DNA of 64,000 nt from Comamonadaceae bacterium 2FH (GTDB lineage Bacteria > Pseudomonadota > Gammaproteobacteria > Burkholderiales > Burkholderiaceae_C). Positions 1 to 64,000 of this stretch are shown here, piece by piece. The DNA lies in contig SCMQ01000017.1 of NCBI GenBank assembly GCA_005503335.1, positions 1 through 64,000 of the forward strand, given 5' to 3'. The first letter of the stretch is position 1. The number at the start of each line of letters is the position of its first letter. The notes below the pieces were generated by a model that did not search any database, was not told where the DNA came from, and was given only the letters and a program-made list of their open reading frames with translations. A program made the position numbers and the translations under genes.

Positions 1-112
1 CTGGGAGTGCCAAGGCTGTCATGACCTCAAGCTCTCGAACCGCCCGGTGCGGACCCGCATGCCGGGTGGTGTGGCAGGGGTGCCTCCGATCATGGAGGCC
101 CCCTATGCCGAT
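1..112 (+). mobile_element. 3' end of a group II intron (domains V and VI)
   Basis: Positions 38-71 fold as a group II domain V: a 9-bp lower stem (39-47 with 62-70, one G-U pair), a 2-nt bulge on the 3' side (60-61), a 4-bp upper stem (48-51 with 56-59) and a GACC tetraloop. Positions 73-109 fold as domain VI: GGC/GCC, GGGG/CCCC and GCCTCC/GGAGGC pairs, with an unpaired A near 105 as the likely branch point. The intron would end near 112. The intron-encoded protein and the 5' part lie left of the window, so the class cannot be stated. The fold is seen directly; the identity follows from the known domain V shape. Nothing further is recognised from 113 to 260. Confidence 0.7.
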
Positions 113-260
113 TCCTGCTCTCTTCCTCAGCCACGCGGCCTTGCGTGACTTTTGGTCGCGCTACCCGTTCATCACCCGCAGCAGCGGGGCGCAGTCGCTG
201 CGCGACAAGCGCACCATCCGCAGGGCGAAAGCCTCATCTTGCCGGCTTCTGCCGGCGCTC

Positions 261-986
261 TCACGCCGCCGCACGCAGGGACAGCGGCGCGGACACGGCC
301 GCAAGCAGAGCGACAGCCAGCATCAGCTTCGCCGGCAAGCGGCCGGGCGCATGCAGCCCATACCAGGCCGAGACCACCGCGACGCCCAGGGCGATGCCGA
401 TCAGGTTGCAGAGAAAGAGCAGGGCGGAGCCACCTGCTGTCGCCAGGTCGGCGTGGGCCAGGCCCCAGCCACAGGTAGCCAGAGGCGGCATCAGCGCCGT
501 GGCGATCGCGACGCCGGCGAAGACCGAGGCCTCGGCGCGTACCAGGGCATAGCCGCCCGCGAGTCCCGAGAGCACAGCAATGCCGAGGTCGAGCAGGTTG
601 GGCTGCGTGCGGGACAGCAGCTCGCGCGTGGGGGCCGCGCCGGGCGCGAGCCAGGCGAGCAGCACCGCCAGCGCCAGCGCCGAAGCCGTGCCGACGACCA
701 GCGCCAGGACGCCGCGCGTCGCCATCGCCGCGTCCGCGCGCGCCAGCGCGACGCCCAACTGCACGATAGGCCCGAGCAGCGGCGCCATCAGCATGGCGCC
801 TATCACCACGGGGCCCGAATCCTGCAGCAGGCCGAGCATGGCGACGCCGCAGGACGCCAGGGTGAGGAAGAGGTAGCGGGGGCCGATCGCCCCTTCGGCG
901 CTCACGCGGCGCAGCACCGCGGCGGCGTCGACGCCGCGATGGCGTTCGCACCAGGCGCGCTGCCATGCATTGCGGCCCGGCTTCAT
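261..986 (-). CDS. DUF389 family membrane protein
   Basis: A 241-residue integral membrane protein of the DUF389 family, whose function is unknown. The soluble N-terminal ~35 residues are followed by about six hydrophobic segments. The segment GAMLMAPLLGPIVQLG and the later ATALMPPLATCG are typical family core sequences with prolines in helices. The start is the ATG at 986, which overlaps the stop of the upstream antiporter gene as ATGA, so translation is probably coupled. It is the last gene of the leftward operon that begins with the HD-GYP gene. A GCCGGC/GCCGGC hairpin at 241-256 lies just downstream but has no T-tract. Family assignment is firm; the role is only inferred to concern ion or osmotic homeostasis from its neighbours. 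Confidence 0.75.
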   Translation of the reverse strand: MKPGRNAWQRAWCERHRGVDAAAVLRRVSAEGAIGPRYLFLTLASCGVAMLGLLQDSGPVVIGAMLMAPLLGPIVQLGVALARADAAMATRGVLALVVGTASALALAVLLAWLAPGAAPTRELLSRTQPNLLDLGIAVLSGLAGGYALVRAEASVFAGVAIATALMPPLATCGWGLAHADLATAGGSALLFLCNLIGIALGVAVVSAWYGLHAPGRLPAKLMLAVALLAAVSAPLSLRAAA

Positions 987-2245
987 TCGGCACCCATCGC
1001 TCGGGGCGCCTTCAGGCGGTACAGGACCTGAAGGGCGAACGGCGGCAGCAGCGTGGTGATCGCCACCGTCGCCAGCAGTGCAGCGCTCACCGTGGTGTCG
1101 AGCAGTCCCTGGGTCGCGCCGAGCTGTACGAAGATCAGCCCGACCTCGCCGCGCGGCACCATGGCCAGGCCGATGGCGTGCTGCTGGCGCCGCGGCAGGC
1201 GCAGGACGAAGCCGGAGGCCCATTTGCCGGCCAGTGCCAGCACGACCAGCGTGGCCAGCAGGCTGGCGACCTTAGGGTCGGTCCAGGCCACGCTGCGCAG
1301 GTCCAGGCTCACGCCCACGAGCACGAAGAACACCGGCGCGAACAGGTGGACCAGCGGCCGTGTGTGGGTCTCGACCGCTTGGCTGAAGCCGGGGTCGGCG
1401 GCCAGCAGCCGGCGCAGCGTCGCGCCGAAGGGCAGGCGCAGCCCGGGCGGAATGTCGATGCGAAAGCCCCGTCCCAGCGCCAGGCCGGCGGCGAAGCCGC
1501 CCAGAATCACCGGCGCGCCCATGGCGTGGGCCAGCGCGCTGAAGGCCAGTACGGCGCTCACCACCAGGATCAGCAGCAGCGCCGGGGCCTCGTGCCGGCG
1601 CGCCAGGCCCGAGATCAGGCCGGCCGCGAGCTTGGCCGCCAGCGGCGCCAGCAGCACGAAGGCGAGCACGAAGAAGACGATACGCCCGACGCCGGCGGCC
1701 GAGAGCTGGCCCGTGCTGGCGAACTGAGCCAGCACCGCCAGCGTGATCACGCCCAGCACGTCGTCGAGCACGGCGGCGCCGAGCACCACCTGGGCCTCGG
1801 GCGAACCGTCGCGGCCCAGGTCCTTGAACACGCGCACCGTGATGCCTATGCTGGTCGCGGTCAGCGCGCCGCCGACGAACAGGCTGGTCGCGAGGGACAG
1901 ATCGAACAGCCAGTAGGCGCCGACGAAGCCCAGCGCGAACGGCAGCACGAAGCCCGCCAAGGCCACCGCCACCGATTGCGCGCCGCTGCGCCGCAGCCGC
2001 GACAGGTCGGTGTCCATGCCGACCTCGAACAGCAGCAGCACCACGCCGATTTCGGCCAGCGCCGTCAAGGTGGGCGCGGGCGTGACCCAGCCCAGCAGCG
2101 TGGGGCCGAGCAGGATGCCGGCCGCCAGCTCGCCGATCACCGCCGGGATGCCCAGCCGCGCAGCCAGCGCGCCGAGCAGGCCGGCCGCCAGCCAGACCGC
2201 GGCCAGGGTGAGAAACAGGGCTTCGATCGAAAGAGGGGGCGCCAT
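983..2245 (-). CDS. CPA2-type cation/proton antiporter (Kef-like membrane domain)
   Basis: A 420-residue polytopic membrane protein with about 12 hydrophobic segments, the size of a stand-alone Na+/H+ exchanger domain. Typical family features are visible: an early GIPAVIGELAAGILLGP stretch, the LLLFEVGMDTDL segment (residues ~70-82), ALTATSIGITVRVF, and VVLGAAVLDDVLGVI with the paired acidic residues expected in the ion-binding site of CPA2 antiporters. There is no C-terminal RCK/TrkA-N domain, unlike KefB/KefC, so nucleotide or glutathione gating is not expected. The start at 2245 is one base past the stop of the upstream MscS gene, and its stop overlaps the start of the DUF389 gene. The transported cation (K+ or Na+) cannot be read from sequence. 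Confidence 0.85.
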   Translation of the reverse strand: MAPPLSIEALFLTLAAVWLAAGLLGALAARLGIPAVIGELAAGILLGPTLLGWVTPAPTLTALAEIGVVLLLFEVGMDTDLSRLRRSGAQSVAVALAGFVLPFALGFVGAYWLFDLSLATSLFVGGALTATSIGITVRVFKDLGRDGSPEAQVVLGAAVLDDVLGVITLAVLAQFASTGQLSAAGVGRIVFFVLAFVLLAPLAAKLAAGLISGLARRHEAPALLLILVVSAVLAFSALAHAMGAPVILGGFAAGLALGRGFRIDIPPGLRLPFGATLRRLLAADPGFSQAVETHTRPLVHLFAPVFFVLVGVSLDLRSVAWTDPKVASLLATLVVLALAGKWASGFVLRLPRRQQHAIGLAMVPRGEVGLIFVQLGATQGLLDTTVSAALLATVAITTLLPPFALQVLYRLKAPRAMGAE

Positions 2246-2246
2246 G

Positions 2247-3128
2247 TCAGAGCCTTTCCAGTCCGAGCAGGCGCGCGTGCCCCGGGTTGCGCAGCAGCAG
2301 GGTCGCCAGCCGGTCGCGCACCTCCGAGCGATGCGCCGCGGCGGTCACGTAGCGCACCGTGCATTCCAGCCCCTCGCGCCTGAGCGCAAAGCGCACCTGG
2401 GGGCGGGTCTCGGTGTCGGCGATCAGCGCTTCGCGCGACAGCGTTCGCAGCCTGGTGTGCGCGGCGGCGATGTGCTCGCCGCTGGCCCGCGAGGCCGCCA
2501 GCAGCAGCACGCTGCGCACGCTCTCCAGGTCCACGCCTTGCGGCAGCGGCAGGCGAAGCTCGTCCCACAGGAAGGGGAAGCGGCCGGACTCGTTGTACAC
2601 GGGCAGCTTCAGCGCCGCACTGTTGGCGATGCGCACGATGCGGCCGTTGTACTGGTCGGCGTCGACCCAGTCGCCGGTCTCCATCAAGCTGGTGCGCAGC
2701 ACGCCGATGTCGATCACGTCGCCGCTGATGCCGTCGATGCGGATGCGGTCGCCCACCTTGTACAGGCGGCCGAAGGAGATCGCGAGCCAGCCGGCCACGC
2801 TGGCAACCACCTCCTGCAGCGCCAGCGCGATGCCCGCGCCGGCCACGCCCAGCGCGACCACCAGGCCGCGCAGCTGCTCGTCGAACACCACGGCGAGGTA
2901 GAGCGCGCCGGCGAGGTAGCCGACAAAACTCACCAGCTTGCGGCTGCGGTAGCGCGCCGGGTCATGCTCGATCCACCGGTCCAGCGCGCGCCTTGCGGTC
3001 CGGGTCAGCAGGGCGATCAGTCCCAGTCCGAGCGCGACGGCGACCACGCGGCTGGCCATGGGATGCGCCAGCGCTTCGCGCATCCAGCCGGCGCTGGCTT
3101 CTTGCAGCAGGGGGGCGATCGCGCTCAT
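2247..3128 (-). CDS. MscS-family mechanosensitive channel, short form
   Basis: A 293-residue MscS-type channel protein. Three hydrophobic segments are followed by a pore-lining helix rich in Gly and Ala (VVALGVAGAGIALALQEVV), then the beta domain (residues ~140-190, with YKVGDRIRIDGISGDVIDIG) and an alpha/beta C-terminal domain. These are family hallmarks. The ATG at 3128 overlaps the stop of a second, longer MscS gene (ATGA), so the two are probably co-translated. Family members release solutes on hypo-osmotic shock. Two unlike paralogues in tandem could form separate channels with different gating or a mixed channel; that is inference. Confidence 0.88.
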   Translation of the reverse strand: MSAIAPLLQEASAGWMREALAHPMASRVVAVALGLGLIALLTRTARRALDRWIEHDPARYRSRKLVSFVGYLAGALYLAVVFDEQLRGLVVALGVAGAGIALALQEVVASVAGWLAISFGRLYKVGDRIRIDGISGDVIDIGVLRTSLMETGDWVDADQYNGRIVRIANSAALKLPVYNESGRFPFLWDELRLPLPQGVDLESVRSVLLLAASRASGEHIAAAHTRLRTLSREALIADTETRPQVRFALRREGLECTVRYVTAAAHRSEVRDRLATLLLRNPGHARLLGLERL

Positions 3129-4408
3129 GGTGCAGGGGCCTCGGTTGGCCCGACCAGCGCAACGCGCAGCGGCGTCGTCTCGCCCACGGGCGGGGCGTCC
3201 GGGCGCGCCGCGCGGCTGCCGTCGCGCAGCGCGGTGTAATGCGCCGAGGTGATCTCGATGCCGGCGCGGTGGAACGTGTCTTGTATGTTGGCGCGCAGCT
3301 CCGAATAGATGCCGGCCATGCCGTTGGACTCGCGCGTGTAGGCGTTGATCGTGTAGCGGGCGTAGAAATCGTCGAGCCCGCTTTGCAGTACATAGGGCGC
3401 GGGGTCCTGCAGCACATGGCCGGTCTGGCGCGCCGCCTCGATCAGCAGCTCGTGCACCCGGCGCCAGGGCACGTCGTAGCCTATCGTCACCTGCTCGTGC
3501 AGGATCAGGCCGGGGCCTTCGGCGGCGGCGCTGTAGTTGAAGATGTGCTCGGCCAGCACCCGGGCGTTGGGCACGGTCACGTCCACGTTCTTGATGGTGC
3601 GTATGCGCGTGGCCAGCAGGGCGCGGCCGACCACGTCGCCCTCGGTGTCGGCGATGCGCACCCGGTCGCCGATGCGGAACGCGTGCGTGTAGGTGAGGAT
3701 GGTGCCGGCGACGAGGTTGGAGACCGCGCCGCTGGAGCCCAGCGAGAACAGCACGCCGAGGAAGATCGAGATGCCCTCGAAGGCCGGCGTGCCGGCGCCC
3801 GGCAGGTAGGGGAAGGCCATCACCGCGGCGAAGGCGATGAGCAGGAAGCGAACGATGCGGTAGGTCGGCGCGGCCCATTCGGCCGGGAAGCCCGGCAGCC
3901 GTATCGTCTGCTTGCCGAGTTCGGCGAAGCCGAAGCGCGTGATCCGGATCAGCGCGAAGGCGATGAAGCCCACCGTGACGATGAAGAGCAGCCGCGGCAG
4001 GTAGTCGAGCATGGCGGCACCCGCGGATCGCAGCGGGTCGAGCGCATGGGCCAGCAGCAGCCGCGCCAGCTCGCGCGTGCCAGGCAGCAGGCTGAACAAG
4101 GCCAGGGCCCAGGCCCACAGGGCCGCGGCGGCCAGCAGGCCGTGCATGGCGCGCACCAGTGCTGCGAGGCCGCCCAGCACCTGCCGGCCGGCCAGCGGAT
4201 TGGGGCGCTTGAGCAGTTCGGTTCCGGGCTGCTGGGGCGGTGTGGCCTGCAGCGCGGGCCGCTCGTGGATGGCCCGGGTGATGCGCCGCGCGAGCCGGCG
4301 CAGCCCCCACAGTAGCGCGATCAGCAGCAGCGTGGCGGCGGCGGCAAGCAGCAATGCGTGGGGTGCCGGGTGGGGTGGGGAGACGAAGTCCAGCAGCAGG
4401 ATGTTCAC
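3125..4408 (-). CDS. MscS-family mechanosensitive channel, long form
   Basis: A 427-residue MscS-family protein. Hydrophobic segments lie at about residues 15-35, 85-105, 140-160 and 190-210, followed by a pore helix region (ISIFLGVLFSLGSSGAVSNL) and the beta domain with FRIGDRVRIADTEGDVVG. The C-terminal domain includes DDFYARYTINAYTRES, a stretch common in bacterial MscS homologues. It is longer than E. coli MscS (286 residues) because of extra N-terminal membrane segments. The start overlaps the stop of the HD-GYP gene (ATGA at 4405-4408) and the stop overlaps the start of the short MscS. It is therefore expressed from the HD-GYP promoter unless internal promoters exist. Confidence 0.88.
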   Translation of the reverse strand: MNILLLDFVSPPHPAPHALLLAAAATLLLIALLWGLRRLARRITRAIHERPALQATPPQQPGTELLKRPNPLAGRQVLGGLAALVRAMHGLLAAAALWAWALALFSLLPGTRELARLLLAHALDPLRSAGAAMLDYLPRLLFIVTVGFIAFALIRITRFGFAELGKQTIRLPGFPAEWAAPTYRIVRFLLIAFAAVMAFPYLPGAGTPAFEGISIFLGVLFSLGSSGAVSNLVAGTILTYTHAFRIGDRVRIADTEGDVVGRALLATRIRTIKNVDVTVPNARVLAEHIFNYSAAAEGPGLILHEQVTIGYDVPWRRVHELLIEAARQTGHVLQDPAPYVLQSGLDDFYARYTINAYTRESNGMAGIYSELRANIQDTFHRAGIEITSAHYTALRDGSRAARPDAPPVGETTPLRVALVGPTEAPAP

Positions 4409-5172
4409 TGCACGGCCTCCTGCACGGGGCGCGGAGCGATGTCGCCGGCGTTGATCGCCTCGCGCAACTCGAGCAGCTGTCGGCTGGCGCCGAAGAAGGC
4501 GCTCAGCACCGCCGGGTCGAAATGCCTGCCTGAGCCTTCGCGCAGCAGCCTGAAGGCCAGCTCGTCCGGCATGGCCGGGCGGTAGCAGCGGTCCGAGGTC
4601 AGCGCGTCGAAGCAGTCGGCCACGGCGACGATGCGCGCGCTCAGCGCGATCTCCTGGCCACGCCGTCCGTCGGGGTAGCCGGCGCCGTCGAACTGTTCAT
4701 GGTGCTGCAGCGCCACCTCGGCGGCCATCTCGAACAGCGGGCTGTCGCTGCCGGCGAGCAGCGAGGCGCCGATCTGCGGGTGGCTGCGCATCACCCGGCG
4801 CTCTTCTTCGCTCAGCGGTCCGGCCTTTTGCAGGATGCGGTCCGGCACGGCGATCTTGCCGATGTCGTGCAGCCGGCTGGCATAGAGCAGCACCTCGCAC
4901 CAGGCGGCCGGCTGGCCCATGGCTTGCGCGATCGCGGCCGAATAGTGGCCCATGCGCACGATGTGCGCGCCGGTATCGCTGTCCTTGTGCTCGACAGCCG
5001 CCGCCAGGCGCAGCAGGGCATCGAGCCGCGAGGCCTTCAGGGCGTGGCGCGCGGCATTGCGCTGCTCGCGCAGCTGGCGCAGATCCTCTGCATAGCGCGC
5101 GGATTGCCGGCGCAGCATCAGCTGCTCGGACATGTCTATGGGTTGGTTGTCAGTGAGGTAGGGCATGGGCAT
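4405..5172 (-). CDS. HD-GYP domain protein, probable cyclic-di-GMP phosphodiesterase
   Basis: A 255-residue cytoplasmic protein. Residues ~20-45 are a charged helix, probably coiled coil, and ~50-240 are an HD-GYP domain with HD at 102-103, K106, H131, HH at 157-158 and the diagnostic DGAGYP at 162-167. All metal ligands expected for an active enzyme appear present. HD-GYP enzymes hydrolyse cyclic-di-GMP. No sensory domain is attached, so control is probably transcriptional or by partner proteins. The start is taken at 5172 or the in-frame ATG at 5166, because the longer reading frame beginning at 5223 would start upstream of the predicted -10 element. It is the first gene of the MscS-MscS-antiporter-DUF389 operon. 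Confidence 0.88.
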   Translation of the reverse strand: MPMPYLTDNQPIDMSEQLMLRRQSARYAEDLRQLREQRNAARHALKASRLDALLRLAAAVEHKDSDTGAHIVRMGHYSAAIAQAMGQPAAWCEVLLYASRLHDIGKIAVPDRILQKAGPLSEEERRVMRSHPQIGASLLAGSDSPLFEMAAEVALQHHEQFDGAGYPDGRRGQEIALSARIVAVADCFDALTSDRCYRPAMPDELAFRLLREGSGRHFDPAVLSAFFGASRQLLELREAINAGDIAPRPVQEAVQ

Positions 5173-5213
5173 CTCGCATAAATGATAAAAATGGCGAAAA
5201 CATAGTTTTGCGT

Positions 5214-5242
5214 AATTTATCACTTTTATCAGTTAATGGCAA
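5214..5242 (-). promoter_or_regulatory. Sigma-70-type promoter of the HD-GYP/MscS operon
   Basis: On the minus strand TTGCCA (5237-5242) and TAAATT (5214-5219) are separated by exactly 17 bases, giving 5/6 and 4/6 matches to consensus. The predicted start near 5207 leaves a leader of about 35 bases before the ATG at 5172. Two TGATAAA-like elements lie in and beside the spacer, and a TGATAAAAATG element lies within the leader region at 5183-5193. Confidence 0.55.
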
Positions 5243-5286
5243 GACCCGAGCCCCGCAAGCGCCTGCTACAGGCGCGGCTATGCCTC

Positions 5287-7320
5287 CTATGCCTCAGCGG
5301 GTGGGTGCGGCTTGTCGGCGCCTGCGGCCGGCAGCCACAGCGTAACGTCGGCGCCGCGGCCGAGCGCCGACGCGACCTCGACGCTGCCTTGGTGAATCTC
5401 GAGGATCTCCTTGACCAGCGACATGCCCAGCCCCGTGCCGGGGATGGCCCCCGAGTCGTCGGCCCGGTAGAAGCGCTCGAAGATGCGCGTCGACTGTTCG
5501 GGGGTCATGCCTATGCCCTGGTCGCGCACGGCGATGCCGACCTCGAGCCGTCCCTCGCGCGTGCGGGTGCAGGTGCGCAGCTCGATGGCCCCGCCCTGGG
5601 GCGAGTATTTGTAGGCGTTGGTCAGCACGTTCAGCAAGGCCTGCTCGAGCTTGTCGGCGTCCACCTCCACCTCGGGCAGCGCGCCGCCGGTCTGAAGCGC
5701 GACCGGCCGCGGGTCGCCCGGCACGATCAGGTGGTGCACCGTGGCGTCGATGATGGGCTGCAGGGGCTGGCGCCGCAGCTGGAAGTCCTTGCCCTGGCGC
5801 GCCTCGATGCGCGCCAGGTCGAGCAGTTCGTTGACCAGCCGCACCAGGTTGGACGACTGGCGGTAGATGGTCTGCAGCAGGTCGCGGCGCGTCTCCTCGT
5901 CGAAATCGCGCTTGAGCAGCAGCTCCGAAAAACCGTGGATGCTGGCCATCGGCGTGCGCAGTTCGTGGGCCGCGGTGGACAGGAACTCGGTCTTCATGCG
6001 GTCGAGCTCGGCGGCCTGGGTGATGTCCTGGAAATAGACCACCCGCCCGAGATGGCGGCCTTCGTCGTCGCGCAGCCGGCGCACCGAACGCCTGGCTGCC
6101 GTGAAGCGCGGCTGCTGGCGCGAGAGGATGTCGCCTTCGCCGTCGTCGAGTGCCGCGATCGGCATGTAGGGACGCTCGCCGTCGCACATCGAGGCCAGCA
6201 TCGCGTCGAAGTCGGTCTCGCTCATGCCATTCAGGTCCTGCTCGTCGCAGCCGCACATGCGCAGGAAGGCCGGGTTGGCGAAGCTGAGCCGGCCCCGCTC
6301 GTCGAAGGCGACGAAGCCATCCGGGCTCAGCTGGATGATGGCGCGCAGGCTCTGCGTCAACCTTTGCAATTGCGCCTGCGCCTGCTTGCGCTGGCCGATG
6401 TCGCGCGCGATCACGCTGTACAGGCGCCTTCCCACGAGGGCGATTTCGGCCACCGTCAGCTCGATCGGAAGGGCGCTGCCGTCCTTGCGCCTGGCGGCGA
6501 CCTCGCTGCCGCGGCCGATCAGGTCGGCGGGGACCAGCCCCAGGCTCTCGAGCAGCGGCTTGATGTCGGCGCCCAGCGCCTCGTCCCGGCTCCAGCCGAA
6601 GATGCGCTCGGCGGCCGGGTTGAAGCTCTCGATGCGCCCCTGGTCGTCGATCGTGATGATGGCGTCGGCGGCTGTGTCGAGCACGGCCTTGTGGCGCGTC
6701 TCGCTCTCCCGCAGCGCGGCCATCACCGCCAGGCGCTCGCGATCGCTGCGGAAGGCCTCGATGATCTGGCCGCAGCTGCGCACCAGCGGTTGCAGGTAGG
6801 CGAGCAGCGCCTCGTCGTAGCCGCCGGGCCGGTTGGCCAGGCCGATCAGCCCCACCATCTGTCCGCCCGCGTGCACCGGCAGGCCCAGGTAGGCGTCCAG
6901 GGAAGGATGGCCGCGCGCGATGCCGCCGCTGCGCGGATCGCGTGACGGCGTGTTGCTGATGACCGCCTCGCCGCTGCGCAGTGACACGCCGAACAGCGTG
7001 TCGAGGTTGCGAAACAGCATGCCGCTGCCATGCGCGTGCGCCTCGTACATCGCACGCGACGTCTCGTTCCAGGCGATGTTGCTGAGCGCCAGCGTGTTCA
7101 GGTAGGGCGTGCTGTCGGCCTCGCGCAGCACCTCGCCGACGAAGCCGTAGGCGCTGTCGGTCACGCGCAGCAGCGTGTCCAGCATCGAGTCGAACACCCG
7201 GCGCGGCTCGGCGTCGCGTATGAACAGCGACTGGATCTCGGTGATGGCGTCCAGCAGCCGATGGCTGCGCATCAGCTCCTGCTCGCGCTTGGCGAGTTCG
7301 GCGCGGGTTCGTTCGACCAT
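5287..7320 (-). CDS. Soluble hybrid-input histidine kinase (GAF-PAS-PAS-HisKA-HATPase)
   Basis: A 677-residue sensor kinase without membrane segments. A short coiled coil (1-20) is followed by a GAF domain (~28-190), a PAS domain (~205-320, FNPAAERIFGWSRDEALG), a second PAS (~325-440), a HisKA domain with the phospho-acceptor in AAHELRTP (H452), and an HATPase domain (~540-665; NVLTNAYKYS, DQGIGM, GTGLGMSLV). All catalytic boxes look intact. Its GAF domain resembles those that sense small molecules or light, but the ligand is unknown. It lies 34 bases downstream of the HTH-receiver gene on the same strand, so the two are probably cotranscribed. The likely partners are that protein and the receiver-only protein at 8111. 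Confidence 0.9.
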   Translation of the reverse strand: MVERTRAELAKREQELMRSHRLLDAITEIQSLFIRDAEPRRVFDSMLDTLLRVTDSAYGFVGEVLREADSTPYLNTLALSNIAWNETSRAMYEAHAHGSGMLFRNLDTLFGVSLRSGEAVISNTPSRDPRSGGIARGHPSLDAYLGLPVHAGGQMVGLIGLANRPGGYDEALLAYLQPLVRSCGQIIEAFRSDRERLAVMAALRESETRHKAVLDTAADAIITIDDQGRIESFNPAAERIFGWSRDEALGADIKPLLESLGLVPADLIGRGSEVAARRKDGSALPIELTVAEIALVGRRLYSVIARDIGQRKQAQAQLQRLTQSLRAIIQLSPDGFVAFDERGRLSFANPAFLRMCGCDEQDLNGMSETDFDAMLASMCDGERPYMPIAALDDGEGDILSRQQPRFTAARRSVRRLRDDEGRHLGRVVYFQDITQAAELDRMKTEFLSTAAHELRTPMASIHGFSELLLKRDFDEETRRDLLQTIYRQSSNLVRLVNELLDLARIEARQGKDFQLRRQPLQPIIDATVHHLIVPGDPRPVALQTGGALPEVEVDADKLEQALLNVLTNAYKYSPQGGAIELRTCTRTREGRLEVGIAVRDQGIGMTPEQSTRIFERFYRADDSGAIPGTGLGMSLVKEILEIHQGSVEVASALGRGADVTLWLPAAGADKPHPPAEA

Positions 7321-7354
7321 GCTGCCTCCTGATCGGCGGCCGGCGGCGCGTGGC

Positions 7355-7954
7355 TCAGGCCGGCTGGGGGCGCCGCATCGGGCGGGCCAGCCGTTCGCGC
7401 ACGATGCGCTCCAGTTCCGAGAAGGGCACGGGCTTGGTGAAGATGCGCACGTCGGGCGGCAGGCCGCCGCGGTCGGCGATCTCCGCGCGGCCCAGCGCCG
7501 TCACGGCCACGATTTCCATGTCGGCGAAGTCCGGGCTGGCGCGCAGAGTGCGGATCATGCGGAAGCCGTCCATGCCCGGCATGTTGAGGTCGGTCACCAG
7601 CAGGTCGGGGCGCTGCTCGCCGATGCGGATCAGCGCGTCGAAGCCGTTGTTCGCCGTGACCAGCGTCACGGGCAGTGCCCAGGCGGCGATCTGCAGCCGG
7701 TAGAGCTTCAGCAGGTCGGCCTCGTCCTCGACCACCAGCAGCTTGAACTGGCTGGGCGAGGGGCTGCCGAGCAGCTCGGCGCGGCGCTGCGCCAGCAGCT
7801 CGTCGATCGCTTCGCGCGGAATGCGGCGATGGCCGCCGGCCGTCTTCCAGGCGCGCAGCACGCCGCCTTCCACCCACAGCTGGACCGTGCGCAGCGAAAC
7901 GCCGAGGCGTTCGGCGGCTTCGCGCGTGCTGTACAGGGTGTCGTCGTGGGCCAT
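7355..7954 (-). CDS. HTH_17/MerR-like DNA-binding domain followed by a receiver domain
   Basis: A 199-residue protein with a reversed architecture. Residues ~5-55 are an excisionase/MerR-like helix-turn-helix (STREAAERLGVSLRTVQLWV, then AGGHRRI), and ~70-190 are a CheY-like receiver with acidic pocket EDE, phospho-acceptor Asp in VTDLNMPGMDG, the Thr of VTA and the Lys of FTKPV. Most response regulators have the receiver first. The start is the ATG at 7954; the frame continues upstream to 8062, but there it would translate promoter-like AT-rich DNA. It is probably phosphorylated by the adjacent kinase and may control the divergent gene at 8111 and the exported-protein operon beyond; that target is inference. 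Confidence 0.85.
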   Translation of the reverse strand: MAHDDTLYSTREAAERLGVSLRTVQLWVEGGVLRAWKTAGGHRRIPREAIDELLAQRRAELLGSPSPSQFKLLVVEDEADLLKLYRLQIAAWALPVTLVTANNGFDALIRIGEQRPDLLVTDLNMPGMDGFRMIRTLRASPDFADMEIVAVTALGRAEIADRGGLPPDVRIFTKPVPFSELERIVRERLARPMRRPQPA

Positions 7955-8032
7955 GAAGTCGTGTCTTGCTGGGATCAAGCCTGCATTTTTGCACGAAATG
8001 GCACTTCTGAAACTGTGTCTATTAGTGAAAAT

Positions 8033-8063
8033 TTGACAAAGATGATAAAAATGAAAATACAAT
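8033..8063 (+). promoter_or_regulatory. Candidate promoter for the receiver-only gene
   Basis: TTGACA (8033-8038) and TACAAT (8058-8063) match consensus 6/6 and 5/6, but the spacer is 19 bases, longer than ideal. The spacer contains ATGATAAAAATG (8042-8053), the same 12-mer found in the HD-GYP leader at 5182-5193, so one regulator may bind both sites. The region is the divergent interval between the HTH-receiver gene and the gene at 8111. Confidence 0.45.
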
Positions 8064-8110
8064 TCGCCGTATCCGATGTCTTTGTTTCACCCCATCCGAC
8101 CATTCATGCC

Positions 8111-8494
8111 ATGAAAACCTGCCTGCTGATCGTCGACGACCATGGCGAAATCCGCCGACTCGTTCGCCTCACCTTCGATCCGGACCGTCATGAGATCCAC
8201 GAAGCCGTCGATGGCGCCGAAGCGCTGGCGCTGGCCCGCCGCGTCCGCCCCCGGGTCGTGCTGCTCGACGTGATGATGCCCGGCCCCCTCAATGGGCTGG
8301 AGGTCTGCCGCGGGCTCAAGGCCGAGCCCCTGCTGTCCGGCCTGCATGTCGTGCTGCTCAGCGCGCGTGGCCAGCGCAGCGACATCGACGCCGGCCTGGC
8401 AGCCGGCGCCGACGGTTATTTCGTCAAGCCCTTCAGCCCGGTCGCGCTGCTCGATCACGTCGAGCGGCTGGTCCAGGCCGAAGGCGCGCGTTGA
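8111..8494 (+). CDS. Receiver-only (CheY-like) response regulator
   Basis: A 127-residue single receiver domain: acidic pair in IVDDH (residues ~8-12), phospho-acceptor Asp in VLLDVMMPG, Ser in LLSA, and Lys in FVKPF. There is no output domain, so it would act by protein contact or in a phosphorelay. It is divergent from the HTH-receiver protein and kinase, and 44 bases upstream of the OmpA-like gene, so it may be the first gene of the exported-protein operon. The start ATG at 8111 agrees with the domain start. The partner kinase is most simply the one at 5287-7320. Confidence 0.88.
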   Translation: MKTCLLIVDDHGEIRRLVRLTFDPDRHEIHEAVDGAEALALARRVRPRVVLLDVMMPGPLNGLEVCRGLKAEPLLSGLHVVLLSARGQRSDIDAGLAAGADGYFVKPFSPVALLDHVERLVQAEGAR

Positions 8495-8538
8495 TCGCCG
8501 CCAGCCGCTTCCCCCGTCCCCTCCCTCAGGAAAACCAC

Positions 8539-9231
8539 ATGAAGTCCATCACCCGCACCACACTCCTGCTCGCCGCAGCGTTGGTGGCCGCCTCGGCCGG
8601 CCACGCCCATGACCGACACCTGCACGACCGCAGCGGCAGCGCGGTGCGCAGCGCCGACGGCGCCTGCTGGCGCACCGGCGTCTGGCGCGACGCGCCTGAC
8701 CACCCTGCCCACCCCGAATGCGATCCCCAACCCGAGGTGTTCACACAGGCCGCCGAGCCCGTCATCGTCCTGGTCGTGCCGGTGGAGACGCAGCCCGTCG
8801 CCGAGCCCTTGCCGCAGCCCGTGCTGGTGATCGAGCGCGTCGTCGTCGAAACCGACGCCTTGTTCGACTTCGGCCGGACCGAGCTACGTGCACGCGGCAG
8901 GCAGCGGCTGGACCAGTTGGCCGCCCATCTGACGCAGGCGCGGCAGGTCGACTGGGTGCGGGTGGTCGGCCATGCCGACCGGCTGGGAACTAGCCACTAC
9001 AACCAGGCGCTGTCCGAAGGGCGCGCGCAGGCGGTGGCGGACCACCTCGTCGCGCAGGGCGTCGATGCCGCGCTGATCCGTGCCGAGGGGCGCGGCGAAA
9101 GCGAGCCCGTCACCGCGGCGGCGGCCTGCACCGGGGCGGCCGGTGCGGCGCTGGTCGCCTGCCTGCAGCCGGATCGGCGCGTCGACGTCGACGCGGCGAT
9201 CGGCATGCCGCGCGAAGCCGGCGGCCTCTGA
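8539..9231 (+). CDS. OmpA-family C-terminal domain protein, exported
   Basis: A 230-residue protein with a signal peptide (residues 1-22, ending SAGHA) and an OmpA/MotB-like peptidoglycan-binding domain (~105-215). The binding motif is visible as VVGHADRLG and YNQALSEGRAQAVADHL, with the conserved Asp and Arg. There is no N-terminal eight-stranded barrel; the ~80 residues between signal and domain are Pro-, Glu- and Asp-rich with a few Cys. An AGGAAA ribosome site lies upstream of the ATG at 8539. It probably sits in the periplasm, bound to peptidoglycan, and could anchor the large exported proteins encoded just downstream. The domain call is firm; the anchoring role is inferred from the operon. 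Confidence 0.85.
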   Translation: MKSITRTTLLLAAALVAASAGHAHDRHLHDRSGSAVRSADGACWRTGVWRDAPDHPAHPECDPQPEVFTQAAEPVIVLVVPVETQPVAEPLPQPVLVIERVVVETDALFDFGRTELRARGRQRLDQLAAHLTQARQVDWVRVVGHADRLGTSHYNQALSEGRAQAVADHLVAQGVDAALIRAEGRGESEPVTAAAACTGAAGAALVACLQPDRRVDVDAAIGMPREAGGL

Positions 9232-9271
9232 GCCCGGACCGGACCCTTTTCATGAATTCGAGGAACCCTCC

Positions 9272-9787
9272 ATGAGCCACCCGTTTCTGCTCGGCCTGGC
9301 GCTGGCCGCTGCGGCGCTCGCACCGCATCAGGCCCTGGCCCAGCCCGGCAACGAACCCGCGCTGGCGGCCGAACTCACGGCCCGGCGCGTGTTGCCCGCG
9401 ACGGGCGGCGCCGAACTGCTGCACAGCGCCGAGCAGGCCCGGCCGGGCGAGCTGCTCGAGTACCGCGTGAACTACCGCAACCCCGGGCCTGCGCCGGTCC
9501 GACAGGCGGTCGCCACGCTGCCCATTCCTGCCGGCACGGTGTTCGTGCCCGGCAGCGCGCTGCCCGCCATGGCGCAGGCCAGCACCGACGGCCGGCAATT
9601 CCAGGCGCTGCCCCTGCGGCACTGGGTGACGCTGCCCGACGGCCGGCGCGAGCAGCGCCTGGTGCCGCCGCAGGACTACCGTGCCCTGCGCTGGCAGCTC
9701 GGCGACCTGGCCTCCGGACAGGCCGTGAGCGTGAGCGCCCGCGTCCGGCTCGAGGCGGCCACGGCCGCCGAGGGGAGGGCGCCATGA
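9272..9787 (+). CDS. Exported DUF11-like single-domain protein
   Basis: A 171-residue protein with a signal peptide (1-23, ending ALAQ) and one immunoglobulin-like DUF11 module. The family pattern is a nonlocal pair: ELLEYRVNYRNPGPAPV, then PIPAGTVFVPGSA. DUF11 modules are beta-sandwich repeats found in bacterial surface proteins. GAGGAA precedes the ATG. The gene is 40 bases after the OmpA-like gene and overlaps the next gene as ATGA (9784-9787), so it is probably co-translated with the much larger DUF11 protein. A role as a small subunit or chaperone-like cap of a surface structure would be conjecture. Confidence 0.75.
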   Translation: MSHPFLLGLALAAAALAPHQALAQPGNEPALAAELTARRVLPATGGAELLHSAEQARPGELLEYRVNYRNPGPAPVRQAVATLPIPAGTVFVPGSALPAMAQASTDGRQFQALPLRHWVTLPDGRREQRLVPPQDYRALRWQLGDLASGQAVSVSARVRLEAATAAEGRAP

Positions 9788-12414
9788 GCCGCATCCAAGC
9801 CGCGGCCCGGCCCGCAAGGCGCTGGCGCCCCTGGATGGCCTTCTGGCTGCTGCTCGCCGCCGCAGCCTGGCTGGCAATCCCGCGCAGCGCAGGGGCCGCA
9901 CCGGTGGCCGGCACGCAGATCGGCAACCAGGCCTCGGCGACCTACACCGATTCGTCGCAGACCCAGCGCACGGTGACCTCCAATGCCGTCGTGACCACGG
10001 TGCAGCAGGTCGCTGCGCTGACGCTGAGCGCCGACGGCGCGCGCAGCGTCACGCCGGGCGGCCAGGTGAGCCACCCCCATACGCTGACCAACACCGGCAA
10101 CGGCAGCGACAGCTTCGCGCTCGCCGCGACCCAAAGCGGCGGCTTCGGCTTCACCAGCGTCAGCTTCTACGCCGACGCCAACGGCGATGGCGTGGCCGAC
10201 AACGCCACGCCGGTCACGGCCACGCCGGCGCTCGCGCCCGGTGCCGCCTTCCGCTTCGTCGTCGTCGGAACCGTGCCGGTCTCGGCCAGCAGCGGCCAGA
10301 CCAACAGCCTGGTGCTCACGGCCACCAGCGGCTTCGATGCGGCGGCCAGCGCGTCGAACACCGACACCACCACGGTCAGCACCAACGCGGTGATCCAGGT
10401 GTCCAAGGCCATAGACCTGGGCCGCGGCGCGCCGGGCAGCGGCCCGCGCAGCTACACGCTGACCTACACCAACACCGGCAACGTCGCGGCGACAGACCTC
10501 ACGCTGACCGACTTGCTGCCTTCGGGCATGAGCTACCTGCCCGGCAGCGCGCGCTGGAGCGCGAGCGGCGGCACCGCGCTGACCGACGACACGGCGGCCG
10601 ACGACGAGGGCGGCATCAGCTACGACTACAACGTCAGCGGGCCGCGCCGCGTGACGGCGGTGATCGCCTCGGTGGGTGCGGGCGTCACCGGCACGCTGCG
10701 CTTCCAGGTCATGGTCGATGACGGCCTGCCGCCGGGCGCCAACCCGGCCACCGCCAACACCGCGAACTACCGCTACAACGACGGCAGCGCCGAGGTCGGA
10801 CCCTATGCGACCAATACCGCGCAGTTCACCGTCACGCAGTCCGCCGGCCTCACGCTGTCGGGCGCGAGCGTGGCCTCCAGCCCGCAGGGCGGCACGGTGA
10901 ACTTCGCGAACACGCTGACCAACACCGGCAACGGCAGCGACAGCTTCGACATGCGCTTCGGTGCCAGCAGCTTCCCGGCCGGCACCAGCATGAGCTTCTA
11001 CCAGGCCGACGGCGTGACGCCCATGCTCGACACCAACGGCGACGGCGTCCCCGACACCGGGCCGCTGGCGCCCGGGGCGTCGACCACGGTGGTGGTCAAG
11101 CTGCAACTGCCGCCGGGCGCCACCGGCGGGCCCTATGCGCTGGACAAGACGGCCACCTCGCACGCCGATCCCACGCAGAGCGCGACCGCCACCGACACGC
11201 TGGGCGTGATCAGCGGCAACAGCGTCGACCTGACGAACGACAGCAGCGGCGCCGGCGCGCCCGGCGCGGGCGCCGGTCCCGAGGCCGAGCCGGTGGTCGT
11301 GAACACCGCGGCGCCCGGCACGACCACGCGCTTCACCTACTACGTCGCCAATGGCAGTGCCAGCGCCGACAGCTTCGCGCTCGCGGCCTCGACCGACGCG
11401 AGCTTTGCCACGCAGGCCCTGCCCGAGGGCTGGAGCGTGGTGTTCCGCGACGAGGCCGGCGCCGTCATCACCCAGACCGGCGTGGTCGGCGCCGGGCAGG
11501 CGAAGAAGGTCCACGCCGACCTCAGCGTGCCGGCGGGCGCGGCGCCGGGCACGGTCGACTTCCATGTGCGTGCGCTGTCGCCGACCTCGGGCGCGTCCGA
11601 CCGCATCCATGACGCGGTGACGGTGAGCACCGTGCGCAGCCTCGCGCTCACGCCCGACGGCAGCGCGCAAATCCATGCCGGCGGCTCGGTGGTCTACACG
11701 CACAGGCTGGCCAACACCGGCAACGTGCGCGAGGGCGACGGCGTGGCCAGCCAGGTGGCCCTGACGCTCGCCAACGGCGGTGAGGGCTTCAGCTCCGCCG
11801 TCTATTGGGACCGCAACCACGACGGCGTGCTCGATGCCGACGACCCGGTGGTCGGCGACCTGGCGGCCCTGAGCGGCGGCAGCAACGGCGCGAGCACCGA
11901 GGCCGGGCTAGACCCCGGCGAATCGGCGACGCTGTTCGTCAAGGTCTATGCGCCGGCCTCGGCCGCACCGGGCAGCCGGGATGTCGCCACGCTGAGCGCG
12001 ACCACCAGCGGCACGGTCAACGGCAGCGCGGCGCCGGCCGTGGTGTCCTCGCGCGACACCACGGTGGTGATCGCGGGCCAGGTCAGCATCGCCAAGACCC
12101 AGGCCCCGGATGCGGCCTGCAGCGGCACGCCCGACGGCGCCTATGTCGCGACCAGCATCGCGGCGGCGCCGGGCGCCTGCCTGCGCTACCGGCTGGTGGT
12201 GAAGAACGTCGGCGTGGCGTCGGTGACCGACGTGGTCGTCAGCGATGCCACGCCCGCGAACACGCGCTACCACGCGGCCGTGCCCGCGGCGACCACGGCG
12301 GGCAGCGTGAGCGCGCCGGCCGACGGCGGCAGCGGCACGGTGCAGGCCAGCCTGGGCAGCCTGGCACCGGGGCAGGAAGCGGTGATCAGCTTCGGCGTGC
12401 GCATCAATCCCTGA
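9784..12414 (+). CDS. Large exported DUF11-repeat protein
   Basis: An 876-residue protein with an Arg-rich n-region and signal peptide (cleavage near residue 38, SAGAA). The body is a chain of beta-sandwich repeats marked by recurring TNTGNGSDSF and TNTGNVAATDL phrases (residues ~95, ~230, ~375, ~635, ~830). At least three acidic loops look like calcium sites: DANGDGVAD, DTNGDGVPD and DRNHDGVLDADD. The gene starts inside the stop of the previous gene and is 11 bases from the next. There is no sortase motif or membrane anchor, so it is either secreted or held by the barrel protein encoded next. Repeats are divergent rather than recent copies. Confidence 0.8.
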   Translation: MSRIQAAARPARRWRPWMAFWLLLAAAAWLAIPRSAGAAPVAGTQIGNQASATYTDSSQTQRTVTSNAVVTTVQQVAALTLSADGARSVTPGGQVSHPHTLTNTGNGSDSFALAATQSGGFGFTSVSFYADANGDGVADNATPVTATPALAPGAAFRFVVVGTVPVSASSGQTNSLVLTATSGFDAAASASNTDTTTVSTNAVIQVSKAIDLGRGAPGSGPRSYTLTYTNTGNVAATDLTLTDLLPSGMSYLPGSARWSASGGTALTDDTAADDEGGISYDYNVSGPRRVTAVIASVGAGVTGTLRFQVMVDDGLPPGANPATANTANYRYNDGSAEVGPYATNTAQFTVTQSAGLTLSGASVASSPQGGTVNFANTLTNTGNGSDSFDMRFGASSFPAGTSMSFYQADGVTPMLDTNGDGVPDTGPLAPGASTTVVVKLQLPPGATGGPYALDKTATSHADPTQSATATDTLGVISGNSVDLTNDSSGAGAPGAGAGPEAEPVVVNTAAPGTTTRFTYYVANGSASADSFALAASTDASFATQALPEGWSVVFRDEAGAVITQTGVVGAGQAKKVHADLSVPAGAAPGTVDFHVRALSPTSGASDRIHDAVTVSTVRSLALTPDGSAQIHAGGSVVYTHRLANTGNVREGDGVASQVALTLANGGEGFSSAVYWDRNHDGVLDADDPVVGDLAALSGGSNGASTEAGLDPGESATLFVKVYAPASAAPGSRDVATLSATTSGTVNGSAAPAVVSSRDTTVVIAGQVSIAKTQAPDAACSGTPDGAYVATSIAAAPGACLRYRLVVKNVGVASVTDVVVSDATPANTRYHAAVPAATTAGSVSAPADGGSGTVQASLGSLAPGQEAVISFGVRINP

Positions 12415-12425
12415 AGAACTGCGCG

Positions 12426-15400
12426 ATGGACCTGGCCTGCGCCGCGGCGCGGCGGCACGGGCTCGGGGCCTTCGTGTTCGCGCTGGCACTGTTTCTGATG
12501 TCCTCGGAAACGCTCGCGTTGACGCCCGCCGCGGGCAGCCTGATCGAGAACCGCGCCCTGCTGAGCTACGTCGACACCGCGACCGGACTGGCCGCGCGCC
12601 TGGAGTCCAACACCGTGCGCGTCGAGGTCATGGCGGTCGCGGCCCTCGCGCTGAGCGCCGACCAGTCGGTGCGCCATCCGCCGGGCGGCCTGTTCACGCT
12701 GGCGCACCGGCTGCGCAACACCGGCAACGCCGAGGCGGCCGTGCGCCTGTCGGCTTCGGGGGCGCCGACCGGGACGAGGCTGCGCATCGTGCGCGACGAC
12801 AACGCGAACGGCCGCGCCGATGCGGGCGAGCCCGAGCTGGGCCCGGACGACCCGCTGGTTCTGGCCGCAGGGGCCGCGGCCGATCTGCTGCTGCTCGGCC
12901 AGGTGCCGGGCACGGCGGCGCCCGAACAGCGCATAGCCCTGCAGCTGCGCGCGCAGGCCGGGGACGCCGAGGCGCTGAACACCGACACCGTGACGGTCAC
13001 GCAAGGCGCCGCGCTGCGGCTGTGGAAGGCGGCGCTGGAGCGGCAGACCGCGCCCGGCGCGCGGCTCGGCTTCCGCATCACCGCCAGCAACACCGGCTCG
13101 GCGGCAGCGACCGGCCTGCCGGTGGCGGTCGACGGCACGGCGCGCGAGCTGCTGCTGATCGGCGACATGCTGCCGGCCAATACCCAGCTGCTCGAGGTGG
13201 ACGGCGGCGCGGCCACGGCCGGCATGGCGCTCTACCACCTGCGCGGCGAGCCGCCGGCCAGCTTCGTCAGTGCCCTGCCCGCCGATGCGGCCACGGTGGA
13301 CCAGGTGGCCTGGGCCATCGAGCAGCTGCCGCCCGGCCACACCCTGGCCTTCGAGCTGGGTCTGCGCGTGCAGGCCAACGCCAGCGGCGTGGTCAGCAAC
13401 CAGGCGGTCGCGCGCTTCGGCAGCCCCGACGGGCCGCAGGAGAGCCTGTCGAACCGCGCGACCGTGCCGCTGCCGCTGCAGCCGCCGGTGCTCAGCTTCT
13501 TCCGCGACAGCGGCTTTGCCACGCCCAGCACGGTCGCGGCGCGCGGCGACACGCTGTACGTGCAGGCCGATGCCGCGGCCTGCAACCGCGACGCGGCGGT
13601 GGCCGAGCAGGTCGCCCTCACGCTGCGTTCGGCGCTCACCGGCGACAGCGAGACCTTCATCGCGCTCGAAAGCGCGCCCAACAGCGGCCTGTTCCGCATC
13701 GCGCGCGGCATGGCCACGGCCGACAGCGGTGCCGCGGTCTCCGGCGACGGCTGGCTGGCCGTGCGGCCCAACGACCGCATCAGCGGCCAGCTGGCGGGAT
13801 GCGGCGCCGCCCGGACCGAGGCCGGCGTGCTGATCGATCCCTACGGCGTGGTCTACGACAGCAAGTCGAATGCGCCGCTGGCTGGCGTGCGCGTGACGCT
13901 GATCGACGTGAGCGGGGCCGGCAACGGCGGCCTGGCCGGGGCTTCGGCGCGCGTGTTCGCCGCGGACGGCGTCACGCCTGCGCCGGCCTCCGTCCTGAGC
14001 GACGCCCAGGGGCGCTACGCCTTCCCGCTGGTGCCGGCCAGCCTGTACCGGCTGCAGGTTGAGCCCGTCGAAGGCTACGCCTTCCCCTCGGCGCTGCCGC
14101 CGCCGCTGCAGCCGGGCGACCGGGTGGTGAACGCCGCCGCGTCCTACGGCGGGGCCTTCGTCGTCGACGAGCGCACGGGCGCCGTGCGCGCCGACCTGCC
14201 GCTCGACGCGCCGCTGGCGCTGGGCCTGCGCGTGCGCAAGCAGGCGGCGCGCGCGCGCGTCGAGCGCGGCGACTTCATCGACTACACCGTGGAGGTGCGC
14301 AACGCGAGCGGGGCTGCGCTGGGCGGGGTGCAGCTGCGCGACACGCTGCCGCCCGGCTTCGCCTATGTGCCCGGCAGCACGCGGCGTGAAGGGCAGCCGG
14401 TACCCGATCCCGTCGTGCGCGAGGGCATGCTGGTCTATGCGCTCGGCAGCCTGGCCACGCAGGCCGGCACCACCCTGGTCTACCGCCTGCGCGTCACGCC
14501 CTGGGCCAGGGCGGGAGCGGCGACGAACCGCGCGCAGGCCGCGAGCGCGCCGCCGCTGGCTGCCGGCAGCAATGTGGCCAGCGCCACCGTGAAGGTCGAT
14601 GGGGGCGTTTTCAGCGCCCAGGGCTACCTGCTGGGCCGCGTCTTCGCCGATTGCAACGCCAATGGGCTTGCCGATGCCGGCGAGCCCGGCGTGGCCGGCG
14701 TGCGGCTGTGGCTGGAAACCGGCGACAGCGCCGTGACCGACGCCGAGGGCCGCTACCACTTCGACGATCTGCTGCCGCTGACCCATGTGCTCAAGCTCGA
14801 CGCCCAGACCCTGCCGCCGGGCTTCTCGCCCGGCGCGACCGAAGGCCGCGGCGGCGGCCCGGCCGGCAGCCGTTTCGTCGATCTGCACAACGGCGAGCTC
14901 AGGCGTGCAGACCTCGCTTTGCGGCCGGAACATGGCTGCGGCGCAGCGCCGGCGGCGCCGGCCTCCGGCCCTGCCGCCGTCGGCCGGCCGGCGAGCCAAG
15001 CGTCCCGCCTGCCCCCTCTGCCAAGCCTGTTGCCGGCGCTTGAGCCCGTGCCGGTCCTGCTGTGGCCGCATGACGGCGCCGTGCTCGCGGGCCGCCAGAC
15101 CGCGGTGCGCGTGGCCGGGCCCGCGCTGGGGCGGCTGGAGCTCAGCGTCAACGGCCAGCCGGTCGCCGCCTCGCGCATAGGCACGCGCAGCGAGGACCTG
15201 GCGCGTGGTGTGCGGGCGCTCGAATACATCGGCGTGGACCTGCAGCCGGGCGGCAACCGCCTGCGGCTGCGCTGGCTCGACGAGCTCGGCATTGCGCGCG
15301 GGCAGCAGGAAGTCGGCGTGACCGCGCCCGGGCCCTTGGCGCACATGGAGCTCGGCGTGCCCGAGCAGCCGGTGGCCGGCCAGGCCCTGACGCTGCGCCT

Positions 15401-18080
15401 GCGCCTGCTCGACGCCGCCGGCTTGCTGGTGGCCGCGCGCAGCGCCGTCACGCTGCAGGCCAGCGCCGGCCGCTGGCAGGTGGACGACCTCGACCCCGCG
15501 CTGGCCGAGGTGCAGACCTTCGTCGAGGGTGGTGAGGCGCTGCTGACCCTGCTGGCGCCGGAGCGGCCCGGCACCCTGGCCCTGCGCGCGAGCGCCGGCA
15601 CGGTGCAGGCCGCTCAGGAGCTCGCGCTGGCTCCCGCGCTGCGCCCCCTGGTGGCGGCCGGCATCGTCGAAGGCGTGCTCGACCTCTCGCGCCTGCGCGG
15701 GATCGAAGCGGCGACCGAGGCCGACGGCTTCGAGCGCGAGCTGCGAGCCTTCGGCAGCGACGCACTGCGCGGCCGCGCGGCGCTGTTCCTCAAGGGCAAG
15801 GTCAAGGGCGAGACGCTGCTGACGCTGGCCTACGACTCGGAGAAGCCGCGGCGCGAAGGCCTGTTCCGCGACGTGCAGTCCGAGCGCTACTACCCGGTGT
15901 ACGGCGACGACGCCCGGCGCGGCTTCGAGGCGGCCTCGTCGGGCCGGCTGTTCGTGCGCGTCGACCGCGGCGCCTCCTTCGCGCTGTACGGCGACTTCCA
16001 TACCGCGCCGCCCGGCGGCGCCCCGGGCGGCCCGGCGCTGGCGCGCTACAGCCGCAGCCTCACCGGCCTCAAGCAGCACCACGAGTCGCCAGGCCTGAAG
16101 TTTGACGCCTGGGCCAGCCAGGCGCGCTCGCGCCAGGTGGTCGACGAGCTGCCCGCCACCGGCACCTCGGGACCCTTCTACCTGCGCGTCGCGGGCGTCG
16201 TGGCGGGTAGCGAGCGGGTCGAGCTGCTGGTGCGCGACCGCAACCAGCCGGCCACGGTGCTGCGCAGCACGCCGCTGACCGCCTTCGTCGACTACGACCT
16301 CGAAGCCGAGTCGGGCCGGCTGCTGCTGCGCGCCCCGCAGGCCAGCCTCGATGCCGAGCTGAACCCGGTGTCGCTGCGCATCACTTACGAGAGCGAGCAG
16401 GGCGGCCCGGGCTTCTGGGTCTGGGGCGGCGACGCGGAGCTGGAGGCCCTGCCGGGCCTGCGCCTGGGCGCCTCGCTGGCCCAGGACGAGGACCCGCGCT
16501 CGCCCTACCGTCTGGCCGGCCTGCGCGCGGCCTGGCAGCTCGCGGCGGCGACCACGCTGCGGGCCGAGCTGGCCGCCAGCCATCGCGCGCAGGCGGCGCC
16601 GGGCGAGGCGGGCAGCGGCGAGGCCGCGCGCATCGAGATCGAGCACCGTGACGGCGCGCTGGCCGCCAAGGCCATGCTCGGCCGCGCGGAACCCGGATTC
16701 GACAATCCCGGCGCGCCGCTGAACCGCGGCCGCGAAGAGGCGAGCGCCCAGGCCAGCTACGCCCTGGACGCGCGCACGCGGCTCAGCGCCGAAGCCCTGC
16801 GCAGCGCCGATACCGCCAGTGGCGCGCGCCGCACGGGCCTGCGCGCATCGGCCGAGCACGACCTCGGCGGCGGCCTGCGCGTCGAAGGCGGCCTGCGCGT
16901 GGCGCAGGAGACGGCCGCGCCGGCCCAGCCGGGCAGCGTAGGCGGCGCCGACTTCACCAGCCTGCGCGCCCGCCTGTCCTCGCCGCTGCCGGGCTGGCCG
17001 GCGGTCTCGGTCTACGGCGAGGCCGAGCAGGCGGTGGCCGGCAGCGGCGCGATGCGCGCCGTCGGCGGCGAAATGCGCCTGGCCGACCGCGGCCGGCTCT
17101 ATGCGCGCCACGAATTCATCAACTCGTTCAGCGGCATCTACGGGCTCAACGAGACCCAGCAGCGCCGCAGCAGCGTGCTCGGCTTCGAGCGCGACGATGG
17201 CCAGGGGCTGCGCCTGTTCGGCGAGTTCCGCGGCCGCGACTGGGGCGGGCAGGAGGGGGCCGAGGCCGCCATCGGCCTGCGCAAGCTCTGGACCGTGGCC
17301 GAGGGCTTGCGCGTCGGCGGCGGCTTCGAGCGCGTCAAGGGCTTGGAAGGCAGCAGCCGCAACGAGGTGCTGGCGCTGAGCGGCAGCGCGCAATGGACGG
17401 CCAGGCCCGGCCTGACGCTGAACGGCCGCCTGGAATGGCGCGACGCGCCGCTGCACCAGAGCTGGTTCGGCAGCGCGGGCCTGGCCTGGAAGCTCGACGA
17501 AAGCTGGCGCCTGCTCGGCAGGGCCAGCCTCGACCAGGTGCAGCCCAGGGACGGCAGCACCGGGCCGCGGCGCGAGCGCCTGCAGGGCGGCCTGGCCTGG
17601 CGCGAGCCGGCCGGCCGCTGGCTGGCGCTGGCGCGCTACGGCTGGCAGCTCGACGAGGGACCGAACGCGCGGCGCAGCGCGCATCTGGTGTCTCTGCACG
17701 CCAACTTCAAGCCCGATCCGCGCGAGGAATGGAGCTGGCGCCATGCGATCAAGCGCGGCAGCGACCGCTCGGCCGGCCTCGCCAGCCGCGGCACGGCGCA
17801 GCTGGCCGCCGTGCGATGGCGGCACGAACTCGATGCGCGCTGGGACCTGGGCCTGGGCGCGCGCGTCCTGGTCGACAGCCAAGCCGCGGGGCCGGCGGCG
17901 GGCCTGAACGCCGAAATCGGCTACCGGATCGCGCCCAGCCTCTGGCTGTCCGGCGGCTTCAACTGGCTGGACCTGCGCGACGCGGACCTGTCGGGCGGCC
18001 AGCCGCTGCGCCGCGGCGCCTACCTGCGCCTGCGCTTCAAGTTCGACGAAACCCTGCTGGCCGGAGTCCTGCCCGAATGA
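12426..18080 (+). CDS. Giant exported DUF11/SdrD-B protein with probable C-terminal outer-membrane barrel
   Basis: A 1884-residue protein. A signal peptide (~1-32, ending TLALT) precedes DUF11-like modules (TGNAEAAVRLS; ERGDFIDYTVEVRNASGAAL near residues 604-715), a Cna-B-like stretch (~480-550), an SdrD-B-like module (~734-810; DCNANGLADAGEPG, then DAEGRYHFDDL) and a Pro/Ala-rich linker (~840-875). The last ~550 residues alternate polar and hydrophobic residues in short strands with aromatic girdles (for example RLYARHEF, LRLFGEFRGRDW, WLALARYGWQL), which suggests a beta-barrel. The chain ends LLAGVLPE rather than a terminal Phe. It is probably an outer-membrane anchored surface protein and the core of this operon. 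Barrel topology is inference from strand pattern. Confidence 0.75.
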   Translation: MDLACAAARRHGLGAFVFALALFLMSSETLALTPAAGSLIENRALLSYVDTATGLAARLESNTVRVEVMAVAALALSADQSVRHPPGGLFTLAHRLRNTGNAEAAVRLSASGAPTGTRLRIVRDDNANGRADAGEPELGPDDPLVLAAGAAADLLLLGQVPGTAAPEQRIALQLRAQAGDAEALNTDTVTVTQGAALRLWKAALERQTAPGARLGFRITASNTGSAAATGLPVAVDGTARELLLIGDMLPANTQLLEVDGGAATAGMALYHLRGEPPASFVSALPADAATVDQVAWAIEQLPPGHTLAFELGLRVQANASGVVSNQAVARFGSPDGPQESLSNRATVPLPLQPPVLSFFRDSGFATPSTVAARGDTLYVQADAAACNRDAAVAEQVALTLRSALTGDSETFIALESAPNSGLFRIARGMATADSGAAVSGDGWLAVRPNDRISGQLAGCGAARTEAGVLIDPYGVVYDSKSNAPLAGVRVTLIDVSGAGNGGLAGASARVFAADGVTPAPASVLSDAQGRYAFPLVPASLYRLQVEPVEGYAFPSALPPPLQPGDRVVNAAASYGGAFVVDERTGAVRADLPLDAPLALGLRVRKQAARARVERGDFIDYTVEVRNASGAALGGVQLRDTLPPGFAYVPGSTRREGQPVPDPVVREGMLVYALGSLATQAGTTLVYRLRVTPWARAGAATNRAQAASAPPLAAGSNVASATVKVDGGVFSAQGYLLGRVFADCNANGLADAGEPGVAGVRLWLETGDSAVTDAEGRYHFDDLLPLTHVLKLDAQTLPPGFSPGATEGRGGGPAGSRFVDLHNGELRRADLALRPEHGCGAAPAAPASGPAAVGRPASQASRLPPLPSLLPALEPVPVLLWPHDGAVLAGRQTAVRVAGPALGRLELSVNGQPVAASRIGTRSEDLARGVRALEYIGVDLQPGGNRLRLRWLDELGIARGQQEVGVTAPGPLAHMELGVPEQPVAGQALTLRLRLLDAAGLLVAARSAVTLQASAGRWQVDDLDPALAEVQTFVEGGEALLTLLAPERPGTLALRASAGTVQAAQELALAPALRPLVAAGIVEGVLDLSRLRGIEAATEADGFERELRAFGSDALRGRAALFLKGKVKGETLLTLAYDSEKPRREGLFRDVQSERYYPVYGDDARRGFEAASSGRLFVRVDRGASFALYGDFHTAPPGGAPGGPALARYSRSLTGLKQHHESPGLKFDAWASQARSRQVVDELPATGTSGPFYLRVAGVVAGSERVELLVRDRNQPATVLRSTPLTAFVDYDLEAESGRLLLRAPQASLDAELNPVSLRITYESEQGGPGFWVWGGDAELEALPGLRLGASLAQDEDPRSPYRLAGLRAAWQLAAATTLRAELAASHRAQAAPGEAGSGEAARIEIEHRDGALAAKAMLGRAEPGFDNPGAPLNRGREEASAQASYALDARTRLSAEALRSADTASGARRTGLRASAEHDLGGGLRVEGGLRVAQETAAPAQPGSVGGADFTSLRARLSSPLPGWPAVSVYGEAEQAVAGSGAMRAVGGEMRLADRGRLYARHEFINSFSGIYGLNETQQRRSSVLGFERDDGQGLRLFGEFRGRDWGGQEGAEAAIGLRKLWTVAEGLRVGGGFERVKGLEGSSRNEVLALSGSAQWTARPGLTLNGRLEWRDAPLHQSWFGSAGLAWKLDESWRLLGRASLDQVQPRDGSTGPRRERLQGGLAWREPAGRWLALARYGWQLDEGPNARRSAHLVSLHANFKPDPREEWSWRHAIKRGSDRSAGLASRGTAQLAAVRWRHELDARWDLGLGARVLVDSQAAGPAAGLNAEIGYRIAPSLWLSGGFNWLDLRDADLSGGQPLRRGAYLRLRFKFDETLLAGVLPE

Positions 18081-20812
18081 AACTGCTGCATCGCCTCCTC
18101 GGCCTGGTCCTGCTGTGCCTGCTCGCCGCTCCGGCGCAGGCCGCCTGCGGCAGCGGCGCCTGCGTGTCCTCGGGCCCGCGCCTGGCCAGCATGGATTCCA
18201 GCCAGGCGACGCTGTACAGCGGCCTGCTGTCCCAGCTCACCGGGTCGACGCTGGCGCTGTCGGTGGCCGACTGGAATGCGCTCGCCGAGGGCGGCACCAA
18301 CCTCGGCAGCTTCCTCGACGCGCTGGCGGCCGAGATGGGCGTGGCCGGGCGCGAGCAGGCGCTGGCCGGCGGCGCCACGCTGTCGCAGATCGCCAGTGCC
18401 ATGGCGGCCGATGCGCGCGCGCAGGGGCGCGGCGCCGCCGCCGCGGCGCTGGACGCGCTGGCGGCGCAGTTCGACAGCCTCGCCGGCACGCTGCGGCTGG
18501 CCGAGCTGATCGAGGGCGGCGGCGCGGCCTACGATGCCCAGTCGCTGCGCACGCTGGACTTCGTGACCGGCCTGGTGCAGCTGTACAACGCCGAAGGCCT
18601 GGCGGCCGCGCGCGAGCCGGTCACGCTCAGCGGCGAATCGCTGGGCCTGTCGGGTATGGTGCAGGCGGTTCGCCTGTCGGCGCAGGCCACCGAGCCGCCG
18701 GTGTTCGCCTGCGGCCCGGCCGGCACGCAGTTCCACTCGGCGGCGATGCGCTACCAGCTCGAGGTCGACCTGGTGCCGAGCAGTCCCGACGTCTCTGCCC
18801 TGACGGCCGTGCCCGGCATCGCCGGTGCCCAGCTCACGCTCAGCCGGCTCACGCTCTACGGCGAGGTGGCGCGCGGCAGCGGCGTGATCGCGGCGGTGGA
18901 CGCGCTGGCGCGCAGCGTGACCGTGCAGGCCACGCCGGGCCTGGCCTCGCTCTACCTCGGCCGCATTGCGCAGGCCTTGTTCAACGACCCGGGCCGTGCC
19001 ATCGATCCGGCCACCGACCTCGACTTCGCGCCCGTCGGAGAACTGACGATCACCGATGCCGCCGGGCAGAGCACCACCACGGCCGTCGAGGCGCGCGGCC
19101 ACGCCCAGGGACAGGCGAGCCAGGCCGCGCTGCTGGTCTTCAACGGCCCCTTCCCCGAGACGCAGACCGCGCGCGCCGATGCCGGCTTCGCCTCGGGGAT
19201 GGTCGCCGAGCTGATGAGCTCGCTGGCGCTGCGCACCAATCCCGGCCTCGGCGCGGCGGACCCGCAGGTGCAGGACGCGCTGGCGCCGGTGCTGCGCGAC
19301 AGTCTCGCGCCGCTCGTGCAGACCTTGGTGACGCAGGCGCTGGACCCCGCGCTGCAGATGTTCGGCATCGGGCTCGGCGAGATGGACGTGACGGTGGACG
19401 GCCTCTACGGCGCCTGCGTGTTGTCGGGCCATGTCTACCATGACGCCGACCACGATGGCCGGCGCGCGGCGGGCGAGGGCGCGACCGGCCATGCGCACTA
19501 CGCCAAGCTGCGCCGGGCCGGCGACGCCAGCGGGCCGGCGCAGCAGGTGGTGGCGGTGGATGCGGCGGACGGTGCCTACCGCTTCCCCGCGCTTGCGCCG
19601 GGCCGCTACGAGCTCTGGATCGCCCGCGACGCCGACCCCGCCTCGTCGGCTGCACTGCCGCCGCCCGGCTGGCTGCCGACCGAGCCGCGCCAGCTGCGCC
19701 GCGCCGAGCTCGAGATGGGCGAGCGCGACCTGGAGGGGCAGGACTTCGGCCTCTATCCCGGCAGCCGCATCAGCGGCAGCGTGTTCCGCGACAGCGGCGC
19801 CTCGCCGCACGACGGCCGCCGCGACGGCGACGAGCCGGGCCTGGCCGGCGCTGCGCTGCAGCTGACCGATGCCGCGGGCACCACGCGCCACGACGGCACG
19901 CGCAGCGCCGCCGATGGCCGCTGGGTGCTGTGGCTGCCCGCCAGCGCCGCAGGCGCCGTGAAGATCGTGCAGACCAACCTGGCCGGCCACCTGTCCACCG
20001 GCGCCGATGCGGGTACCAGCGGCGGCAGCTACGACCATGGCGCAGACAGCCTGAGCTTCAGCGCCACGGCCGGCACGGACTACGCCGGCCTGCATTTCGG
20101 CGACGTGCCGGTCGGCCGCTTCGGGCCCGATGGCCGGCAGGGCGCGCTGCCCGGCAGCGTGCTGTTCTACCCGCACCGCTTCGTCGCCGGCAGCCGCGGC
20201 AGCCTGGCCCTGGGCGCGACGGCGCTCGCCTCGCCCGAATGGCCCGGCTGGAATACGCTGCTCTACCGCGATGCCGACTGCAGCGGCGCGCTGGACCCGG
20301 ACGAGGACTTGCTGCCGGCCGAGCTGGGTCTTGCGCCCGACGAAGCGCTGTGCGTGCTGGCCAAGGTCTTCGTGCCCGGCAACGCGCCCTTTGGCGCGCA
20401 GCACCGGCTGAGCCTTGCCGCCTCGTTCCGCCACCAGGGGGCGCAGGCGCCGATCGATTTCGTGTTGACCCAGGAAGACCTCACCACGGTCGGGGCCGGC
20501 GGCGACGCGGCGCTGCGGCTGAGCAAGCGCGCCGACCGCAGCGCCGCCCAGCCGGGCGAGACCATCAGCTACACGATAGGCTACCGCAACGATGGCGCCG
20601 GCGCGCTGACCGACCTGCGCATCTTCGACCTGACGCCGGCCCACACCCGCTTTGTCGCGGCCGCCTGCGGCGCGCTGCCGGCGCAGGCCTCGGCCTGCAC
20701 GGTCGCGGCGCAGCCGGATGCGGGGGGCCGGGGCCGCGTCGAGTGGCGCATCGTGGGCGCCGTGCACCCCGGCGCCAGCGGCAGTGTCAGCTTCGTCGTG
20801 CAGCTCGACTAG
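18077..20812 (+). CDS. Exported SdrD-B/DUF11 surface protein
   Basis: A 911-residue protein with a signal peptide (1-23, APAQAAC). An Ala-rich helical N-terminal half (~40-450) of no recognised family is followed by two SdrD-B-like modules: SGHVYHDADHDGRRAAGEG near residue 455 and SGSVFRDSGA with DGRRDGDEPG near residue 565. A further beta region follows, and a C-terminal DUF11 module (~815-905; LSKRADRSAAQPGETISYT). The Asp-rich loops look like calcium sites. The start overlaps the stop of the giant protein gene as ATGA, so expression is probably coupled. It ends the operon; greB follows 66 bases later. The helical half is the least explained part of this locus. Confidence 0.75.
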   Translation: MKLLHRLLGLVLLCLLAAPAQAACGSGACVSSGPRLASMDSSQATLYSGLLSQLTGSTLALSVADWNALAEGGTNLGSFLDALAAEMGVAGREQALAGGATLSQIASAMAADARAQGRGAAAAALDALAAQFDSLAGTLRLAELIEGGGAAYDAQSLRTLDFVTGLVQLYNAEGLAAAREPVTLSGESLGLSGMVQAVRLSAQATEPPVFACGPAGTQFHSAAMRYQLEVDLVPSSPDVSALTAVPGIAGAQLTLSRLTLYGEVARGSGVIAAVDALARSVTVQATPGLASLYLGRIAQALFNDPGRAIDPATDLDFAPVGELTITDAAGQSTTTAVEARGHAQGQASQAALLVFNGPFPETQTARADAGFASGMVAELMSSLALRTNPGLGAADPQVQDALAPVLRDSLAPLVQTLVTQALDPALQMFGIGLGEMDVTVDGLYGACVLSGHVYHDADHDGRRAAGEGATGHAHYAKLRRAGDASGPAQQVVAVDAADGAYRFPALAPGRYELWIARDADPASSAALPPPGWLPTEPRQLRRAELEMGERDLEGQDFGLYPGSRISGSVFRDSGASPHDGRRDGDEPGLAGAALQLTDAAGTTRHDGTRSAADGRWVLWLPASAAGAVKIVQTNLAGHLSTGADAGTSGGSYDHGADSLSFSATAGTDYAGLHFGDVPVGRFGPDGRQGALPGSVLFYPHRFVAGSRGSLALGATALASPEWPGWNTLLYRDADCSGALDPDEDLLPAELGLAPDEALCVLAKVFVPGNAPFGAQHRLSLAASFRHQGAQAPIDFVLTQEDLTTVGAGGDAALRLSKRADRSAAQPGETISYTIGYRNDGAGALTDLRIFDLTPAHTRFVAAACGALPAQASACTVAAQPDAGGRGRVEWRIVGAVHPGASGSVSFVVQLD

Positions 20813-20878
20813 GACCTGTGCCGACGCAGGGCAGGGGCTTTGCCGCTTGTGTACCATGCCCGGGTTGCAGAGATCACC

Positions 20879-21442
20879 ATGAGCAAGGCATTCACCCGGG
20901 AAGCCGAGACCCAAGAGGACGACGAGGTCGCCCTGCCAGCCCTGCCGGCGGGCGGCAAGAACTACATCACGCCGCAGGGCTACGCGCGCCTGCGCGCCGA
21001 ATTGCTGGACCTGATAGACAACGAGCGCCCCAAGGTGGTCGACGTGGTGCACTGGGCGGCCAGCAACGGCGACCGCTCGGAGAATGGCGACTACCTGTAT
21101 GGCAAGAAGCGCCTGCGCGAGATCGACCGGCGCATACGCTTCCTGACCAAGCGGCTGGAGATCGCCGAGGTCACGGACCCCAGCCTGCACCACGGCAACG
21201 AGCAGGTCTTCTTCGGGGCGCGCGTGACCTACGCCGACGCCGCGGGCGCCGAGCGCAGCGTGACCATCCTGGGCATAGACGAGGCCGACAGCGCGCGCGG
21301 CGAGGTCAGCTGGATCTCGCCGATCGCGCGCACCCTGCTCAAGGCGCGCGTGGGCGACCAGCTCAAGCTGGTCACGCCCTCGGGCGTGCAGGAGATCGAG
21401 GTGGTCGAGGTCGCCTACCCGGTCCCGGCCGAACGGGCCTGA
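20879..21442 (+). CDS. greB: Transcription elongation factor GreB
   Basis: A 187-residue protein with an N-terminal coiled-coil domain (~40-110; ITPQGYARLRAEL, then NGDRSENGDYLYGKKRLREIDRRIR) carrying the acidic tip expected for RNA cleavage stimulation, and a C-terminal FKBP-like domain (~115-185; GDQLKLVTPSGVQEIEV). It rescues backtracked RNA polymerase by promoting cleavage of the nascent transcript. DYLYGKKRLREIDRR is characteristic of GreB rather than GreA. There is a ~20-residue N-terminal extension before the domain. The gene converges on spoT with no gap between the two stop codons (21442/21443). Confidence 0.93.
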   Translation: MSKAFTREAETQEDDEVALPALPAGGKNYITPQGYARLRAELLDLIDNERPKVVDVVHWAASNGDRSENGDYLYGKKRLREIDRRIRFLTKRLEIAEVTDPSLHHGNEQVFFGARVTYADAAGAERSVTILGIDEADSARGEVSWISPIARTLLKARVGDQLKLVTPSGVQEIEVVEVAYPVPAERA

Positions 21443-23707
21443 TCAACCCGTGGGCAGGGCGCGCGCCGCGCGCAGCACCGAGGGGGTGCGCCGCAGGTTG
21501 CGCAGCACCTGGTCGAGGTGGATGCGGTCGCGCACCGCGATCACGAAGCGCAGGTCGGCGGCGTCCTGGTTGGACTCGTCGTTCATGTCCACATGCACGA
21601 TGTCGGCCTCGGCCGAGGCCAGCGCCGCCGCCACGCGGGCCAGCACGCCCTTGCCATTGGCCACGGTGATGACCACGCCGGTCTCGAAGGGGCGGACCGG
21701 CTCGTCGGCCCATTCCACCGTGATGAAGCGCTCGCTGTCCTTGTTCTGCAGCTTGCGCGCCACCGCGCAGCCGTCGGCATGCACCACCAGGCCTTCGCCG
21801 CGGCCCAGGTAGCCGACGATGGCCTCGCCGGGCACCGGGCGGCAGCAGCTCGCGTACTTGACCGAGGCGTTCTCGCTGCCGTCCAGCGTGACGGCGCCCT
21901 GCGACACGGTCTCGTGCGCCATGTAGCGCTCGCGCGTCATCAGCAGGGCGTCGGGCTTCTCGCCGCTTTCCGACAGCAGGGTCATCAGCCGCTTGGCCAC
22001 GATGCTGGCGATGCGCTTGCCCAGGCCAATGTCGGTCAGCAGCTCGGCGCGGCTCTTGCTGCCGGTGAAGCGCAGCAGCTTGTCCCAGATCGGCTGGTAG
22101 GCCGGCTCGTCGTCGGGCAGCTTTTCCATGCCTTCGGCGCGCAGGGCCTGGGTCAGCAGCTTTTCGCCGAGCTCCTGCGATTCGGTCTGGGCCAGGGTCT
22201 TGAGGTGATGGCGGATCTTGGAGCGCGCCCTCCCGGTGCGCACGAAGCCCAGCCAGGCCGGGTTGGGCGTGGACACCGGGGCGGTGATCACCTCCACCAC
22301 GTCGCCGTTGCGCAGCTCGGTGCGCAGCGGCACCTGCTCGCCGTTGATCTTCGCGGCCACCGTGCGGTCGCCGATGTTGCTGTGGATCGCGTAGGCGAAG
22401 TCCACCACCGTGGCGCCGCGCGGCAGGGCCATGATCTGGCTCTTTGGGGTGAACACGTAGACCGCGTCGGGGAACAGGTCGACCTTGACATGGTCCCAGA
22501 ACTCGGCGGCGTCGCGCGTCTCGTTCTGGATGTCGAGCAGCGACTGCAGCCATTTGGCGCCCAGCCGGTCGGCGTTGGCGCTGTGCGGGTCGTCGGCCTT
22601 GTAGAGCCAGTGCGCGGCCACGCCCGACTCGGCCACCACGTGCATGGCCTCGGTGCGCATCTGGAACTCGACGTTCACGCCGGCCGGCCCCACCAGCGTG
22701 GTGTGCAGCGACTGGTAGCCGTTGAGCTTGGCGATCGCGATGTGGTCCTTGAACCTGCCCGGCACCGGCTTGTAGAGCTGGTGCAGCACGCCCAGCGCCG
22801 TGTAGCACTCGACCACCTGGGGCACGATGACGCGAAAGCCGTACATGTCCGTGACCTGGGCGAAGCTCAGGTGCTTCTCGTCCATCTTGCGGTAGATCGA
22901 GTAGAGCGTCTTCTCGCGCCCGGCGATGCGCACCTTCATGCCGGCGGCGGCAAAGGCGGCCTCGACCTCGCGCTGCACCTTCTGGATCAGGTCGCGCCGG
23001 CGATTGCGCGCACGCTCCACCGCCTTGGCCAGCACCCCGTAGCGCCAGGGGCGCAGGTGGCGGAACGAGAGGTCCTGCAGCTCGCGGTAGATCTGGTTCA
23101 GGCCCAGCCGGTGCGCGATCGGCGCGTAGATCTCCAGCGTCTCGGCCGAGATGCGCGCCCATTTGCTGCGCGGCATGTCCGACAGCGTGCGCATGTTGTG
23201 CGTGCGATCGGCCAGCTTGATCAGGATCACGCGCACGTCGCGCGCCATCGCGAGCAGCATCTTGCGGAAGGACTCGGCCTGGCTTTCCTCGCGCGTGTTG
23301 AACTGCAGCTTGTCGAGCTTGGTGAGGCCGTCGACCAGCTCGGCCACCGGGGCGCCGAAGCGTTCGATCAGCTCGGCCTTGGTGACGCCGCAGTCCTCGA
23401 TCGCGTCGTGCAGCAGCGCGGCCATCAGGGCCTGGGCGTCGAGCTTCCACTCGGTGCACTGCACGGCCACGGCGATCGGGTGGGTGATGTAGGGCTCGCC
23501 GCTGTGGCGCAGCTGGCCCAGGTGGGCCTCGTCGGCGAAGCGGTAGGCGCGCCGCACCTGCTCGATGTCGGCAGCGTCCAGGTAGCCGAGGCGGTCTGTC
23601 AGCGCGGCGAAGCTGGCCGCCGCCGCGTTGGCCGCCGCGGCCGGGCTGGCGCTGGGCGCGCGGCTGCCGGCGGCAGGGCTTGACAGGGGAGGGATCACCG
23701 CGCTCAT
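21443..23707 (-). CDS. spoT: Bifunctional (p)ppGpp synthetase/hydrolase SpoT
   Basis: A 754-residue RelA/SpoT homologue. The order is a hydrolase HD domain (HD at 100-101 and ED at 104-105, intact), a synthetase domain (RFKDHIAIAKLNGYQSLHTT), a TGS domain (VYVFTPKSQIMALPRGATVVDFAYAIH), a helical region, a Zn-finger-like CCRPVPGE segment and a C-terminal ACT domain. The RFKD motif and intact HD residues indicate a bifunctional long RSH rather than a synthetase-only RelA. It makes and degrades the stringent-response alarmone. The ATG at 23707 (MSAVIPP) is chosen; an in-frame start at 23749 would run into the rpoZ terminator stem. It lies in the conserved yicC-gmk-rpoZ-spoT block, here split by an island. 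Confidence 0.93.
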   Translation of the reverse strand: MSAVIPPLSSPAAGSRAPSASPAAAANAAAASFAALTDRLGYLDAADIEQVRRAYRFADEAHLGQLRHSGEPYITHPIAVAVQCTEWKLDAQALMAALLHDAIEDCGVTKAELIERFGAPVAELVDGLTKLDKLQFNTREESQAESFRKMLLAMARDVRVILIKLADRTHNMRTLSDMPRSKWARISAETLEIYAPIAHRLGLNQIYRELQDLSFRHLRPWRYGVLAKAVERARNRRRDLIQKVQREVEAAFAAAGMKVRIAGREKTLYSIYRKMDEKHLSFAQVTDMYGFRVIVPQVVECYTALGVLHQLYKPVPGRFKDHIAIAKLNGYQSLHTTLVGPAGVNVEFQMRTEAMHVVAESGVAAHWLYKADDPHSANADRLGAKWLQSLLDIQNETRDAAEFWDHVKVDLFPDAVYVFTPKSQIMALPRGATVVDFAYAIHSNIGDRTVAAKINGEQVPLRTELRNGDVVEVITAPVSTPNPAWLGFVRTGRARSKIRHHLKTLAQTESQELGEKLLTQALRAEGMEKLPDDEPAYQPIWDKLLRFTGSKSRAELLTDIGLGKRIASIVAKRLMTLLSESGEKPDALLMTRERYMAHETVSQGAVTLDGSENASVKYASCCRPVPGEAIVGYLGRGEGLVVHADGCAVARKLQNKDSERFITVEWADEPVRPFETGVVITVANGKGVLARVAAALASAEADIVHVDMNDESNQDAADLRFVIAVRDRIHLDQVLRNLRRTPSVLRAARALPTG

Positions 23708-23746
23708 CCCGTAAATGTAGCGCGGACGGCGGCGGGGCGCCTTGGG

Positions 23747-23775
23747 CAAGAAAAAAGCACCGCGCGCGGTGCTTT
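23747..23775 (-). terminator. Intrinsic terminator after rpoZ
   Basis: A perfect 22-nt palindrome, AAAGCACCGCG/CGCGGTGCTTT at 23754-23775, is followed on the minus strand by a T-tract (six T in a row counting the stem end, then C and TT). It stands between rpoZ and spoT, so spoT needs its own promoter or depends on read-through. Confidence 0.75.
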
Positions 23776-23802
23776 AGGGAAAGCGCGGGGGGCCAGCCGG
23801 CC

Positions 23803-24003
23803 TCAGGGCACTTTCTTGAGCATTTCCAAGCCCACCTTGCCGGCGGCGATCTCGCGCAGGGCGGTCACGGCGGGCTTGTTGCGGCTCTCGATCTTGGGCG
23901 CGTGGCCCTGGCTCAGCATGCGGGCGCGGTAGGTGGCGGCCAGCACCAGCTGGAAGCGGTTGGGGATTTTCTGCAGGCAGTCTTCAACGGTGATGCGGGC
24001 CAT
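23803..24003 (-). CDS. rpoZ: RNA polymerase omega subunit
   Basis: A 66-residue protein starting [20 protein letters not shown], with the conserved omega features of NRF, the AATYRAR helix and the [16 protein letters not shown] segment. Omega binds the beta' subunit, helps RNA polymerase assembly and forms part of a ppGpp site. Betaproteobacterial omega is short like this one. It lies 18 bases after gmk on the same strand and is followed by an intrinsic terminator before spoT. Confidence 0.95.
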
Positions 24004-24021
24004 GAAGTTCTCCGATGGGCA

Positions 24022-24681
24022 CTAGGCGATGTTGAGGGCTTTGAAGGTGTCGGCGCGGGCGCGGCGCAGGGCGGCGTATTTGAGCCGCTGGGCATGGACG
24101 ATCGCTTTGAGGTCGAACAAGGCCCGTTCAAATAACTCGTTGATTATAACGAAATCGAACTCCTTGGCCTGGGCCAGCTCCAGGGCGGCATTTTGCAGGC
24201 GCAGGTCGATCACGTCGGCCGCGTCCTCGCCGCGGCGTTCCAGCCGGGCGCGCAGCTCTTCCCAGCTCGGCGGCAGGATGAAGATCAGCACCGCGTTGGC
24301 GAACACCTTCTTGATCTGCAGCGCGCCCTGGTAGTCGATCTCGAGCACCACGTCCGCGCCCTTGGCGATGCGGTCCTCGATCGCCTTCTTGGAGGTGCCA
24401 TAGCGGTTGCCGTGCACATGGGCCCATTCGACGAAGGCGTCGGCCAGCACCATGGCGTCGAATTCCTGCTGCGAGACGAAAAAGTACTCGCGGCCGTGCT
24501 TTTCCTGGCCGCGCGGGGCGCGCGTGGTGTGCGACACCGAGGGCTGGACCCCCGAGTCCAGCTCCATGAGTGCCTTGACCAGGCTGGATTTGCCAGCCCC
24601 GCTGGGCGCTGCGACGACGAAGAGGTTTCCGGGGTAGTCCATGGGTTTCGGGGGCTGGGGGCGGTGAAAAGGGGGCGTCAT
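24022..24681 (-). CDS. gmk: Guanylate kinase
   Basis: A 219-residue guanylate kinase (GMP + ATP to GDP + ADP). The P-loop is APSGAGKSS (near residues 26-34), followed by [20 protein letters not shown] for GMP binding and [13 protein letters not shown]. The ATG at 24681 is favoured over MDYPGN at 24642 because it overlaps a TGA that ends an in-frame QVQNIE remnant of the yicC 3' end (24678-24698). In the uninterrupted chromosome, yicC and gmk would thus have overlapped as ATGA. The island now separates gmk from yicC, so gmk has lost its coupling partner and must use another promoter. Confidence 0.95.
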
Positions 24682-24684
24682 TCG

Positions 24685-24698
24685 ATGTTCTGGACCTG
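24685..24698. other. attL core (remnant of original yicC 3' end)
   Basis: ATGTTCTGGACCTG here matches ATGTTCTGCACCTG at 32111-32124 with one mismatch. On the minus strand it reads CAG-GTC-CAG-AAC-AT, continuing to GAA-TGA, that is QVQNIE-stop. The TGA overlaps the gmk start. The upstream codons (LAADIDL) do not resemble YicC, so the junction is inside this core. Confidence 0.8.
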
Positions 24699-24762
24699 AA
24701 GATCGATATCGGCCGCAAGGTCTTGATTCTTATGGATGTTGCACTTCCAGGTAGGTGTCGCA

Positions 24763-24781
24763 CCCCACGATTTACCCCACA
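24763..24781. repeat. Left 19-bp direct repeat of the island
   Basis: CCCCACGATTTACCCCACA, identical to 31964-31982. It contains two CCCCAC units 12 bases apart and lies 65 bases inside attL. Probably an arm-type integrase binding site. Confidence 0.7.
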
Positions 24782-24969
24782 GAAGTCCTGGGCTGGTGTG
24801 AGTCGCCATGAGGCGATTGCGTGCGATGCAATTTCAACGTAGCTACGGGTCGTCATATTATCAGTCGGGTGTTTGTGATCGCGTTGCGAGCCCGTGGAAC
24901 CACGCAATTGCGTCGACCAGAAGAAGAATCAATGGATGGCAATGCGCCGGTGTGTCAGACTCGTCGTCC

Positions 24970-27390
24970 ATGACCGACGACGACTTCCCGTACAGCCGCT
25001 CGCTTGCCCCATTGGAATCGCTGCTCGCGGGCGTGAAGCGGCCAGGTGACTTCTGCGTGCACGGGGCTCTGGCCTTGCCGATGCCGATGATCCAGGTGGA
25101 CGGCGTCGGCATGCTGTCATTCCCGCTTCCCCAAGCCCAGATCGCGGCGCTGGTCGATGCCGCCGAGCGCGCACCCTACGGGCGGGGCGAACGGACCGTG
25201 GTCGACACATCGGTGCGCCGGGTCTGGCAGATCGACGCGGCGCGGGTGCGGATCAGCGGCAAGAGCTGGGCGCAATCGCTGGGCCGGATCCTCGCCGAGA
25301 CCGGGCGCGGGCTCGGCTGCGAAGACGCGGCGATTCGGGCCGAGTTGTACAAGCTGTTGGTCTACGACCCGGGCGGCTTCTTTCTGGCGCACCGCGACGG
25401 CGAGAAGGCGCCCGGCATGTTCGGCACGCTGCTGCTGCAGCTGCCGTCGCCGCATGCGGGCGGCGAGCTGCGCATCCGCCACGGCAGCCGCGAAACGCGC
25501 ATCGACCTGTCGGCCACCGACTTCTCCGAACTCGGCTTCGCCGCCTTCTATGCCGATTGCGAACACGAGGTGCGGCCGGTCGAATCCGGGCACCGGGTCT
25601 GCCTGGTCTTCAACCTGGTGCGCGGCGCCGCGCGCAAAACACCCCCGGCTCGTGCGCCGAGCTACGAAGCCGAGGTTGCGCAGGCGGCACGGCTGATTGG
25701 CGCGGCCTTCGCCGCCGAGGGTGCACCGTGCAAGCTGGCCTGGCTGCTGGCGCACCAGTACAGCCAGGCGGAGCTGGGCTTCGGCGCGCTCAAGGGGGTC
25801 GATGCGGCGGTGGCCGGGGTGCTGTGTCGGGCGGCGGATGCGGCGGCGTGCTGTGCGCATCTGGGTGTGGTCCACATCGAGGAGTCCGGGCCGGCGCAGG
25901 TGAACTACGCGCCGAGCCGGGGCCGCGGCTATCACGACGACTTCGACGACGAGATCGATGCCGCGGGGGTCGATTACGAGGTCGTCGAAATCTCCGACAC
26001 CGCCCGGTACATCGATCACTGGGTCGCGGCCGGCGACCAGAGGCCCGCGCTCGGCCGGTTGCCGCTGGGGCACGGCGAGCTGCTGCCCGCGGGCGCGCTG
26101 GACGACGAACCGCCGGACGAGGACCGCCTGCTGGAGTCCACCGGCAACGAAGGGGTGAGCTTCGAGCGCGCCTACCGGCGCGCCGCGCTGATCCTGTGGC
26201 CGCGGGCGCGGCAGGTCGAGGTGCTGCTGCAAGCCGGTGTGGATGCGGCCCTGCCCCTGCTTGAGGAGGTGCTCGCGGCCGAGGGTGTGAGCGCCGGTGC
26301 GCCGGCGCTGGATCTGGCCGAGCGCATCGTGGCCCATTGGTCGCGGCAAAGCACCCCGCGCTACGCCGCCGGGCGGGAAGGGCCGCTGCGTGTCCGCATG
26401 CTGCGCTGCCTGGCCCGGTTGGGCACGACGGCGCCGGGCGAACGTTTCCTGCGCGAGGTCGTGGTCGCCGACTACGACGGCAGTGAGAACGCCGCCCTTG
26501 CCGAGGCTGCGCCCGCCATGCTCGCGGCGCAGCCCCTCCAGGAACTGTTCGCCGCGTTGGTCGAGTCGTCGTTCCTGCGCTGCCCGCGCGCGCTGTGCGA
26601 ACTGCTGTTTCTGCTGGAGGCAGGCCACCAAGCGCAGCCCAGCCCGGTCGGCGCGTCGGCGCTGCGCCGCTTTACGGGCGCATTGGTCGACGCGCTGCCG
26701 GGGCTCGCGGCCAGACCGGCACGCAGCGACCTTGGCTGGGCGCTGCAATACGACGAAACCGCCGCCGACGCCGCTAGCTGCCACCGCCTGTTGGGGGTGC
26801 TGGAACGGCTGGCGAGCGGGGAGCAACACGCGGCAGCAGTCACCACCTTGATCGCGCACCCAAAGGTCTTCGACCCCGGTCGGATTCTGGTTCCCGCGCT
26901 GCAAGTCTTGTGCGCCGCGGAAGAGCACGGCGGGATCGAGCGCGATGCGCAGCGGTTGCGGCTGTGGGTCCAATGCTGCACATTCCTGCTCGCGCGCAGC
27001 GAAATGCCGCCGGCAGCGCCGCGCGACTGGAGCCAGCCGGCCGAGTTGGCTTGCCGTTGCGAAGATTGCCAGGCGCTGCAGGTCTTCGCGCTGCATCCGC
27101 AACTGCGCGAGCAGCGCTTTCGTGTCCGGCAGGACCGGCGCGAGCATCTGCAACGCCAGATCGCGCAGCACGGGCTGGACATGAACCACGTCACCGATCG
27201 CCGCGGTTCGCCGCAAACCCTGGTGTGCTGCAAGACGCGCGAGAGCTACCGCCGCCAGTGTCGCCAGCACACCGAGGACATTGCCGCCATGCGCGCGCTG
27301 GAGGCGCTGGCCGTCGCAGCGCCGGATGCGCAGGAACGCACTCGGCTCGCGGCAGCGGTGGCGCGCCAGCCGCAGGCGGTGGAGGGCTGA
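24970..27390 (+). CDS. 2OG-Fe(II) oxygenase-like protein with large C-terminal region and Cys cluster
   Basis: An 806-residue protein. Residues ~125-220 are a prolyl-hydroxylase-type 2-oxoglutarate/Fe(II) oxygenase core: H141-x-D143 in LAHRDGEK, H199 in CEHEV as third iron ligand, and R209 in GHRVCL as the likely 2OG anchor. The next ~450 residues are mainly helical with no family I recognise. Near residue 695 CRCEDC suggests a metal site, followed by a basic region and RRGSPQTLVCCKT; I recall similar tails in fungal oxygenase-like proteins, but that needs a search. The ATG at 24970 is used; upstream in-frame codons look non-coding. It ends five bases before the TTG start of the primase-helicase, so the two are translationally linked. 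The substrate could be protein or nucleic acid. Confidence 0.75.
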   Translation: MTDDDFPYSRSLAPLESLLAGVKRPGDFCVHGALALPMPMIQVDGVGMLSFPLPQAQIAALVDAAERAPYGRGERTVVDTSVRRVWQIDAARVRISGKSWAQSLGRILAETGRGLGCEDAAIRAELYKLLVYDPGGFFLAHRDGEKAPGMFGTLLLQLPSPHAGGELRIRHGSRETRIDLSATDFSELGFAAFYADCEHEVRPVESGHRVCLVFNLVRGAARKTPPARAPSYEAEVAQAARLIGAAFAAEGAPCKLAWLLAHQYSQAELGFGALKGVDAAVAGVLCRAADAAACCAHLGVVHIEESGPAQVNYAPSRGRGYHDDFDDEIDAAGVDYEVVEISDTARYIDHWVAAGDQRPALGRLPLGHGELLPAGALDDEPPDEDRLLESTGNEGVSFERAYRRAALILWPRARQVEVLLQAGVDAALPLLEEVLAAEGVSAGAPALDLAERIVAHWSRQSTPRYAAGREGPLRVRMLRCLARLGTTAPGERFLREVVVADYDGSENAALAEAAPAMLAAQPLQELFAALVESSFLRCPRALCELLFLLEAGHQAQPSPVGASALRRFTGALVDALPGLAARPARSDLGWALQYDETAADAASCHRLLGVLERLASGEQHAAAVTTLIAHPKVFDPGRILVPALQVLCAAEEHGGIERDAQRLRLWVQCCTFLLARSEMPPAAPRDWSQPAELACRCEDCQALQVFALHPQLREQRFRVRQDRREHLQRQIAQHGLDMNHVTDRRGSPQTLVCCKTRESYRRQCRQHTEDIAAMRALEALAVAAPDAQERTRLAAAVARQPQAVEG

Positions 27391-27397
27391 CCCCTTG
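27381..27397 (+). promoter_or_regulatory. Ribosome-binding site and TTG start of the primase-helicase
   Basis: GGAGGG (27381-27386) lies eight bases before TTG (27395-27397). The frame has no ATG between the oxygenase stop (27388-27390) and conserved primase sequence, and the frame upstream of the TTG overlaps the oxygenase gene. TTG is therefore the best start. Confidence 0.65.
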
Positions 27398-30292
27398 GCC
27401 TTAGTTGCAGCAGAAACTCAGCCTGCGCCTTCATCGCGGACCTCGCATAGTCAGCCGATCCAGGTTGACCTGGGTTCGACCGCGCGCGCGAAGGTCGCAC
27501 TGTTCCGATCGCTCTTTCGTGGCCGAGACGATCTCTATGCGCGTCGCTTCGAGAACACAACGACGGGCAAGTCCGGATACGCGCCCGCCTGCGCCAATGA
27601 ATGGGTGCGTGGCATCTGCCGCAAGCCCCAGATCAAATGCGCGGATTGCACGCATCGGCAGTTTCTCCCGCTGACCGATCAGGTCGTCTACTGGCACTTG
27701 TGCGGTCATGCGTCCGGCGAGCCACCGCATCGCGCCTTCGTCGCAGGCGTCTATCCGCTGCTCGAAGACGAGACCTGTTTTTTTCTTGCTGCCGACTTCG
27801 ACAAGGCCGGCTGGCAAGACGACGCCGCGGCGTTTGTCCAGGCCTGCCGCCGCCTGCATTTGCCCGTGGCGCTGGAGCGATCACGTTCGGGGCAGGGCGG
27901 CCACGTCTGGCTCTTCTTCGAGACTGCCCTGCCGGCGGCAATGGCGCGGCGGCTCGGGTCCCATCTATTGACTGAGGCCATGGAGGTGCGCCCCGACATC
28001 GGCCTTGATTCGTACGACCGCCTCTTTCCCAGCCAGGACACGATGCCCCGTGGCGGCTTCGGCAACCTCATCGCCTTGCCATTCCAGAAAGGGCCGCGTG
28101 AGCTGGGCAACAGCGTGTTCCTGGACGACGGCTTCATGCCGTGGGCCGACCAGTGGGCGTTTCTCGCCGGCGTGGGCAAGATCGGGCGGGCACAGGTCGA
28201 AGGCATCGTCCGCGAAGCCGAGCAACGCGGGCGCATCCTGGGCGTGCGCCTGCCCATGCAGGAGGAAGGCGAAGACGAGCCGTGGACCCTGCCTGCCTCG
28301 CGCCGGCGCAAGGAGCCGCCGCTCGCGGGCGAGCTGCCAAAGGTGCTGGAACTGGTTCTCGCCGACCAGATATACATTGCCAAGCAAGGGCTTCCCCCTG
28401 GTCTGATGAACCGCCTGATTCGCCTGGCTGCCTTTCAGAACCCCGAGTTCTACCGGGCGCAGTCCATGCGGCTTTCCACCTACGGCAAGCCGCGCCTCAT
28501 CACCTGCGCCGAGGATCATCCGCAGCACCTAGCGGTGCCGCGCGGTTGCCTGGACGATGTGCGCCGGACCTTGAAGGATCTGGGTGTGCGCGCGACGCTG
28601 CGCGACGAGCGCTGCAGCGGCCAGCCCTTGGATCTGCGCTTTCACGGTGAGCTGCGGCCTGAGCAGATGGCGGCCGCACAGGCGCTGCTGGCCCATGAGA
28701 CCGGTGTGCTCGCCGCCACGACCGCCTTCGGCAAGACCGTGGTCGCTGCCTGGCTCATCGCGCAGCGCGGCGTGAGCACGTTGGTGCTGGTGCACCGGCG
28801 GCAACTGCTCGACCAATGGGTCGAGCGGCTGTCGGCATTCCTCGGCCTGCCGGCGAGCGCGATCGGCCGCATCGGTGGCGGAAGACGACGGCCGAATGGG
28901 CGAATCGACGCCGCCCTCATTCAGAGCCTGGTCAAGAAGGGCGTGGTTGCCGACCAGGTCGCCGACTATGGGCAGCTGATCGTCGACGAGTGCCATCATT
29001 TGCCGGCACACAGCTTCGAGCAGGTGGCCCGTCGGACCAAGGCGCGGTTCGTTGTCGGGCTGTCTGCGACCGTGGAACGCAAGAACGGCCACCATCCCAT
29101 CCTCTTCATGCAGTGCGGGCCGGTGCGCCACCGTGTGAGCGCGAAGGCGCAAGCAGTGGCACGGCCGTTCGAGCACCGGGTTCTCGTGCAGCCGACTGCT
29201 TTCCAGTCGGGCAGGAGCGCCGAACCGGACGCGCGGGTCGAGTTCCAGGCGTTGTATCGGGAGTTGGTCGATGACGAGCTGCGCAACCGCCGCATCTGCG
29301 AAGACGTGGCCGAGTGCGTGCAGAGCGGCCGCTCGCCGCTCGTGCTCACGGAGCGAACAGATCATCTTGAGCGCCTCGCGCAGCAGCTGGCCGCCGATGT
29401 GCGTCATCTTGTCGTCCTGCGCGCGGGAGTGGGCAAGAAGCAGCAGCGGGCCGTTGCTGAGCAGCTCGCCGCCATTCCGCGCGATGAGGCGCGCGTCATC
29501 CTTGCCACTGGCCGGCATGTCGGAGAGGGCTTCGACGATCCGCGCCTGGATACGCTGTTTCTGACGCTTCCTGTGTCGTGGCGCGGCACCATCGCCCAGT
29601 ACGCGGGCCGGCTGCACCGTCTGTGCGAAGGCAAGCGCGAGGTGCGCGTCTATGACTACGCCGACCTCGAAGTGCAGATGCTTGCGCGGATGTTCGAGCG
29701 GCGCTGCCGCGGCTATGAGGCGCTCGGCTACGCGATCGTGCTGCCGGCGAGCGCCATTCCCGGTTGGCCGCAGGACGTGCCCCTGCCCGCTGAATCTGCA
29801 TGGAAGCGCGACTATTCAGGCAGTGTGCGCAGGCTGGTCGCGGACGGCGTGGACACGTTGCAGGCGAGCCTCTTCGTCCACGTCGCCCGGCCACTGGCGT
29901 CCGACGCCGAGGGCGCGGACCGGGCGCGCAGCGCGACCGAAGCCTTCCTGTACCGCCGCCTGGAGACCTTGCCGCAAACGCGGGGACGCTTCCGGCTCAA
30001 CGCCGTGCTGCCGATTGCTTTCGATGGCCTGGGGCAACTGGAAGTCGATCTCCTGTGCGACGACACTCCCGACACCCGAATCGCCGTGGAACTCGACGGC
30101 GACCAGCATCTTGCCGATCCGGCCGCCTACCGCCGCGACCGCCGCAAGGACCTGCTGTTGCAAGAAAACGGCTACCTCGTGCTGCGCTTTCTTGCCCAGG
30201 ACGTGGGCAAGGAGCTGGACCGGGTGCTGGACACCATTCTGAGAGCGCTCGCTCGGGGGGCCAGACTCCGGTCAACCAGCGGCACGAGCTGA
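27395..30292 (+). CDS. TOTE-type AEP primase, SF2 helicase and nuclease fusion protein
   Basis: A 965-residue protein. Residues ~30-260 resemble the archaeo-eukaryotic primase domain of TOTE conflict systems: KVALFRSLFRGRDDLYARR, a four-Cys cluster (C66, C75, C82, C85), catalytic-type DFD in LAADFDK (134-136) and SGQGGHVWLFFE (165-176). Residues ~415-800 are an SF2 helicase with TTAFGKT as Walker A (442-448), DECHH (531-535), LSAT (556-559) and a C-terminal lobe (AGRLHRLCEGK). Residues ~895-937 look like a DUF559/Vsr-type nuclease fold (ELDGDQH, then RRDRRKDLL). It should bind nucleic acid, use ATP and perhaps synthesise and cut nucleic acid. It pairs with the oxygenase-like gene. Domain identity is from memory of the families. 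Confidence 0.82.
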   Translation: MALVAAETQPAPSSRTSHSQPIQVDLGSTARAKVALFRSLFRGRDDLYARRFENTTTGKSGYAPACANEWVRGICRKPQIKCADCTHRQFLPLTDQVVYWHLCGHASGEPPHRAFVAGVYPLLEDETCFFLAADFDKAGWQDDAAAFVQACRRLHLPVALERSRSGQGGHVWLFFETALPAAMARRLGSHLLTEAMEVRPDIGLDSYDRLFPSQDTMPRGGFGNLIALPFQKGPRELGNSVFLDDGFMPWADQWAFLAGVGKIGRAQVEGIVREAEQRGRILGVRLPMQEEGEDEPWTLPASRRRKEPPLAGELPKVLELVLADQIYIAKQGLPPGLMNRLIRLAAFQNPEFYRAQSMRLSTYGKPRLITCAEDHPQHLAVPRGCLDDVRRTLKDLGVRATLRDERCSGQPLDLRFHGELRPEQMAAAQALLAHETGVLAATTAFGKTVVAAWLIAQRGVSTLVLVHRRQLLDQWVERLSAFLGLPASAIGRIGGGRRRPNGRIDAALIQSLVKKGVVADQVADYGQLIVDECHHLPAHSFEQVARRTKARFVVGLSATVERKNGHHPILFMQCGPVRHRVSAKAQAVARPFEHRVLVQPTAFQSGRSAEPDARVEFQALYRELVDDELRNRRICEDVAECVQSGRSPLVLTERTDHLERLAQQLAADVRHLVVLRAGVGKKQQRAVAEQLAAIPRDEARVILATGRHVGEGFDDPRLDTLFLTLPVSWRGTIAQYAGRLHRLCEGKREVRVYDYADLEVQMLARMFERRCRGYEALGYAIVLPASAIPGWPQDVPLPAESAWKRDYSGSVRRLVADGVDTLQASLFVHVARPLASDAEGADRARSATEAFLYRRLETLPQTRGRFRLNAVLPIAFDGLGQLEVDLLCDDTPDTRIAVELDGDQHLADPAAYRRDRRKDLLLQENGYLVLRFLAQDVGKELDRVLDTILRALARGARLRSTSGTS

Positions 30293-30320
30293 CCGCGAAT
30301 CGGCGAGGAGGTCGCCGATG

Positions 30321-31679
30321 TCATTCCTGCGTTGCCTTGAAGTAGCGCCGCTTTGGGTCCTGTGGGCTGGAGCCGATCTCGCGGACCAGCCCACGCTCCA
30401 CCAAGCTGGCAAGGCGTGTGCGTGCTGCGCGTGGAGTGCGTGCGATCCGCTCCGCGATCTCGTTGGTGGACAGTCCGCCGCCGTCCGAGAGTGCATCGAG
30501 GATCGCCTGATTGATGCCGTCCGGCGGCGGTGCCTGCCCCCGTGTGGTATGGAGCGTGACCCGGAAGCGGGTGCCGATCTCTTCCAGAGCGGGTGCCGGC
30601 AAGCCGGCGTCCCGGCAGGCCGCGCTCATGCGCTGGATGCCGCTGCCCCATTGTTCGATCAGGCCGAGTTCCTGGAAAACGCGGCCCATGACGCGGTTGC
30701 GCAACTTGGAGACGCCCCGCCGCAAGTCTTCCACCGTCAGGCCAGGCGGCAGCAGGCCGGGGTTCTCGATCTCCACGCGATCGTCGAAGATGGCCACCCG
30801 GATCGGCGCGCCGCGCTGCGCATAGTCCGCGTGCACCACGGAGTTGACGATGGCCTCGCGCAGTGCCACGGGCGGCAGGCTCCAGGTGTCCGTGCGGCGC
30901 ACTGCGCCGATATCGAAGCCATGCAGGCCATGTTTTCGCACAAACTCGATGGCGGCCTGAATGACCTTGGGCAACGGGCCGTGCAGCGCAGCCGAATCGA
31001 CGATGCGCGTCTTGTCAGTGCCGGCAAATCGCCCCGCCTGGATCCAGGCGTCGGGAAAGTGGGCTTGTGTTTCGTGCCCGAACAGCAGAACGCCACCGAC
31101 GGAGGGAACCTTGCGACCCTGGTGCGGCACCAGCAGGCGCAGCGTCTCCAGGTCGGCCTTCTTCAGCTTGCGCACCGGCGCGAAGCACTCTGAAGCGGCT
31201 CTGAAGTCCAGCGCTTCAGAGTCGAGACCCGGCATGGCCTGCTCGTCGAACGACTTGCCCAGGCTCGCCCGTCGCAACTCGGCCACCAGCTCATCGTCAG
31301 CGCGCCGGTTGGTGGAACCGACCCGGACGTAGACACCAGCCTCGATGCCGGCCGCCTTGAGATAGTGGGGCCGGCCGGGGCTGGGATACACCTGTACGGC
31401 AAGCACGTTCGTGCTGCGCCAGGGCAGAACTTCAATATCCGGCACCAGGCGCGGCGCGATGCCGTCGGTGAGCACGCTCGCGAGACGCTCCTCCAGCGAC
31501 AGCGGATCGGCAATGCCGCGCACATGGCGCGTGCCGTCCTCGACGCCGATCAGGACTATGCCGCCCGCCGTGTTGGCGAAGGCCACAACGGTGCGCAGCA
31601 CACCCGCCGCCGACGAGAGATCACGCTTGAATTCGAGCGTCTTGCCCTCGGGCCGCTTCAGCAACTCGGTCAAGTTCAT
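30321..31679 (-). CDS. AlbA_2/Schlafen-type ATP-binding putative transcriptional regulator
   Basis: A 452-residue protein. Residues ~8-125 are an AlbA_2 (Schlafen-like) domain (EGKTLEFKRDLS, NTAGGIVLIGVEDG, GVYVRVGSTNRRA). Residues ~250-385 are a GHKL-type ATP-binding domain (LREAIVNSVVHADY, EIENPGLLPPGL). Residues ~400-450 are a winged helix (LSTNEIAERIARTPRAARTRL). Such proteins are usually annotated as DNA-binding regulators. It converges on the primase-helicase gene with 28 bases between stops. Three 9-bp RCTCTGAAG elements flank its start codon and three more lie inside its coding sequence, which suggests autoregulation, perhaps with looping. It may silence or trigger the conflict module; that is inference. 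Confidence 0.85.
   Translation of the reverse strand: MNLTELLKRPEGKTLEFKRDLSSAAGVLRTVVAFANTAGGIVLIGVEDGTRHVRGIADPLSLEERLASVLTDGIAPRLVPDIEVLPWRSTNVLAVQVYPSPGRPHYLKAAGIEAGVYVRVGSTNRRADDELVAELRRASLGKSFDEQAMPGLDSEALDFRAASECFAPVRKLKKADLETLRLLVPHQGRKVPSVGGVLLFGHETQAHFPDAWIQAGRFAGTDKTRIVDSAALHGPLPKVIQAAIEFVRKHGLHGFDIGAVRRTDTWSLPPVALREAIVNSVVHADYAQRGAPIRVAIFDDRVEIENPGLLPPGLTVEDLRRGVSKLRNRVMGRVFQELGLIEQWGSGIQRMSAACRDAGLPAPALEEIGTRFRVTLHTTRGQAPPPDGINQAILDALSDGGGLSTNEIAERIARTPRAARTRLASLVERGLVREIGSSPQDPKRRYFKATQE
31187..31222. promoter_or_regulatory. Intragenic triplet of the RCTCTGAAG element
   Basis: ACTCTGAAG (31187-31195), GCTCTGAAG (31198-31206) and the inverse CTTCAGAGT (31214-31222). The layout is direct, direct, inverted, as in the start-codon cluster ~500 bases away. 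They lie in the AlbA_2 gene and encode DSE, FRA and SE codons. Confidence 0.6.
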
Positions 31680-31680
31680 A

Positions 31681-31727
31681 GCTCTGAAGTGTACTCTGAA
31701 GCCCGTTTGCCAGTGGTACTTCAGAGT
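31681..31727. promoter_or_regulatory. Operator triplet at the start of the AlbA_2 regulator gene
   Basis: GCTCTGAAG (31681-31689), ACTCTGAAG (31693-31701) and the inverse CTTCAGAGT (31719-31727). The first lies one base upstream of the start codon, so bound protein would cover the ribosome site. TACACT on the minus strand (31688-31693) could be a -10, but no clear -35 is seen. Confidence 0.65.
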
Positions 31728-31771
31728 TGTTGCCGATGCCGCGATCCGGCGCGGGGCCGCGTCACAATGGC

Positions 31772-31891
31772 TTACTTGCTACATGTGGACGGGACGAAAG
31801 TCAGGCCATCGCCCACCCCTCGATCAACCGGCCCGGCGTTGAGCCAAGCCCTCAAAGTCTTGTCGGTAGCATTCTTCACAAACCCAGTCAC
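31772..31891 (-). pseudogene. Truncated N-terminus of a tyrosine integrase
   Basis: From a GTG at 31891 (or 31879) the minus strand reads about 39 codons to a TAA, including TDKTLRAWLNAGPVDRGVGD and then GLTFV. This phrase resembles, from memory, the N-terminus of DUF4102-type tyrosine integrases of proteobacterial islands. After GLTFV the expected continuation is lost. It lies at the right end of the island and points inward, the normal integrase position. The catalytic domain is absent from the window. A protein search would settle the call. Confidence 0.55.
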
Positions 31892-31913
31892 GGCGCGGCC
31901 TCCAGAGGAATCT

Positions 31914-31982
31914 GTGGGGTAAAAAATCGGGAGATCGCTGGAAAACGCCCTTGCGGACATTTACCCCACGATTTACCCCACA
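31914..31982. repeat. Right-end integrase-site repeats of the island
   Basis: CCCCACGATTTACCCCACA at 31964-31982 is identical to the left repeat (24763-24781). A further TTACCCCAC unit precedes it at 31961-31969, and an inverted copy, GTGGGGTAA, lies at 31914-31922. The cluster is just upstream of the integrase remnant. Confidence 0.7.
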
Positions 31983-32103
31983 AATCACCCCATTACTGAA
32001 CATGCGCTACGTTGAGACTGCTTGCTACCCCTTGAGACGACTTCCCATTAAAAATCAACGACTTAGATGAGGGTTTGGGGATGGTAAGAGACCCCAGGAA
32101 CCC

Positions 32104-33021
32104 TTACTCTATGTTCTGCACCTGTTCGCGCATCTGCTCGATCAGCACCTTCATGTCGACCGAGATGCGGGTCAGCTCCAGCGCGGCCGACTTCGAGCCC
32201 AGGGTGTTGGCCTCGCGATGCAGCTCCTGGATCAGGAAATCCAGGCGCTTGCCGATCTCGCCGCCCTTCTTGATCAAACGCTCGATCTCGTCGAGGTGGG
32301 AGGCCAGGCGGGTGAGCTCCTCGGCCACGTCGATGCGGATCGCGAAGGCGGTGGCCTCGCTCAGGGCGCGCTCCTGGGCGGCCTCGGGCGCCGTGCCGCC
32401 CTCGCCCAGGGCCAGAGCCTCGGTCCAGCGCTCCAGGAAACGGCTGCGCTGCTGCGCCACCAGCTGCGGCACCAGGGGCTGGGCCTGCCCGGCCAGGCTG
32501 CGCAGCTGGGCCAGGCGGTCCAGCAGCATGGCGGCCAGGCGCGCGCCCTCGCGCTCGCGTGCCTGGCGCAGCGCCGCGACGGCCTCGGCCGCCAGCGGCA
32601 GCAGGGCCGGCTCGAGCTCGGCCGCGCCGGGCTGGTCGCTGGCGCCCAGGCGCAGCACGTCGGCCACGCTGAGCGGGCGGGCCTCGGGCAGCCAGGCACG
32701 CACGCTGTCCTGCAGGGCGCCCAGGCGCTGCAGCAGGCGCAGCGAAGGCTCGGCCAGCTGGCCGGCGTCGCCGCTGTCGACCGAGGCGCGCAGCTCGACC
32801 TTGCCGCGCTTGAGCTGCTGGGTCAGCAGCTCGCGCAGGGCGGGTTCCTGCTGGCGCAATTCGTCGGGCAGGCGCAGCGTGAGGTCCAGGAAGCGGCTGT
32901 TGACGGCGCGGATTTCCAGGCCAAGGCGGCTGCCCTGCGCGGGCCGCGCCCCGCCCTCGCCACTGCTGCCGGAGGCGCTGTGCTGGACGCTGGCGTAGCC
33001 GGTCATGCTGTAAACTGCCAT
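32104..33021 (-). CDS. yicC: YicC-family endoribonuclease-like protein
   Basis: A 305-residue YicC family protein with family landmarks MTGYAS at the start, AVNSRFLDLTLRLP (residues ~40-55), RGKVEL, and the C-terminal run RIDVAEELTRLASHLDE, GKRLDFLIQEL and REANTLGSK. The E. coli homologue has been described as an endoribonuclease acting on a small RNA. The ATG at 33021 follows AGGAAACC. The last six codons coincide with the island att core, so the 3' end was supplied by the island, yet the protein looks complete. In relatives it precedes gmk directly; here it is cut off from gmk by ~7.4 kb. It is divergent from the kinase gene at 33113. Confidence 0.92.
   Translation of the reverse strand: MAVYSMTGYASVQHSASGSSGEGGARPAQGSRLGLEIRAVNSRFLDLTLRLPDELRQQEPALRELLTQQLKRGKVELRASVDSGDAGQLAEPSLRLLQRLGALQDSVRAWLPEARPLSVADVLRLGASDQPGAAELEPALLPLAAEAVAALRQAREREGARLAAMLLDRLAQLRSLAGQAQPLVPQLVAQQRSRFLERWTEALALGEGGTAPEAAQERALSEATAFAIRIDVAEELTRLASHLDEIERLIKKGGEIGKRLDFLIQELHREANTLGSKSAALELTRISVDMKVLIEQMREQVQNIE
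32111..32124. other. attR core within the yicC 3' end
   Basis: ATGTTCTGCACCTG encodes the last residues (QVQNI) of the present yicC on the minus strand. It is the partner of the core at 24685-24698. The 128 bases to its left, up to the 19-bp repeat, are AT-richer and hold no gene. Confidence 0.75.
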
Positions 33022-33112
33022 GGAGGTTTCCTGCTGTTGCTTGACTGTGGAAGAAGGACCGGATCGATGACGGGGATCAGGCAGGCGGCCCACGCTGAAT
33101 CCATCCCAAATT

Positions 33113-34120
33113 ATGTCAAAGGTCAAACCCGCCCCCTTGCCGCCCGACACCGTGATCGGCGGCTACCGTGTGGTACGCAAGCTGTCTGCGGGCGGTTTCG
33201 GGGTGGTCTACCTGGCCGTTGACGACCAGGGCCAGCAGGTCGCGATCAAGGAATACCTGCCGGCCTCGCTGGCCGCGCGCGTGCCGGGCGAGCTATGCCC
33301 CAAGGTGGCGACCGAGAAGCTGTCGCTCTACCGCCTGGGGCTCAAGAGCTTCTTCGAGGAGGGCCGTTCGCTGGCCCAGATCTCGCACCCCTCGGTGGTC
33401 AGCGTGCTCAATTTCTTCCGCGAGAACGAGACCGTCTACATGGTCATGAACTACCTGGAGGGTGCGACCCTGCAGGACTTCATCATCACCGCGCGCGACC
33501 TCAAGCGCGAGAAGGTGTTCCGCGAATCCACGATACGCTCGCTGTTCGACGAGATCCTGCGCGGCCTGCGCATCGTGCACCAGCACAAGATGCTTCACCT
33601 GGACATCAAGCCGGCCAACGTGTTCATCACCGAAGACAACAAGGCCGTGATGATCGACTTCGGCGCCGCGCGCGAGGTGCTGAACAAGGAGGGCAACTTC
33701 ATCCGCCCGATGTACACGCCCGGCTTCGCGGCGCCCGAGATGTACCGCCGCGACTCGTCGATGGGCCCCTGGACCGACATCTACGCCATCGGCTCCTGCA
33801 TCTATGCCTGCATGCAGGGCTTCCCGCCCAACGACGCGCCGCAGCGCCTGGAGAAGGACCGGCTCTCGCTGGCACTGTCGCGCCTGCGCGGTGTCTACTC
33901 GGACAACCTGATCGAGGTGGTCGAGTGGTGCATGTCGCTAGACCCCCTGTCGCGCCCGCAATCCGTGTTCGCGCTGCAAAAGGAGCTGGGCAACGAGGGC
34001 GAGCGCAGCTACACCAAGCTCAGCGTGTCGGAGAAGGTCAAGCTGCAGTTCGACAACCTGGTCACCGAGACGCGCAAGAACGTGGGCCGCTCGATCTCCC
34101 GCGAGACCAAGCTCAAATGA
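33113..34120 (+). CDS. Serine/threonine protein kinase (Hanks type)
   Basis: A 335-residue soluble kinase. It has a Gly loop (LSAGGFGVVYLA, residues 24-35), invariant Lys in VAIKEYLP (K46), catalytic loop HLDIKPANV (HLD in place of HRD), the metal Asp in MIDFGAARE, the APE-like APEM, and an Arg late in the domain (LSRP). There is no transmembrane segment or extracellular sensor, unlike many bacterial PknB kinases. The gene overlaps the PP2C phosphatase gene as ATGA (34117-34120), so kinase and phosphatase form a pair that can reversibly phosphorylate shared targets. No Shine-Dalgarno is obvious before the ATG. Targets are unknown. Confidence 0.9.
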   Translation: MSKVKPAPLPPDTVIGGYRVVRKLSAGGFGVVYLAVDDQGQQVAIKEYLPASLAARVPGELCPKVATEKLSLYRLGLKSFFEEGRSLAQISHPSVVSVLNFFRENETVYMVMNYLEGATLQDFIITARDLKREKVFRESTIRSLFDEILRGLRIVHQHKMLHLDIKPANVFITEDNKAVMIDFGAAREVLNKEGNFIRPMYTPGFAAPEMYRRDSSMGPWTDIYAIGSCIYACMQGFPPNDAPQRLEKDRLSLALSRLRGVYSDNLIEVVEWCMSLDPLSRPQSVFALQKELGNEGERSYTKLSVSEKVKLQFDNLVTETRKNVGRSISRETKLK

Positions 34121-35019
34121 AATTCTCGGTGTTCCAGGTCAGCCGCAAGGGCGGCCGCGAGAAGAACGAGGACCGCATGGGCTATTGCTACACGCGGGAT
34201 TCGGCGCTGTTCGTGCTGGCCGACGGCATGGGCGGTCATCCCGATGGTGAACTGGCGGCCCAACTGGCCCTGCAGACCGTCTCGGCCCTGTTCCAGCGCG
34301 AGGCGCGGCCCACGCTGAGCGACGTCGCCGGCTTCCTGTCGTCCAGCCTGCTGGCGGCGCACCAGCAGATCATCCGGCACGCGGCCGACCGCGGCATGCT
34401 CGACACGCCGCGCACCACCCTGGTCGCCGCCATCGTCCAGGACGGCATCGCCATCTGGGCGCACTGCGGCGATTCGCGCCTGTACGTGGTGCGCGACGGC
34501 GAGCTGCTGGTGCGCACGCGCGACCATTCCTACCTCGAGCACATGGCCCGTGCCGGCGCGCGCGTGCAGCCCATGAACCGCAACATCCTGTTCACCTGCC
34601 TGGGCTCGCCCACGCGACCGGTGTTCGACATCAGCCCGCCGCTGAGCCTGCAGCAGGGCGACAAGCTGCTGCTGTGCTCGGATGGCCTGTGGGGCAGCGT
34701 GGAGGACCCGGCCATCGTGCGGCAGCTCGCCCAGGGGCCGGTATCGTTGGCGGTGCCCGAGCTGGTCGAGCAGGCATTGCGCGAGGGCGGCGCGCGCGGC
34801 GACAACGTGACCGTGATCGCCATGGAGTGGGAGACGCCCGACGTCTTCGAGTCCACGCGCGGCATTTCCACCGACAGCATCAGCGAGGGGGGCTTTGCCT
34901 CCACCATACAGGCCGGCGTGCAGGACGCGCCGGCCGAGGACCTCGACGACGCGGCGATCGAGCGTTCCATCGCCGAAATCAACGCCGCGATCCGGCGTTC
35001 GGCCGATCGCAAGGCCTAG
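34117..35019 (+). CDS. PP2C-family serine/threonine phosphatase
   Basis: A 300-residue PPM/PP2C phosphatase. Metal-binding and catalytic motifs are present: REKNEDRMG near residue 15, LADGMGGH (~35-43), IWAHCGDSRLYVV, LLCSDGLWG and GDNVTVIAM. It should remove phosphate placed by the upstream kinase. About 60 residues after the phosphatase domain are acidic and low-complexity. The stop codon TAG (35017-35019) is part of the left inverted end of the MITE-like element that follows. The natural C-terminus may therefore have been altered when the element inserted. Confidence 0.9.
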   Translation: MKFSVFQVSRKGGREKNEDRMGYCYTRDSALFVLADGMGGHPDGELAAQLALQTVSALFQREARPTLSDVAGFLSSSLLAAHQQIIRHAADRGMLDTPRTTLVAAIVQDGIAIWAHCGDSRLYVVRDGELLVRTRDHSYLEHMARAGARVQPMNRNILFTCLGSPTRPVFDISPPLSLQQGDKLLLCSDGLWGSVEDPAIVRQLAQGPVSLAVPELVEQALREGGARGDNVTVIAMEWETPDVFESTRGISTDSISEGGFASTIQAGVQDAPAEDLDDAAIERSIAEINAAIRRSADRKA

Positions 35020-35287
35020 GGCCTGTTCACACTATTTTTGCGAGATGCGTTGCGGATCAAAAAGGCCATGCGCAAGGCGCGAAACGCAGCCGGGGTCGGG
35101 CCCCGGCGATGTTTCGCAACGCGGCGCATGGTCTTTTTGGCCGCAACCCGAAGGGAACGGGGCTGAAAAAGCGCCACTCGTCGTTGCACTCCTAGCCCAG
35201 GCGGCCAGCCTGGGCGTCGTCGCGCGCCTAGATTGGCGCTTTTTCAGCCTCGTTCGCACTCGCAAAAATAGTGTGAACAGGCCCTAG
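35016..35287. mobile_element. MITE-like element with 29-bp perfect terminal inverted repeats
   Basis: Positions 35016-35044 and 35259-35287 are perfect 29-base inverted copies (beginning CTAGGGCCTGTTCACACT). Inside are a second perfect 16-bp inverted pair (35161-35176 with 35234-35249, GGCTGAAAAAGCGCCA) and an imperfect ~22-bp pair (about 35051-35073 with 35124-35145). The 272-bp unit has no gene and could fold into a multi-armed RNA. It fills the space between the phosphatase gene and rph. No flanking target duplication is obvious. It may stop transcription from both sides. Confidence 0.75.
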
Positions 35288-35308
35288 ATTTTTCAGCAGG
35301 ATTCCAGC

Positions 35309-36058
35309 ATGACAGACACTACCGGCGCCCCCGCGCCGCTGCGCAGCGAGCGCGCCAACGACGAGCTGCGCCCCGTGCGCATCACGCGCGGCTACACCAT
35401 CCACGCCGAGGGCTCGGTGCTGATCGAGTTCGGCAACACCCGCGTGCTGTGCACCGCCTCGGTGGAGGACAAGGTGCCGCCGCACAAGAAGGGCAGCGGC
35501 GAGGGCTGGGTCACGGCCGAGTACGGCATGCTGCCGCGCGCCACCCACACGCGTGGCGACCGCGAGGCCGCGCGCGGCAAGCAAAGCGGGCGCACCCAGG
35601 AGATCCAGCGCCTGATCGGCCGCTCGCTGCGCGCGGTGTTCGACCTGAAAAAGCTCGGCGAGCGCACCATACACCTCGATTGCGACGTGCTGCAGGCCGA
35701 CGGCGGCACGCGCACGGCCAGCATCACCGGCGCCTTCGTCGCTGCGCAGGACGCGGTCGAATGGCTGATCGACCAGGGCAGGCTGCAGGCCTCGCCCATC
35801 ACCGACCACGTGGCGGCGATCTCGGTCGGCCTGCACCAGGGCCAGCCGCTGCTGGACCTGGACTATGCGGAAGACTCCTCCTGCGACACCGACATGAACG
35901 TGGTGATGACCGGCGCCGGCAACTTCGTCGAGGTGCAGGGCACGGCCGAGGGCGCGGCCTTCTCGCGCCGCGACATGGACGCGCTGCTGGCGCTGGCCGA
36001 GAAGGGCATCGGCGAGCTGGTGGCACTGCAGCAGCAGGCCCTGGTGGCCAGTACATGA
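35309..36058 (+). CDS. rph: Ribonuclease PH
   Basis: A 249-residue RNase PH, a phosphate-dependent 3'-5' exoribonuclease that trims tRNA 3' ends. Family motifs include the N-terminal [39 protein letters not shown], the [16 protein letters not shown] segment for phosphate and RNA binding, [18 protein letters not shown] and [20 protein letters not shown]. Length is near the usual ~240. AGCAGGA lies upstream of the ATG at 35309, only 21 bases beyond the MITE-like element. The stop overlaps the first unit of an 83-bp tandem repeat that separates rph from rdgB. Confidence 0.95.
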
Positions 36059-36220
36059 AAATTGTGCCCCCACGCTCCACCGCTGCGCGGGTCGCTGCCC
36101 CCCGAGGGGGCGCTTTTCATCTTGGGGCGGCCCGGCGATGAAAATGGTGCCCCCACGCTCCACCGCTCCGCGGGTCGCTGCCCCCCGAGGGGACGCTTTT
36201 CATCTTGGGGCGGCCCGGCG
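36055..36220. repeat. Two tandem copies of an 83-bp repeat between rph and rdgB
   Basis: Copies are 36055-36137 and 36138-36220, nearly identical with a few substitutions. Each begins ATGAAAA and contains a CCCCCCGAGGGG hairpin. The first starts at the rph stop (ATGA) and the second ends exactly before the rdgB start, which again reads ATGAAAA. So three ATGAAAA copies bound two units. Confidence 0.85.
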
Positions 36221-36835
36221 ATGAAAAAGATCGTCCTCGCCTCCAACAACCGCGGCAAGCTGGCCGAGCTGCAGGCCATGCTGGCGCCGCTGCAGGTCGA
36301 GCTGGTGCGCCAGGCCGAGCTCGGCATCCCCGAGGCCGAGGAGCCGCACCGCACCTTCGTCGAGAACGCGCTGGCCAAGGCCAGGCACGCGGCGGGCCTG
36401 AGCGGCCTGCCCGCGCTGGCCGACGACGCCGGCCTGTGCGTGGACGCCTTCGGCGGCCTGCCGGGCGTGGACACGGCCTTCTACGCCACGCAGTTCGGCT
36501 ACGAGAAGGGCGACGACAACAACGTGCGCGCCCTGCTCGAGCAGATGCGGGGCGTGGACAAGCGCCGCGCCGCCATGGTCAGCACCCTGGTGGCGGTGCG
36601 CAGCGCCGACGACCCCGAGCCGCTGATCGCGGTCGGGCGCGTGGTCGGCGAGATCGCGCGCCAGCCCGTGGGCGAGCATGGCTTCGGCTTCGACCCCGTG
36701 ATGTACATCCCGGACTTCGGCTGCACCTTCGCCCAGTTGCCCCCCGAGGTCAAGAACGCCCACAGCCACCGCGGCAAGGCCGCGCGCGCCATGATGGAGC
36801 TGATGCGCGAGCGCTGGCTCCAGATATTTCCATGA
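36221..36835 (+). CDS. rdgB: RdgB/HAM1-type non-canonical purine NTP pyrophosphatase
   Basis: A 204-residue enzyme that hydrolyses dITP, XTP and ITP to monophosphates, keeping deaminated purines out of nucleic acid. Motifs are LASNNRGKLAELQ (residues ~5-17), ENALAKARHAA, LADDAGLCVDA with the catalytic acidic residues, and GEHGFGFDPVMYIP. The start is the ATG at 36221 (MKKIVLAS), which abuts the second 83-bp repeat; the in-frame extension through the repeat would not resemble the family. It lacks a separate Shine-Dalgarno inside the repeat end. The stop overlaps the hemW start (ATGA at 36832-36835). Confidence 0.94.
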   Translation: MKKIVLASNNRGKLAELQAMLAPLQVELVRQAELGIPEAEEPHRTFVENALAKARHAAGLSGLPALADDAGLCVDAFGGLPGVDTAFYATQFGYEKGDDNNVRALLEQMRGVDKRRAAMVSTLVAVRSADDPEPLIAVGRVVGEIARQPVGEHGFGFDPVMYIPDFGCTFAQLPPEVKNAHSHRGKAARAMMELMRERWLQIFP

Positions 36836-38034
36836 CCCAGGACATCGCGCACTACATGCGGCCCGGCACGCTGCAGCTGGCGGCACTGCCGCCGCTGTCG
36901 CTCTACGTGCACCTGCCCTGGTGCCTCAAGAAATGCCCCTACTGCGACTTCAACTCGCACGAGTGGCGCGAGGCCGCGGGGGCGGGCGAATTGCCCGAGC
37001 AGCGCTACCTGGACGCGCTGCGGGCCGACCTCGAGGCCAGCCTGCCGCTGGTCTGGGGTCGCCGGGTGCACAGCATCTTCCTCGGCGGCGGCACGCCCAG
37101 CCTGTTCTCGCCCCAGGCCATAGACCGGCTGCTGGGCGAGATCCGCGCGCGCCTGCCGCTGGAGCCCGATTGCGAGATCACGCTCGAGGCCAACCCCGGC
37201 ACCTTCGAGAAGGACCGTTTCCGCGCCTTCCGCGCGGCCGGCGTGACGCGGCTGTCGGTGGGCGTGCAGAGCTTCCATGACGCCCACCTCAAGGCGCTGG
37301 GGCGGGTGCATGACCGCGCACAGGCGCTGGCGGCCGTGGAGGAGGCGGCTTCGGCCTTCGACACCTTCAACCTGGACCTGATGTACGCGCTGCCGGGCCA
37401 GAGCATGGCCCAGTTGGAGGACGACCTGCGCACCGCGCTGGCGCTGTCGCCGCCGCACATCTCGATCTACCACCTGACCATCGAGCCCAACACCGTGTTC
37501 GCCAAGTTCCCTCCGGCCGTGCCCGAGGACGACCTGGCCTACGCCATGCTCGACCGCATCACCGAGCTGACCGGCGTGGCCGGCCTCGAGCGCTACGAGG
37601 TCTCGGCCTACGCCCGGCCGGGCCACCGCTGCTGGCACAACCTGAACTACTGGCAGTTCGGCGACTACCTGGGCATAGGCGCGGGCGCCCACAGCAAGCT
37701 CAGCTTCGCCCACCGCGTGGTGCGCCAGGTGCGCTATCGCGAGCCCCGGCTGTACATGGACAAGGCCCTGGCCGGGCAGCCGGTCGCGCAGGACGACGAA
37801 GTGGCGCGCAAGGACCTGCCGTTCGAGTACATGCTGAACGCGCTGCGCATCCAGGAGGGCTTTGCGCTGCAGGACTTCAGTGCGCGCACCGGGCTGCCGC
37901 TGAGCGCGATCCAGCCGGGCCTGGACGAGGCCGAGCGCAAGGGGCTGATAGCGCGCGACGCCGCGCGCGTGAAGCCGACGCAGCGCGGCTTCGACTTCCT
38001 GAGCGACCTGCAGGCGCTCTTTCTGCGGGATTGA
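36832..38034 (+). CDS. hemW: HemW, radical SAM heme chaperone-like protein
   Basis: A 400-residue radical SAM protein with CLKKCPYC (C31, C35, C38) for the 4Fe-4S cluster, followed by DFNSHE, the GGGTPSL segment, ANPGTFE, RLSVGVQSFHD, NLDLMYALPGQ and a C-terminal HemN-like domain. YVHLPWC and the absence of the extra N-terminal CNYKC region favour HemW over coproporphyrinogen oxidase HemN. HemW-type proteins bind heme and are thought to deliver it to respiratory proteins. The gene overlaps rdgB as ATGA, the usual neighbour in betaproteobacteria. The tRNA-Ser gene follows on the opposite strand after ~20 bases. Confidence 0.92.
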   Translation: MTQDIAHYMRPGTLQLAALPPLSLYVHLPWCLKKCPYCDFNSHEWREAAGAGELPEQRYLDALRADLEASLPLVWGRRVHSIFLGGGTPSLFSPQAIDRLLGEIRARLPLEPDCEITLEANPGTFEKDRFRAFRAAGVTRLSVGVQSFHDAHLKALGRVHDRAQALAAVEEAASAFDTFNLDLMYALPGQSMAQLEDDLRTALALSPPHISIYHLTIEPNTVFAKFPPAVPEDDLAYAMLDRITELTGVAGLERYEVSAYARPGHRCWHNLNYWQFGDYLGIGAGAHSKLSFAHRVVRQVRYREPRLYMDKALAGQPVAQDDEVARKDLPFEYMLNALRIQEGFALQDFSARTGLPLSAIQPGLDEAERKGLIARDAARVKPTQRGFDFLSDLQALFLRD

Positions 38035-38055
38035 GGGCGGGCGGGATGGGGATGC

Positions 38056-38143
38056 TGGCGGAAGAGGTGGGATTCGAACCCACGAACGGTTGCCCGTTGC
38101 CGGTTTTCAAGACCGGTGCAATCGACCACTCTGCCACTCTTCC
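38056..38143 (-). tRNA. tRNA-Ser (anticodon UGA)
   Basis: On the minus strand an 88-nt class II tRNA: acceptor GGAAGAG pairs with CTCTTCC, with discriminator G and encoded CCA (complement at 38056-38058). The anticodon loop reads TCTTGAAAA with anticodon TGA. A long variable arm and GGTTCGAATCC T-arm are present. Class II shape plus TGA gives serine. Confidence 0.95.
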
Positions 38144-38154
38144 GCGGGCAGGGC

Positions 38155-38160
38155 ATTGTA
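38155..38160 (-). promoter_or_regulatory. Candidate -10 element for tRNA-Ser
   Basis: TACAAT on the minus strand lies 11 bases before the mature tRNA 5' end, which fits a start a few bases upstream of the tRNA. No good -35 is seen 17 bases further on. Confidence 0.35.
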
Positions 38161-38218
38161 GCCCTTGCCGCCCTGCCGGCGGCTCTGGCCAGGCGGCCTT
38201 CGGAGACGGGAGCGGACG

Positions 38219-39157
38219 ATGATGCGGTGTTTGCGCTGGCTGTGCCTGGCTTTGCTGTGCGGCGCGGGGACGGCCATGGCCCAGGGCTTTTCCTTCGTGG
38301 CGCTGGGCGATCTGCCCTACGGCCCGTCCGGCCCCTACCTGAAGCTGATCGAGGCCATCAACCGCCTCGAGCCGGACTTCTCCATCCATGTGGGCGACAT
38401 CAAGTCCAGTGCGACGCTTTGCTCCGACGAGGAGCTGCGGCGCCAGCGCCAGCACTTCGATCTCTACGCCGACCCGGTGGTCTACACCCCGGGCGACAAC
38501 GAGTGGACCGACTGCCACCGCCCCGCCAGCGGCGGCTACGACCCGCTGGAACGGCTGGCCTTCTTGCGCCAGAACTTCTTCACGGCCGGGCAGTCCCTGG
38601 GCCGCCGGCCCATGGCGCTGCAGAGCCAGGCCGCGCTGATGCCCGAGCATGGAAAGTTCGTCGAGAACGCGCGCTTCGTGCACCGCGACCTGCTGTTCGT
38701 GACCCTGCACATCGTCGGCAGCAACAACAATTTCGAGACCCGCGACCCCCGGGCCGTGGCCGAGTTCTTCGAGCGCGACCGCGCCAACGTCGCCTGGATA
38801 CAGTCGGCCTTCGCCCTGGCGCGCGAGCGCGACCTCAAGGCCCTGGTGTTCGCCTACCAGGCCGAGGTGTTCGAGTCCCGTGGCGCGCAGGACGACTTCC
38901 CCGCGCATTCGGGCTTTCGCAACAGCATAGGCCAGACCCTGCTGCCGCTGGCCGCGCAATGGGGCCGGCCGGTGCTGCTGATCCACGGCGACGGGCACGA
39001 GTTCAAGCTGGACCAGCCCTTCAAGCTCAACCGCAAGCCCCTGACCCAGCTGACCCGGCTTGAGGTGCCGGGCGCCGGCGACGTGCGCGCCGTGCGCGTC
39101 ACGGTGGACACGCGCCGGCCCCAGCCCTTCGTGGTGGAGTTGCTGCCTTCGCCCTGA
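38219..39157 (+). CDS. Exported metallophosphoesterase-like protein
   Basis: A 312-residue protein with a signal peptide (1-22, GTAMAQ). The body fits a calcineurin-like phosphoesterase fold: VALGDLPY near residue 30, HVGDIKSS (~60), TPGDNEWTDC (~90) and a late LIHGDGHEF. These correspond to the metal-binding blocks GD, GD, GN/DNE and GH-like. The GDNEWTDC form is common to an uncharacterised group of secreted betaproteobacterial proteins. Whether it is active as a phosphatase cannot be told, since some ligands deviate. It stands alone between tRNA-Ser and the Bug-receptor operon; two adjacent ATGs (38219, 38222) are possible starts after GGGAGCGG. Confidence 0.75.
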   Translation: MMRCLRWLCLALLCGAGTAMAQGFSFVALGDLPYGPSGPYLKLIEAINRLEPDFSIHVGDIKSSATLCSDEELRRQRQHFDLYADPVVYTPGDNEWTDCHRPASGGYDPLERLAFLRQNFFTAGQSLGRRPMALQSQAALMPEHGKFVENARFVHRDLLFVTLHIVGSNNNFETRDPRAVAEFFERDRANVAWIQSAFALARERDLKALVFAYQAEVFESRGAQDDFPAHSGFRNSIGQTLLPLAAQWGRPVLLIHGDGHEFKLDQPFKLNRKPLTQLTRLEVPGAGDVRAVRVTVDTRRPQPFVVELLPSP

Positions 39158-39176
39158 CCTCGCCCGGCGCCCGGCG

Positions 39177-39241
39177 CTGGACGAATGGTGCCCAAATCCG
39201 GATTCCCGGAGGTTGAGGGCGGACGGCGTCTGGCGAAGAAT
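39177..39241 (+). promoter_or_regulatory. Promoter P1 of the Bug receptor/sulfatase operon, with conserved upstream site
   Basis: TTGAGG (39213-39218) and AAGAAT (39236-39241) are 17 bases apart. The 36 bases before the -35 (39177-39212) match those of P2 (42851-42886) at about 30 positions, including an identical CTGGACGAATGGTG. Both promoters flank the AraC gene, its likely regulator. Confidence 0.6.
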
Positions 39242-39269
39242 GGATCCATCTCAACCTGGAGAGCAAGAG

Positions 39270-40250
39270 ATGGTGTATCGCTTCCTCATGTCCGTCCTGG
39301 CCGGCGCCACGCTGGCCACGTCCCTGGTGGCGCCCGTCGCGGCCCAGTCCTACCCCGGCAAGACGGTCAGCATCGTGGTGCCGTTTCCCGCCGGCGGCGG
39401 GCCCGACCTGCTGGCGCGCGCGCTCGCAGAAAAACTGGCCCCGCGCCTAGGCCAACCGGTGCTCGTGGACAACAAGCCCGGCGCGGGCGGACTGCTGGGC
39501 GCCAGCGGCGTGGCGCGGGCGCCGGCAGATGGCCATGTGTTGCTGCTGGCGCCCAACACCCTGGTGATCTCTCCCCATGTGCTGCCCAAGGGCGCCGGCG
39601 GCGGCATAGACGTCAACAAGGACCTGGCGCCCATCGTCTCGCCGGCCAGCACGCCCATGGTGCTGCTGGCCCATCCGCAGCTGGGCGTGAGCAACCTCGA
39701 GCAGCTGGTGGCGCTGGCGCGCAGGTCGCCGGGCCTGGCCTATGCCAGCGCGGGCAACGGCTCGCCCATGCATTTCGCGGGCGAGATGTTCCAGAAGTCG
39801 GCCGGCGTGCAGCTGCTGCACGTGCCCTACCGCGGCGCGGCGCCGGCCCTGGCCGCGGCGCTGGGCGGCGAGGTCAAGCTGCTCTACACCGGCCTGGGCG
39901 CCGCGATTCCGCTGATCAAGTCGGGCAAGCTGGTGCCGCTGGCGCTGACCGAGAAGGCGCGCTCCAGGCTCGCGCCCAGCCTGCCCACGGCGGCCGAGCA
40001 GGGTTTTCGCAACGTCGAAGTCAACGCCTGGTACGGCCTGTTCGCCCCCAGCGGCACGCCGGTGGCCGTGGTCGAGCGGCTCAACCGCGAGGTCAACGAA
40101 GTCCTCAAGTCGCCCGAGCTGCGCGAGCGCCTGGAGGGCGCGGGCCTGGAGGTCGGCGGCGGCACGGCCCAGCAGCTGGCCGGCCTGATGAAGGAGGACT
40201 TTGCGCGCTACGGCCGCATCGCCCAGGAACTCAACATCAAGGCCGACTGA
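39270..40250 (+). CDS. Bug/TctC-family tripartite tricarboxylate transporter substrate-binding protein
   Basis: A 326-residue periplasmic receptor with signal peptide (1-25, PVAAQ). Family motifs are YPGKTVSIVVPFPAGGGPDLLAR, VLVDNKPGAGGLLGA, ADGHVLLL, HVPYRGAAPALAAALGGEV and NAWYGLFAPSGTP. Bug proteins bind organic acids, often aromatic or carboxylated, and are greatly expanded in Burkholderiales, usually without adjacent membrane subunits, as here. The ATG at 39270 follows TGGAGAG. The stop overlaps the start of the sulfatase gene (TGATG at 40248-40252). The shared promoter with a NicC-like hydroxylase suggests the ligand may be an aromatic acid; that is inference. Confidence 0.9.
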   Translation: MVYRFLMSVLAGATLATSLVAPVAAQSYPGKTVSIVVPFPAGGGPDLLARALAEKLAPRLGQPVLVDNKPGAGGLLGASGVARAPADGHVLLLAPNTLVISPHVLPKGAGGGIDVNKDLAPIVSPASTPMVLLAHPQLGVSNLEQLVALARRSPGLAYASAGNGSPMHFAGEMFQKSAGVQLLHVPYRGAAPALAAALGGEVKLLYTGLGAAIPLIKSGKLVPLALTEKARSRLAPSLPTAAEQGFRNVEVNAWYGLFAPSGTPVAVVERLNREVNEVLKSPELRERLEGAGLEVGGGTAQQLAGLMKEDFARYGRIAQELNIKAD

Positions 40251-41821
40251 TGTCCCGCCCCAACTTCCTGCTGTTCGTCACCGACCAGCAGCGCGCCGAC
40301 CACCTGGGCTGCTACGGCAATCCGGTGGTGGCCACGCCGCACGTCGACGCGCTGGCGAAAGAGGGCTGCGTGTTCGACGAGTTCCACGTCGCCTCGCCGA
40401 TCTGCCAGCCCAACCGGGCCTCGCTGATGACGGGGCGCATGCCCAGCGCTCACGGGGTCGCCATGAACGGACGCGAGCTGTCCTTCGGCGAGACCAGCTT
40501 CGTCGAGATGCTGCGGGCGGCCGGCTACCGCACGGGCCTGGTGGGCAAGGCGCACCTGCAGAACATCACCACGGCGCCGGCGCCCTGGCCGGGCGCCGGG
40601 CAGCGCCTGCCGGTGGACGCGCGCAGGCGCTTTCCCGGCGTGTACGGCCAGGAGGTCCGGAAGCGCTGGGAGGACGATCCCGGCTTCGACCTCGCGCTGC
40701 CCTACTACGGCTTCGAGCGCGTGGCGCTGACCATAGGCCATGCCGACCAGCAATACGGCCACTGGCGGCGCTGGCTGCGCGCGCAGACCCCGGACGCCGA
40801 GCGCCTGATCGGGCCCGAGAACGCCATCCCCACGCCTGGGCTCAAGCTGGCGCGGCTGCGCCAGGCCTGGCGCACGCGCGTGCCCGAGGAGCTTTATCCC
40901 ACGGCCTACATCGCGGGCCGGACCTGCGAGCTGCTGTCCGAGTTCGCCGGTCAGGGCCAGCCCTTCTTCCTGCAGTGCTCGTTCCCCGACCCGCACCACC
41001 CGTTCACGCCGCCGGGGAGTTTCTGGGACCTGTACCGGCCGCAGGACATGGACCTGCCGCCCTCGTTTCACGCGCGCCTGGGCGACCCGCCGCCGCCCGT
41101 CGCCCATCTGCGCGCGGCGCGCGACCGGGGCCAGGCGGGGCGATCCGGCCACGCGGCCTTCGCCTGCGACGAGCAGGAGGCGCGTGAAGGCCTTGCGCTG
41201 AACTACGGCAACATCGCCTGCGTCGACGCGGCCGTGGGCCGGGTGCTGGCGCAGCTGCGCGCCCTGGGCCTGGACCAGGACACGGTGGTGCTGTTCACCA
41301 GCGATCACGGCGAGCTGCTGGGCGACCGCCAGCTCATGCTCAAGGGCGGGCTGCACTACCGCGCGCTGACGCGCGTGCCCCTGGTCTGGCGCGACACGGC
41401 CGAGCGCCGGCGCGCGGGCCGCAGCCAGGCCCTGGCCCAGACCACGGACATCGCCGCCACGGTGCTGGGCCGCGCCGGCCTGGCGCCGGCCAACGGCATG
41501 CACGGCCGCTCGCTGCTGGACCTGATCGAGGGCCGCGCCGAGCGCGGGCGCGAGCGGCTGGTGGTCGAGGAGGAGGGTCAGCGCGCCGACTTCGGCCTCG
41601 CGCGCCGCAACCGCCTGCGCAGCCTGCTCACGGGCCGCCACCGCCTGACGATCTACGACGGCCAGCCCTGGGGCGAGCTCTACGACCTGCAGGAGGACCC
41701 GCTGGAGCTCAGCAACCTCTGGCGGCGTGCACCGGCCCTGCGCGCCGAGCTGTCCGCGCAGCTGGCCTACGCCATGCTCGAGCTGGCCGACACCAGCCCC
41801 TATCCCGAAGCGTCGGCCTGA
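40250..41821 (+). CDS. Sulfatase / phosphonate monoester hydrolase family protein
   Basis: A 523-residue alkaline-phosphatase-superfamily hydrolase. It has FVTDQQRADHLGCYGN near the N-terminus, with the metal-binding Asp, and the sulfatase signature SPICQPNRASLMTGR (residues ~50-64). CQPNR fits the CxPxR sequence in which Cys is converted to formylglycine, though the usual Ser is Asn. HHPFTPP and FTSDHGELLGD supply further ligands. There is no signal peptide, so it is cytoplasmic. Substrate may be a sulfate ester or phosphonate/phosphate ester. It is co-translated with the Bug receptor, suggesting that the imported compound, or a product of it, is cleaved here. Confidence 0.88.
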   Translation: MSRPNFLLFVTDQQRADHLGCYGNPVVATPHVDALAKEGCVFDEFHVASPICQPNRASLMTGRMPSAHGVAMNGRELSFGETSFVEMLRAAGYRTGLVGKAHLQNITTAPAPWPGAGQRLPVDARRRFPGVYGQEVRKRWEDDPGFDLALPYYGFERVALTIGHADQQYGHWRRWLRAQTPDAERLIGPENAIPTPGLKLARLRQAWRTRVPEELYPTAYIAGRTCELLSEFAGQGQPFFLQCSFPDPHHPFTPPGSFWDLYRPQDMDLPPSFHARLGDPPPPVAHLRAARDRGQAGRSGHAAFACDEQEAREGLALNYGNIACVDAAVGRVLAQLRALGLDQDTVVLFTSDHGELLGDRQLMLKGGLHYRALTRVPLVWRDTAERRRAGRSQALAQTTDIAATVLGRAGLAPANGMHGRSLLDLIEGRAERGRERLVVEEEGQRADFGLARRNRLRSLLTGRHRLTIYDGQPWGELYDLQEDPLELSNLWRRAPALRAELSAQLAYAMLELADTSPYPEASA

Positions 41822-41851
41822 ACGCGGTCAAGGCACGCGATCTGGGCGCGA

Positions 41852-42817
41852 TCAGGGCGTCTGCTCTTCCAGGGTCTTCCTCTGCTGGCGGGCGCGCCTG
41901 AGGTAGGCGCTGGGCGTCAGGCCCGACCAGCGGCGGAAGGCGCGCGCGAACACCTTGTCCGAGCCGTAACCGGCCTCGTCGGCGATCTGGCTCAGGTGCA
42001 GGCGCCCGGCTTCCAGCTGCTCGGCCGCCAGCGCCATGCGGTGAGCCGTGAGGTAGCCGATCGGCGCGGCGCCCACCCGCTCGCGGAACTGCTCGCTGAA
42101 GCGCGAGCGCGACATGCCGGCCTCGCGTGCCAGCGAGGCCAGGCTCCAGTCCTGCTGCGGCTCGCGGTGCATGCACATGATGGCGCGCGCGATCGCGGGA
42201 TCGCCCAGGCCGCGCAGCCAGCCCGCGCCCATGGCGGTCTCGCGCGCCAGGTGCTCGCGCAGGAGGTTGACCAGGATGAGCTCGCCCATGCGGCCGGCCG
42301 ACAGCCGCCAGCCGGGGCGCCGCGACAGGGTCTCGATGACCAGCGACTGCATGGTGGTGGCCAGGCAGCCCGCGATCGCCAGGTCCTGCTCGCGCAGGTG
42401 GATCAGCGGCGGCAGGATGCGGAACACCGAATGCCGGCAGTAGGCCGAGAACCAGACCCGGGCCGTGAACATGTCGGTCAGCGCGCCGCCGCCGCCATGG
42501 CTGAACACCAGCGGGTTCTCGCCGGCCGGGCCCTCGGCGTGCCGGGCGATCAGGCGCGAGAAGGGCTCGGCCGCCAGCCCCGGCGCCGAGGCGATGGTGT
42601 GCGGCGCGCCCAGCGGCAGCATCACCAGGTCGCCGGCCTCGACCCGCAGGGGCGCCGCGCCCTGCACCTCGATCCAGTAGGGCGCGCCGCGCGACATGCG
42701 GATCAGCGCGCCCGACACGCCGGCCGAGTGCAGGCTCCAGGGCGCGGTCAGCGCGAAGCGCGCGGTGACCGCGCGCTCGGAGCGGCAGATGTCCAGCACC
42801 TCGCTCAGCGCGTCCAT
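41852..42817 (-). CDS. AraC-family transcriptional regulator with N-terminal cupin
   Basis: A 321-residue regulator. Residues ~10-180 form a cupin-type AraC ligand domain (PYWIEVQG, GDLVMLPLGAPHTIAS), and ~200-310 form the two HTH AraC DNA-binding domain (WSLASLAREAGMSRSRFSEQFRE, then LSQIADEAGYGSDKVFARAF). The ATG at 42817 is preferred; GTG at 42823 is an alternative. It lies between two rightward units whose promoters (P1 and P2) share a 36-base upstream region, making it the obvious candidate to bind there. Its own promoter must overlap P2. The inducer may be the substrate handled by the neighbouring enzymes. Confidence 0.9.
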   Translation of the reverse strand: MDALSEVLDICRSERAVTARFALTAPWSLHSAGVSGALIRMSRGAPYWIEVQGAAPLRVEAGDLVMLPLGAPHTIASAPGLAAEPFSRLIARHAEGPAGENPLVFSHGGGGALTDMFTARVWFSAYCRHSVFRILPPLIHLREQDLAIAGCLATTMQSLVIETLSRRPGWRLSAGRMGELILVNLLREHLARETAMGAGWLRGLGDPAIARAIMCMHREPQQDWSLASLAREAGMSRSRFSEQFRERVGAAPIGYLTAHRMALAAEQLEAGRLHLSQIADEAGYGSDKVFARAFRRWSGLTPSAYLRRARQQRKTLEEQTP

Positions 42818-42850
42818 GTTCACAGGGGCAGGGAAGGGCGGGAGCGCGGT

Positions 42851-42915
42851 CTGGACGAATGGTGTGCAGATCCGGCGTTTCGGAGGTTGAGCATGGGCAG
42901 GGCTTGCCTAAGAAT
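42851..42915 (+). promoter_or_regulatory. Promoter P2 of the flavin monooxygenase gene, twin of P1
   Basis: TTGAGC (42887-42892) and AAGAAT (42910-42915), again 17 bases apart. CTGGACGAATGGTG (42851-42864) and ATCCGG are conserved with P1 at the same distance, and both share GATCCATCT just past the -10. Confidence 0.6.
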
Positions 42916-42943
42916 CGATCCATCTTAACGGAAGGGCAGATCC

Positions 42944-44089
42944 ATGCAGGCATTGAACATCGGCGTCGTCGGCGCCGGCATCGGCGGACTCGCGGCGGCC
43001 AACGCGCTGAATCAGGCGGGCCATCGCGTGGTGGTCTTCGAGCAGAGCAGGCAGTTCCTGCGCGTGGGCGCCGACATCAACCTCACGCCCAACGCGGTGC
43101 GCGCGCTCGATGGGCTGGGCATAGGCGAGGCGGTGCGCGCCTCGGCCGCGCGGCCCACGCACCGCATCAGCCGCAGCTGGGACAGCGGCGAGGAGACCTC
43201 GCGCCTCCCGATGGGCGACGAGGCCGAGCGCAAGTACGGCGCGCCCCAGCTCACCATCCACCGCGCCGACCTGCTGGCCGCGCTGGCCGACGCCTTCCCG
43301 GCCGGCCAGGTGCGCTTGGGCCTGCGCGCCCAGGCCATCGCCGAGGACGAGGCGGGCGTGGCGATCCGCTTCGCCGGCCAGGACCAGGCCGAGCGCCTGG
43401 ACCTGCTGATCGGCGCCGACGGCATCCACTCGGTGGTGCGCAACGCCATGTTCGGCGCCGAAAGCCCGCGCTTCACCGGCGTGGTGGCCTTCCGCGCCGT
43501 CGTGCCGACCGAGCGCGTGGCCCAGCTGCCCAACATCCAGGCTTTCACCAAGTGGTGGGGCCCCACGCCCGAGAGCCAGATCGTCACCTTCCCGCTCAAC
43601 CGCGGGCGCGACACCTTCATCTTCGCCACCACGGCGCAGGACTCCTGGCACGAGGAGTCCTGGACCACCCAGGGCAGCGTCGAGGAACTGCGCGGCTTCT
43701 ATGCCGGCTTCCACGCCGATGCACGCGCCCTGCTCGACGCCTGCGACAGCGTGCTCAAGACCGCGCTCTACGAGCGCGACCCGCTGCCGCGCTGGTCGAG
43801 CGCGCGCATGACCCTGCTGGGCGACGCCTGCCACCCGATGATGCCCTTCATGGCCCAGGGCGCGGGCATGGCGATCGAGGACGCCGTGGTGCTGGCGCGC
43901 AACCTGGCGGCGATCCAGGACGCCGCCCAGGTGCCGGCCGCGCTGGCGCGCTACGAGGCCATGCGGCTGGCGCGCGCCAGCCAGATCCAGCTCGGTTCGC
44001 GTGGCAACAACTGGTTACGCGCCGGTGGCAATGCCGACTGGGTCTATGGTTACGATGCCTGGTCCGTGCCGCTGGAGGCGGCCGCCTGA
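42944..44089 (+). CDS. FAD-dependent aromatic monooxygenase, NicC/salicylate hydroxylase-like
   Basis: A 381-residue class A flavoprotein monooxygenase. It has GAGIGGLAAANAL (residues 10-22) for FAD, the IGADGIHS DG motif (~158-165), and LLGDACHPMMPFMAQGAG (~290-307) for the second FAD contact. Length and phrases such as NLTPNAVRAL, KWWGP and WVYGYDAW resemble, from memory, 6-hydroxynicotinate 3-monooxygenase. It would hydroxylate an aromatic acid using NAD(P)H and O2. The gene has its own P2 promoter and a strong terminator after it, so it is monocistronic. The substrate is unproven; other salicylate-type hydroxylases are possible. Confidence 0.85.
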   Translation: MQALNIGVVGAGIGGLAAANALNQAGHRVVVFEQSRQFLRVGADINLTPNAVRALDGLGIGEAVRASAARPTHRISRSWDSGEETSRLPMGDEAERKYGAPQLTIHRADLLAALADAFPAGQVRLGLRAQAIAEDEAGVAIRFAGQDQAERLDLLIGADGIHSVVRNAMFGAESPRFTGVVAFRAVVPTERVAQLPNIQAFTKWWGPTPESQIVTFPLNRGRDTFIFATTAQDSWHEESWTTQGSVEELRGFYAGFHADARALLDACDSVLKTALYERDPLPRWSSARMTLLGDACHPMMPFMAQGAGMAIEDAVVLARNLAAIQDAAQVPAALARYEAMRLARASQIQLGSRGNNWLRAGGNADWVYGYDAWSVPLEAAA

Positions 44090-44123
44090 ACGGCGCGATC
44101 ACAGCGAAACACCAACGGTGACG

Positions 44124-44149
44124 GGGCCCCTTCGGGGGCCCTTTTTTTT
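44124..44149 (+). terminator. Intrinsic terminator after the monooxygenase gene
   Basis: GGGCCCC (44124-44130), a TTCG loop and GGGGCCC (44135-44141) are followed by eight T (44142-44149). The remaining ~237 bases to 44386 are AT-richer around 44200-44245 and probably hold the promoter of the next gene with a long leader; I see no clear consensus pair. Confidence 0.9.
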
Positions 44150-44386
44150 GGACCGCGTGACAGGGCGTACACACCCGGTGCGCGCTCGGCGGACGTGTGA
44201 ACACTTAGTCACATTAATGCGAAATATGTAGCATGTAACTTGCAGTAGGCCCAGCCTGCCGCAATTTCAGTCCAATGCTCGAGGGCCCGTACGGCGTCCG
44301 AGGGTGTTGTCTTCCCTTGTGAATCCGCCTGCCAACAGCGCATTCATCCTGATCGGCAGGTCTCTCAACCTTCTTGGAGTGTCGCC

Positions 44387-45178
44387 ATGATCGAGCAAAC
44401 CACCCCCGCTAACCTGTCTTCCGCTTCTGCACTGCGCCTGGCCGCCGTCCGGGCCGCACGCGCCAACCCCGCTGCCGGTGCCGCGCTGGGCGAGGAACGC
44501 CTGCCGTTCACGGTCCGTCTGGTGCGCAACGCGGCCGACCTCGACAAGGCGGTTGCCATCCGTCACGCTGCCTACGCGCGCCATGTGCCCGACCTGGCGG
44601 AAAAGCTGCGTGCGCCCGAGGCCATCGATTTCGAGGATGGGGTGGTGGTCCTGCTCGCGGAGTCCAAGCTGGACGGTTCGGCGCTCGGCACCATGCGCAT
44701 CCAGACCAACACCTACAAGCCGCTGAGCCTCGAAGAGTCGGTGCAGCTGCCGCCCTGGCTGCAAGGCGGCTCGCTGGCCGAGGCAGCGCGTCTGGGCATC
44801 GCCGGCGAGCGCATCGGCAACATGGTCAAGACCGTGCTGTTCAAGGCTTTCTTCCTGTACTGCCAGCAGGCCGGCATCGACTGGATGGTGATCACGGCGC
44901 GAGCGCCGATCGATCGCCAGTACGAGCGCCTGCTGTTCAGCGACGTCTACCCGGGCATGGGCTATGTGCCGATTCGCTGCACCAACGACATTCCGCACCG
45001 CATCATGTCGTTCGAGGTCGCGACCGCCGAGGTACGTTGGGCCGCAGTGCAGCACCCCTTGTTCAATTTCATTTTCCGTACTAACCACCCTGACATCGAT
45101 CTCGACCCGTCCACTGCGGGCCAAGCCGCTGCGATGCACCGGTCCTACGAGGCGCCGCGTGGGGTCATGTACTCCTGA
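44387..45178 (+). CDS. GNAT-fold acyltransferase, FeeM/N-acyl amino acid synthase-like
   Basis: A 263-residue protein. After ~40 Ala-rich residues the core resembles the FeeM/autoinducer-synthase branch of the GNAT fold: VRNAADLDKAVAIRHAAYARH, IDFEDGVVVLLAES, GTMRIQTNTY, EAARLGIAG (a LuxI-like E-A-R-L segment), LFKAFFLYCQQAGIDWMVITARAPIDRQY and MGYVPI. FeeM-type enzymes join acyl chains from acyl-carrier protein to amino acids. A lipid or signal product is plausible, but the acyl donor and acceptor are unknown. The gene has a ~200-base AT-rich upstream region and converges on the GGDEF-EAL gene 21 bases away. Confidence 0.7.
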   Translation: MIEQTTPANLSSASALRLAAVRAARANPAAGAALGEERLPFTVRLVRNAADLDKAVAIRHAAYARHVPDLAEKLRAPEAIDFEDGVVVLLAESKLDGSALGTMRIQTNTYKPLSLEESVQLPPWLQGGSLAEAARLGIAGERIGNMVKTVLFKAFFLYCQQAGIDWMVITARAPIDRQYERLLFSDVYPGMGYVPIRCTNDIPHRIMSFEVATAEVRWAAVQHPLFNFIFRTNHPDIDLDPSTAGQAAAMHRSYEAPRGVMYS

Positions 45179-45199
45179 GACCACAAGGCGCCCGCGCCG

Positions 45200-48196
45200 C
45201 TAGTGCAGATGCGGATGCTCCGAGGCCAGGAAGCCGGGCTCCTTGGGCAGGGGGTGCTCGGACTGGCTCAGCGCTCTGATCAACTGGATCAGCGCCTGGT
45301 CCTCGATGAAGCTGGCCGACGAGCTGGCCCGCAGCAGCCGCTCGGCTGCCAGCGGGCGGGCGATGGCGTAGCCCTGGACATAGTCGACGCCGATCTCGGC
45401 CAGGGTCTGCACCGCGGCGTGGTCCTCGGCCCATTCGGCCACGGTCTTCATGCCCAGGTTGCGCCCCAGGCTGACGATGGCTTCGACGATGGACACGTTG
45501 GCCGGATGGTGGTTGATGTTGACGATCAGGCTGCCGTCGATCTTCAGCAGGTCGCTGGGCAGGTCCTTGAGGTAGGAGAACGAGGTGTAGCCGGCGCCGA
45601 AGTCGTCCAGCGCCACCTTGGCGCCGTAGGCCCGCACCTGGTCGATGAACTGCCGCGTCTTCTCGATGTCGTGCAGGGCCACGCTCTCGGTGATCTCCAG
45701 GCACAGGCGCGGCGCGATGTCGCGGTGCTGCTCGAGCTGTGCGAACACGTCCTGGATGAACTTCTCGTCGTTCAGCGAGGAGCCGCTGAGGTTCATGCAG
45801 ACGAAGCGGGTTTGCGCCAGCCGCGGCAGGTGGGCCTGGATCCAGTTCAGCGTGGTAGTCAGGACCCAGCGGTCTATCATGCCCATGCGGCCGCTGTTCT
45901 CGGCCGCCGCGATCACGCGTGCCGTGGGCACGAACTGGCCCTGGGGGTCGCGCATGCGCAGCAGCACCTCGAAGTTGAGCGACTGGTAGGGCGCCTTGAG
46001 CGACATGATGGGCTGCATCTCGAGGTAGAAGCCCGCCGTGGCGTCGGGCGTGGCCAGGTGGGCCACCAGGCGCAGCTCGTCCTCGTGCTCGCGGAACACC
46101 TTGGAGTTCTTCTCGTACACCACCAGGTTGTCGCTGTGGCCGGCCTTGGCCTCGCGGCAGGCACGGTCGGCGGTCGAGACCGCGTCCTTGCTCGAGGTGC
46201 CGGCGCCGACCTCGATCAGGCCCATCGAGCCCACCACATGAAATGCCTGCTCCCCCACCTGGTAGGGCGTGCTGCCGATCGCATCGACGATGCCGCGGCA
46301 GATCAACGCGGCCAGCGCGATCTTGGTGCCCGGCAGCACGATCACGAACTCGTCGCCGCCGACCCGGCCGAGCCGCATCTCGCCCGAGATCACGGTGTTG
46401 ATGCGCGCGCAGACCTGCTGCAGCACCTCGTCGCCGACCAGGTGGCCGTACAGGTCGTTGATCAGCTTGAAGCGGTCCAGGTCCAGGTAGGCCAGGGTCA
46501 GGGGCGTCTCCTGTTGCTCGAGCTGCTGCAGGGCCTGCGCCAGCGCGGCTTCGGTGCCGCGGCGGTTCAGCGCCTTGGTCAGCGGATCGTGCTGGGCCAG
46601 GAACTCCAGGTGGGCGGTGGCGCGCGACTTCTCGGTGACGTCCTGCAGCGAGCCCTCGATGCGCTCGCGCGCCAGCGTGGCCCGGACCAGGAAGCGCCGG
46701 GGCGCGGCGCCGGCCTCTTCCGGCCGGCCTTCGATCTCGAGCTCGGCCTCCTTCTGGCTGTTGACCAGCCAGTGCAGGCGCAGCCAGTCGGCCTCGCTGA
46801 AATGCTGCTGCCAGGCATTGCGTCCGGGTGCGAGCACCTCGGTACCCAGCATGGCGGTCAGCGCCGGGTTGGCGTTGGTGAACTGGCCGTTCAGGTCCAG
46901 GGCGAACAGGCCGATGGGAATCGCCTCGTAGGTGTGCTGCAGCTCGGCCTGGGCCTCGAGCTTCTGGTCGTGCTCCTGCCGCATCTGCGCCGCAATGGCC
47001 AGCGAGGCCAGCAGGCTGGACGACAGCGCGGCCGTGACGCTGTTGATCGCGCCGATGAAGTTCTGCAGGCCCAGGGCGGCCGAGATCACCTCGTAGAGGC
47101 TGGCGAACAGGGTGGTGGCGATCGACAGGCCATACCATATCGCCACTGGCGACCGGCTCAGTTGCAGGATGCGGACCAGATAGAACACGAGGATGGAGAT
47201 GCCGAAGGCGGCAGCAGTCCAGACCAGTGGCAGGAACAGCTTGTAGGGCAATACCATCGACAGCACCAGCAAGGGCGGGCAAGTCCACTGCAGGGCCTTC
47301 AGAAGGTACTTATAGCCCACCTTGACCAGGTCTTCCTGGAACATAGCCTTGAACAGCGTCACCGTCGCGATATAGAACAAGGCGATGGTGACCAGGCGAC
47401 CTTGGATGAGCCACTCGTGCGGAGCCAGCCTTCCCAGCCATTGCGTGTCCCAGCCCGCCGACAGCGCACCCATGCGCAAGTTCAGCACCAGCCAAGCCGC
47501 GAACAGCACATAAGTGCCGTTGCGGTTGATCAGGGCCGTGATGAAGACGAACAGGGCCAGCACGATCAGGCCGCCGTCGAGCAGGCCTGAATTGCGGTGG
47601 AAGTCCTCGGCGGCCAGATGCAGCCGGGCCGTGGGCCACTGGAGCAGCGTCAGGCGCGCGGGGCCGACCGAGCGGACTTTGCATAGGATGCCTTGCTCAG
47701 CCGCTGCCGGGTTGAGGCTCAGTGCGAAGCCGGCCTTGACCTGCGACAGGGGGCCGGTCGTGGCTCGCCGATCCGCCTCTCCCAGCGGGCGCAGGCTGGC
47801 GGCATCCCAGCAGGCCAGGGCCACGGTATGGCGCGACGTGAACTCGATGGCCTGGGCCGGTTCGTCCGGCCGGCGTTCGGCGCTGAACAGCAGCCAGCGC
47901 GGCGCCTCGGACAGGCGTGTGTCGTGGCGCGCCACCAGCGGCTGGGCCGGCAGCTGCGCCAGCGCCTGGGCCGGCGTCAGGGCGGCATTGCCGTCCTCGA
48001 GCACGCGGAAGTCCAGCGCCCTGGCCTCGGGCTGGGGGTGCTGCGGTTGCCAGAACAGCAGCGCGATCAGGGACAGCAGCGCGATCGCCACGGGCAGCGC
48101 GTAAATGGACAGGGCCCGCAGGACCCTGTCCAAACCGTCATGCCACTGGCCGGCCCTTGTCTGAAGCCGCTTGAATTGCCGCAATTCGCGCACCAT
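45200..48196 (-). CDS. Membrane GGDEF-EAL protein with 7TM-type sensor and PAS domain
   Basis: A 998-residue protein with one N-terminal membrane helix (~33-50), an extracytoplasmic region (~50-190) like 7TMR-DISM sensors, about seven hydrophobic segments (~195-395), a PAS domain (~415-510), GGDEF (~545-690) and EAL (~725-970). GGDEF is intact (GRVGGDEFVIV). The EAL signature reads EVL, but EITES, DDFGAGYTSFSYL, LKID and QGY are kept, so phosphodiesterase activity is possible. It would tune cyclic-di-GMP in response to an envelope or small-molecule signal. It lies 104 bases downstream of ureG on the same strand, with a CAGAATG/CATTCTG dyad (48210-48228) just before its start. Confidence 0.9.
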   Translation of the reverse strand: MVRELRQFKRLQTRAGQWHDGLDRVLRALSIYALPVAIALLSLIALLFWQPQHPQPEARALDFRVLEDGNAALTPAQALAQLPAQPLVARHDTRLSEAPRWLLFSAERRPDEPAQAIEFTSRHTVALACWDAASLRPLGEADRRATTGPLSQVKAGFALSLNPAAAEQGILCKVRSVGPARLTLLQWPTARLHLAAEDFHRNSGLLDGGLIVLALFVFITALINRNGTYVLFAAWLVLNLRMGALSAGWDTQWLGRLAPHEWLIQGRLVTIALFYIATVTLFKAMFQEDLVKVGYKYLLKALQWTCPPLLVLSMVLPYKLFLPLVWTAAAFGISILVFYLVRILQLSRSPVAIWYGLSIATTLFASLYEVISAALGLQNFIGAINSVTAALSSSLLASLAIAAQMRQEHDQKLEAQAELQHTYEAIPIGLFALDLNGQFTNANPALTAMLGTEVLAPGRNAWQQHFSEADWLRLHWLVNSQKEAELEIEGRPEEAGAAPRRFLVRATLARERIEGSLQDVTEKSRATAHLEFLAQHDPLTKALNRRGTEAALAQALQQLEQQETPLTLAYLDLDRFKLINDLYGHLVGDEVLQQVCARINTVISGEMRLGRVGGDEFVIVLPGTKIALAALICRGIVDAIGSTPYQVGEQAFHVVGSMGLIEVGAGTSSKDAVSTADRACREAKAGHSDNLVVYEKNSKVFREHEDELRLVAHLATPDATAGFYLEMQPIMSLKAPYQSLNFEVLLRMRDPQGQFVPTARVIAAAENSGRMGMIDRWVLTTTLNWIQAHLPRLAQTRFVCMNLSGSSLNDEKFIQDVFAQLEQHRDIAPRLCLEITESVALHDIEKTRQFIDQVRAYGAKVALDDFGAGYTSFSYLKDLPSDLLKIDGSLIVNINHHPANVSIVEAIVSLGRNLGMKTVAEWAEDHAAVQTLAEIGVDYVQGYAIARPLAAERLLRASSSASFIEDQALIQLIRALSQSEHPLPKEPGFLASEHPHLH

Positions 48197-48300
48197 ACCC
48201 CTTTTTCGGCAGAATGCGTCCCATTCTGAAGCAAGTGACGCCCGTCGACCGGATTATGCGGGTGTCCGGGGAGTTGTACATCGAAAGTCCTCGCCAGAGA

Positions 48301-48945
48301 TCAAACGGTCGCCAGCATGCCCCGCTGTTCGATGAAGCGGACTACCTGGTCCAGGCCGTCCCGGGTCTTGAGGTTGGTCATCACATAGGGTTTGCCCTGG
48401 CGCATGCGCAGCGTATCGGCCTCCATCACGGCCAGGTCCGCGCCCACATGGGGTGCGAGGTCGGTCTTGTTGATCACGAACAGGTCGCTCTTGGTGATGC
48501 CGGGGCCGCCCTTGCGCGGGATCTTCTCGCCCGCGGCCACGTCGATCACGTAGATCGTGAGGTCGCTGAGCTCGGGGCTGAAGGTGGCGGCCAGATTGTC
48601 GCCGCCGGACTCGACGAACACCACATCGGCTTCGGGAAACTGGGCCAGCATGCGGTCTATGGCCTCGAGGTTGATCGAGGCGTCCTCGCGGATCGCGGTG
48701 TGCGGGCAGCCGCCGGTCTCCACGCCCAGGATGCGCTCGGCCGGCAGCGCGCCGCTCACGGTGAGCAGGCGCTGGTCTTCCTTGGTGTAGATGTCGTTGG
48801 TGATGGCGACCAGGTCGTAGCGCTCGCGCATGGCCTTGCAGAGCATCTCGAGCAGGGTGGTCTTGCCGGAGCCGACCGGCCCGCCTATGCCCACGCGCAG
48901 GGGCGGCAGCTTCTTGGTGCGGTTCGGGATGTGGTGCAGGTTCAT
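48301..48945 (-). CDS. ureG: Urease accessory GTPase UreG
   Basis: A 214-residue SIMIBI GTPase that drives nickel insertion into urease. It has the P-loop [13 protein letters not shown] (residues ~18-30), the metal-binding CPH motif in [44 protein letters not shown], and NKTD for guanine recognition. The N-terminus lacks the His-rich extension found in some UreG. The gene overlaps ureF as ATGA (48942-48945) and is the last urease gene of the leftward operon. Confidence 0.96.
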
Positions 48946-49649
48946 GATCGGAAAAGCCTCGAGTACTGGGTTTCGTGCTGGGCCGAGAGGATGGCGAGGC
49001 GAGGCGAGAAGGCCTGGCGCTCGCTGTCCATCAGGGCCAGCGCCTGGTCGGCCGCCGCCGGGATCTGGTCGGCCAGCCGGGCCAGGATACGCTGGCCCGC
49101 GCTCTGGCCCAGCGGCACGGCCTTGAGCGCGGCCTGCACCATGTTCTCGGCCCAGCCGAAGGCATAGGCCAGCAGGACCTCGCGCACCGGCGCCAGGGTG
49201 CGCGAGGCCGCGAGCGCGAAGGCCAGGGGGTAGCTCGGGTCCATCGCGGCCAGGGCCTGGAGGTCAGCCTGGCGCTCGGGCCGGTTCGCGTCCTGGTTGC
49301 GCAGCCAGTCGAGCAGGGAGCGTCCCATCTGCTCGGTCTGCAGTCGCATCTCGCGGGTCTCGCGGGTCTGCAGCACCCAGTCGTTGAGCTCGCGCAGATG
49401 GGCCAGGTCGCCGCGCCGCCAGGCCGGAACGGCCTTGGCGAGCACGGCCAGGTCGCCGCGCGCCAGCGTGAGCTGCAGCTGGGCCAGCAGCCAGTCCGCG
49501 GCCGCGGCCTCGGAGGCGACGCCGGCGCGCTCGACGGCGCTTTCCAGGCCCTCGGAATAGGAGAAGCCGCCCACCGGCAGGGCCGGCGAGGCCAGCCAGA
49601 TCAGCTGCAGCAGGCTGGGCGCCGGCAGGGGCGTGGCGCGTTCGCGCAT
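48942..49649 (-). CDS. ureF: Urease accessory protein UreF
   Basis: A 235-residue all-helical protein with the family phrases [21 protein letters not shown] (residues ~15-35) and FALAASRTL, and the C-terminal QYSRLFRS. UreF bridges UreG and the apo-urease/UreD complex and directs nickel transfer. The ATG at 49649 shares one base with the ureE stop; its stop overlaps ureG. Length and ends agree with family. Its required partner UreD is not encoded in this window. Confidence 0.94.
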
Positions 49650-50179
49650 CAGTGGTGGTGGTCGCCGTGGTCGTGGGAATGCCCGTGGTCGTGGCCATGG
49701 TCGTGACCGTGACCGTGACCACCGTGGCCGCCGTAGGCCCCGCCCTCGGGCTCGAAGGCGGCCCGGGTCTCCTGCACCGTCAGGTGCATGGCGCGCAGCA
49801 TGTCGGCCAGCACATGGTCGGGCTCGATCTTCAGGTGGTCGGGCTGCAGCTCGATCGCCACATGGCGGTTGCCCAGGTGGTAGGCCGCGCGGGTCAGGTC
49901 GAAGGGCGAGCCGTGCTCGGCGCAGGGCGTGATGAGCAGCACCGGCTGGGCTGCCGCGAGCACGCGCACCAGCGAGCCGTCCTCCGCCACCAGCACGTCG
50001 CCGCCGCGCACCACGCTGCCGCGCGGCAGGAACACGCCGAGCTCGCGGCCCGTGGAGTCGGTGGCCGAGAAGCGGCTCTTCTGCCGTACGTCCCAGTCGA
50101 GTTCGACCGTGGCGGCGCGCCTGAGCAGGGGAGCGGCCAGGCCCTGGCCGCGCGCAATGAGCTTGGATACGGACAGCAT
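49649..50179 (-). CDS. ureE: Urease accessory nickel chaperone UreE
   Basis: A 176-residue metallochaperone. The N-terminal peptide-binding domain (~15-75; [28 protein letters not shown]) is followed by the metal-binding domain ([29 protein letters not shown]), and a C-terminal tail in which His alternates with Gly and Asp (last ~25 residues, about a dozen His). The His tail binds several nickel ions and is typical of Klebsiella-type UreE. Start and stop each share one base with ureC and ureF. It supplies nickel to the UreDFG complex. Confidence 0.95.
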
Positions 50180-51921
50180 CAGAACAGGAAGTAGCGTTGC
50201 GTCATGGGCAGGCTGCGGGCCGGCTCGCAGGTCAGCAGATGGCCGTCGGCGCGCACGGCATAGGTCTGGGCGTCGACCTCCATGCGCGGCGCGTAGTCGT
50301 TGTGGATCATGTGGCGCTTGCCCACGCCGCGTATGCCCTTCACGGCCGCCAGGGTCTTGGCCAGGCCGAAGCGCTCCTTGATGCCGGCGGCCAGGCCGGC
50401 CTGCGAGACGAAGCTCAGCGAGCCGCGGGCGAGGGCGCCGCCGAAGGCGCCGAACATCGGCCGGTAATGCACGGGCTGCGGCGTGGGGATGCTGGCGTTG
50501 GGGTCGCCCATGGCGGCCAGGGCGATGAAGCCGCCCTTGAGGATCAGCGCCGGCTTGACGCCGAAGAAAGCCGGCTTCCAGACCACCAGGTCGGCCCATT
50601 TGCCGACCTCGATGCTGCCGACCTCGTGGCTGATGCCGTGCGCGATCGCGGGGTTGATCGTCAGCTTGGCGAGATACCGCTTGACGCGGAAGTTGTCGTG
50701 GCGGTCGGTGTCCCCGACGCTTGCGTCGGTTCCTGATCCTCGCAGCTTGCCCCTTTGCTGCTTCATCTTGTGCGCGGTCTGCCAGCAGCGCAGGATCACC
50801 TCGCCGACGCGGCCCATGGCCTGGCTGTCGGAGCTGAACATGCTGATCGCGCCCAGGTCGTGCAGGATGTCCTCGGCCGCGATGGTCTCCTTGCGGATGC
50901 GGCTTTCGGCGAAGGCCAGGTCCTCGGCGATGGCCGGGTCCAGGTGGTGGCAGACCATCAGCATGTCCACATGCTCGTCCAGCGTGTTGATGGTGTAGGG
51001 CCGGGTCGGGTTGGTCGAGGAGGGCAGCACGTTGGCCTCGCCCACCACCTTGAGGATGTCGGGCGCGTGGCCGCCGCCCGCGCCCTCGGTGTGGAAGGTG
51101 TGGATGGTGCGGCCCTTGAAGGCGGCCACCGTGTCCTCGACGAAGCCCGACTCGTTGAGCGTGTCGGTGTGGATCGCGACCTGGGTGTCGGTGTCCTCGG
51201 CCACCGAGAGGCAGTTGTCGATCGCGGCCGGGGTGGTGCCCCAGTCCTCGTGCAGCTTGAGGCCGATCGCGCCGGCGGCGATCTGCTCGTGCAGCGCCGC
51301 GGGCAGGCTGGCATTGCCCTTGCCCAGGAAGCCCAGGTTCATCGGGAAGGCGTCGGCCGCCTGCAGCATGCGCTCGAGGTTCCAGGGTCCGGGCGTGCAG
51401 GTGGTGGCGAAGGTGCCGGTGGCCGGGCCGGTGCCGCCGCCTATCATGGTGGTGACGCCGCTGGCCAGCGCCTCCTCGATCTGCTGCGGCGCGATGAAGT
51501 GGATGTGGGTGTCTATGCCGCCGGCGGTGACGATGCTGCCCTCGCAGCTGATGATCTCGGTGCCGGGGCCGATCACGATGTCGACGCCGGGCTGGGTGTC
51601 GGGGTTGCCGGCCTTGCCTATGGCCGCGATGCGCCCGCCCTTGAGGCCTATGTCGGCCTTGACGATGCCCCAGTGGTCCAGGATCAGGGCGTTGGTCAGC
51701 ACGCAGTCCATCGCGCCCTGGTCCCGGGTGCGCTGGCTCTGCGCCATGCCGTCGCGTATGGTCTTGCCGCCGCCGAACTTCACCTCTTCGCCGTAGCCGC
51801 CGGCGCGCAAGGTGTAGTCCTGCTCGACCTCGACGATCAGCTCGGTGTCGGCCAGGCGGACCCGGTCGCCGACGGTGGGGCCGAACATCTCGGCGTAGGC
51901 GCGTTTGCCAATCGTTGCCAT
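50179..51921 (-). CDS. ureC: Urease alpha subunit
   Basis: A 580-residue catalytic subunit. Active-site elements are visible: HIHF (nickel His pair, ~136-138), GLKLHEDWG with the carbamylated Lys (~219), [26 protein letters not shown] with flap Cys and catalytic His, and [10 protein letters not shown] with the bridging Asp. Urease hydrolyses urea to ammonia and carbamate. It is longer than the usual ~570 because of about eight extra polar residues before DNFRVKRY ([14 protein letters not shown] region). UreA, UreB and UreC are separate, as in most bacteria. Confidence 0.97.
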
Positions 51922-51922
51922 G

Positions 51923-52228
51923 TCAGAGTTTTCCCTGGGTCAGTCCGCGGAAGCCGTAGACCACGCGCTCGCCGGCATAGTCCACCAGCTCCACGGTGCG
52001 CTGCTGGCCGGGCTCGAAGCGCACGGCCGTGCCCGAGGCGATGTTCAGCCGCATGCCGCGCGCGGCGCCGCGGTCGAAAGCCAGCGCCGCGTTGGTCTCG
52101 GCGAAGTGGTAGTGCGAGCCGACCTGGATGGGCCGGTCGCCGGTGTTCCTGACCACCAGGCTCAGGCTGCGCCGTCCGGGGTTCAGGGGGTGGTCGCCGT
52201 CGTCGATCAGCAGTTCGCCGGGGATCAT
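51923..52228 (-). CDS. ureB: Urease beta subunit
   Basis: A 101-residue subunit beginning MIPGELLI, with [41 protein letters not shown] and the C-terminal [11 protein letters not shown]. All are family landmarks. It packs against UreC and takes part in active-site flap stability. It lies one base before ureC and 17 bases after the small His-rich membrane protein gene. Confidence 0.96.
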
Positions 52229-52245
52229 GAGACCTCTTCTTTCCC

Positions 52246-52419
52246 TTATTTGCCGCCGCGCGACAGCCAGAGCGCGAGCACGGCCAGCGCGCCCACGAAA
52301 ACGAAGCCCCAGACGTCAGTGGCATGGCCGTGCGGGCCGGACAGGCCGTGGCCGCCATGGGCCAGGGCGGCCGACGAGGCGGCCAGGGTGAAAAGCAGGG
52401 CGGAAATGGTTCTTTTCAT
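52246..52419 (-). CDS. Small His-rich membrane protein in the urease operon
   Basis: A 57-residue protein not obvious in standard gene calls: signal-like hydrophobic start ([20 protein letters not shown]), a His/Gly segment ([13 protein letters not shown], five His), a single hydrophobic segment ([16 protein letters not shown]) and a short basic tail. The His motif just after a cleavable leader recalls the N-terminus of HupE/UreJ nickel-type permeases, but the rest of such a permease is missing. It sits between ureA (13 bases) and ureB (17 bases), so it is certainly cotranscribed. A periplasmic metal-binding or nickel-linked role is inference; it could also be a cut-down relic. Confidence 0.7.
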
Positions 52420-52432
52420 GGGGTGCCTCGGG

Positions 52433-52735
52433 TCAGACGATGGGCTGGTGCACGGTGACGAGCTTGGTGCCGTCGGGAAAGGTGGCCTCGACCTGGATGT
52501 CGGGAATCATCTCGGCCACGCCGTCCATCACATCCTCGCGCGCGAGCACGCTGCGGCCCTCGCTCATCAGCTGGGCCACGGTCTTGCCGTCGCGTGCGCC
52601 CTCCATCACGGCGGCCGAGATCAGGGCCACGGCCTCGGGGTAGTTGAGCTTGAGGCCGCGCGCCTTGCGGCGCTCGGCCAGCAGGGCGGCGGTGAAGATC
52701 AGCAGCTTGTCTTTTTCGCGGGGCGTCAGTTCCAT
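52433..52735 (-). CDS. ureA: Urease gamma subunit
   Basis: A 100-residue subunit: [62 protein letters not shown]. The start at 52735 is set by the invariant MELTPREK; longer in-frame starts lie in the divergent promoter region. It opens the leftward urease operon ureA-(small protein)-ureB-ureC-ureE-ureF-ureG. In many Burkholderiales ureD lies directly upstream; here that place is taken by the divergent NCS1-like kinase gene. Confidence 0.96.
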
Positions 52736-52763
52736 GGCAGGCGGGGTGGGCGGCAGTGCCCGC

Positions 52764-52769
52764 ATCATA
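52764..52769 (-). promoter_or_regulatory. Candidate -10 element of the urease operon
   Basis: TATGAT on the minus strand, five of six to consensus, about 29 bases before the ureA ATG. No good -35 is found at 17 bases, so an activator may be needed. Confidence 0.35.
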
Positions 52770-52824
52770 GTCAGCAAAGCCCGTACCCGGCCATACGCCG
52801 AACGGGGCATGGCGCGCCGCACCA

Positions 52825-52840
52825 TGGCATGGAAACTGCA
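52825..52840 (+). promoter_or_regulatory. Possible sigma-54 promoter of the NCS1-like kinase gene
   Basis: TGGCAT-N5-CTGCA has the GG and GC dinucleotides with the required 10-base gap, and 9 of 11 consensus bases match. The predicted start (~52851) leaves only ~10 bases before the ATG at 52861, which weakens the call unless translation starts later (for example at an in-frame GTG near residue 27). Confidence 0.35.
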
Positions 52841-52860
52841 CGCCGGGTCCTGTTCCTGCC

Positions 52861-55800
52861 ATGACGCCCGCCGCCGACGCCTCCTCGCCCCCCGACCACG
52901 CGCCGGCGCGCGAGGCCCTGCCCGATCCGCCGCAGCAGGTGGTCAAGGTGCGGCGCGACTACAACGCCTGGGTGGCGCGCGAGACCCTGGAGGACTACGC
53001 CCTGCGCTACGCGCCCCAGCGCTTTCGGCGCTGGTCGACCTGGCGCGTGGCCAACACCGCCTTCGGCGCCGCCTCCTTCCTGATCCTGGAGGCCGTGGGC
53101 GCGACCCTGCTGGTGCAGTACGGCTTCGTCAACGCCTTCTGGGCCATCCTCGCCACCGGCCTGATCATCTTCGGTGCCGGCCTGCCGATCAGCGTCTACG
53201 CGGCGCGCTACGGCGTGGACATGGATTTGCTGACGCGGGGCGCCGGCTTCGGCTACATAGGCTCGACGCTCACCTCGCTGATCTACGCCTCGTTCACCTT
53301 CATCTTCTTCGCCCTCGAGGCCGCCGTCATGGCCTACGCGCTCGAGCTCGCGCTGGGCATCCCGCCGGCCTGGGGTTACGGGGTCTGCGCCCTGGTGGTG
53401 ATCCCGCTGGTGACCCATGGCGTTTCGGCCATCAGTCGGCTGCAGCTGTGGACCCAGCCGCTGTGGCTGGTCATGCTGGTCGTGCCCTTCGTCTATGTGC
53501 TGCTGCGCGATCCTGGTGCATTTGCCGGGGTGACGCACTATGGCGGTGAGTCCGGCCGCGACGCCACCTTTGATTCGCACCTTTTCGGTGCCGCGCTCAC
53601 GGTGGGCATCGCGCTGATCACGCAGATGGGCGAGCAGGCCGACTACCTGCGCTTCATGCCCGCCTGCACGCCTGCGACGCGCCGGCGCTGGTGGCTGGGC
53701 GTGCTGGCCGGCGGCCCGGGCTGGGTGCTGCTGGGCGTGGTCAAGATGCTGGGCGGGGCCCTGCTGGCCTACCTCGCCATCACCCACATGGTGCCGCTCG
53801 AGCGTGCGGTCGACCCCAACCAGATGTACCTGGCCGCTTACGAGTACGTGTTTCCGCACTACGGCTGGGCGGTGGCCGCGACCGCGCTGTTCGTCGTGAT
53901 CTCGCAGCTCAAGATCAACGTGACCAATGCCTACGCGGGCTCGCTGGCCTGGTCGAATTTCTTCTCGCGCCTCACGCACAGCCATCCCGGGCGCGTGGTC
54001 TGGGTGGTGTTCAACACCTTGATCGCCTTCATGCTGATGGAGATGGACGTGTTCCAGGCCCTGGGCGGCGTGCTGGGCCTGTACGCCAACATCGCCATCG
54101 CCTGGATCATGGCCGTGGTGGCCGACCTGGTGGTCAACAAGCCGCTGGGCCTGTCGCCGCCCGGCATCGAGTTCAAGAGAGCCTATCTCTACGACATCAA
54201 CCCGGTCGGCGTGGGCGCCATGGCCCTGGCCTCGGGGCTGTCGATCAGCGCCCACCTGGGCGCCTTCGGGCCGCTGGCCCAGGCCTTCTCGGCGCTGATC
54301 GCGTTGTGCACGGCCTTCGTGGTCTCGCCGCTGCTGGCCTGGGCCACGCGCGGGCGCTACTACCTGGCGCGTGGTCCCGAACCAAAGATGCCGTCGGAGG
54401 GGGAGGGAGCCTACCTGGGCGCGGCGCCGCAGCGCTGCGTGATCTGCGAGCGCGAATACGAGGCGCCCGACATGGCGCACTGCCCGGCCTACCGCGGCGC
54501 GATCTGCTCGCTGTGCTGCACGCTGGACGCGCGCTGCGGCGACCTCTGCAAGCCGCAGGCCAGCCTGTCGGCCCAATGGTCGGCCGCGCTGCGCTGGCTG
54601 CTGCCGCGCCGCGTCTGGCCCTATCTGGACACCGGGCTGGGCCATTTCCTGCTGCTGATGCTGCTGATCGCGCCGCTGCTGGCCACGGTGTTCGGCCTGC
54701 TGTACCGGCAGGAGCTGCAGACCCTGGTGCTGGCGGCCACCGACACCGAGCTGATGCAGGCGCCGCATACGGCGCTGCGCTCGGGCTTTCTCAAGGCCTA
54801 CCTGGCCCTGCTGCTGGTCGCCGGCATCGTGGCCTGGTGGCTGGTGCTGGCGCACAAGAGCCGCCAGGTGGCGCAGGAGGAGTCCAACCGCCAGACCGGC
54901 CTGCTGGTGCGCGAGGTGGCGTTGCACCGCCAGACCGACGAGGCCCTGCAGAAGGCCAAGCTCCAGGCGGAGCGGGCCAAGCTCGCGGCCGACCAGGCCA
55001 ACCAGGCCAAGAGCCGCTACATCAGCGCCATCAGCCACGAGCTGCGCACGCCGCTCAACAGCATCCTCGGCTACGCCCAGCTCATGGGCGAGGACGCCAG
55101 CGTGCCGCCGCATCGCCGGCAGGCGGTCAACGTGATCCGGCGCGGCGGCGAGCACCTGCTGTCGCTGATCGAGGGTACGCTGGACATTGCGCGCATCGAG
55201 TCGGGCAAGCTGGCGCTTCAAGTTGCGCCCATGCGCTTCGCCGACGGCCTGCACGAGCTGGCCGGCCTGTTCGAGCTGCAGGCCGCGGCCAAGGGGCTGG
55301 CCTTCCGCTTCGAGCTGCAGGGCGTGATCCCCGAGTGGGTGCGCGCCGACGAGAAGCGCCTGCGCCAGATCCTGATCAACCTGCTGGGCAACGCGATCAA
55401 GTTCACGGCCGAGGGCACCGTCACGCTGCGCGCGCGCTATGCGCGCGAGATGGCCTGGCTGGACATAGAGGACACCGGCCCGGGCCTCACGTCCGAGGAG
55501 ATCGAGCAGGTCTTCGAGCCCTTCGCGCGCGGCGGCAGTGCCGCGGCCGCGGTGCCCGGCGCGGGCCTGGGCCTGACGATTGCCAAGATGCTGACCGCGC
55601 TGATGGGCGGCGAACTCTCGGTCACCAGCCGGCCCGGCGCCGGTTCGGTGTTCCACGTCAAGCTGTTCCTGCCCGAGCTGCACGCCGAGGCGCTGCCGCC
55701 GCCCGCCGCGAGTGCCGCGCGGCCGCGGCGCGGCTATGCGGGGCCGCGCCGCCGCATCCTGGTGGTGGACAACGAGGAGGCCGACCGCGAGCTGCTGGTC

Positions 55801-56394
55801 GAGTTGCTAGCGCCCTTGGGCTTCGGGCTGCGCCAGGCCGCCAACGGCCACGATGCGCTGGACCTGCTGGCGGCCGGCTACCGCCCGGACGTGGTTTTCC
55901 TGGACCTGGCCATGCCCGGCATAGACGGCTGGGAGACGCTGCGCCGCATCCGGCAGATGGAGCTGGCCGAGGTCCACTGCGCCATCGTCTCGGCCAACGC
56001 ATTCGACAAGGGGCTGGACAACGCCCTGGGCATCAGGCCCGAGGACTTCCTGGTCAAGCCGGTGCGCCACAGCGAGCTGCTGGACTGGCTGGAGCGCCGC
56101 CTGGGATTGGTCTGGCTGGACGAGGCAGCCGGCGCCACGGCTGCGGCCTTGCCGGCCGCGCCGGCGCCGCCGCAGGAGCTCAGCTATCCCGCCGCCGCCG
56201 CCCTGGCCGCGCTGGAGCAAGGCGTGGCCCTGGGCTACTACCGCGGCATCCTCAACAGCCTGGACGAGATCGAGCGCAGCCAGCCCGCGCACGCCGCCTT
56301 CGTGCAGGCCATGCGCGAGCTGGCGCGCCAGTTCCAGTTCGAGGCCATGGGCCGGATTCTTCAGCAGGCACGCCATGCATCCCGTACCGCCTGA
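52861..56394 (+). CDS. NCS1-transporter-like sensor hybrid histidine kinase
   Basis: A 1177-residue protein. Residues ~30-510 resemble an NCS1 (cytosine/purine/hydantoin) permease with about 12 membrane segments ([34 protein letters not shown]). Then follow a Cys-rich patch (~527-565; CVIC, CSLCC, CGDLC), two more membrane segments, a coiled coil, HisKA with H726 in [11 protein letters not shown], HATPase ([23 protein letters not shown]), a receiver with D1015 ([11 protein letters not shown]) and a ~90-residue helical tail. It is a transporter-coupled kinase, comparable in principle to CbrA. Its place between urease and urt genes suggests urea or a purine breakdown product as signal. It overlaps the LuxR regulator gene by 20 bases. 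Confidence 0.88.
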
Positions 56395-57391
56395 CATCGC
56401 GCCCCGGGCCGTGCTGGACCGCGCCGGCGGCGACCTGGTGCTGATCGTCGACGACGTGCCCGACAACCTGGCCCTGCTGCACGACGCCCTGGACGAGTCG
56501 GGCTACACGGTGCTGGTCGCCACGCACGGCGAGGCGGCGCTGCAGCGCGCCGCCCAGGCCCTGCCCGACATCGTGCTGCTCGACGCCATGATGCCCGGCA
56601 TGGACGGCTTCGAGGTCGCGCGCCGGCTCAAGGCCGCGCCGCAGACCGCGCACATCCCCATCATCTTCATGACCGGGCTGACCGAGACCGAGCACCTGGT
56701 GGCCGCGCTGGCGGCCGGCGGCGTGGACTACGTGACCAAGCCGATCAAGCCGCGCGAGGTGCTGGCGCGCATGGGCGTGCACCTGGGCGGCGCGCGCCAG
56801 GCGCGCCAGGCCGCGAGCCAGGCCCACCAGGCGCGCAACGCGCTCGACGCCTTCGGCTACGCCAGCCTCACGGTGCGCGCCGGCGACGGCCGCCTGCTGT
56901 GGCAGACGCCGCTGGCGCGCGAGCTGCTGGCGGCCTGGTTCGGGCCGGCCTCGCCCCTCGCGCCCGAGCCGGTGCGGGCCTGGCTGGCGCGCCTGCTCGC
57001 GGACGGCCACGCCCCCGATGCACGTGCCGAGCCGCCGCGCCTGACCCTGGAGCAGGGCGCGCGGCGCCTGTCCTTCAGGCTGCACCAGCAGGTTGGCGAC
57101 AGCGCCGGCGGCGGCGACTGGCTGGTCGTGATGCGCGAGGTCTCGGACGACCAGGTCGTCGAGTCCATGCGCCTGGCCTTCCTGCTCACGGCGCGCGAGG
57201 CCGAGGTGCTGTACTGGCTGGTCAAGGGCAAGATCAACCGCGACATCGCCGACATCCTGGGCGCCAGCCCGGCCACGGTGAAGAAGCACCTGGAGCGCGT
57301 GTTCGCCAAGCTCGGCGTCGAGACCCGCACCGCTGCGGCCGCCATGGCGCTCAAGCGCATGAGGCAGCTGCATCCGCAGTTCGAGGGCTGA
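56375..57391 (+). CDS. LuxR-type response regulator, partner of the NCS1-like kinase
   Basis: A 338-residue regulator with an N-terminal receiver (~20-140; LIVDDVPDN, VLLDAMMPGMDG, MTG, VTKPIKP), a middle region of ~110 residues (PAS-like in length, with LTVRAGDGRLLWQTPLARELL) and a C-terminal LuxR HTH (~270-330; LTAREAEVLYWLVKGKINRDIADIL, TVKKHLERVFAKLGVETRTAA). It starts inside the kinase gene, so the two are translationally coupled. Probable targets are the divergent urease operon and the urt operon downstream. A 16-bp stem hairpin follows the stop. Confidence 0.9.
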   Translation: MHPVPPDIAPRAVLDRAGGDLVLIVDDVPDNLALLHDALDESGYTVLVATHGEAALQRAAQALPDIVLLDAMMPGMDGFEVARRLKAAPQTAHIPIIFMTGLTETEHLVAALAAGGVDYVTKPIKPREVLARMGVHLGGARQARQAASQAHQARNALDAFGYASLTVRAGDGRLLWQTPLARELLAAWFGPASPLAPEPVRAWLARLLADGHAPDARAEPPRLTLEQGARRLSFRLHQQVGDSAGGGDWLVVMREVSDDQVVESMRLAFLLTAREAEVLYWLVKGKINRDIADILGASPATVKKHLERVFAKLGVETRTAAAAMALKRMRQLHPQFEG

Positions 57392-57446
57392 TACGGTTTT
57401 GCATTCAATGAGATAGCCTCATCGCGCTGCGACGCGGTGCCGTGTT

Positions 57447-57496
57447 CCGTTCATGTTCCCCGGCGCCGGCACGCCCTCGTCGGGGGACATGAACGG
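57447..57496. other. Long inverted repeat after the LuxR regulator gene
   Basis: CCGTTCATGTTCCCCG (57447-57462) and CGGGGGACATGAACGG (57481-57496) pair with one mismatch around an 18-base loop. There is no T-tract. It could slow or end transcription, or be a binding dyad. Confidence 0.5.
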
Positions 57497-57539
57497 AGCC
57501 GTTCGCCCGCCCTCCCCGCCATACTCGACGCAGCGAGGG

Positions 57540-57583
57540 ACTTCTGACTTCTTCTTGTACTTCTGATCGCAAGTCGGTATGAG
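57540..57583 (+). promoter_or_regulatory. Candidate promoter and direct repeats before the HepT/MNT pair
   Basis: ACTTCTGA occurs at 57540-57547 and 57559-57566, 19 bases apart. TTGTAC (57555-57560) and TATGAG (57578-57583) are 17 bases apart and form a weak promoter overlapped by the second repeat, a layout suited to autoregulation. Confidence 0.3.
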
Positions 57584-57632
57584 CCGTGCCCCGGGCGGGC
57601 CGGCTGAGGGACAATGCAGGGGGAGGCGCACC

Positions 57633-58037
57633 ATGACCCTGGACATCAGCCCGCTGGACAAAGCCATTGTCCGACTCGACGAAGGGCTCGCGCGTTATCG
57701 CCTGGACGTTTCCGACACGCAGATCCGCGATGGCCTGATCCAGCGTTTCGCGTTCACCTACGAGCTCAGCCACAAGATGCTCAAGCGCTACCTGGAGGCG
57801 GTATCGCCCACGCCGGCGCAGTACGACGGCATGCCGTTCCAGGACCTCATTCGCACGGGCAACGAGCATGGCCTTCTGCGAAGCGATTGGCCAGTCTGGC
57901 GCCAGTACCGCGAAATGCGCGGCAAGACCAGCCACACCTACGACGAAGACGTGGCGCTCGACGTGGTGGCCGGCATCCCGGCCTTTCTCGCAGAAGCAGC
58001 GCACCTGCGGGACCAGTTGAAGGCCAGGCTGGCATGA
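57633..58037 (+). CDS. HepT/HI0074-type HEPN protein (nucleotidyltransferase partner)
   Basis: A 134-residue all-helical protein of the nucleotidyltransferase substrate-binding (HI0074) family: LDKAIVRLDEGL at the start, LIQRFAFTYELSHKMLKRYLE, and RGKTSHTY, which fits the R-x4-H-x-Y motif of HEPN RNases. GGGGGAGG precedes the ATG at 57633. The gene overlaps the nucleotidyltransferase gene as ATGA. In related HEPN/MNT modules the HEPN protein is an RNase toxin and the MNT protein inactivates it by adding AMP; whether this HI0074 branch is toxic is not settled. It is an unrelated insertion between the urea sensor and urtA. Confidence 0.82.
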   Translation: MTLDISPLDKAIVRLDEGLARYRLDVSDTQIRDGLIQRFAFTYELSHKMLKRYLEAVSPTPAQYDGMPFQDLIRTGNEHGLLRSDWPVWRQYREMRGKTSHTYDEDVALDVVAGIPAFLAEAAHLRDQLKARLA

Positions 58038-58372
58038 CATTGCCGGACGACGCCCCGCCGCGCACGATGCGCCCCGAGCACTGGCGCATCGTGCGCGACA
58101 TCCTGCGCCGGCATGTGGCGCAGGCCGAGGTCTGGGCCTTCGGCTCGCGCGCGACCGGAACGGCGAAGCCCTATTCCGACCTCGACCTCGCCATCATCGC
58201 CGGCCAGCCTCTTCCGTTGGCGACGCTGGCGGCCCTGGCCGAGGCTTTTTCCGAGTCCGACCTGCCCTGGAAGGTCGACCTGGTCGATTGGGCCACCACC
58301 GGCGAGCCATTCCGCCGCATCATCGAACGCGACAAGGTGGTCGTTCAGCAGGGCGCCCGGCCGCTGCGCTGA
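58034..58372 (+). CDS. Minimal nucleotidyltransferase (MNT), HepT partner
   Basis: A 112-residue nucleotidyltransferase of the DNA polymerase beta superfamily. The GS-x10-DxD motif is intact (FGSRATG, then YSDLDLAI) and the third Asp is in KVDLVDW. It would transfer an adenylyl or other nucleotidyl group, probably to its HEPN partner, and act as antitoxin. It overlaps the HepT gene. The ~180 bases to urtA hold no recognised promoter. Confidence 0.85.
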   Translation: MTLPDDAPPRTMRPEHWRIVRDILRRHVAQAEVWAFGSRATGTAKPYSDLDLAIIAGQPLPLATLAALAEAFSESDLPWKVDLVDWATTGEPFRRIIERDKVVVQQGARPLR

Positions 58373-58550
58373 ACCCGCGCCGCCCGGGCGGCCCTCCGGG
58401 CCATCGCCCTGCCTTGTCCGCCGCGTACGCCATGTGCCGTATTTCCGGAACTTCGGGCCAACCCTAGCATGGACCTGTCCGCTGGAAGGCGCCTCGTCTC
58501 GAGCGCTTCCAAGCGAACTTCAACCGATCCACTTCGCAGGAGTAGCTCAG

Positions 58551-59831
58551 ATGCAACGTCGATTCACCCTCAAGGCCCTCGCGGCCGCCACCGCGCTCGC
58601 GGGCTGGAGCGTGCTGCCGGCCCAGGCCGCAGACACCATCAAGGTCGGCGTGTTGCACAGCCTGTCCGGCACCATGGCGATTTCCGAGACCGTGCTCAAG
58701 GACACCGTGCTGATGGCGATCGACGAGATCAACGCCAAGGGCGGCGTGCTGGGCAAGAAGCTCGAGCCCGTGGTGGTCGACCCGGCTTCCAACTGGCCGC
58801 TGTTCGCCGAGAAGACCAAGCAGCTGCTGACCCAGGACAAGGTGGCCGTGATCTTCGGCTGCTGGACCAGCGTGTCGCGCAAGTCCGTGCTGCCAGTGGT
58901 GGAGGAACTCAACGGCCTGCTGTTCTACCCGGTGCAGTACGAGGGCGAGGAGCTGTCCAAGAACGTGTTCTACACCGGCGCCGCGCCCAACCAGCAGGCG
59001 ATTCCCGCGGTCGACTACCTGATGAGCAAGGACGGCGGCGGTGCCAAGCGCTGGGTACTGCTGGGCACGGACTACGTCTATCCGCGCACCACCAACAAGA
59101 TCCTGCGCGCCTACCTCAAGTCCAAGGGCGTGAAGGACGCCGACATCGACGAGAAGTACACGCCCTTCGGCCACAGCGATTACCAGACCATCGTCGCCGA
59201 CATCAAGAAGTTCTCGGCTGGCGGCAAGACCGCCGTGGTCTCCACCATCAACGGCGACTCCAACGTGCCCTTCTACAAGGAGCTCGGCAACGCGGGCCTC
59301 AAGGCCAAGGACGTGCCGGTGGTGGCCTTCTCGGTCGGTGAGGAGGAGCTGCGCGGCGTGGACACCAAGCCCCTGGTCGGCCACCTGGCGGCCTGGAACT
59401 ACTTCATGTCGATCAAGAACCCGGCCAACACCGAGTTCACCAAGAAATGGGCCGCCTACGCCAAGGCCAAGGGCATCGCCGGCCACAAGGACAAGCCGCT
59501 GACCAACGACCCGATGGAAGCCACCTACATCGGCATCAACATGTGGAAGCAGGCCGTCGAGAAGGCCAAGACCACCGAGGTGGACAAGGTCATCGCCGCC
59601 ATGGCCGGCCAGACCTTCAAGGCGCCCAGCGGCATCGTCTCCAAGATGGACGAGAAGAACCACCACCTGCACAAGTCGGTGTTCATCGGCGAGATCAAGG
59701 CCGACGGCCAGTTCAACGTGGTCTGGAAGACCCCGGGCCCGGTCAAGGCCAAGCCCTGGAGCCCCTATATCGAGGGCAACGACAAGAAGAAGGACGAGCC
59801 CGAGAAGGGCACGAGCGTCGCCAAGAAGTAA
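58551..59831 (+). CDS. urtA: Urea ABC transporter substrate-binding protein
   Basis: A 426-residue periplasmic receptor with signal peptide (1-26, LPAQAA). TIKVGVLHSLSGTMAISET, FGCWTSVSRKSVLPVVEE, LFYPVQYEGEE and NDPMEATYIGINMW are UrtA landmarks that separate it from branched-chain amino acid receptors. AGGAG lies eight bases before the ATG at 58551. It is the first gene of the urtABCDE operon and is 110 bases before urtB, with a C-rich/G-rich hairpin in the gap that may favour urtA over the membrane genes. Confidence 0.95.
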   Translation: MQRRFTLKALAAATALAGWSVLPAQAADTIKVGVLHSLSGTMAISETVLKDTVLMAIDEINAKGGVLGKKLEPVVVDPASNWPLFAEKTKQLLTQDKVAVIFGCWTSVSRKSVLPVVEELNGLLFYPVQYEGEELSKNVFYTGAAPNQQAIPAVDYLMSKDGGGAKRWVLLGTDYVYPRTTNKILRAYLKSKGVKDADIDEKYTPFGHSDYQTIVADIKKFSAGGKTAVVSTINGDSNVPFYKELGNAGLKAKDVPVVAFSVGEEELRGVDTKPLVGHLAAWNYFMSIKNPANTEFTKKWAAYAKAKGIAGHKDKPLTNDPMEATYIGINMWKQAVEKAKTTEVDKVIAAMAGQTFKAPSGIVSKMDEKNHHLHKSVFIGEIKADGQFNVVWKTPGPVKAKPWSPYIEGNDKKKDEPEKGTSVAKK

Positions 59832-59941
59832 GCCCACCCCCGAGGCGGCCTGCGGCCGCTTCCCCCTCAAGGGGGCGGCGCGGCCGCTTTGGGCGGCCAT
59901 GCGCGGCGCGCCCTGGCGCACACTGTTACTCCACGACACCT

Positions 59942-61513
59942 ATGTTTCGTCCACTGTTATTGCTAACGGCGCTTCTTTTTTCGGGATGGGTTCATGCCCT
60001 GACCGCCGACGAGGCCCGCGCGCTGGCCGTGGGCGAGACCGATGCCCGCGTCGAGGCCCTGAACCGGCTCGTCGCCAGCGCCGACGACAAGACCGCCGCC
60101 TTCATCCAGGCCCTGGCCGATGACGCGGTGAAGCTGGCCGGCGACCAGGTGCTGGTGGTGCGCGACGGCAAGGGGTCGGACCCGGTGAGCGGCGCCGAGC
60201 TGGCCGTGCCGGACAGCGCCGAGGACGTCATCAACAACAACCGCATGCGCGGCGAGCTCGACACCGCGCTGGCCGGCCTCAAGCTCTTCAGCAAGGACGA
60301 CAGGCAGCGCCTGGCGGCGGTGATGGCCCTGCTCAAGGAGCCCGACGAATCCCGGCTGCCCCTGCTGGACAAGGCGCTGGCCGCCGAGAGCCGGGACGCC
60401 ATCCGCATCCAGCTGCAGCTGGCCCGTGCCGCCGCGCTGCTGGGCAGCGAGGACAAGGCCAGGCGCCTCGAGGCGGCCCGCGCGCTGGCCGAGAGCAAGA
60501 CGCCCGAGACCAAGCTGCTGCTCAACCAGCGCCTGGCGGCCGAGACCGAGGCCGATGTGAAGACCCAGCTACAGGCCTCGCTGCGCGCCATCGAGGAGGC
60601 CCTGGTCTGGGGCGACAAGCTAGGCGCGCTGTTCTCCGGCATCAGCCTGGGCTCCATCCTGCTGCTGGTGGCGCTGGGCCTGGCCATTACCTACGGACTG
60701 ATGGGCGTGATCAACATGGCGCACGGCGAGCTCATGATGATCGGCGCCTACGCCACCTACGTGGTGCAGGGCCTGTTCCAGAAATACCTGCCCGGCGCCT
60801 TCGACTGGTACCTGGTCGCGGCGCTGCCCGTGGCCTTCCTGGCCTCGGCCGGGGTCGGCGCCGTGCTCGAGCGCGGCGTGCTGCGCTTCCTCTACGGCCG
60901 CCCGCTCGAGACCCTGCTGGCCACCTGGGGCATCAGCCTGGTGCTGATGCAGGGCGTGCGCAGCCTGTTCGGCGCGCAGAACGTGGGCGTGGAGAACCCG
61001 TCCTGGATGAGCGGCGGCCTGCAGCTGCTGTCCAACCTCACGCTGCCCTGGAACCGGCTGGTGATCGTCGCCTTCGCCGCGGCGGTGCTGCTGGGCATGG
61101 CCTTCCTGATCGGCCGCACGCGCCTGGGCCTGTTCGTGCGCGGCGTCACGCAGAACCGTCCGATCGCCTCCTGCATGGGCGTCAACACGGCGCGCATAGA
61201 CACCTACGCCTTCGCCCTCGGCTCGGGCATCGCCGGCCTGGCCGGCTGCGCGCTGAGCCAGGTCGGCAACGTGGGGCCCGACCTGGGCCAGAGCTACATC
61301 GTCGACGCCTTCATGGTGGTGGTGCTGGGCGGCGTCGGGCAGCTGGCCGGAACGGTCTATGCGGCCCTGGGGCTGGGCATCATCAACAAGCTGCTGGAAG
61401 GCTGGACCGGCGCGGTGCTGGCCAAGATCGCGGTGCTGGTCTTCATCATCGTCTTCATCCAGAAGCGGCCGCAGGGCATCTTCGCGATGAAGGGCCGCAG
61501 CGCGGAGGCCTGA
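59942..61513 (+). CDS. urtB: Urea ABC transporter permease UrtB
   Basis: A 523-residue permease. A signal-like helix (1-20) and an exported helical domain (~20-220, Ala/Leu-rich repeats) precede a LivH-type membrane domain (~225-515; LGLAITYGLMGVINMAHGELMMIGAYATY, YIVDAFMVVVLGGVGQLAGT). The long extracytoplasmic N-terminal domain is typical of UrtB. The start at 59942 (MFRPLLLL) fits. Its stop shares a base with the urtC start (TGATG at 61511-61515). Confidence 0.95.
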   Translation: MFRPLLLLTALLFSGWVHALTADEARALAVGETDARVEALNRLVASADDKTAAFIQALADDAVKLAGDQVLVVRDGKGSDPVSGAELAVPDSAEDVINNNRMRGELDTALAGLKLFSKDDRQRLAAVMALLKEPDESRLPLLDKALAAESRDAIRIQLQLARAAALLGSEDKARRLEAARALAESKTPETKLLLNQRLAAETEADVKTQLQASLRAIEEALVWGDKLGALFSGISLGSILLLVALGLAITYGLMGVINMAHGELMMIGAYATYVVQGLFQKYLPGAFDWYLVAALPVAFLASAGVGAVLERGVLRFLYGRPLETLLATWGISLVLMQGVRSLFGAQNVGVENPSWMSGGLQLLSNLTLPWNRLVIVAFAAAVLLGMAFLIGRTRLGLFVRGVTQNRPIASCMGVNTARIDTYAFALGSGIAGLAGCALSQVGNVGPDLGQSYIVDAFMVVVLGGVGQLAGTVYAALGLGIINKLLEGWTGAVLAKIAVLVFIIVFIQKRPQGIFAMKGRSAEA

Positions 61514-62684
61514 TGATGAAACGAGACATCGAACAAAGTGCCGTGCAGGTCGAGCCTGTCGCAGTTCCAGCGAATCCCATGACCGGCACGGCGATTGCCC
61601 TGCCCGCCCGGCCGGCGTTGCTCAGCCGCATGGGCTGGAGCGCCTTCATCCTTGCCCTGATCGTGGTCTGCGCGCTCGCGCCCTTGCTGAACCTGGTGGT
61701 GCCGCAGGACAGCATGTTCCACCTCAGCGACTACGCCGTGGCCCTGGTCGGAAAGATCATGTGCTACGCCATCTGCGCCCTGGCCATGGACCTGATCTGG
61801 GGCTACACCGGCATCCTGAGCCTGGGCCATGGCCTGTTCTTCGCGCTCGGCGGCTACGCCATGGGCATGTACCTGATGCGCCAGATCGGCCGCGACGGCA
61901 ACTACAAGAGCGATCTGCCGGACTTCATGGTGTTCCTGGACTGGAAGGAGCTGCCCTGGCACTGGACCTTCTCAGACAGCTTCCTCGCCACCCTGCTCCT
62001 CATCGTCGCGGTGCCGGGCCTGGTGGCCTTCGTGTTCGGCTACTTCGCCTTCCGCTCGCGCATCAAGGGCGTGTACTTCTCGATCATCACCCAGGCCATG
62101 ACCTTCGCCGCCATGCTGCTGTTCTTCCGCAACGAGACCGGCTTCGGCGGCAACAACGGCTTCACCGACTTCAAGCGCATCCTGGGGCTGCCGATCGCCA
62201 CGCCATCCATGCGCATGGTGCTGTTCGTGCTGACCGGCCTGAGCCTGCTGGGCTTCTTCCTGTTCGCGCGCTGGCTGGTGACGGCCAAGTTCGGCCGCGT
62301 GCTGCAGGCCATACGCGACGCGGAAAGCCGCGTCATGTTCTCGGGCTACTCGCCGCTGCCCTACAAGCTGACCATCTGGACGATCTCGGCCGTGATGTGC
62401 GGCGTGGCCGGCGCGCTCTACGTGCCGCAGGTGGGCATCATCAACCCCGGCGAAATGAGCGCCGCCAACTCCATCGAGATCGCCATCTGGGCGGCCGTGG
62501 GCGGGCGCGCCACGCTGATCGGCCCCATCGTCGGCGCCTTCATCGTCAACGGCGCTAAGAGCTGGCTCACGGTGACGGCGCCCGAGTTCTGGCTGTATTT
62601 CCTGGGCGCCCTGTTCATCGCGGTCACGCTGTTCCTGCCCAACGGGGTGGTCGGCCTGGTGAAGAAATTGAAGGGGACGCAGAA

Positions 62685-62688
<4 letters not shown>
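61513..62688 (+). CDS. urtC: Urea ABC transporter permease UrtC
   Basis: A 391-residue LivM-type permease with about ten membrane segments. The marks are MDLIWGYTGILSLGHGLFFALGGYAMGMYL, FRSRIKGVYFSIITQAMTFAA, GFGGNNGFTDFK, RVLQAIRDAESRVMFSGY and AVGGRATLIGPIVGAFIVNGA. The ~35-residue cytoplasmic N-terminus is longer than in LivM. It overlaps urtB by one base and urtD by four (ATGA), so the membrane complex is made stoichiometrically. Confidence 0.95.
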
Positions 62689-63560
<872 letters not shown>

Positions 63561-63575
63561 GATATTCTTTCCTCT

Positions 63576-63650
63576 CCCTCCCCCGCTGGGGGAGGGCCGT
63601 GGTAGGGGCATGCCGGTGCCCCCACCTCAATCCTCCCCCAGCGGGGGAGG
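63576..63650. repeat. Triple-hairpin repeat between urtD and urtE
   Basis: Two perfect hairpins, CTCCCCCGCTGGGGGAG (about 63578-63594) and CTCCCCCAGCGGGGGAG (about 63633-63649), are inverse copies of each other. Between them GGTAGGGGCA pairs with TGCCCCCACC. The unit interrupts an otherwise overlapping operon. It looks like a dispersed extragenic repeat. Confidence 0.75.
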
Positions 63651-63662
63651 AGGAAGACCACC

Positions 63663-64000
63663 ATGCTGACCGTCAAGAACATCAACCAGTACTACGGCGG
63701 CTCGCACATCCTGCGCGATGTGAGCCTCGAGGCCCAGGCGGGCAAGGTCACGGTGCTGCTGGGCCGTAACGGCGTGGGCAAGACCACGCTGCTCAAGAGC
63801 CTGATGGGCCTGGTGCCCATCAAGACCGGCAGCATCGACTTCGAAGGCCAGGCCATCCACCAGGCCACGCCCTACGAGCGCGCGCGCGCCGGCATAGGCT
63901 ATGTGCCGCAGGGCCGCGAGATCTTCGCGCGCCTGACGGTCGAGGAAAACCTGCGCATGGGCCTGGCCTACAAGAGCGCCGGCACGCCCGTGCCGGCCGA
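63663..64000 (+). CDS. urtE: Urea ABC transporter ATP-binding protein UrtE (5' part)
   Basis: The first 112 residues of a LivF-type ATPase, cut by the window edge. It has MLTVKNINQYYGGSHILRDV, Walker A LLGRNGVGKTTLLKS (GRNGVGKT is typical of UrtE) and the Q-loop GYVPQGREIF. It is the fifth gene of the urt operon. A GGAGGAGG-rich stretch from the hairpin repeat lies just before the ATG and may serve as its ribosome site. In relatives ureD commonly follows; it would lie right of the window. Confidence 0.93.
   Translation, partial: MLTVKNINQYYGGSHILRDVSLEAQAGKVTVLLGRNGVGKTTLLKSLMGLVPIKTGSIDFEGQAIHQATPYERARAGIGYVPQGREIFARLTVEENLRMGLAYKSAGTPVPA

Follow-up and report, generated by a model that had tools for sequence, protein, structure and literature searches.

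The lac repressor also acts at an auxiliary operator, O2, which lies within lacZ some 400 bp downstream of the main site, and a single repressor oligomer bridges the two. Escherichia coli PurR controls its own gene through two operators that lie beyond the purR promoter, one of them in the coding region, and the CI repressor of phage lambda binds triplets of sites at OR and OL, which are looped by a CI octamer. The locus described here resembles each of these systems in part. As with lac O2, an operator would lie within coding sequence, downstream of the main operator; however, O2 sits in a target gene rather than in the regulator's own, the protein families are unrelated, and the lac site is not known to govern the choice of amino acids across phyla. 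The likeness to PurR is that of a regulator with sites in and near its own gene, one of them intragenic, whereas PurR is a LacI-family protein with many other targets and single palindromes in place of the half-site triplets found here. With lambda CI, whose looping and self-regulation have been described (PMC3708714), the locus shares two three-site clusters for one autoregulating repressor, but the second CI cluster is outside cI, 2.3 kb away and at another promoter, and has no dual coding role. Intragenic operators are already known; the putative one described here is kept, in many phyla, within the gene that encodes the regulator itself.

The features of the locus are collected in Table 1; the window is the whole stretch of DNA analysed, 64 kb in length. 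Pfam assigns to the regulator an SLFN_AlbA_2 domain (aa 11–127; PF04326, 79.4 bits vs a gathering cutoff of 25.3), a HATPase_c_4 domain (aa 290–376; PF13749, 100.3 bits vs 26) and a C-terminal winged helix (aa 387–434; PF13412, 29.0 bits vs 21.9). Its AlphaFold model (pLDDT 89) matches 3lmm, 2kyy and the Schlafen core, with weaker matches to GHKL-like kinases and to a MarR-like winged helix. By Pfam and fold, the AlbA_2 and HATPase_c_4 domains are held in common with COG2865-type proteins (structures 3lmm and 2kyy), for which the open literature searched describes no operator or regulatory role. A search of open papers on AlbA_2/HATPase_c_4 proteins gave no operator or autoregulation, which is weak evidence of novelty. 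The present analysis provides this uncharacterised, widespread family (AlbA_2, HATPase and winged helix) with a candidate operator, promoter and set of DNA-binding residues. Three acidic residues of the AlbA_2 domain are kept among the homologues: E11 (90/91), E16 (91/91) and D48 (86/93). The RNase SLFN13 has residues E205 and E210 and a third residue, D248 (PMC5862951), and E11 and E16 share the E-x4-E spacing of the SLFN13 pair (PMC5862951); the domain is possibly an RNase.

Table 1. Regulator gene, predicted promoter element and 8-mer sites in the window
Feature	Position	Strand	Site start from ATG (gene orientation)	Basis or context
Regulator gene, 452 aa	30321..31679	(-)		Pfam; AlphaFold model; homologues from 12 or more named phyla
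-10 element TACACT (family consensus TAnAnT)	31688..31693	(-)		Position-wise consensus of 60 homologues
Upstream site 1, CTCTGAAG in gene orientation	31719..31726	(-)	-47	Just 5' of the -35 position
Upstream site 2, CTTCAGAG in gene orientation	31694..31701	(-); 8-mer on +	-22	Abuts the -10
Upstream site 3, CTTCAGAG in gene orientation	31682..31689	(-); 8-mer on +	-10	Over the presumed start point
Inner site 1, CTCTGAAG	31214..31221	(-)	+458	Codons Ser154-Glu155
Inner site 2, CTTCAGAG	31199..31206	(-); 8-mer on +	+473	Codons Asp158-Phe159-Arg160
Inner site 3, CTTCAGAG	31188..31195	(-); 8-mer on +	+484	Codons Ala162-Ser163-Glu164

The 8-mer CTCTGAAG occurs six times in the window, where shuffles expect 1.5, and all six copies fall in the two clusters. 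The earlier note had described these as triplets of RCTCTGAAG at 31187–31222 and 31681–31727, and an R indeed precedes the 8-mer in every copy, with the order direct, direct, inverted being the same in both clusters. Its judgement that such clustering is very unlikely by chance is borne out, as six copies within 540 bp have a Poisson probability of ~4e-18, or ~3e-14 genome-wide. The note had named an 8-mer common throughout the genome as a refutation; the 8-mer proves to be rare, with 39 copies in the whole 4.78 Mb genome (56 for a mirror-image control), and the 33 copies elsewhere form no second cluster. Inverted pairs of the form CTCNGAAG-N5-30-CTTCNGAG are found nowhere else in the source genome, and a search for the promoter-type pattern that tolerated as many as 3 mismatches gave this locus alone. 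The intervals between sites are 25 and 12 bp upstream and 15 and 11 bp in the inner cluster, the first interval differing by 10 bp, or about one helical turn.

The upstream sites are conserved in 60–71 homologues and lie over a predicted promoter. The consensus of 60 aligned upstream clusters reads A-CTC[G/T]GAAG-C-N-TTG ... CTTC[A/C]GAG-TAnAnT-TC-N-GAG-T, with the start codon next in most, and the 17 bp between its TTG and TAnAnT elements is a canonical sigma70 spacing. A generic sigma70 scan of the window returned no promoter, and the promoter call rests on this family consensus; the -35 of the window's own promoter (CCACTG) is weak. Since the -10 position and the 17 bp spacing put the start point at or beside the ATG, the position suggests a leaderless mRNA. 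Sites 1 and 2 bracket the core promoter in the 60-sequence consensus and site 3 overlaps the -10 and the start point, so that the main operator overlaps the promoter by position and its occupancy should exclude polymerase. Of the looping and autorepression proposed in the earlier note, autorepression is strongly implied by the position of the upstream triplet over promoter and start point, whereas looping is something that we only infer, with no clear helical phasing between the clusters.

The regulator is a lone gene of sporadic occurrence, being present in 1 of 61 related genomes, in 7 of 396 from an Acidobacteria draw and in 23 of 395 from a Gemmatimonadota draw. Homologues at 45–88% identity come from many phyla, with 12 named phyla among those that have the inner triplet, though many are on MAG contigs and some of these labels may be wrong. 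The scattered distribution fits horizontal spread of the gene. A phage- or plasmid-borne gene is not evident, since the IMG/VR search found no regulator homologue and the plasmid search two distant ones and no closer ones. Both clusters are present in most of the 80 homologue loci read, with the generalised half-site CTTC[A/C]GAG. Among 100 non-redundant genes, which are related and therefore not independent counts, both clusters are present in 61 and neither in 12; another 10 have just the upstream cluster and 6 just the inner one (several of these six sit at contig edges or carry insertions), while 11 are not testable. The upstream triplet is thus found in 61 of the 67 testable genes that have an inner one, and none of the loci L066, L071, L074–L078 and L080–L082, which are without a promoter cluster, has an inner cluster. 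Sites of the A and C types were compared between promoter and inner cluster in independent pairs, an underpowered comparison that gave two concordant, no discordant and three uninformative cases.

The inner triplet is kept as DNA. In the genes that bear the peptide, GAA stands at codon 155 in 73/73 and GAG at codon 164 in 70/70, while GAA makes up 38% of the Glu codons elsewhere in those genes; GAC158 and TTC159, in inner site 2, are each found in 71/71. Codon 160 is CGA or AGA in 66/67, a choice made for ~12% of the other Arg codons of these genes, and codon 162 is GCT in 69/71, against 9% elsewhere. Two non-motif positions interspersed among these, the third base of A156 and codon A161, vary freely. 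Own-gene codon usage gives a joint probability of log10 -160 for this freezing, a figure inflated by kinship; the difference between motif positions and their non-motif neighbours a few bases away is independent of relatedness. The proposal of a coding sequence under constraint to keep the inner cluster is therefore upheld, with synonymous sites frozen at motif bases only in the 73 peptide-bearing genes, and the suggested comparison of homologues turned up no intact peptide with a fully lost DNA motif. The motif is partly degraded in a few homologues, among them L010, L017, L042 and L043. What marks an intragenic auxiliary operator of the lac O2 or PurR type is seen here, namely a site in the coding region that matches the promoter operator and that is conserved as DNA beyond protein constraint.

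It could be argued that SEAxDFRAASE matters purely as a protein motif and that the DNA repeat is its by-product, as conservation of the peptide reaches 96% in the main set. We consider this scarcely credible. Synonymous freezing is confined to motif bases, the same 8-mer stands in the non-coding promoter, and homologues without the inner DNA motif lose the peptide while keeping comparable columns. The eight motif residues are 96% identical to consensus with the inner motif and 31% without it, whereas 150 control columns, equally conserved in the main set, are at 97% and 88%; the set without the motif comprises 11 homologues that have the promoter cluster and is partly defined by the DNA motif. 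The largest drops in conservation among 158 columns are at residues 160, 159, 154, 163 and 155. A protein-level explanation predicts that the peptide would be kept in other codons, and none of the 11 genes without an inner cluster does so. The fall from 96% to 31%, against 97% to 88% in the controls, indicates that the protein fold does not require the inner peptide. As far as sequence comparison goes, this shows that a part of the regulator is conserved for a putative DNA control site and not for the protein's sake. Amino acids that are conserved, and replaced, for a DNA site are a warning against equating peptide conservation with protein function.

Conservation of the bases could also reflect RNA. 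AlbA_2/Schlafen domains bind RNA, and site 1 is the reverse complement of sites 2 and 3, so that a hairpin of site 1 with site 2 or 3, bound by AlbA_2, might control translation or decay; a full 8-bp stem is possible in 56 of 75 genes. In the other 19 of the 75, however, the stem is broken while the half-site consensus is kept, as for DNA recognition with one loose base. Two sites would suffice for a stem, yet all three inner sites are conserved, and the promoter copies lie upstream of or over the presumed start point and would not be transcribed as a whole. A hairpin is accordingly very improbable to us.

A clade of five loci (L047, L048, L050, L058 and L061) has a variant operator. Its promoter half-site is CTTCG[C/T]AG (CTACGAAG/CTTCGTAG), and its inner sites are CTGCGAAG/CTTCGCAG; the encoded amino acids are altered to match (S to C/Y, R to A/V and E to Q). 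The inner sites of L048 read CTGCGAAG, CTTCGCAG and CTTCGCAG, turning SEAxDFRAASE into CEALDFAAASQ, and in L058 the peptide becomes YEAIDFVAASQ. The third inner site of L058 is CTTCGCAG; its promoter counterpart, CTTCGTAG (TTCGTAG), would be a stop in that frame. That the amino acids of this clade change in step with the promoter operator is a further argument against the protein-motif explanation. The recognition helix changes as well, with R420 replaced by Q and T421 by H, N or L, and in L044, where the operator is CTTCATAG, residues 420 and 421 are I and N. The helix residues thus shift with operator type in two lineages, of which the clade counts as one event and L044 as the other, and this points to the winged helix as the predicted reader of both clusters. 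The link is not one-to-one, as R420Q also occurs with unchanged operator sites, and in L033 the promoter sites are altered and the inner sites are not. The two clusters nonetheless behave as the earlier note expected of sites for one DNA-binding activity, being conserved together and showing matched changes in the variants. The locus offers a natural system for overlapping codes and for repressor–operator co-evolution.

We therefore regard the regulator as probably an autorepressor with one operator at its promoter and an auxiliary one within the gene, ~505 bp away. The triplets, their conservation, the codon freezing, the matched change of promoter, inner sites and helix, and the near-confinement to the gene are all read from the sequences themselves; from these we infer binding by the gene's own product, repression, and the way in which the inner triplet acts. 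The C-terminal winged helix would read the half-site CTTC[A/C]GAG, and protein bound at the three half-sites over the promoter (above the -35, abutting the -10 and over the leaderless start point) would exclude RNA polymerase. The second triplet, in codons 154–164 and ~505 bp downstream, would serve as an auxiliary operator for the same protein, most likely strengthening repression by a protein bridge to the promoter triplet, and hence a DNA loop. This part of the coding sequence would have a dual use, its codons following the operator and, in lineages of altered specificity, its amino acids too. Against an autorepressor with an auxiliary site, about 10 homologues keep the promoter triplet without the inner one, which is thus dispensable; the mismatch in L033, the weak promoter of the window and the unphased cluster distance count against it as well.

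How the inner triplet would act is less clear, and we give a DNA loop about an even chance. The distance between clusters ranges from ~505 to 575 bp among relatives with no clear helical phasing, notably in lineages with longer leaders, and in Gemmatimonadota relatives the offsets are 31–70 bp, with neither between-cluster distance nor helical phase kept. An argument for looping from helical phase was dropped, since the distance varies without phase. The main rival is that the inner triplet is an operator acting as a road-block to elongation, with no loop to the promoter. On the template the triplet comes after the promoter, the Gemmatimonadota offsets fit such a block, and no result here demands a loop. 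The inner arrangement, however, mirrors the promoter cluster (one inverted and two direct sites), as a shared oligomer would predict, and the extra clusters found in two loci could not replace a road-block in that position; we hold the road-block to be possible but unlikely. The first of these loci, L045, has no inner cluster; its promoter has four clusters in tandem, repeated every 166 bp, in which the sites show the inner spacing of 15 and 11 bp, and this would tie both arrangements to one protein. In the second, L042, the inner cluster is degraded and further clusters are found at -1544 and +1435. Other lineages without the inner cluster have no comparable extra clusters, and compensation for its loss by extra clusters is suggestive only. 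In L043 and L059 four half-sites stand perfectly symmetrically about the promoter (at -58, -46, -21 and -9 in L059), and this symmetry suggests that the common triplet may be three quarters of a full four-site operator.

Two further arrangements were seen at homologous loci. L042 has a full copy of the promoter-operator (1457–1521) before a neighbour gene of 441 aa with no Pfam match, which is the sole candidate for a second target gene seen. In L070 (2169–3090), the promoter-operator and gene start are repeated on either side of an insertion of ~800 bp at the start of the regulator gene, apparently a HicAB-like pair.

In the genomes scanned, full operator pairs away from the gene are rare. 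A scan of 20 other gene-bearing genomes for CTCNGAAG-N15-19-CTTCNGAGT gave matches in 15, all but one of them at the gene locus. With nearly all full operator pairs at the gene itself, a local decoy would matter if the protein were scarce, and the inner triplet might be a buffering site, one that adjusts feedback by titrating the protein and involves neither loop nor road-block. A decoy has no need of a place within the gene or of a promoter-like arrangement, and selection for one extra binding site seems too weak for such deep maintenance, so we consider this improbable. The single exception in the scan (L086 1502–1535; G062:C471:27589–27623) belongs to a prophage that shares its Acidobacteriia genome bin with L038. 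Its exact triplet is CTCTGAAG-N7-CTTCAGAG-N3-CTTCAGAG, with inner-type spacing and of that genome's own operator type; the surrounding genes are phage genes by PHROGs, and the regulator gene is not nearby. Two IMG/VR phage contigs also have triplets (L114 7759–7804 and L138 12045–12078), of promoter type and inner type, inside ORFs of or beside lysis genes (the endolysin region), and the stretches fetched contain no regulator homologue. Mirrored control patterns gave zero matches in the phage scans, where a rough chance expectation, from an assumed collection size, is ~0.15 matches. The phage triplets are a lead rather than a result. One reading of them, which we consider doubtful, is that a self-silenced Schlafen-type gene takes part in host–phage conflict, phages having taken up the triplet and the protein sequence of the regulator following the operator; drift in specificity would then change the promoter site, the recognition helix and the inner peptide together.

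Assignment of the AlbA_2 protein to a defence system was dropped, its PADLOC match being weak and through Argonaute-associated models. The neighbours of the regulator within 24808–31679 are a 2OG-Fe(II) oxygenase gene and a gene for a TOTE conflict-system primase-helicase-nuclease (27281–30292), and this group, flanked by a spoT/relA-like gene (21443–23749) and yicC (32104–33150), resembles an inserted defence island.
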